From Chitinophagaceae bacterium (lineage in GTDB: Bacteria; Bacteroidota; Bacteroidia; Chitinophagales; Chitinophagaceae): DNA of 13,785 nucleotides. The stretch covers positions 1-13,785 of the forward strand of contig JALOMZ010000016.1 in NCBI GenBank assembly GCA_025455205.1, read 5' to 3'. The position numbers and the translations under genes were made by a program. This document shows, in pieces, positions 1-13,785 of the stretch; position 1 is the first letter of the stretch, and each line of letters begins with the position of its first letter. The notes under the pieces are model-generated. The model made no database searches. It was not told where the DNA came from and worked only from the letters and a program-made list of their open reading frames with translations.

Positions 1-161
1 ATGCCAGGAATACGCATGCCCATGCCCACCACCAGGCGGGCCTTTTCTTCCAGTGTCATCTGGCTGGCAAGCGCTCGGGCCTTCTGCCATTGGGCATCAG
101 CCTGTCCCAGCACTGCGTTGGCCAGCAGGCAGGATAAGGCCGGGAGAAAGAGGTATTTCAT
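1..161 (-). CDS. Glycoside hydrolase family 3 (beta-glucosidase-like), N-terminal fragment
   Basis: Only the first 53 codons are in the window; the gene continues past position 1. The start MKYLFLPALSCLLANAVLGQ is a Sec signal peptide, with cleavage likely near LGQA or ADA. The cysteine at residue 11 does not sit in a proper lipobox. After the signal comes QWQKARALASQMTLEEKARL and then VVGMGMRIPG. The 'MTLEEK...' segment followed by a Gly/Met-rich stretch is the usual opening of the mature part of Bacteroidota GH3 enzymes, which remove glucose or xylose from beta-linked oligosaccharides in the periplasm. The ATG has no clear Shine-Dalgarno sequence. It lies 77 bp downstream of the Crp/Fnr gene in the same direction, with a palindromic operator-like site in between. 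The family call rests on this short N-terminus only; substrate cannot be told. Confidence 0.72.
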   Translation of the reverse strand, partial: MKYLFLPALSCLLANAVLGQADAQWQKARALASQMTLEEKARLVVGMGMRIPG

Positions 162-183
162 ATTGCAAGGAGATTGAATGCCT

Positions 184-191
184 CAAAATTC
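184..191 (-). promoter_or_regulatory. Possible -7 element for the GH3 gene
   Basis: On the minus strand this reads GAATTTTG, one mismatch from the Bacteroidota -7 consensus TAnnTTTG. It would start transcription near 178, giving a leader of about 17 nt before the ATG at 161. No convincing -33 TTTG is seen at the usual distance, which fits a promoter that needs an activator bound at the palindrome centred about 42 bp upstream of the predicted start. Weak on its own. Confidence 0.3.
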
Positions 192-212
192 CTGCAACCA
201 GCCAATGGGCGG

Positions 213-228
213 ATTGACATATGTCAAT
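213..228. promoter_or_regulatory. Perfect 16-bp palindrome, FNR/CRP-like operator candidate
   Basis: ATTGACATATGTCAAT is a perfect inverted repeat. Its form TTGAC-N4-GTCAA differs from the classical FNR box TTGAT-N4-ATCAA by one base per half. It sits between the Crp/Fnr-family gene (stop at 239) and the GH3 start (161), so binding by the neighbouring regulator is a natural inference. Its centre, 220.5, is about 42 bp upstream of the start site predicted from the -7-like box at 184-191, the usual position for class II CRP/FNR activation. Confidence 0.55.
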
Positions 229-238
229 AAATGTCCGC

Positions 239-805
239 TCACTGCATGCCCCGGATGCGGCTGAGCGTTTCCTTGGTGATACCAAGAAAGGAAGCGATGT
301 ACAGCCCAGGGACCCGGTGGATGATGTTGGGCGATTGGGCCAGGATCCTTTGATAGCGCTGCTGGGCGGTCTCAAACTGGATGGACTCCATGCGTTGCTG
401 GGAAAGGATCAGCGACGAGGTGACCATCTTGCGTAACAGCTTTTCCACTTCATGATACCGGTCGGCCATTTGCATAAATACATTATAGTGAATCCCCCGG
501 ATCACCGAGGGCTCCAGGGTGTGAATGAGCAGACGGCTGGGCATCCGTTCAAAGAAACTGGTGATAGACAGGAAGAACTGGTCGTCGAGTGCAAGCCATT
601 CCGTTACTTCCCGGTGGTGCTTGCGGTAGAAGATTCGGACGGCGCCGCGCTCAAGGTACCAGAAATAATCAGCCACCTGGTGTTCCCGCAGGATCAGCTG
701 GTCGCGGGAGACCTCCCAACGTTGCCATTGATGCAGGAATTCCTGTGCCTGTGTTGCCGGCAGGACATGTATGCGGGCCAGGGCCCTGGCCAATGAATCG
801 GTCAT
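239..805 (-). CDS. Crp/Fnr family transcriptional regulator
   Basis: This 188-residue protein has a cyclic-nucleotide-binding-like beta-barrel in its first ~115 residues (FWYLERGAVRIFY at 48-60 is the typical strand pair with the conserved Gly). A long dimerisation helix follows at ~115-145, then a C-terminal helix-turn-helix at ~165-186 with the family recognition helix GITKETLSRIRG. There are no cysteines, so it cannot carry an FNR-type iron-sulfur cluster. The GE...RS phosphate-binding motif of true cAMP receptors is not evident, so the effector is unknown. I chose the ATG at 805 because it leaves a 25-bp gap after the upstream DinB gene and has GAGG about 8 nt before it; a longer in-frame start at 865 would overlap that gene. 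The neighbouring palindrome at 213-228 is a candidate target, with the GH3 gene as candidate regulated gene. Confidence 0.88.
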   Translation of the reverse strand: MTDSLARALARIHVLPATQAQEFLHQWQRWEVSRDQLILREHQVADYFWYLERGAVRIFYRKHHREVTEWLALDDQFFLSITSFFERMPSRLLIHTLEPSVIRGIHYNVFMQMADRYHEVEKLLRKMVTSSLILSQQRMESIQFETAQQRYQRILAQSPNIIHRVPGLYIASFLGITKETLSRIRGMQ

Positions 806-830
806 ATGGATATCCTCATTGAATGGTCCT

Positions 831-1349
831 TCACCAGGCAATATACCGGGGCGGTGCAATACCATTGAGTCGCAGGTACACGATCAGCTGCGCCCGGTGG
901 TGGGTTTGATGGTCGCTCAGGATATTGATCATCTGCATTTTGGTGATCTTGCCCGCAAAGAAGGCTACACTGTCGGCCAGCTGTTCTCTGGGCAATGAAG
1001 CAACTGTGGCAATGGCATAATCATACGCGCCGCCAATGGCTTTCATGGCCCCGGCCTTGGAGCTGTCGGTGGGCGGAGGACCGGCCATCCGGCCCCGGTC
1101 GGGCGACACGAATTCCGTGCTGATGTATACCAGGTTTTCTGCCATATGCAGGAGCATGGCCCCAAAGCCCATCTCCTGCGGCGTGGCCCGGAAACTGTAT
1201 TTCTCGGCTGGCATCTTCTCTGCCACCTGCAGGGTATATTCCTTCGCATTCCGCAGGCGCTCGACCGAGGAACGGAGAAAGAGATCATCCTGCCCGAAGA
1301 GTGGGGCAGTGAACAACAGGAAAGCCAGCATCAGGCATTGATTCTTCAT
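831..1349 (-). CDS. DinB family protein, exported
   Basis: The protein has 172 residues. MKNQCLMLAFLLFTAPLFGQ is a signal peptide (residues 1-20), so this start is preferred over in-frame codons up to 1460. The mature part is a four-helix DinB/YfiT-like fold with a candidate metal triad: H68 in the LLHMAEN helix, and H147 and H151 in SDHQTHHRAQL. The C-terminal YLRLNGIAPP is also typical of the family. DinB proteins are divalent-metal-binding and often of unknown function; some act as thiol S-transferases. A signal peptide puts this one in the periplasm, where the usual cytoplasmic low-molecular-weight thiol roles may not apply. It probably heads a minus-strand unit with the Crp/Fnr gene 25 bp downstream, and is divergent from the GNAT gene. 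Confidence 0.85.
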   Translation of the reverse strand: MKNQCLMLAFLLFTAPLFGQDDLFLRSSVERLRNAKEYTLQVAEKMPAEKYSFRATPQEMGFGAMLLHMAENLVYISTEFVSPDRGRMAGPPPTDSSKAGAMKAIGGAYDYAIATVASLPREQLADSVAFFAGKITKMQMINILSDHQTHHRAQLIVYLRLNGIAPPRYIAW

Positions 1350-1401
1350 AGCAAGTCTGTTTCGCCAGGGGAAGTTACGGCATCCGGCCGCTGAACCGTT
1401 G

Positions 1402-1409
1402 TACCTTTG
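1402..1409 (+). promoter_or_regulatory. -7 promoter element of the GNAT gene
   Basis: TACCTTTG is an exact match to the Bacteroidota primary-sigma -7 element TAnnTTTG. No clear -33 TTTG is seen at 19-21 bp. Transcription would begin around 1414-1416, so the message would be practically leaderless for a start at 1417. Confidence 0.5.
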
Positions 1410-1421
1410 CATGATCATGCA
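1408..1421. promoter_or_regulatory. 14-bp perfect palindrome over the GNAT start codon
   Basis: TGCATGATCATGCA is a perfect inverted repeat that begins inside the -7 box and covers the two candidate ATG codons (1411 and 1417) of the GNAT gene. The position suits a repressor site, but ATG/CAT-rich start regions produce such palindromes by chance fairly easily. Confidence 0.3.
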
Positions 1422-1815
1422 TGCCCGTCCCATTACACCTGCCGATTTCCCGGCCATCACCGCCCTGGTGAATGCTGCCTACCGGGGCGAGGCCAGCAAG
1501 GCCGGCTGGACCACCGAGGCCTGGCTGGTGGGAGGGGAACGGCGCACCAACGAGCAACATCTGGCGGAACTGGTGGCCGAGTCCGGCGCGGTGATCCTGC
1601 AGCTGGAATCAGATGCGGGCGAACTGCTGGGTTGTGTATTCCTGCGCCACGATGATGATGGCCTGTACCTGGGTATGCTGAGCGTATGGCCGCAGCTGCA
1701 GGCCAAAGGCTATGGCAAGACCCTGCTCTGGCTGGCCGAGGAGCATGCCCGCAGCCTGGAGGTGCGCCACTGGAGTTTGTGGTGCTGGAAAAGCTGCTCT
1801 GATCTCAGGGATTGA
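1411..1815 (+). pseudogene. GNAT family N-acetyltransferase, internally deleted and frame-shifted
   Basis: The reading frame opens with MIMHARPITPADFPAITALV, a standard GNAT N-terminus (the ATG at 1417 is equally possible). It reaches the acetyl-CoA-binding motif A, YLGMLSVWPQLQAKGYGKTL, and the next helix (EEHARSLE, to about 1761). After that the encoded tail VRHWSLWCWKSCSDLRD is nonsense and stops at 1813-1815. In the +2 frame, 1764-1802 encodes APLEFVVLEKLL-stop, which is the usual last strand of this GNAT subfamily. About 40-45 residues between these parts are missing, including the strand and helix that normally carry the 'R.eLi.wYer.GY' segment. I infer an internal deletion of a length not divisible by three. 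The hexamer CTGGAG occurs at 1756-1761 and 1770-1775, near the junction. If translated, the 134-residue product would lack half of the substrate-binding lobe. Confidence 0.72.
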
Positions 1816-2596
1816 TATGGAATTGGTCGCGGTCGCGCAGAAAGGGCAGGCGGCTGCGAATATCATCCAGGTGCTGGCGCGACAGCGATACCGTGTGAAC
1901 CGCGGCCTCATGGGCCTGCTCATAAAGGATCTCCCCCAGCGGATCCACCACCATGCTGTTGCCACTGTGGTAAATGCCATTCCCGTCGTTGCCCACCCGA
2001 TTTACCCCAACCACATAACACTGGTTTTCGATGGCCCGGGCCTGCAGCAGGGTGCGCCAGGCCTGTGCCCTTCGTTCCGGCCAATTGGCCACATACACCA
2101 GTATATCATATTCCGGATTGCCGTCCTCCGTGGCCTGTTGCCTGGCCCATACCGGAAAGCGCAGGTCATAGCAAACCTGCAGGTTGATGCGAAATCCCCT
2201 GGCTGAGGCTATGAGCCGACGGCTGCCGGAGGCATAGTGCTGGTCTTCGCCGGCATAGGCAAACAGGTGCCGCTTGTCGTAATACCCCAGCTGCCCGTTG
2301 GGCAGCATCCAGATGAGGCGGTTGTAGTAATGCCCGTCTTCTTCAATGATAAGGCTACCGGTGAGGATCACGCGTTTCTCAGCCGCCAGCCGCTGCATCC
2401 ATTGCACCGTGGGGCCTTCCATGGTTTCAGCCAGTTGCTCCGGCCGCATGCTGAAGCCCGTGCTGAACATCTCGGGCAGCACCACCAGCTCTGTTTTGTC
2501 CAGGCCGCGGATCTTCTCTTCCAGCATGGCCAGGTTGGCCGCCTTGTCTTCCCAGTGAAGCGGCGTTTGTATGAGGGTTACAAGCAATGAGGACAT
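1805..2596 (-). CDS. Nitrilase-superfamily amidohydrolase, omega-amidase (YafV/NIT2) type
   Basis: The protein has 263 residues, about the length of the family (roughly 255-265). The Glu-Lys-Cys triad is visible as E42 in LPEMFSTGFSM, K108 in YYDKRHLF and C142 in QVCYDLRFP. The 'MF(S/T)TGFSM' context and 'RHLF.YAGE' are typical of bacterial omega-amidases, which hydrolyse alpha-ketoglutaramate and similar omega-amides in the cytosol. There is no signal peptide. I chose the ATG at 2596 over the in-frame ATG at 2617 because N-terminal homology begins at SLLVTLIQ and a -7 promoter element lies between the two. Its stop at 1805-1807 lies 2 bp from the ancestral-looking GNAT stop at 1800-1802, so the genes converge almost end to end. 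Confidence 0.88.
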   Translation of the reverse strand: MSSLLVTLIQTPLHWEDKAANLAMLEEKIRGLDKTELVVLPEMFSTGFSMRPEQLAETMEGPTVQWMQRLAAEKRVILTGSLIIEEDGHYYNRLIWMLPNGQLGYYDKRHLFAYAGEDQHYASGSRRLIASARGFRINLQVCYDLRFPVWARQQATEDGNPEYDILVYVANWPERRAQAWRTLLQARAIENQCYVVGVNRVGNDGNGIYHSGNSMVVDPLGEILYEQAHEAAVHTVSLSRQHLDDIRSRLPFLRDRDQFHINP

Positions 2597-2600
2597 GCTA

Positions 2601-2608
2601 CGAAGGTA
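2601..2608 (-). promoter_or_regulatory. -7-like promoter element of the nitrilase gene
   Basis: The minus strand reads TACCTTCG, one mismatch from TAnnTTTG, only 4 bp before the ATG at 2596. That would give a leaderless or nearly leaderless transcript. It supports the shorter start for the nitrilase gene. No -33 element is evident. Confidence 0.4.
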
Positions 2609-2638
2609 AGGAGGCATGCGTCTGCCCCTTGGTGATCA

Positions 2639-3547
2639 TCAGGCATAGCCCCAGCTTTTCATCACTTCCAGGTCTTCCCGCATGCAGTCGAGCGGCGCCT
2701 TGCCCTGGTAGCTCTCCTGCTCAATGATCAGGTGTACCCCGGGCTGGCTGGCCACCACCGTTTTCAGGATGTCGCGCAGGGGCACAATGCCTTTGCCGAG
2801 GATGGTGCTCTCGTATTTTTCCTTTCCTTCCGTGGCCAGTATCTCATCCTTTACATGCAGAGAGGCAAACCGGCCCGGGTAGCGTTTCACAATATCGGCC
2901 GCCTGGGCACCGCCATTGTACAGGTTGCCGGTATCCAGTTGCTGCATCACCAGCCTGGGATCGGTTTCCTGCAGGATGATGTCATAGAGGGTGCGGCCTT
3001 TCAACGATTCGCTGAACTCAAAATCGTGGTTATGGTAGCCAAACTGCATGCCATATTTCCGGCACAGCTCCCCACTCTTGTTAAACATTTCCATGGTCTT
3101 CAGCAGGGCATCATAGTCTTTGCGCAGGGCATTATCGAGCCAGGGACTGATGACATATTGCTGGCCCATAAAAGCCGCATCTTCCACTGTCTTCTTCCAG
3201 ACATCGGTAAAATCCTTCGATGCCTCATCCCAGTGCCGGGGAGCAAGCACCGTATGCCCGCTGGGCATTTTCAGCCCCAGGCCATCCAGCAGGGCCTTGA
3301 AGTCCTTGGGGGCATAGCCATAGAACTTGCCATCTACATAGTTGGCATGCTCCACATAGCGGTAGCCCATGCCGGCCAGCGCTTTCAGGGTGCCGGCCGG
3401 ATCCTGCTTCATGTCGGCCCGCACGCAGTAGAGTTGCAATCCGGTGATGCTTTGCGCAGGGGCAAAGGAAAATCCAGGCCTGTACAAGGCCAGGCCTGCC
3501 GCAGACAGGCCCATCAGGCGAAGAAAACGACGTCGAGAGTTTGGCAT
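2639..3547 (-). CDS. Sugar phosphate isomerase/epimerase-like TIM barrel, Tat-exported
   Basis: This 302-residue protein opens with a twin-arginine signal (SRRRFLRLMG at residues 4-13, then a hydrophobic segment), so it is folded in the cytoplasm and exported, as expected for a metal-loaded enzyme. The rest matches the xylose-isomerase-like/AP-endonuclease-2 TIM barrel. Candidate metal ligands are E66 (VEHANY), H172/H174 (GYHNHDFEF), D205 (QLDTGNLY), H231 (SLHVKD) and E276 (IIEQES). Such proteins in Bacteroidota are commonly annotated as sugar phosphate isomerases/epimerases; the true substrate, probably a sugar derivative in the periplasm, is unknown. It lies 42 bp upstream of the nitrilase gene in the same direction, but that gene seems to have its own promoter. 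The start is fixed by the Tat motif. Confidence 0.88.
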   Translation of the reverse strand: MPNSRRRFLRLMGLSAAGLALYRPGFSFAPAQSITGLQLYCVRADMKQDPAGTLKALAGMGYRYVEHANYVDGKFYGYAPKDFKALLDGLGLKMPSGHTVLAPRHWDEASKDFTDVWKKTVEDAAFMGQQYVISPWLDNALRKDYDALLKTMEMFNKSGELCRKYGMQFGYHNHDFEFSESLKGRTLYDIILQETDPRLVMQQLDTGNLYNGGAQAADIVKRYPGRFASLHVKDEILATEGKEKYESTILGKGIVPLRDILKTVVASQPGVHLIIEQESYQGKAPLDCMREDLEVMKSWGYA

Positions 3548-3691
3548 CCGGAAATCGGTTTTAATGGATCAAGATAGCATTTTCTGACTGAAGGTGGCCT
3601 TCGGATGGTGGCCGGGATTCCCGAAGTTCCAACATATGGCAGGCAAACGCCATACCGGGGAAGAACGGTCGGCCAGGCATTTGGGTGGTGA

Positions 3692-3740
3692 TTTCACATA
3701 TTCATGCGATTGCCCCGCCGCCGGGCCTGGTGTTTATTTG
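3692..3740 (+). promoter_or_regulatory. Composite promoter/operator, copy A (small peptide gene)
   Basis: TTTCACAT-N5 (ATTCA)-TGCGATTGCC at 3692-3714 contains the imperfect inverted repeat TCACA-N6-TGCGA and the -33 TTG at 3710-3712. Exactly 20 bp follow, then the -7 box TTTATTTG at 3733-3740 (one mismatch to TAnnTTTG). Predicted transcription start is near 3746, about 13 nt before the ATG at 3759. The same arrangement recurs at 8170 and 8879, and in degenerate form at 9827. Confidence 0.7.
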
Positions 3741-3758
3741 CATACTGAATCACACACA

Positions 3759-3902
3759 ATGACTAAACTCCTCCTGATGGTATTGCTGATGATGTCCGGT
3801 ACCGGATTCTGCCTCCGGAATGCGGCCCGTCCAGCAGTCCCCAAGCCCCCGGCAGCCCTGCACAAACCGGCTGTTTTTGTGCCCCTCGATATCATGAAAT
3901 AG
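3759..3902 (+). CDS. Small exported peptide, 47 residues, function unknown
   Basis: The peptide starts MTKLLLMVLLMMSGTGFCLR, a short basic n-region and strongly hydrophobic core typical of a signal peptide. Cleavage may be near the RNAA stretch; C18 is preceded by Phe, so it is not a good lipobox. The remaining ~25 residues are Pro/Ala-rich with repeated 'PAV' and 'KP' units and end in PLDIMK. I do not recognise a family. Support for a real gene: a composite promoter with good spacing, a predicted ~13-nt leader, and a terminator hairpin that begins at its stop codon, so the whole is a compact one-gene unit. It lies 70 bp upstream of the sensor kinase gene. A role as a ligand or accessory of that sensor is conjecture. 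It could still be a chance ORF inside a small RNA. Confidence 0.55.
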   Translation: MTKLLLMVLLMMSGTGFCLRNAARPAVPKPPAALHKPAVFVPLDIMK

Positions 3903-3919
3903 CCGCTCCGGCTCTTTTT
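3901..3919 (+). terminator. Rho-independent terminator of the small peptide gene
   Basis: AGCCG-CTC-CGGCT forms a 5-bp GC-rich stem with a 3-nt loop at 3901-3913, followed by C and TTTTT at 3915-3919. The stem starts within the TAG stop codon (3900-3902) of the 47-residue ORF. It is short but has the right form, and separates this unit from the kinase promoter. Confidence 0.55.
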
Positions 3920-3944
3920 GACAGGCACAGTCACCGCAAGCCAA

Positions 3945-3952
3945 TACATTTG
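3945..3952 (+). promoter_or_regulatory. -7 promoter element of the sensor kinase gene
   Basis: TACATTTG matches TAnnTTTG exactly. A TTTTTG at 3915-3920 could act as -33, but the 24-bp spacing is longer than usual. The predicted start near 3958 gives a ~15-nt leader before the ATG at 3973. It does not carry the composite operator seen at copies A-C. Confidence 0.5.
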
Positions 3953-3972
3953 AGAAAACTGACCTATCCGTC

Positions 3973-6900
3973 ATGAAGCATTGCTGGCTCAGCTGTTTAT
4001 TGGTTTGCTGCTCCCTGCTCCCTGCCAGGGCACAGACCTTTCGCAGTGCTTTCAACCGCATCTCCACCGAGGATGGCTTTGGCCTGGCCTCCGATCATAT
4101 CCTGGCCCTGCACCAGGACGACAAAGGATATCTCTGGATCGGCGGGGCCAACGGTATGCAGCGCTATGACGGGCATAAGTTCGTCAACATATCTACCGGC
4201 GGCAAGCCCGGCAGTGAGGAACTGCCGGCAGCCAGCGTAGACCGGTTCCTGCCGGCCGACAGCGGACGGTTCTGGGTGGCCGCCACCAGCTATCAGCAGT
4301 TTGGCCTGTTCGATCCCGTACGATTTACCTATCGCTCCGCACGGCTTGCCCCTTCCGCCCCACTGCCCCCCCGCAGTGAATTCAAGCTCTGGCGCGACAG
4401 CAAGGGCAATACCTACATCAACGTGTTCCGTTATGGGAAGATCCTGCGCTATGACCCCGAAAGGAATGAATTCAATGAGAAAACCCCGCTGAACAACCTG
4501 CCCAAAGGATGGAAGATTGCCTTCAACAGTTTTGAAGACACCGTGAAGCGCCGCTACTGGCTGGTGTGCGAACAGGGCCTGGCCGTGTACGATGAGGCCT
4601 CCAGGCAAATGTGGCACAAGGGCTTCAACCCCCAACAACTGCCATTGCTCAACAACGAACATATCCAGCAGGCCGCCAACCTGTTCTTCATAGACAAGCA
4701 GCGGCGGCACTGGCTTTTCCACTGGCCGGGTGACCAGGAATTCCATTGCTTCAATGAACAGGGCCTTGAGTTAACGGATACCGCTGGCATCAGGAGCTCC
4801 CTGCGCACCTATGCAGAATTGGCCCATATGCGGGAGACCCGGAACGGCGACATCTGGGTGTACGGCGCTGCCAACCTGTTTCAGCTGTCGAAGGAAAGCC
4901 ACCGCTTTCAGTTCTATCGCGACCAGTTCCTCGACAACTTTGGCATCCGCTATGAAATGGTGTACGACCTGCTGGAAGCACGCGACGGTATGGTGTGGAT
5001 AGCTACCGACCAGGGGCTGTATTACACAAGAGGCACCGGCATCCAGAAAGGATCCCCCACCGCCATCAATATGTTCCTGTCGCAAAACCCCGGCGAATAC
5101 GAGGTGACAGACCTGCTGGAACTCAAATCGGGCGACTACTGGATCAGCACCTGGGGCAAGGGGGTGATGGCCATGGACCGTGCCTTCAGGCGAAAGAACG
5201 CGCCCATGGGCGAAGGCACCGTTCCCGCGCAGCTGCCGCAAGCCGCGAAAGTTGGCTACCAGCAGGTGTGGACCATGTGCCAGCAAAAGGAAAGCGGCAT
5301 CGTATGGCTGGGCTGCCAGGCCGGCCTGCTCATGCGGTACAACCCGGCCACGGGAAAAACTGAATACCTGCACCCGCCGGAGTTCGATAACCGCACCATA
5401 CGCTATATAACCGAGGACAGCAAGGGCCGGCTTTGGTTTGGCACCCAGGGTGGCCGCGTGATCAAATACGAAGGCAACCGGTTCACAGTGGTGAAAGAAC
5501 TGGAAAAATCAGCCATTGTCTACAAGGTGTTTGCCGATACAGACGGATGGATATGGGTGGCCGCGCAGGACCGCGGTGTCATGGCCATAGACCCCGACAC
5601 CGGCCGGGAGCTGCTGCATTTCACCCGCGAAGACGGCGGCATGTACAATAACAGCCCGCGCGACATTGAGCAGCTCAACGACAGCCTGATGTATGTTTCG
5701 GCCGAAGCCCTGCACATCATCAACAAACGCCGGGGCAGCCTGCGGGTCATCACCACTGCCCAGGGCCTCCCCTCCAACAGCATCCGCCGCATCCGCATGG
5801 ACGCCCGCGGCTACCTGTGGATTATCACCCTCAACGGGTTATGCCGCTATGATCATACCAAGGACCGGTTTACCCCCTATGGCAAAAAGGATGGCATCCT
5901 GCTGGGAACCGTTACCAACGTAGCCGACTATCTCTGCAGTGAGAACTTTGTGATGTTCGTGGGACCCAATGCCCTGATGTTCTTCAACCCTGAGCGGTAC
6001 TATAACAACCCGGCCCCGCCCAATGTCACCATCACCGACTTCCTGCTGGGCAACCGGTATCTCCCCATCGATTCGCTGCAAAACATGCGGGAGGTGCGGC
6101 TCAGTGCTGACCAGAACAACTTCACCATCAGCTTTGCCTGCCTGGATTTCATCAACCGCGACAAGTATGTGTACTACTACCAGCTGGAAGGGCTGGATGA
6201 TGCATGGATCAAGGCCGACCGGCTTGACCTGGCCCTGGCAGGCCTGTCGCCCGGCCGCTATACCTTCCGCGTAAAAGCGGAGAATATCGACGGACTGGTG
6301 TCGAAAGAGATCACCTCCCTGCGCCTCTATATCCAGCCGCCCTTCTGGCGCACCGGGTGGTTCCTCTCATCCATGCTCATGCTCTTCACCATCATTGGTT
6401 ATACCATGCACCGTATGCGGGTGAACCGGCTGCTGGCCGTGGAAGGCATCCGCAACCGCGTGGCCCGCGACCTGCACGACGACATGGGCAGCACCCTCAG
6501 CACCATCAATATCCTGAGCTCCATGGCCAAAGCCAAAATGCATTCCGACGAGGCACGGGCCGTGGAATACATCAACAAGATCAGCGACAACAGCCAGCGT
6601 ATGATGGAAGCCATGGACGATATTGTGTGGGCCATCAAGCCGGCCAACGACAGCATGCAGAAACTGGTGGCCCGCCTCCGCGAATTTGCCACCCAGGTAT
6701 TCGAAGCCAAAGACATCGACCTCTCCTTTGTGGCCGGCGACGAAGTGAACGATGTAAAACTGGACATGGAGGCCCGCCGCGACTTCTTCCTCATTGGCAA
6801 AGAAGCCATCAACAATGCCGCCAAGTACGCCAAATGCAGCCTGGTAACCATTGAAGTGCAGGTGACAGGCCGTGAGCTGAGCCTGCGCGTGCAGGACAAT

Positions 6901-7047
6901 GGCATTGGCTTTGACCCCCAGGCAGCCGATGGGGGCAACGGCATGGGCAATATGCAACGACGGGCACAGGCATTGCGGGGACAACTGAAAATCAATTCAA
7001 AACCTGGTGCCGGCACAGAGATCATCCTGCAGGTACCCCTGCCATAA
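3973..7047 (+). CDS. Two-component sensor histidine kinase with periplasmic beta-propellers (reg_prop, Y_Y_Y, HisKA_3, HATPase_c)
   Basis: The protein has 1024 residues. A signal peptide (MKHCWLSCLLVCCSLLPARA) exports a large sensor of reg_prop repeats (~24-700), for example DDKGYLWIGG, RDGMVWIATDQG, DSKGRLWFGTQGG, DTDGWIWVAAQDRG and DARGYLWIITLNG; together these usually form two seven-bladed propellers. A Y_Y_Y domain follows (~715-785, with YYYQLEGLDDAW), then one transmembrane segment (~796-814). The cytoplasmic kinase has the phosphorylated H835 in RDLHDDMGSTLS (HisKA_3), N-box E944/N947/N948, G1 box DNGIGFD (975-981) and G2 box GGNGMGN (987-993). It has no receiver or DNA-binding domain, so it is not a fused hybrid. 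The natural partner is the NarL-type regulator at 8238. Propeller sensors of this kind often detect glycans, but the ligand here is unknown. Confidence 0.95.
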   Translation: MKHCWLSCLLVCCSLLPARAQTFRSAFNRISTEDGFGLASDHILALHQDDKGYLWIGGANGMQRYDGHKFVNISTGGKPGSEELPAASVDRFLPADSGRFWVAATSYQQFGLFDPVRFTYRSARLAPSAPLPPRSEFKLWRDSKGNTYINVFRYGKILRYDPERNEFNEKTPLNNLPKGWKIAFNSFEDTVKRRYWLVCEQGLAVYDEASRQMWHKGFNPQQLPLLNNEHIQQAANLFFIDKQRRHWLFHWPGDQEFHCFNEQGLELTDTAGIRSSLRTYAELAHMRETRNGDIWVYGAANLFQLSKESHRFQFYRDQFLDNFGIRYEMVYDLLEARDGMVWIATDQGLYYTRGTGIQKGSPTAINMFLSQNPGEYEVTDLLELKSGDYWISTWGKGVMAMDRAFRRKNAPMGEGTVPAQLPQAAKVGYQQVWTMCQQKESGIVWLGCQAGLLMRYNPATGKTEYLHPPEFDNRTIRYITEDSKGRLWFGTQGGRVIKYEGNRFTVVKELEKSAIVYKVFADTDGWIWVAAQDRGVMAIDPDTGRELLHFTREDGGMYNNSPRDIEQLNDSLMYVSAEALHIINKRRGSLRVITTAQGLPSNSIRRIRMDARGYLWIITLNGLCRYDHTKDRFTPYGKKDGILLGTVTNVADYLCSENFVMFVGPNALMFFNPERYYNNPAPPNVTITDFLLGNRYLPIDSLQNMREVRLSADQNNFTISFACLDFINRDKYVYYYQLEGLDDAWIKADRLDLALAGLSPGRYTFRVKAENIDGLVSKEITSLRLYIQPPFWRTGWFLSSMLMLFTIIGYTMHRMRVNRLLAVEGIRNRVARDLHDDMGSTLSTINILSSMAKAKMHSDEARAVEYINKISDNSQRMMEAMDDIVWAIKPANDSMQKLVARLREFATQVFEAKDIDLSFVAGDEVNDVKLDMEARRDFFLIGKEAINNAAKYAKCSLVTIEVQVTGRELSLRVQDNGIGFDPQAADGGNGMGNMQRRAQALRGQLKINSKPGAGTEIILQVPLP

Positions 7048-7056
7048 ACCCCTGCC

Positions 7057-8163
7057 ATGAACAGATTGCTCAGCCGGAAATTCAGGTTTCTCACGTTCAT
7101 GTGCATTGTGCTGCTGGCCTATGTACATGGCTACAACCTGAAAAACCCATACCTGGCGCCCTTTTCATCGGTGAAGGAATCCCTCACCTTCACCACCTTC
7201 TTTGAGTACCTGGTGGCCAACGGACTGCTCCGATTCCGTATCCCAATCCTGTTTATGATATCCGGGTATCTCTATGTCCTGTATGATAACCAGCCTTATG
7301 GAACCCGTATCGCCAAAAGATTCAGGACGCTGCTCCTGCCCTACCTGCTCTGGAGCGCCCTGGCCCTCCTGTTCACCTTCCTGCTGCAGCAGTTACCATA
7401 TACCGCCCGCATCGTGGAAACCGCACATATTGACCAGCTGGGCGATAACCGGCCCTATACCGAAATCGGCTGGGGCGGTATCATCTGGCGCTGGCTGCTC
7501 AACCCCACCGCCTACCAGCTCTGGTTCATACTGGTGCTCTTTGTATACAACCTGATATATCCGTTCATTCGCTGGATACTGCTCCGCTATGCCTGGATAT
7601 GGCTCTCCATCACAGGATTCCTCTGGTTCACCTTTTTCAACCTCGGATTCATTGAAGGGCAGGGCCTCTTTTTCTTCTCGCTGGGCGCCTGGTTCAAGCT
7701 GCACAACAAGAGCATTGAGAAGCCTCCTCGGTGGTACAGCGAAGGCATTGCCTGGATCCTGTTCATCGGGCTCTGTGTGATCAAGACCTTCCTGGCCTTT
7801 GAGCTGGAGGGCGATACCATGCCCACCTTTGTCATCCTTTCCATCATCTACAACCTGAGTGTGCTCTGTGGCATTGTGGCCGTTTGGTACAGCACAGACA
7901 GGCTGTCTGCTCTGGCCATGAACAATCCCCTGTTCCGGCGGGCCACCGGTTATTCCTTTTTCCTCTATGGTATGCATATCCCGCTGCTGCCCTACGCTAT
8001 GACAGCAGTGATGGGAATTGGAGCTGCTTTCCCCCTCTATCGCATTACAGCCTACTTGTTGCTGCCGGCAGCCGTGATGGCACTCTGCCTGCTCTGCGGC
8101 TGGCTGCTGAAACGCCTCTGGCCGGATGGCTATGCATTAATAGCCGGCGGACGCGGACTCTGA
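7057..8163 (+). CDS. Acyltransferase 3 family integral membrane protein
   Basis: This 368-residue protein has about ten hydrophobic segments. It shows the family's marks: a conserved His near the end of the first membrane segment (H24 in LAYVHGYN), R61 in the FRIPILFMISGYLY segment (60-73), YLLWSALALL, QLWFILVLFVYN and a late FFLYGMHIPLL segment. Family members move acyl groups, such as acetyl or succinyl, from the cytosol to extracellular sugars or other surface molecules. It starts 9 bp after the kinase stop, so the two are probably co-transcribed, and it separates the kinase from its presumed regulator. The acceptor is unknown; a substrate related to the signal sensed is possible but unproven. 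The ATG at 7057 is the first in frame after the kinase. Confidence 0.85.
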   Translation: MNRLLSRKFRFLTFMCIVLLAYVHGYNLKNPYLAPFSSVKESLTFTTFFEYLVANGLLRFRIPILFMISGYLYVLYDNQPYGTRIAKRFRTLLLPYLLWSALALLFTFLLQQLPYTARIVETAHIDQLGDNRPYTEIGWGGIIWRWLLNPTAYQLWFILVLFVYNLIYPFIRWILLRYAWIWLSITGFLWFTFFNLGFIEGQGLFFFSLGAWFKLHNKSIEKPPRWYSEGIAWILFIGLCVIKTFLAFELEGDTMPTFVILSIIYNLSVLCGIVAVWYSTDRLSALAMNNPLFRRATGYSFFLYGMHIPLLPYAMTAVMGIGAAFPLYRITAYLLLPAAVMALCLLCGWLLKRLWPDGYALIAGGRGL

Positions 8164-8169
8164 GCACGC

Positions 8170-8218
8170 TTTCACATCCTTGTGTGATTGCCGGGACCAA
8201 ACACAGCCTGTACCTTCG
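8170..8218 (+). promoter_or_regulatory. Composite promoter/operator, copy B (response regulator gene)
   Basis: TTTCACAT-N5 (CCTTG)-TGTGATTGCC at 8170-8192 contains the perfect TCACA-N6-TGTGA inverted repeat and the -33 TTG at 8188-8190. After exactly 20 bp comes TACCTTCG at 8211-8218, a -7 box with one mismatch. The predicted start near 8224 gives a ~14-nt leader before the ATG at 8238. The element begins 6 bp after the acyltransferase stop, so the regulator can be transcribed independently of the kinase. Confidence 0.72.
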
Positions 8219-8237
8219 GGAAAATAATCCTGGCATT

Positions 8238-8870
8238 ATGATCAAAGTAGTGATATATGAAGACAACCCCCAGCTGCGCGAAGGGCTCTCCATGCTGATT
8301 GACGGCAGCGACGGGTTCACCGTGCTGGCGGCCTTCAAAAACTGCAACAATGTGGTGGAGGAAGTAGCCACCTTCCAGCCCGATGTGGTGCTGATGGACA
8401 TTGACATGCCAGGCATCAATGGCATCGAAGGACTGAAACTGTTGCGGCAGGCCAACAACAACGTCAAGATCCTCATGCTCACCGTATTCGATGACAATAA
8501 GAATGTCTTCGAAGCCATACGCAGTGGCGCCAATGGTTACATATTGAAGAAGACCCCGCCATCCAAGCTCCTGGAATACATTGAAGAAGCAGCCACCGGT
8601 GGCGCACCCATGACGGCCTCCATTGCCACCCAGGTGCTTAAAATGTTTTCCGAGATACACAACAGCACCAACGACAACTATAACCTGAGCGACCGCGAGA
8701 AGCAGGTACTGCAATTGCTGGTGAATGGGTACAGCTACAAGATGATCGCCGGCGAGATGTTCATTGCCATCGATACCGTGCGCAGCCATATCAAGAAGAT
8801 CTACGAAAAACTGCATGTGAACAGCAAGAGCGAGGCCGTGGCCAAAGCCTTCAAAGACAAACTGGTGTGA
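8238..8870 (+). CDS. NarL/FixJ-family response regulator (REC + LuxR-type HTH)
   Basis: The protein has 210 residues. The receiver domain (~2-120) has the acidic pair E8/D9, phosphoacceptor D54 in VVLMDIDMPG, T82 in LMLTVFDD and K104 or K105 in GYILKKT. The GerE/LuxR DNA-binding domain (~148-205) has LSDREKQVLQLLVNGYSYK and the recognition helix around DTVRSHIKKIYEKL. These match the usual partners of HisKA_3 kinases, so phosphotransfer from the kinase at 3973 is likely. The frame is open far upstream, but homology begins at MIKVVIYEDN, and the copy B promoter lies between the acyltransferase stop and this ATG. Copies of the same operator stand directly before and directly after this gene, which suggests autoregulation; that is inference. 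Confidence 0.94.
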   Translation: MIKVVIYEDNPQLREGLSMLIDGSDGFTVLAAFKNCNNVVEEVATFQPDVVLMDIDMPGINGIEGLKLLRQANNNVKILMLTVFDDNKNVFEAIRSGANGYILKKTPPSKLLEYIEEAATGGAPMTASIATQVLKMFSEIHNSTNDNYNLSDREKQVLQLLVNGYSYKMIAGEMFIAIDTVRSHIKKIYEKLHVNSKSEAVAKAFKDKLV

Positions 8871-8878
8871 TACAGGTA

Positions 8879-8927
8879 TTTCACATGAACATGTGATTGC
8901 CCGCCACCACCGCTGTTGCTATGTTTG
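8879..8927 (+). promoter_or_regulatory. Composite promoter/operator, copy C (downstream of response regulator)
   Basis: TTTCACAT-N5 (GAACA)-TGTGATTGCC at 8879-8901 contains TCACATGAACATGTGA, an inverted repeat with perfect 7-bp arms, and the -33 TTG at 8897-8899. Exactly 20 bp follow, then the -7 box TATGTTTG (8920-8927), an exact match to TAnnTTTG. This is the best copy of the element. The predicted start is near 8933, 174 bp before the hemerythrin ATG, with a strong terminator in between. Confidence 0.75.
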
Positions 8928-8932
8928 CCGCA

Positions 8933-9034
8933 GGTTTTACAGCACACCACACACCCCTCGCCAACACCCATGCAACAGCATCATGCATCTGCCTGCAATC
9001 GTTTTTCCGGCCTGGTCGTGCACCAGGCTTTTTT
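8933..9034 (+). ncRNA. Candidate ~100-nt small RNA or attenuated leader
   Basis: The copy C promoter predicts a transcript from about 8933 that meets a strong hairpin-plus-T6 terminator ending at 9034. The body is CA-rich and looks weakly structured before the terminator. It could be an independent small RNA whose synthesis responds to the regulator that binds copy C, or a leader in which termination is conditional and controls the hemerythrin gene. No known RNA family was recognised. The ends are predictions from the promoter and terminator only. Confidence 0.42.
9010..9034 (+). terminator. Strong Rho-independent terminator
   Basis: GCCTGGT (9010-9016), loop CGTGC, ACCAGGC (9022-9028) form a perfect 7-bp stem, directly followed by TTTTTT (9029-9034). 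It lies 140 bp after the response regulator stop and 73 bp before the hemerythrin start, so it would end transcripts from the regulator and from the copy C promoter alike. Confidence 0.8.
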
Positions 9035-9065
9035 CTTGCCCCGCAAGCAAGCACGCCCGCGTGCT
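9035..9065 (+). other. Two small hairpins in the hemerythrin leader
   Basis: CTTGC-CCC-GCAAG (9035-9047) and AGCACGC-CC-GCGTGCT (9050-9065) follow directly on the terminator. They could protect or structure a read-through leader. The remainder before the ATG at 9107 is A/C-rich with no Shine-Dalgarno sequence, and I see no good -7 box between 9035 and 9106, so the hemerythrin gene may depend on read-through. Confidence 0.35.
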
Positions 9066-9106
9066 CATCCATACTCCATTTTTAAACCCCCTCAAACAAA
9101 ACACAC

Positions 9107-9793
9107 ATGACACCCCGTTACAATCCATTCACCCAGATCCACAAAGGCCTGCGTGCCCTGCTTTACGACACCGCCCTTGCCCTGCAGCACAACGACTTCA
9201 ACAATGAACGAACCACCGCCCTGGTTGCAGACCAGGTGCAGAAAGTGCTCTGGCTCTTTGAAGGCCATGCCCACACGGAAGACAGTATGGTGTTTCCCCT
9301 GATTGCACAGCATGCCCCCGGGCTGGTTGCCGACTTTGAAGCACAACACGAAAAAGACCACGCCCTGGGCCAGGCCGTGCAGGATAAACTGGAAGCCCTG
9401 GCTCAATGCCAGGATACCGTGTCAAGGGAGATGGCCGGCACCGCACTACAGCAGGCCTTCGAATGCTTTGTGGCCTTTAACCTGGAGCATATGGTGATGG
9501 AAGAAACCCTGGTGGCTCCCATCATCTGGCAGCACTATTCCGATGAAGCGCTGCATGCCCTCACAGGAGAGATTGTTCGCTCCCTGCCGGCCGATAAAAA
9601 TGAGCAGTATACCAACTGGATGATCCTCGGTCTCAATGATGTGGAACTCATTCAATGGCTTACCGGTGTAAGGCAGACAGCCCCTTCCTTTGTTTTTGAC
9701 AGCCTCTGCACCACGGCGCAGCAACTGCTGAAGGAATCACGCTGGCAAAAGCTGCAGCAGGTGCTGCAAACTTCCGAAGCCATGGCCTGCTGA
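9107..9793 (+). CDS. Hemerythrin HHE-domain protein
   Basis: The protein has 228 residues and no signal peptide, so it is cytosolic. The four-helix bundle (~8-145) has the di-iron ligand pattern: H12 (QIHKGLR), H54 and E58 (GHAHTED, H-x3-E), H81/H85 (QHEKDH) and H128 and E132 (EHMVMEE, H-x3-E). Related HHE proteins bind O2 or nitric oxide or serve iron and redox responses, including repair of damaged iron-sulfur proteins. The C-terminal ~80 residues (PADKNEQYTNWMILGLNDVE onward) are a helical extension of unknown role. It lies downstream of the copy C promoter and the 9010-9034 terminator, so its expression may require read-through. The next gene has its own promoter-like element. Confidence 0.85.
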   Translation: MTPRYNPFTQIHKGLRALLYDTALALQHNDFNNERTTALVADQVQKVLWLFEGHAHTEDSMVFPLIAQHAPGLVADFEAQHEKDHALGQAVQDKLEALAQCQDTVSREMAGTALQQAFECFVAFNLEHMVMEETLVAPIIWQHYSDEALHALTGEIVRSLPADKNEQYTNWMILGLNDVELIQWLTGVRQTAPSFVFDSLCTTAQQLLKESRWQKLQQVLQTSEAMAC

Positions 9794-9810
9794 GGGCAGC
9801 CTTCACACAA

Positions 9811-9828
9811 TTGCAAAGGTTTTGCAAA
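9811..9828 (+). repeat. TTGCAAA direct repeat, one helical turn apart
   Basis: TTGCAAA occurs at 9811-9817 and again at 9822-9828, spaced 11 bp start to start, and the second is part of the palindrome TTTGCAAA. GGTTT-TGC-AAACC (9818-9830) can also fold as a small hairpin without a T-run. It lies just upstream of the copy D promoter, so it may be a second regulatory site for the lipoprotein operon. Confidence 0.3.
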
Positions 9829-9875
9829 CCACCCATTCATGCGATAGGCGGTCCGCCCCATGCACAACACCTTTG
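9827..9875 (+). promoter_or_regulatory. Composite promoter/operator, degenerate copy D (lipoprotein operon)
   Basis: Aligned to copy A, the right half is kept (ATTCATGCGAT at 9835-9845 is identical over 11 bases), while the left arm is CCACC instead of TCACA and the -33 TTG reads TAG. The -7-like box CACCTTTG (9868-9875, one mismatch) is again exactly 20 bp from the -33 position. The predicted start near 9881 gives a ~16-nt leader before the ATG at 9897. Confidence 0.42.
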
Positions 9876-9896
9876 AACACACAAAAACACACACCC

Positions 9897-10454
9897 ATGA
9901 AAGCAATCACGCTTTGCCTGTTGGCCGGCTCCCTGCTCTTCAGCAGTTGTATCCAGGAAATAGCCAACGGCACCCGCAATAACCCGGCAGCAGATTTCAC
10001 CCTCCGCCTCAATATTGAAGAAACGGATGGCACCACCCGGCAGCAGGTAAGCACCGCCACCAACATACCCGGCGCCGCAGAAGGCATCTCCCAGATTGAA
10101 GTGAAGGAAAGCAAGGTAAACCTGCGCCTCGGGGGCATTACCTTTTCCCCTAACGTCACACTTACCCTGAGTGCCAACCTGCGCTTCCTGCAGGCCACGC
10201 GGCCGGAACAGATTGCCGGCGAATACAACCTGCCCGCCGATGCCGACAAGCTGCTCATTACCATGGGCTGGCTCCGCGATGGCACACAGCATTTCTACAG
10301 CCCGGCCATCACCGGCAAAGTACAAGTGCAGTACGATGCCGCCACCAACACCTGGAACGGCGAACTGCAGGGCATCGGATTCAACAAGCCCCTCAATGCG
10401 CCCTACCGGTCCATTCAGCTGCATGGCAGGTTCAACCACGTGCCTTTTCTGTAA
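9897..10454 (+). CDS. Lipoprotein of unknown family, 185 residues
   Basis: MKAITLCLLAGSLLFSSC is an SPII signal with lipobox FSSC and lipidated C18, so the mature protein is a membrane-anchored lipoprotein. The body is rich in alternating polar/hydrophobic beta-strand segments (FTLRLNIEETDG, KVNLRLGGITFSPNVTLTLS, LLITMGWLRDGTQHFY, KVQVQYDAATNTWNGELQGI), suggesting a small beta-sandwich. I do not recognise a family. It is the first gene of a three-lipoprotein operon, 43 bp before the next. The start is fixed by the signal peptide, and the upstream sequence is A/C-rich without a Shine-Dalgarno. Confidence 0.72.
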   Translation: MKAITLCLLAGSLLFSSCIQEIANGTRNNPAADFTLRLNIEETDGTTRQQVSTATNIPGAAEGISQIEVKESKVNLRLGGITFSPNVTLTLSANLRFLQATRPEQIAGEYNLPADADKLLITMGWLRDGTQHFYSPAITGKVQVQYDAATNTWNGELQGIGFNKPLNAPYRSIQLHGRFNHVPFL

Positions 10455-10497
10455 AGACCAACCCACTACCCGCACCATCACCCACAAACAAAATCCC

Positions 10498-10941
10498 ATG
10501 CGCATCGCCGGATCCATGGCCCTGGCGGCCATCCTCTTTACATCGTGCACCAAAGAAACCCTGCCCATCGAACCCCGGCAAACCCAGGAAGAAAAGACCG
10601 TCCGGTTTGAGATTGGCCGGGTGTCAGATTACAGCCAGCCCGGCAGTGCCGATCTCAACGTTGATATCCAACTTCACTTGTCGCTCCAAAACAGGGAAAC
10701 AGGCGCCTACACAGCGGTTTGGGATACCACCTACGCCATGCGCCCCGTTACGGAATTCCCGCATGCATCCCTGCCATTGGCTATTGAAAAAAGAGTGGTC
10801 AACACAAAGCCCATGGACCAGATGCTGAAAGCCAGCTACAACCTGCGCTTCTGGAGAAACGATATCATCCAATACCAGTCGGCCGCCATCATACCGCTGA
10901 ATACCGGTCACGCAACCTTTACCGTCCCCGTTAATTTGTAA
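10498..10941 (+). CDS. Lipoprotein of unknown family, 147 residues
   Basis: MRIAGSMALAAILFTSC is an SPII signal with lipidated C17, followed by the Lys/Glu-containing TKETLPIEP linker usual in Bacteroidota lipoproteins. The mature part alternates beta-like stretches (KTVRFEIGRVSDY, DLNVDIQLHLSLQN, KASYNLRFWRNDI, GHATFTVPVNL). No family is recognised. It resembles its upstream neighbour in size and beta-rich character without obvious sequence identity. It sits 43 bp after that gene and 34 bp before the third lipoprotein, with no promoter seen in either gap, so all three are probably one operon. Confidence 0.72.
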   Translation: MRIAGSMALAAILFTSCTKETLPIEPRQTQEEKTVRFEIGRVSDYSQPGSADLNVDIQLHLSLQNRETGAYTAVWDTTYAMRPVTEFPHASLPLAIEKRVVNTKPMDQMLKASYNLRFWRNDIIQYQSAAIIPLNTGHATFTVPVNL

Positions 10942-10975
10942 ACCATCATTCCATCACTAAAAAACACACACGATC

Positions 10976-11740
10976 ATGAAAAGAATCCTCATGGCCTGCA
11001 CCATTCTGCTGTCGCTGGCCGCCTGTCAGAAAGAAAATTCCGTTGAAACACCCGGTCAGGAAAGACTGGCAGAAGTGCGGTTTGGCGACGAATACGCAAA
11101 ATTTGAGTATGCCGCCAATGGCCAGCTTACCAAGGCCATCGTAAAAGATGATGTATCCACTACCGGCGAAGAAGTGGTATTCAATATCAGCTATGGCAGC
11201 GCCGGCCAGATTTCCGAAGTGCAAAAGAGCGACGGAGAAACCATCCGCCCCGTGTACCAGAACAACAGGCTCGTAAAAGCTGAAGTATTCAGCGGTGCCG
11301 AAAAAGTCGGGTATACCGATTACATCTATGAAAACAATCTCCTGAAAACAGTGGAAATAAAATTCACCGCCTTTGGCGATGATATCACCACCATGAAATT
11401 TGTTTTTACCTACGATGCCCAGCAACGCATACAGCGTTCGCATGTTTGGCTGCTGAATCCCCTCACCGATGTACTGGAAGACGCCGGTTATTCAGTACTC
11501 GAATACGATAACAAGACCAACCCGCTGTACCAGGCCCGCGATTTCATGCTGTTGCTCTGGGACCTGCCCTCGCCCAACAACATCACCAAGGAAACCCAAT
11601 TCCTGGCCGACAACACCCTGGACGAGACCCGCGAATACACCTATACCTACAACAGCAAGAACCAGCCCGCTTCTGCCGTTCAGAAAACCACTTCCGGCGG
11701 CCAGCAGTCCAACACCAATATCACCTTCCGCTACCAGTAA
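10976..11740 (+). CDS. Lipoprotein with YD-like (RHS-type) repeats, 254 residues
   Basis: MKRILMACTILLSLAAC carries the lipobox LAAC with lipidated C17. The mature part is a chain of short aromatic-Asx/Gly-X-X-leu units: FEYAANGQLTKA, ISYGSAGQISEV, PVYQNNRLVKA, YIYENNLLKTV, FTYDAQQRIQRS, LEYDNKTNPLY, YTYNSKNQPASA. These resemble the YD repeats of RHS proteins and of Bacteroidota DUF4595-like lipoproteins, which form beta-sheet structures at the cell surface. The function is unknown, and there is no toxin-like C-terminal domain. It is the last gene of the three-lipoprotein operon and ends 24 bp before a strong terminator. Confidence 0.82.
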   Translation: MKRILMACTILLSLAACQKENSVETPGQERLAEVRFGDEYAKFEYAANGQLTKAIVKDDVSTTGEEVVFNISYGSAGQISEVQKSDGETIRPVYQNNRLVKAEVFSGAEKVGYTDYIYENNLLKTVEIKFTAFGDDITTMKFVFTYDAQQRIQRSHVWLLNPLTDVLEDAGYSVLEYDNKTNPLYQARDFMLLLWDLPSPNNITKETQFLADNTLDETREYTYTYNSKNQPASAVQKTTSGGQQSNTNITFRYQ

Positions 11741-11764
11741 ACGGAATCAACCCCAACAACCAAC

Positions 11765-11798
11765 ACCGGTTACCGCCTTTTGCGGTGCCGGTTTTTTT
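11765..11798 (+). terminator. Rho-independent terminator of the lipoprotein operon
   Basis: ACCGG-TT-ACCGC (11765-11776), loop CTTTT, then GCGGT-G-CCGGT (11782-11792) form two 5-bp helices interrupted by a small internal loop (TT against G), followed by T7 (11792-11798). A clear operon end. Confidence 0.85.
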
Positions 11799-11885
11799 GT
11801 TGTCGCCAAGCCTGGTGGCAGACAGCGGAAATCCTAAAATTGCGCGGCCTGCCAAGCCTCTACGCAGCCAAAACCCTGTGAGGCC

Positions 11886-11893
11886 TACCTTTG
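11886..11893 (+). promoter_or_regulatory. -7 promoter element of dusB
   Basis: TACCTTTG is an exact TAnnTTTG match only 7 bp before the inferred TTG start at 11901. Transcription from about 11899 would produce an almost leaderless message. No -33 element is evident. Confidence 0.5.
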
Positions 11894-11900
11894 CCGCGCT

Positions 11901-12938
11901 TTGGCAACCATTGGCAACATATCACTCCCTGCATTCCCGCTGTTGCTGGCGCCCATGGAAGACGTGAGCGACCCGCCCTTCCGCGCCGTGTGCAAGGCCA
12001 ACGGTGCCGACCTGATGTACACCGAATTCATCAGCAGCGAGGGCCTGATACGCGATGCCATCAAGAGCAGGCAAAAGCTCGACATCTTTGACGACGAACG
12101 CCCGGTGGGCATCCAGATCTTCGGCGGCGATGAGGAAGCTATGGCCATGAGCGCCCGTATTGTGGAGACCGTGAACCCCGACCTGCTCGACATCAACTTC
12201 GGCTGCCCGGTGAAGAAGGTGGTGACCAAAGGCGCCGGCGCGGCCGTACTCAAGGATGTGGACCTGATGGTGCGCCTCACGGCCGCCTGCGTGAAAAGCA
12301 CCAAACTGCCCGTGACGGTAAAGACCCGCCTGGGTTGGGACGACAGCAGCAAGAACATTGTGGAAGTGGCCGAACGCCTGCAGGACGTGGGCATCCAGGC
12401 CCTGGCCATACATGGCCGCACACGGGCACAGCTCTATAAGGGCCAGGCCGACTGGACCCTGATTGCCGAGGTGAAGAACAACCCCCGCATCAAAATCCCC
12501 ATCTTTGGCAACGGCGATATCGACAGCCCCGAGAAAGCCCTGGAATACCAGCGCCGCTATGGCGTGGATGGCATCATGATCGGCCGCGCCGCCATCGGCT
12601 ATCCCTGGATCTTCAATGAGATCAAACATTTTGTGCAAACCGGCCAGCACCTGCCGCCACCCAACATACAGCAACGCGTGGATGTAATCCGACGCCACCT
12701 GCACGGCAGCGTAAAATGGAAAGGCGACAAACTGGGCATCCTGGAAATGCGCCGCCATTATACCAACTACCTCAAGGGCATGCCCAATATCAAGGAATAC
12801 CGCCTCAAACTGGTGTCGCTACAGTCGCTGGAAGAGCTCGATGCCGTGCTGGATGAAATTGTGCGGGTATATGATGGATTTGTCTTCGAGCCCCGCAAGA
12901 TCGATATGGATGCCATGGCGTACAGCTGCGATGGATGA
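11901..12938 (+). CDS. dusB: tRNA-dihydrouridine synthase DusB
   Basis: The 345-residue flavoenzyme reduces specific uridines in tRNA to dihydrouridine using FMN and NAD(P)H. Family motifs appear in order: LLLAPMEDVSDPPFRAVC (FMN site, ~14-31), DLMYTEFISSEGL, VGIQIFGG, DINFGCPVKKVVTKGAGAAV with catalytic C102, VTVKTRLGWD, AIHGRTRAQLYKGQADW, IFGNGDI and GIMIGRAAIGYPWIF, then the C-terminal helical tRNA-binding domain. Homology begins at ATIGNISLPAFPLLLAPMED, and the only suitable initiation codon before it is TTG at 11901; the first in-frame ATG would cut off the FMN site. It stands alone, after the lipoprotein operon terminator. Confidence 0.94.
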   Translation: MATIGNISLPAFPLLLAPMEDVSDPPFRAVCKANGADLMYTEFISSEGLIRDAIKSRQKLDIFDDERPVGIQIFGGDEEAMAMSARIVETVNPDLLDINFGCPVKKVVTKGAGAAVLKDVDLMVRLTAACVKSTKLPVTVKTRLGWDDSSKNIVEVAERLQDVGIQALAIHGRTRAQLYKGQADWTLIAEVKNNPRIKIPIFGNGDIDSPEKALEYQRRYGVDGIMIGRAAIGYPWIFNEIKHFVQTGQHLPPPNIQQRVDVIRRHLHGSVKWKGDKLGILEMRRHYTNYLKGMPNIKEYRLKLVSLQSLEELDAVLDEIVRVYDGFVFEPRKIDMDAMAYSCDG

Positions 12939-12990
12939 GCACCACCTGTTGAAACAGCCGAACTATTCAAATAAAAATAAATGCAGTTGT

Positions 12991-13785
12991 ATGCTACCTG
13001 GCAGATGTCTAACTCTCCCTGTATACCTGGGAAAGCCAGTCTGGCGACGATGCAAGCGGCTGCTACTGTTAGCAGGAATATTTACCATGACCATCCGTGC
13101 TGGCATTGGGCAACCCATGATGCTGAACGCGGAACAGTCCGATAAGGTAAGCGGGCAGCTGCCTTTCAAGACTGCAGACAACCGGATTATTATTGAGGCT
13201 AGGCGGGGCCAGGATACCTTTTTGATGGTATTGGATTCCTACGCCACCTTCACGGCCATGCCGGAAGATTGGGTACGGAAATGGAGACTGCCAAAAACGC
13301 CCTACCGTTTTGCGACACGCGATTTTCAGAACAAGCGACACAAAACCAACCTTCGGTCGATGGACTCCCTTCGCATTGGAGACACATTATATGCCTCCCG
13401 TTTTTATGTGAACCCGAAAAAGAACTTCAATCAATATCAATTAGGATACCTGGGTACGGATTTTCTGGATGGCCTGAACTGGAAAATTAATTTCAGCGAC
13501 AGCACCATCTTCTACCAGTCAACACCTTTTAAGGCAGCCCAGGCCACCATATACAATGAATTCAAGCCAAATGAATTTCCCTGGTTTGAAGTAAGCCTGG
13601 ATGGTATTACGCAGCGCACCGTTGTAGATCTCGGTGCAGCCACAGCGCTGGCATTTCCTGCCAACAGTGCCATCGGACAACATATTCTTGCGCAATATAA
13701 TCCGCCTGCTCAGCGCATCAGGTCCGGCGGAGCCAACAGCGCTGGAATAATGGATACGCAATACTTTGTTACGGTAGAGAGCATC
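12991..13785 (+). CDS. Pepsin/retropepsin-like aspartic protease fold protein, degenerate active sites, 3' truncated by window
   Basis: 265 codons are present with no stop before the window end. From the ATG at 12991 the N-terminus has a long basic region (WRRCKR, 18-23) and a hydrophobic core LLLLAGIFTMTIRAGIGQ, a signal peptide with a stretched n-region; M33 at 13087 would be too late to keep it. Two homologous lobes follow. Lobe 1 (~55-180): LPFKTADNRIIIEA, then LMVLDSYATFTAM where an LDTGAS-like motif is expected, and LGYLGTDFLDGLNWKINF, the usual 'GxxGxxFL...w.idf' element. Lobe 2 (~195 onward): FPWFEVSLDGITQRTVVDLG, with D213-L-G. The two Asp (D82, D213) are present, but Gly after the first and Thr/Ser after the second are replaced, so activity is doubtful. 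Lower GC than its neighbours. Exported, function unknown. Confidence 0.7.
   Translation, partial: MLPGRCLTLPVYLGKPVWRRCKRLLLLAGIFTMTIRAGIGQPMMLNAEQSDKVSGQLPFKTADNRIIIEARRGQDTFLMVLDSYATFTAMPEDWVRKWRLPKTPYRFATRDFQNKRHKTNLRSMDSLRIGDTLYASRFYVNPKKNFNQYQLGYLGTDFLDGLNWKINFSDSTIFYQSTPFKAAQATIYNEFKPNEFPWFEVSLDGITQRTVVDLGAATALAFPANSAIGQHILAQYNPPAQRIRSGGANSAGIMDTQYFVTVESI

Follow-up and report, generated by a model that had tools for sequence, protein, structure and literature searches.

An operator–promoter element probably read by a NarL-type response regulator in Chitinophagaceae

A composite DNA element that occurs in four copies in a 13,785-nucleotide stretch from a Chitinophagaceae bacterium (the whole of which we call the window) is, in all likelihood, the operator–promoter of the NarL-type response regulator (RR) encoded at 8238, marking the regulator's own gene and a small regulon. 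A preliminary description of this DNA had suggested one conserved operator and promoter tied to the RR, and that idea came through the sequence tests of rarity, conservation at orthologous genes and dependence on the RR. Copy A stands ahead of the gene for a 47-aa peptide, B ahead of the RR gene, C ahead of a putative leader followed by a hemerythrin-domain protein, and D ahead of three lipoprotein genes. The features are listed below, with bit scores from a weight matrix built from 75 RR-promoter sites of relatives; as it was trained on RR promoters, the scores of those promoters are circular, and those of other sites are not.

239-865: gene with a cNMP-binding domain (Crp/Fnr-type)
3692-3740, plus strand: copy A, with palindrome 3694-3709, TTG 3710-3712, 20-bp spacer and -7 box TTTATTTG at 3733-3740; 33.4 bits
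3759-3902, plus strand: 47-aa peptide with a hydrophobic N terminus, its ATG 18 nt past the -7 box of copy A
3901-3913, plus strand: terminator-like hairpin and T run directly 3′ of the peptide gene, from a consensus scan only
3973-7047, plus strand: sensor kinase (Reg_prop, Y_Y_Y, HisKA_3, HATPase_c)
7057-8163, plus strand: acyltransferase (Acyl_transf_3)
8170-8218, plus strand: copy B, with palindrome 8172-8187 and box TACCTTCG at 8211-8218, preceding the RR gene; 27.1 bits
8238-8870, plus strand: RR, with a receiver and a LuxR/GerE helix–turn–helix (HTH), the proposed binder of copies A to D
8879-8927, plus strand: copy C, with perfect palindrome TCACATGAACATGTGA at 8881-8896 and box TATGTTTG at 8920-8927; 35.4 bits
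8933-9036, plus strand: putative leader or short RNA after copy C, ending in a terminator-like hairpin (9009-9029) and a T run
9107-9793, plus strand: hemerythrin-domain protein
9827-9875, plus strand: copy D, with left arm CACCC, ATGCGATAG, 20-bp spacer and box CACCTTTG at 9868-9875; 18.6 bits
9897-10454, plus strand: lipoprotein LP1
10498-10941, plus strand: lipoprotein LP2
10976-11740, plus strand: lipoprotein LP3, with a weak DUF4595 match

Layout and rarity of the element

Copies A, B and C share TCACAT-N4-[AG]TG[TC]GA followed by TTG, 20 bp and a -7 box, and the centre of their 16-bp palindrome lies 31.5 bp ahead of that box; re-reading the window bore out the sequences, coordinates, spacing and offset first given for them. 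The palindrome is made up of two inverted heptamers, TCACATN-NN-NATGTGA, whose right arm abuts the TTG of the -33 box, and in copy C (TCACATG-AA-CATGTGA) it fits a 7-2-7 layout of inverted heptamers with a 2-bp gap. For copy D, the 20-bp spacing was found as claimed, and the left arm that had been called missing is present in the variant form CACCC, which is found again at sites of relatives; copy D is a weaker variant of the element.

Scanning the window with the weight matrix gave, besides the four copies, a single match above 8 bits, which is copy C on the opposite strand (10.4 bits). The view that other promoters of the window lack the element is less clear for the kinase, as copy A stands upstream of peptide, kinase and acyltransferase. 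The kinase has its own TACATTTG box at 3945-3952, and both this box and the hairpin at 3901-3913 precede it. It is the full element that is unusual: palindrome and TTG alone, with three mismatches allowed, are not in excess in the window (11 seen against 7.6 expected).

Across the partial genome (2.36 Mb, 62% complete), TTTCACAT-N5-TGYGATTGCC has four exact matches, three of them copies A, B and C and the fourth at C180:15234 on the minus strand, and with up to three mismatches there are 11 matches against 3 for the reversed pattern. The motif is accordingly rare, as the reading of a dedicated signal had it, and not a feature of hundreds of promoters. Another element, with two mismatches to the exact pattern, lies at C180:14825 (minus strand) ahead of a lipoprotein, and one found with the -7-box form of the pattern lies at C72:16012 (plus strand) ahead of a 256-aa lipoprotein-like protein. 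These make three elements outside the window. The regulon is wider than this locus.

A conserved RNA behind copy C was considered and rejected, as the fold is no better than that of shuffled sequences (z +0.8, with 157 of 200 shuffles equal or better) and no Rfam family matched anywhere in the window. Separately, the RNA behind the C180 copy folds better than 200 of 200 shuffles.

Conservation of the element with the response regulator

The RR is of the NarL/FixJ type (PF00072, 2.4e-26; PF00196, 7.4e-18) and its best match in the PDB is NarL itself (1a04). It falls outside the NarL equivalog, scoring 152 bits where the cut-off is 250, and none of the 25 listed families (of 101 matched) passes. 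We fetched the loci of relatives by a contig scan with the RR protein alone and kept the best 80 of 504 matches (75-84% identical), whose titles name Chitinophagaceae, Cyclobacteriaceae, Flavobacteriaceae, Prolixibacteraceae, their genera or Bacteroidetes; L133 (MAG Prado041) is the same contig as L046 (C391) of the same-genus genome G002, and L175 overlaps L079. Among these best 80 of 504, 75 loci carry a site with no more than 5 mismatches over 17 positions no farther than 130 bp from the RR start; the same holds for 160 of 4,000 random windows of 130 bp drawn from these loci, real sites included.

The aligned RR-promoter sites keep ACAT, ATGTG, TTG and TAnnTTTG around a 20-bp spacer that is almost free of information. 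Of the 207 operators followed by a good box, 165 have the 20-bp spacing, and random positions favour no particular spacing. Conservation within the RR is highest in the HTH, at 0.938, compared to 0.832 in the receiver. In 28 of the best 80 loci (of 504), kinase and RR are separated by an acyltransferase homologue.

The conservation expected at orthologous genes is thus seen at the RR promoter, and in G002 it extends to copies A and B: the end of the kinase, the acyltransferase and the RR are collinear there, with copy B kept in the same place but with a different spacer, and on another contig (L162) copy A stands ahead of a similar 47-aa peptide and the start of a kinase. The peptide of the window ends in VPLDIMK and its counterpart in G002 in VPLDFLK. 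The RR of G002 has 201 residues and lacks nine recognition-helix residues in frame though the sites are kept, which reflects either an assembly error or a changed regulator. None of 118 relatives carries the exact motif because that pattern is too strict; G002 has it in the same place with one mismatch.

The distribution of the element follows that of the RR. Counting as orthologues best matches with E <1e-100 and at least 78% identity, we found the RR in 29 of 294 genomes of the family, and the strict element in 16 of these 29 compared to 7 of the 265 RR-negative genomes (Fisher P 1.2e-13), so that the dependence on the RR implied by a shared regulator is borne out. RR-positive genomes hold 48 of the 55 strict matches, the reversed control has none in 294 genomes, and 13 of the 29 RR-positive genomes lack the strict element. 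With up to three mismatches, all 30 of 30 RR-positive genomes have 2 to 13 matches (155 in total) and 4 of 29 chosen RR-negative genomes have one, a contrast that is biased upward because the negatives were chosen post hoc and exclude the 7 with strict matches, which leaves the 294-genome test as the fair one; the reversed pattern has one match in 3 of 60. Genome G004 has 4 sites, and the orthologue is absent from its 67% assembly.

These counts bear on the simplest alternative, that the element is only a long housekeeping promoter with a chance palindrome. Its TTG near -33 and TAnnTTTG at -7 (matrix positions 18-20 and 41-48) do correspond to the sigma-ABfr promoter known from Bacteroides, as given in PMC7366714, with the -7 boxes of A, B and D one or two bases away from TAnnTTTG. 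Unlike a plain promoter of that kind, the element has a fixed 20-bp spacing and an operator arm that runs into the TTG, and it stands before few genes. Every genome has many housekeeping promoters, but only the four exact copies occur in the 2.36 Mb and the strict element is missing from 258 of 265 RR-negative genomes; as the whole explanation, a housekeeping promoter is refuted by this rarity and RR dependence, and its probability is negligible.

We also looked beyond the family, where the notion of a phylum-wide system was dropped: of 296 genomes from across the phylum only 3 hold the orthologue, compared to 29 of 294 in the family. The operator alone, with one mismatch allowed, occurs in 24 of 293 orthologue-free phylum genomes and its reversed form in 6 of 296, so that other regulators may share similar sites; one such match sits just behind an RR homologue of 51% identity.

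Regulators of this kind are numerous, with 11 to 32 RR matches in each of ten same-genus genomes, the present one included. For 61 RR loci (the window and 60 homologues, twenty and then forty more, 49-70% identical), we applied a test that is blind to the letters of the half-site and was designed after an earlier look at homologue loci: it takes the best 16-bp palindrome in the 130 bp upstream that has 4 or more matching pairs out of 6 and a -7 box spaced as in the window copies. Such a palindrome was found in 30 of the 61 loci, compared to 128 of 1,220 shuffles and 5 of 61 reversed, and was not found in the other 31.

The letters of these sites change with the recognition helix. All seven passing RRs with DTVRFHIKK have [CT]TACAT-GAT[CG]-ATGT[AG]G, and an eighth (L221) carries CCACATGATCATGTAG, which falls below the threshold; RFHIKK pairs with CTACAT, RSHIKK with TCACAT, RSHIRS, THIRS and like types with GCAT in at least one arm, ATVNSHISH with TCATT arms (2 loci) and ETVRTHIKR with TACCAT (1 locus). 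Where residue 183 is phenylalanine, 17 of 18 half-sites have T; where it is serine, 20 of 28 have C, 6 have A and 2 have T. In an alignment with NarL, residues 182, 183 and 186 of the window RR fall on K188, V189 and K192 (assuming chain numbering plus one), which we take to be base contacts. Two loci stand apart, L184 (RTHIRG with CACAT) going against the trend and L179 being one where the procedure chose a palindrome other than the TCACAT one seen earlier. Distances between half-sites are correlated both with those between recognition helices (r 0.57) and with those between receivers (r 0.58), and the helix correlation stays at r 0.41 in a partial Mantel test with receiver distance removed (0 of 5,000 permutations reach any of the three), where the sequences are related, so that counts are not independent and shared descent is removed incompletely. 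Related RRs seem to share the layout but to spell their sites differently, in step with their recognition helices.

This tracking of RR presence and recognition helix also weighs against a Crp/Fnr-type regulator, such as the product of 239-865, as the protein that binds the palindrome. TCACA and TGTGA are CRP half-sites, but their arms are inverted relative to the CRP consensus, TGTGA-N6-TCACA. A cNMP-binding-domain gene lies in the window and similar genes occur in 6 of the best 80 loci (of 504), those of L082 and L084 themselves 169 and 645 bp behind a site, but in 74 of the 80 the fetched flanks, to which this search extended, hold no Crp homologue. Taken together, a Crp-type reader is very improbable.

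Target genes and small peptides

Beyond the RR promoters, the best 80 loci (of 504) contain 176 further sites of at least 20 bits, compared to a mean of 0.8 over all 80 loci for ten column-permuted matrices. Scanning twenty cluster representatives (single-member clusters left out), we found LP3-like lipoproteins, cytochrome c, ECF sigma factors, Nfu/NifU, the kinase and DUF2807 proteins to recur behind sites, along with TonB receptor-like proteins, beta-lactamase-fold hydrolases and S41 peptidases. Homologues of the genes in the window are preceded by sites as well: a same-strand site lies within 3 kb upstream of LP3 homologues in 13 of 13 distinct loci and of hemerythrin homologues in 5 of 7, LP2 homologues have a site within 1.5 kb upstream in 4 of 4 loci, and for LP1 a single homologue was found (G122, L169), with a site lying 71 bp ahead of it. 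LP2 shares 28% identity with the lipoprotein that follows the C180:14825 site; L154, matched only by that C180 lipoprotein, has no minus-strand site and is a possible LP2-type exception. From these sequence comparisons, the regulon very probably is small and includes the RR gene and secreted-peptide, lipoprotein and hemerythrin genes.

With 19 ECF genes behind a site, in 18 loci, one may ask whether the element is instead a promoter recognised by an ECF sigma factor. The ECF cluster is among the targets in those 18 loci only (single-member clusters left out), and the palindrome and the helix covariation indicate an HTH dimer, which makes this even less probable than a Crp-type reader.

Small peptides similar in kind to the one behind copy A recur. 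An open reading frame of 25-110 codons with a hydrophobic head and an ATG within 90 nt of the box opens 45 of 176 non-RR sites (at least 22 bits; 5 of these are RR promoters missed by ORF calling and 6 are read on both strands), compared to 4 of 211 other intergenic TAnnTTTG boxes, with a P of 4e-13 that is only a guide because the loci are related. The 45 peptide sites are spread over 40 of 81 loci, and 26 of the peptides lie within 500 bp of an RR or kinase gene. Five families show an excess at third codon positions and kept ends around a variable middle, with short kept C termini such as VPLDxxK, DELKLA, RFELW and LHGELLFKF; Pfam has no match for the peptide of the window or for one member per family. 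Their hydrophobicity suggests that they are exported.

Gram-positive circuits with secreted peptide pheromones are known, and the present arrangement, seen from genes alone, is alike in that a regulator's site stands ahead of a small peptide gene beside a kinase or RR gene. A peptide-feedback circuit undescribed in Bacteroidota, where exported peptides with kept signal-like heads, encoded next to the propeller kinase or the RR and induced by the RR, would act through their mature C termini as ligands or antagonists of the kinase, and where the code of helix and half-site would insulate parallel circuits, is a speculative and rather unlikely extension.

Proposed mechanism and wider meaning

NarL binds inverted heptamers in a 7-2-7 layout, and its sites lie at -40/-49 in napF and -38/-47 in yeaR, according to PMC4549865, and the Bacteroides promoter has TTTG at -33 and TAnnTTTG at -7, according to PMC7366714. 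From such NarL sites near -44, together with the promoter match, we take the element to be a site for an activator that is joined to a -33 box. The propeller kinase would sense a periplasmic cue and phosphorylate the RR, whose phosphorylated dimer would bind the palindrome and contact RNA polymerase beside the -33 box, as an activator does at a class II-type promoter, with the operator centre at -44.5 if transcripts start 6 bp past the -7 box. Copy B would then provide positive autoregulation of the RR, copies A and D would induce the 47-aa peptide and the three lipoproteins, and copy C would induce the leader or short RNA and, through read-through, the hemerythrin. Such a regulon would be directed at the envelope, and related Bacteroidota RRs with other half-sites would keep parallel circuits apart.

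That the RR activates its targets is suggested by position alone, and the opposite sign can be imagined: bound over the -33 box, the RR would block the polymerase, with phosphorylation either tightening or releasing it. The right arm abuts the TTG, which makes occlusion possible, but repressor sites usually tolerate other positions, and the rigid 20 bp from operator to box fit an activator better. We regard repression as unlikely and favour activation.

Among known systems, the operators of Escherichia coli NarL/NarP at napF and yeaR resemble the element in RR family, in inverted heptamers spaced by 2 bp and in a position near -44 (PMC4549865). They differ in the heptamer, which is TACC-type for NarL and TCACATN here, with TACCAT and TACCCC arms only at some homologues, and in that the present system has a Bacteroidota -33/-7 promoter, a propeller-type kinase, presumed autoregulation of the RR gene and no link to nitrate that we could see. 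Hybrid two-component systems (HTCS) with Reg_prop/Y_Y_Y sensors control polysaccharide loci; the sensor domains are alike, but here kinase and NarL-type RR are separate and the targets are peptides, lipoproteins and hemerythrin.

The literature searched names no operator for this RR. Here the RR gene's own promoter reveals the operator, whose letters vary with the residues of the recognition helix, so that it may become possible to predict from sequence the operators and regulons of many two-component systems that are still uncharacterised. An operator code legible from autoregulated RR promoters is the wider lesson and the more interesting part, and the recurring small peptides offer a concrete entry into what these circuits do.

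Recognition helices and operators

The response regulator of G002, a genome of the same genus (L046 3192-3797; contig G002:C391, also fetched as L133), lacks nine residues of its recognition helix, VRSHIKKIY, in frame. Despite this gap, G002 retains operator copies A and B, which in the window precede the 47-residue peptide and the NarL-type response regulator. The gap would reflect either an assembly error or a recently changed regulator. Among homologues with a DTVRFHIKK-type helix, seven loci (L193, L211, L222, L224, L227, L236 and L237) share an almost invariant operator, CTACATGATCATGTAG, whose spacing to the -7 box is also roughly constant, and L193 carries three sites of this type.

A site like those of the window was seen at a 303-residue secreted-looking protein in both G002 and G004, the latter a 67% assembly without a regulator orthologue (L161 569, plus strand; L166 2685, minus strand). 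The window also encodes another regulator-like protein:

239-865, minus strand: Crp-like protein, whose cNMP-binding domain scores 26.8 bits, just below the Pfam cut-off of 27.5

A candidate small RNA and its contig

Elsewhere in the source genome, a further exact copy of the element (C180:15234, minus strand) is followed by a predicted RNA:

L012 (G000:C180) 15060-15180, minus strand: predicted RNA ending in a strong terminator-like hairpin

Its fold is better than those of 200 of 200 shuffles (z -3.2), and no ATG was seen near its start. It is a candidate small RNA controlled by the response regulator.

The same locus holds two look-alike gene pairs, labelled from reading their translations alone:

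6642-8435 and 8735-9820: regulator-like protein, then secreted-looking protein
9970-11691 and 11983-13047: regulator-like protein, then secreted-looking protein

A perfect palindrome, TCACAAGGATTTGTGA, at 11715 precedes the second protein of the latter pair.

Sites ahead of small peptides and sigma factors

Several small peptides of L130, L138, L136, L144 and L113 have alternating hydrophobic/aromatic C-termini (RFELW, LLFKF, SKFEF), which we take to resemble those of outer-membrane proteins.

At eight loci, a predicted operator-promoter site precedes a 54-56-residue peptide and an ECF sigma factor adjoining the response regulator:

L109, L120, L121, L127, L143, L152 and L157, 10748-10779: site ahead of peptide and sigma factor
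L151, 6387: site ahead of peptide and sigma factor

Because of this arrangement, a cascade from response regulator to ECF sigma factor is suggested at these loci.
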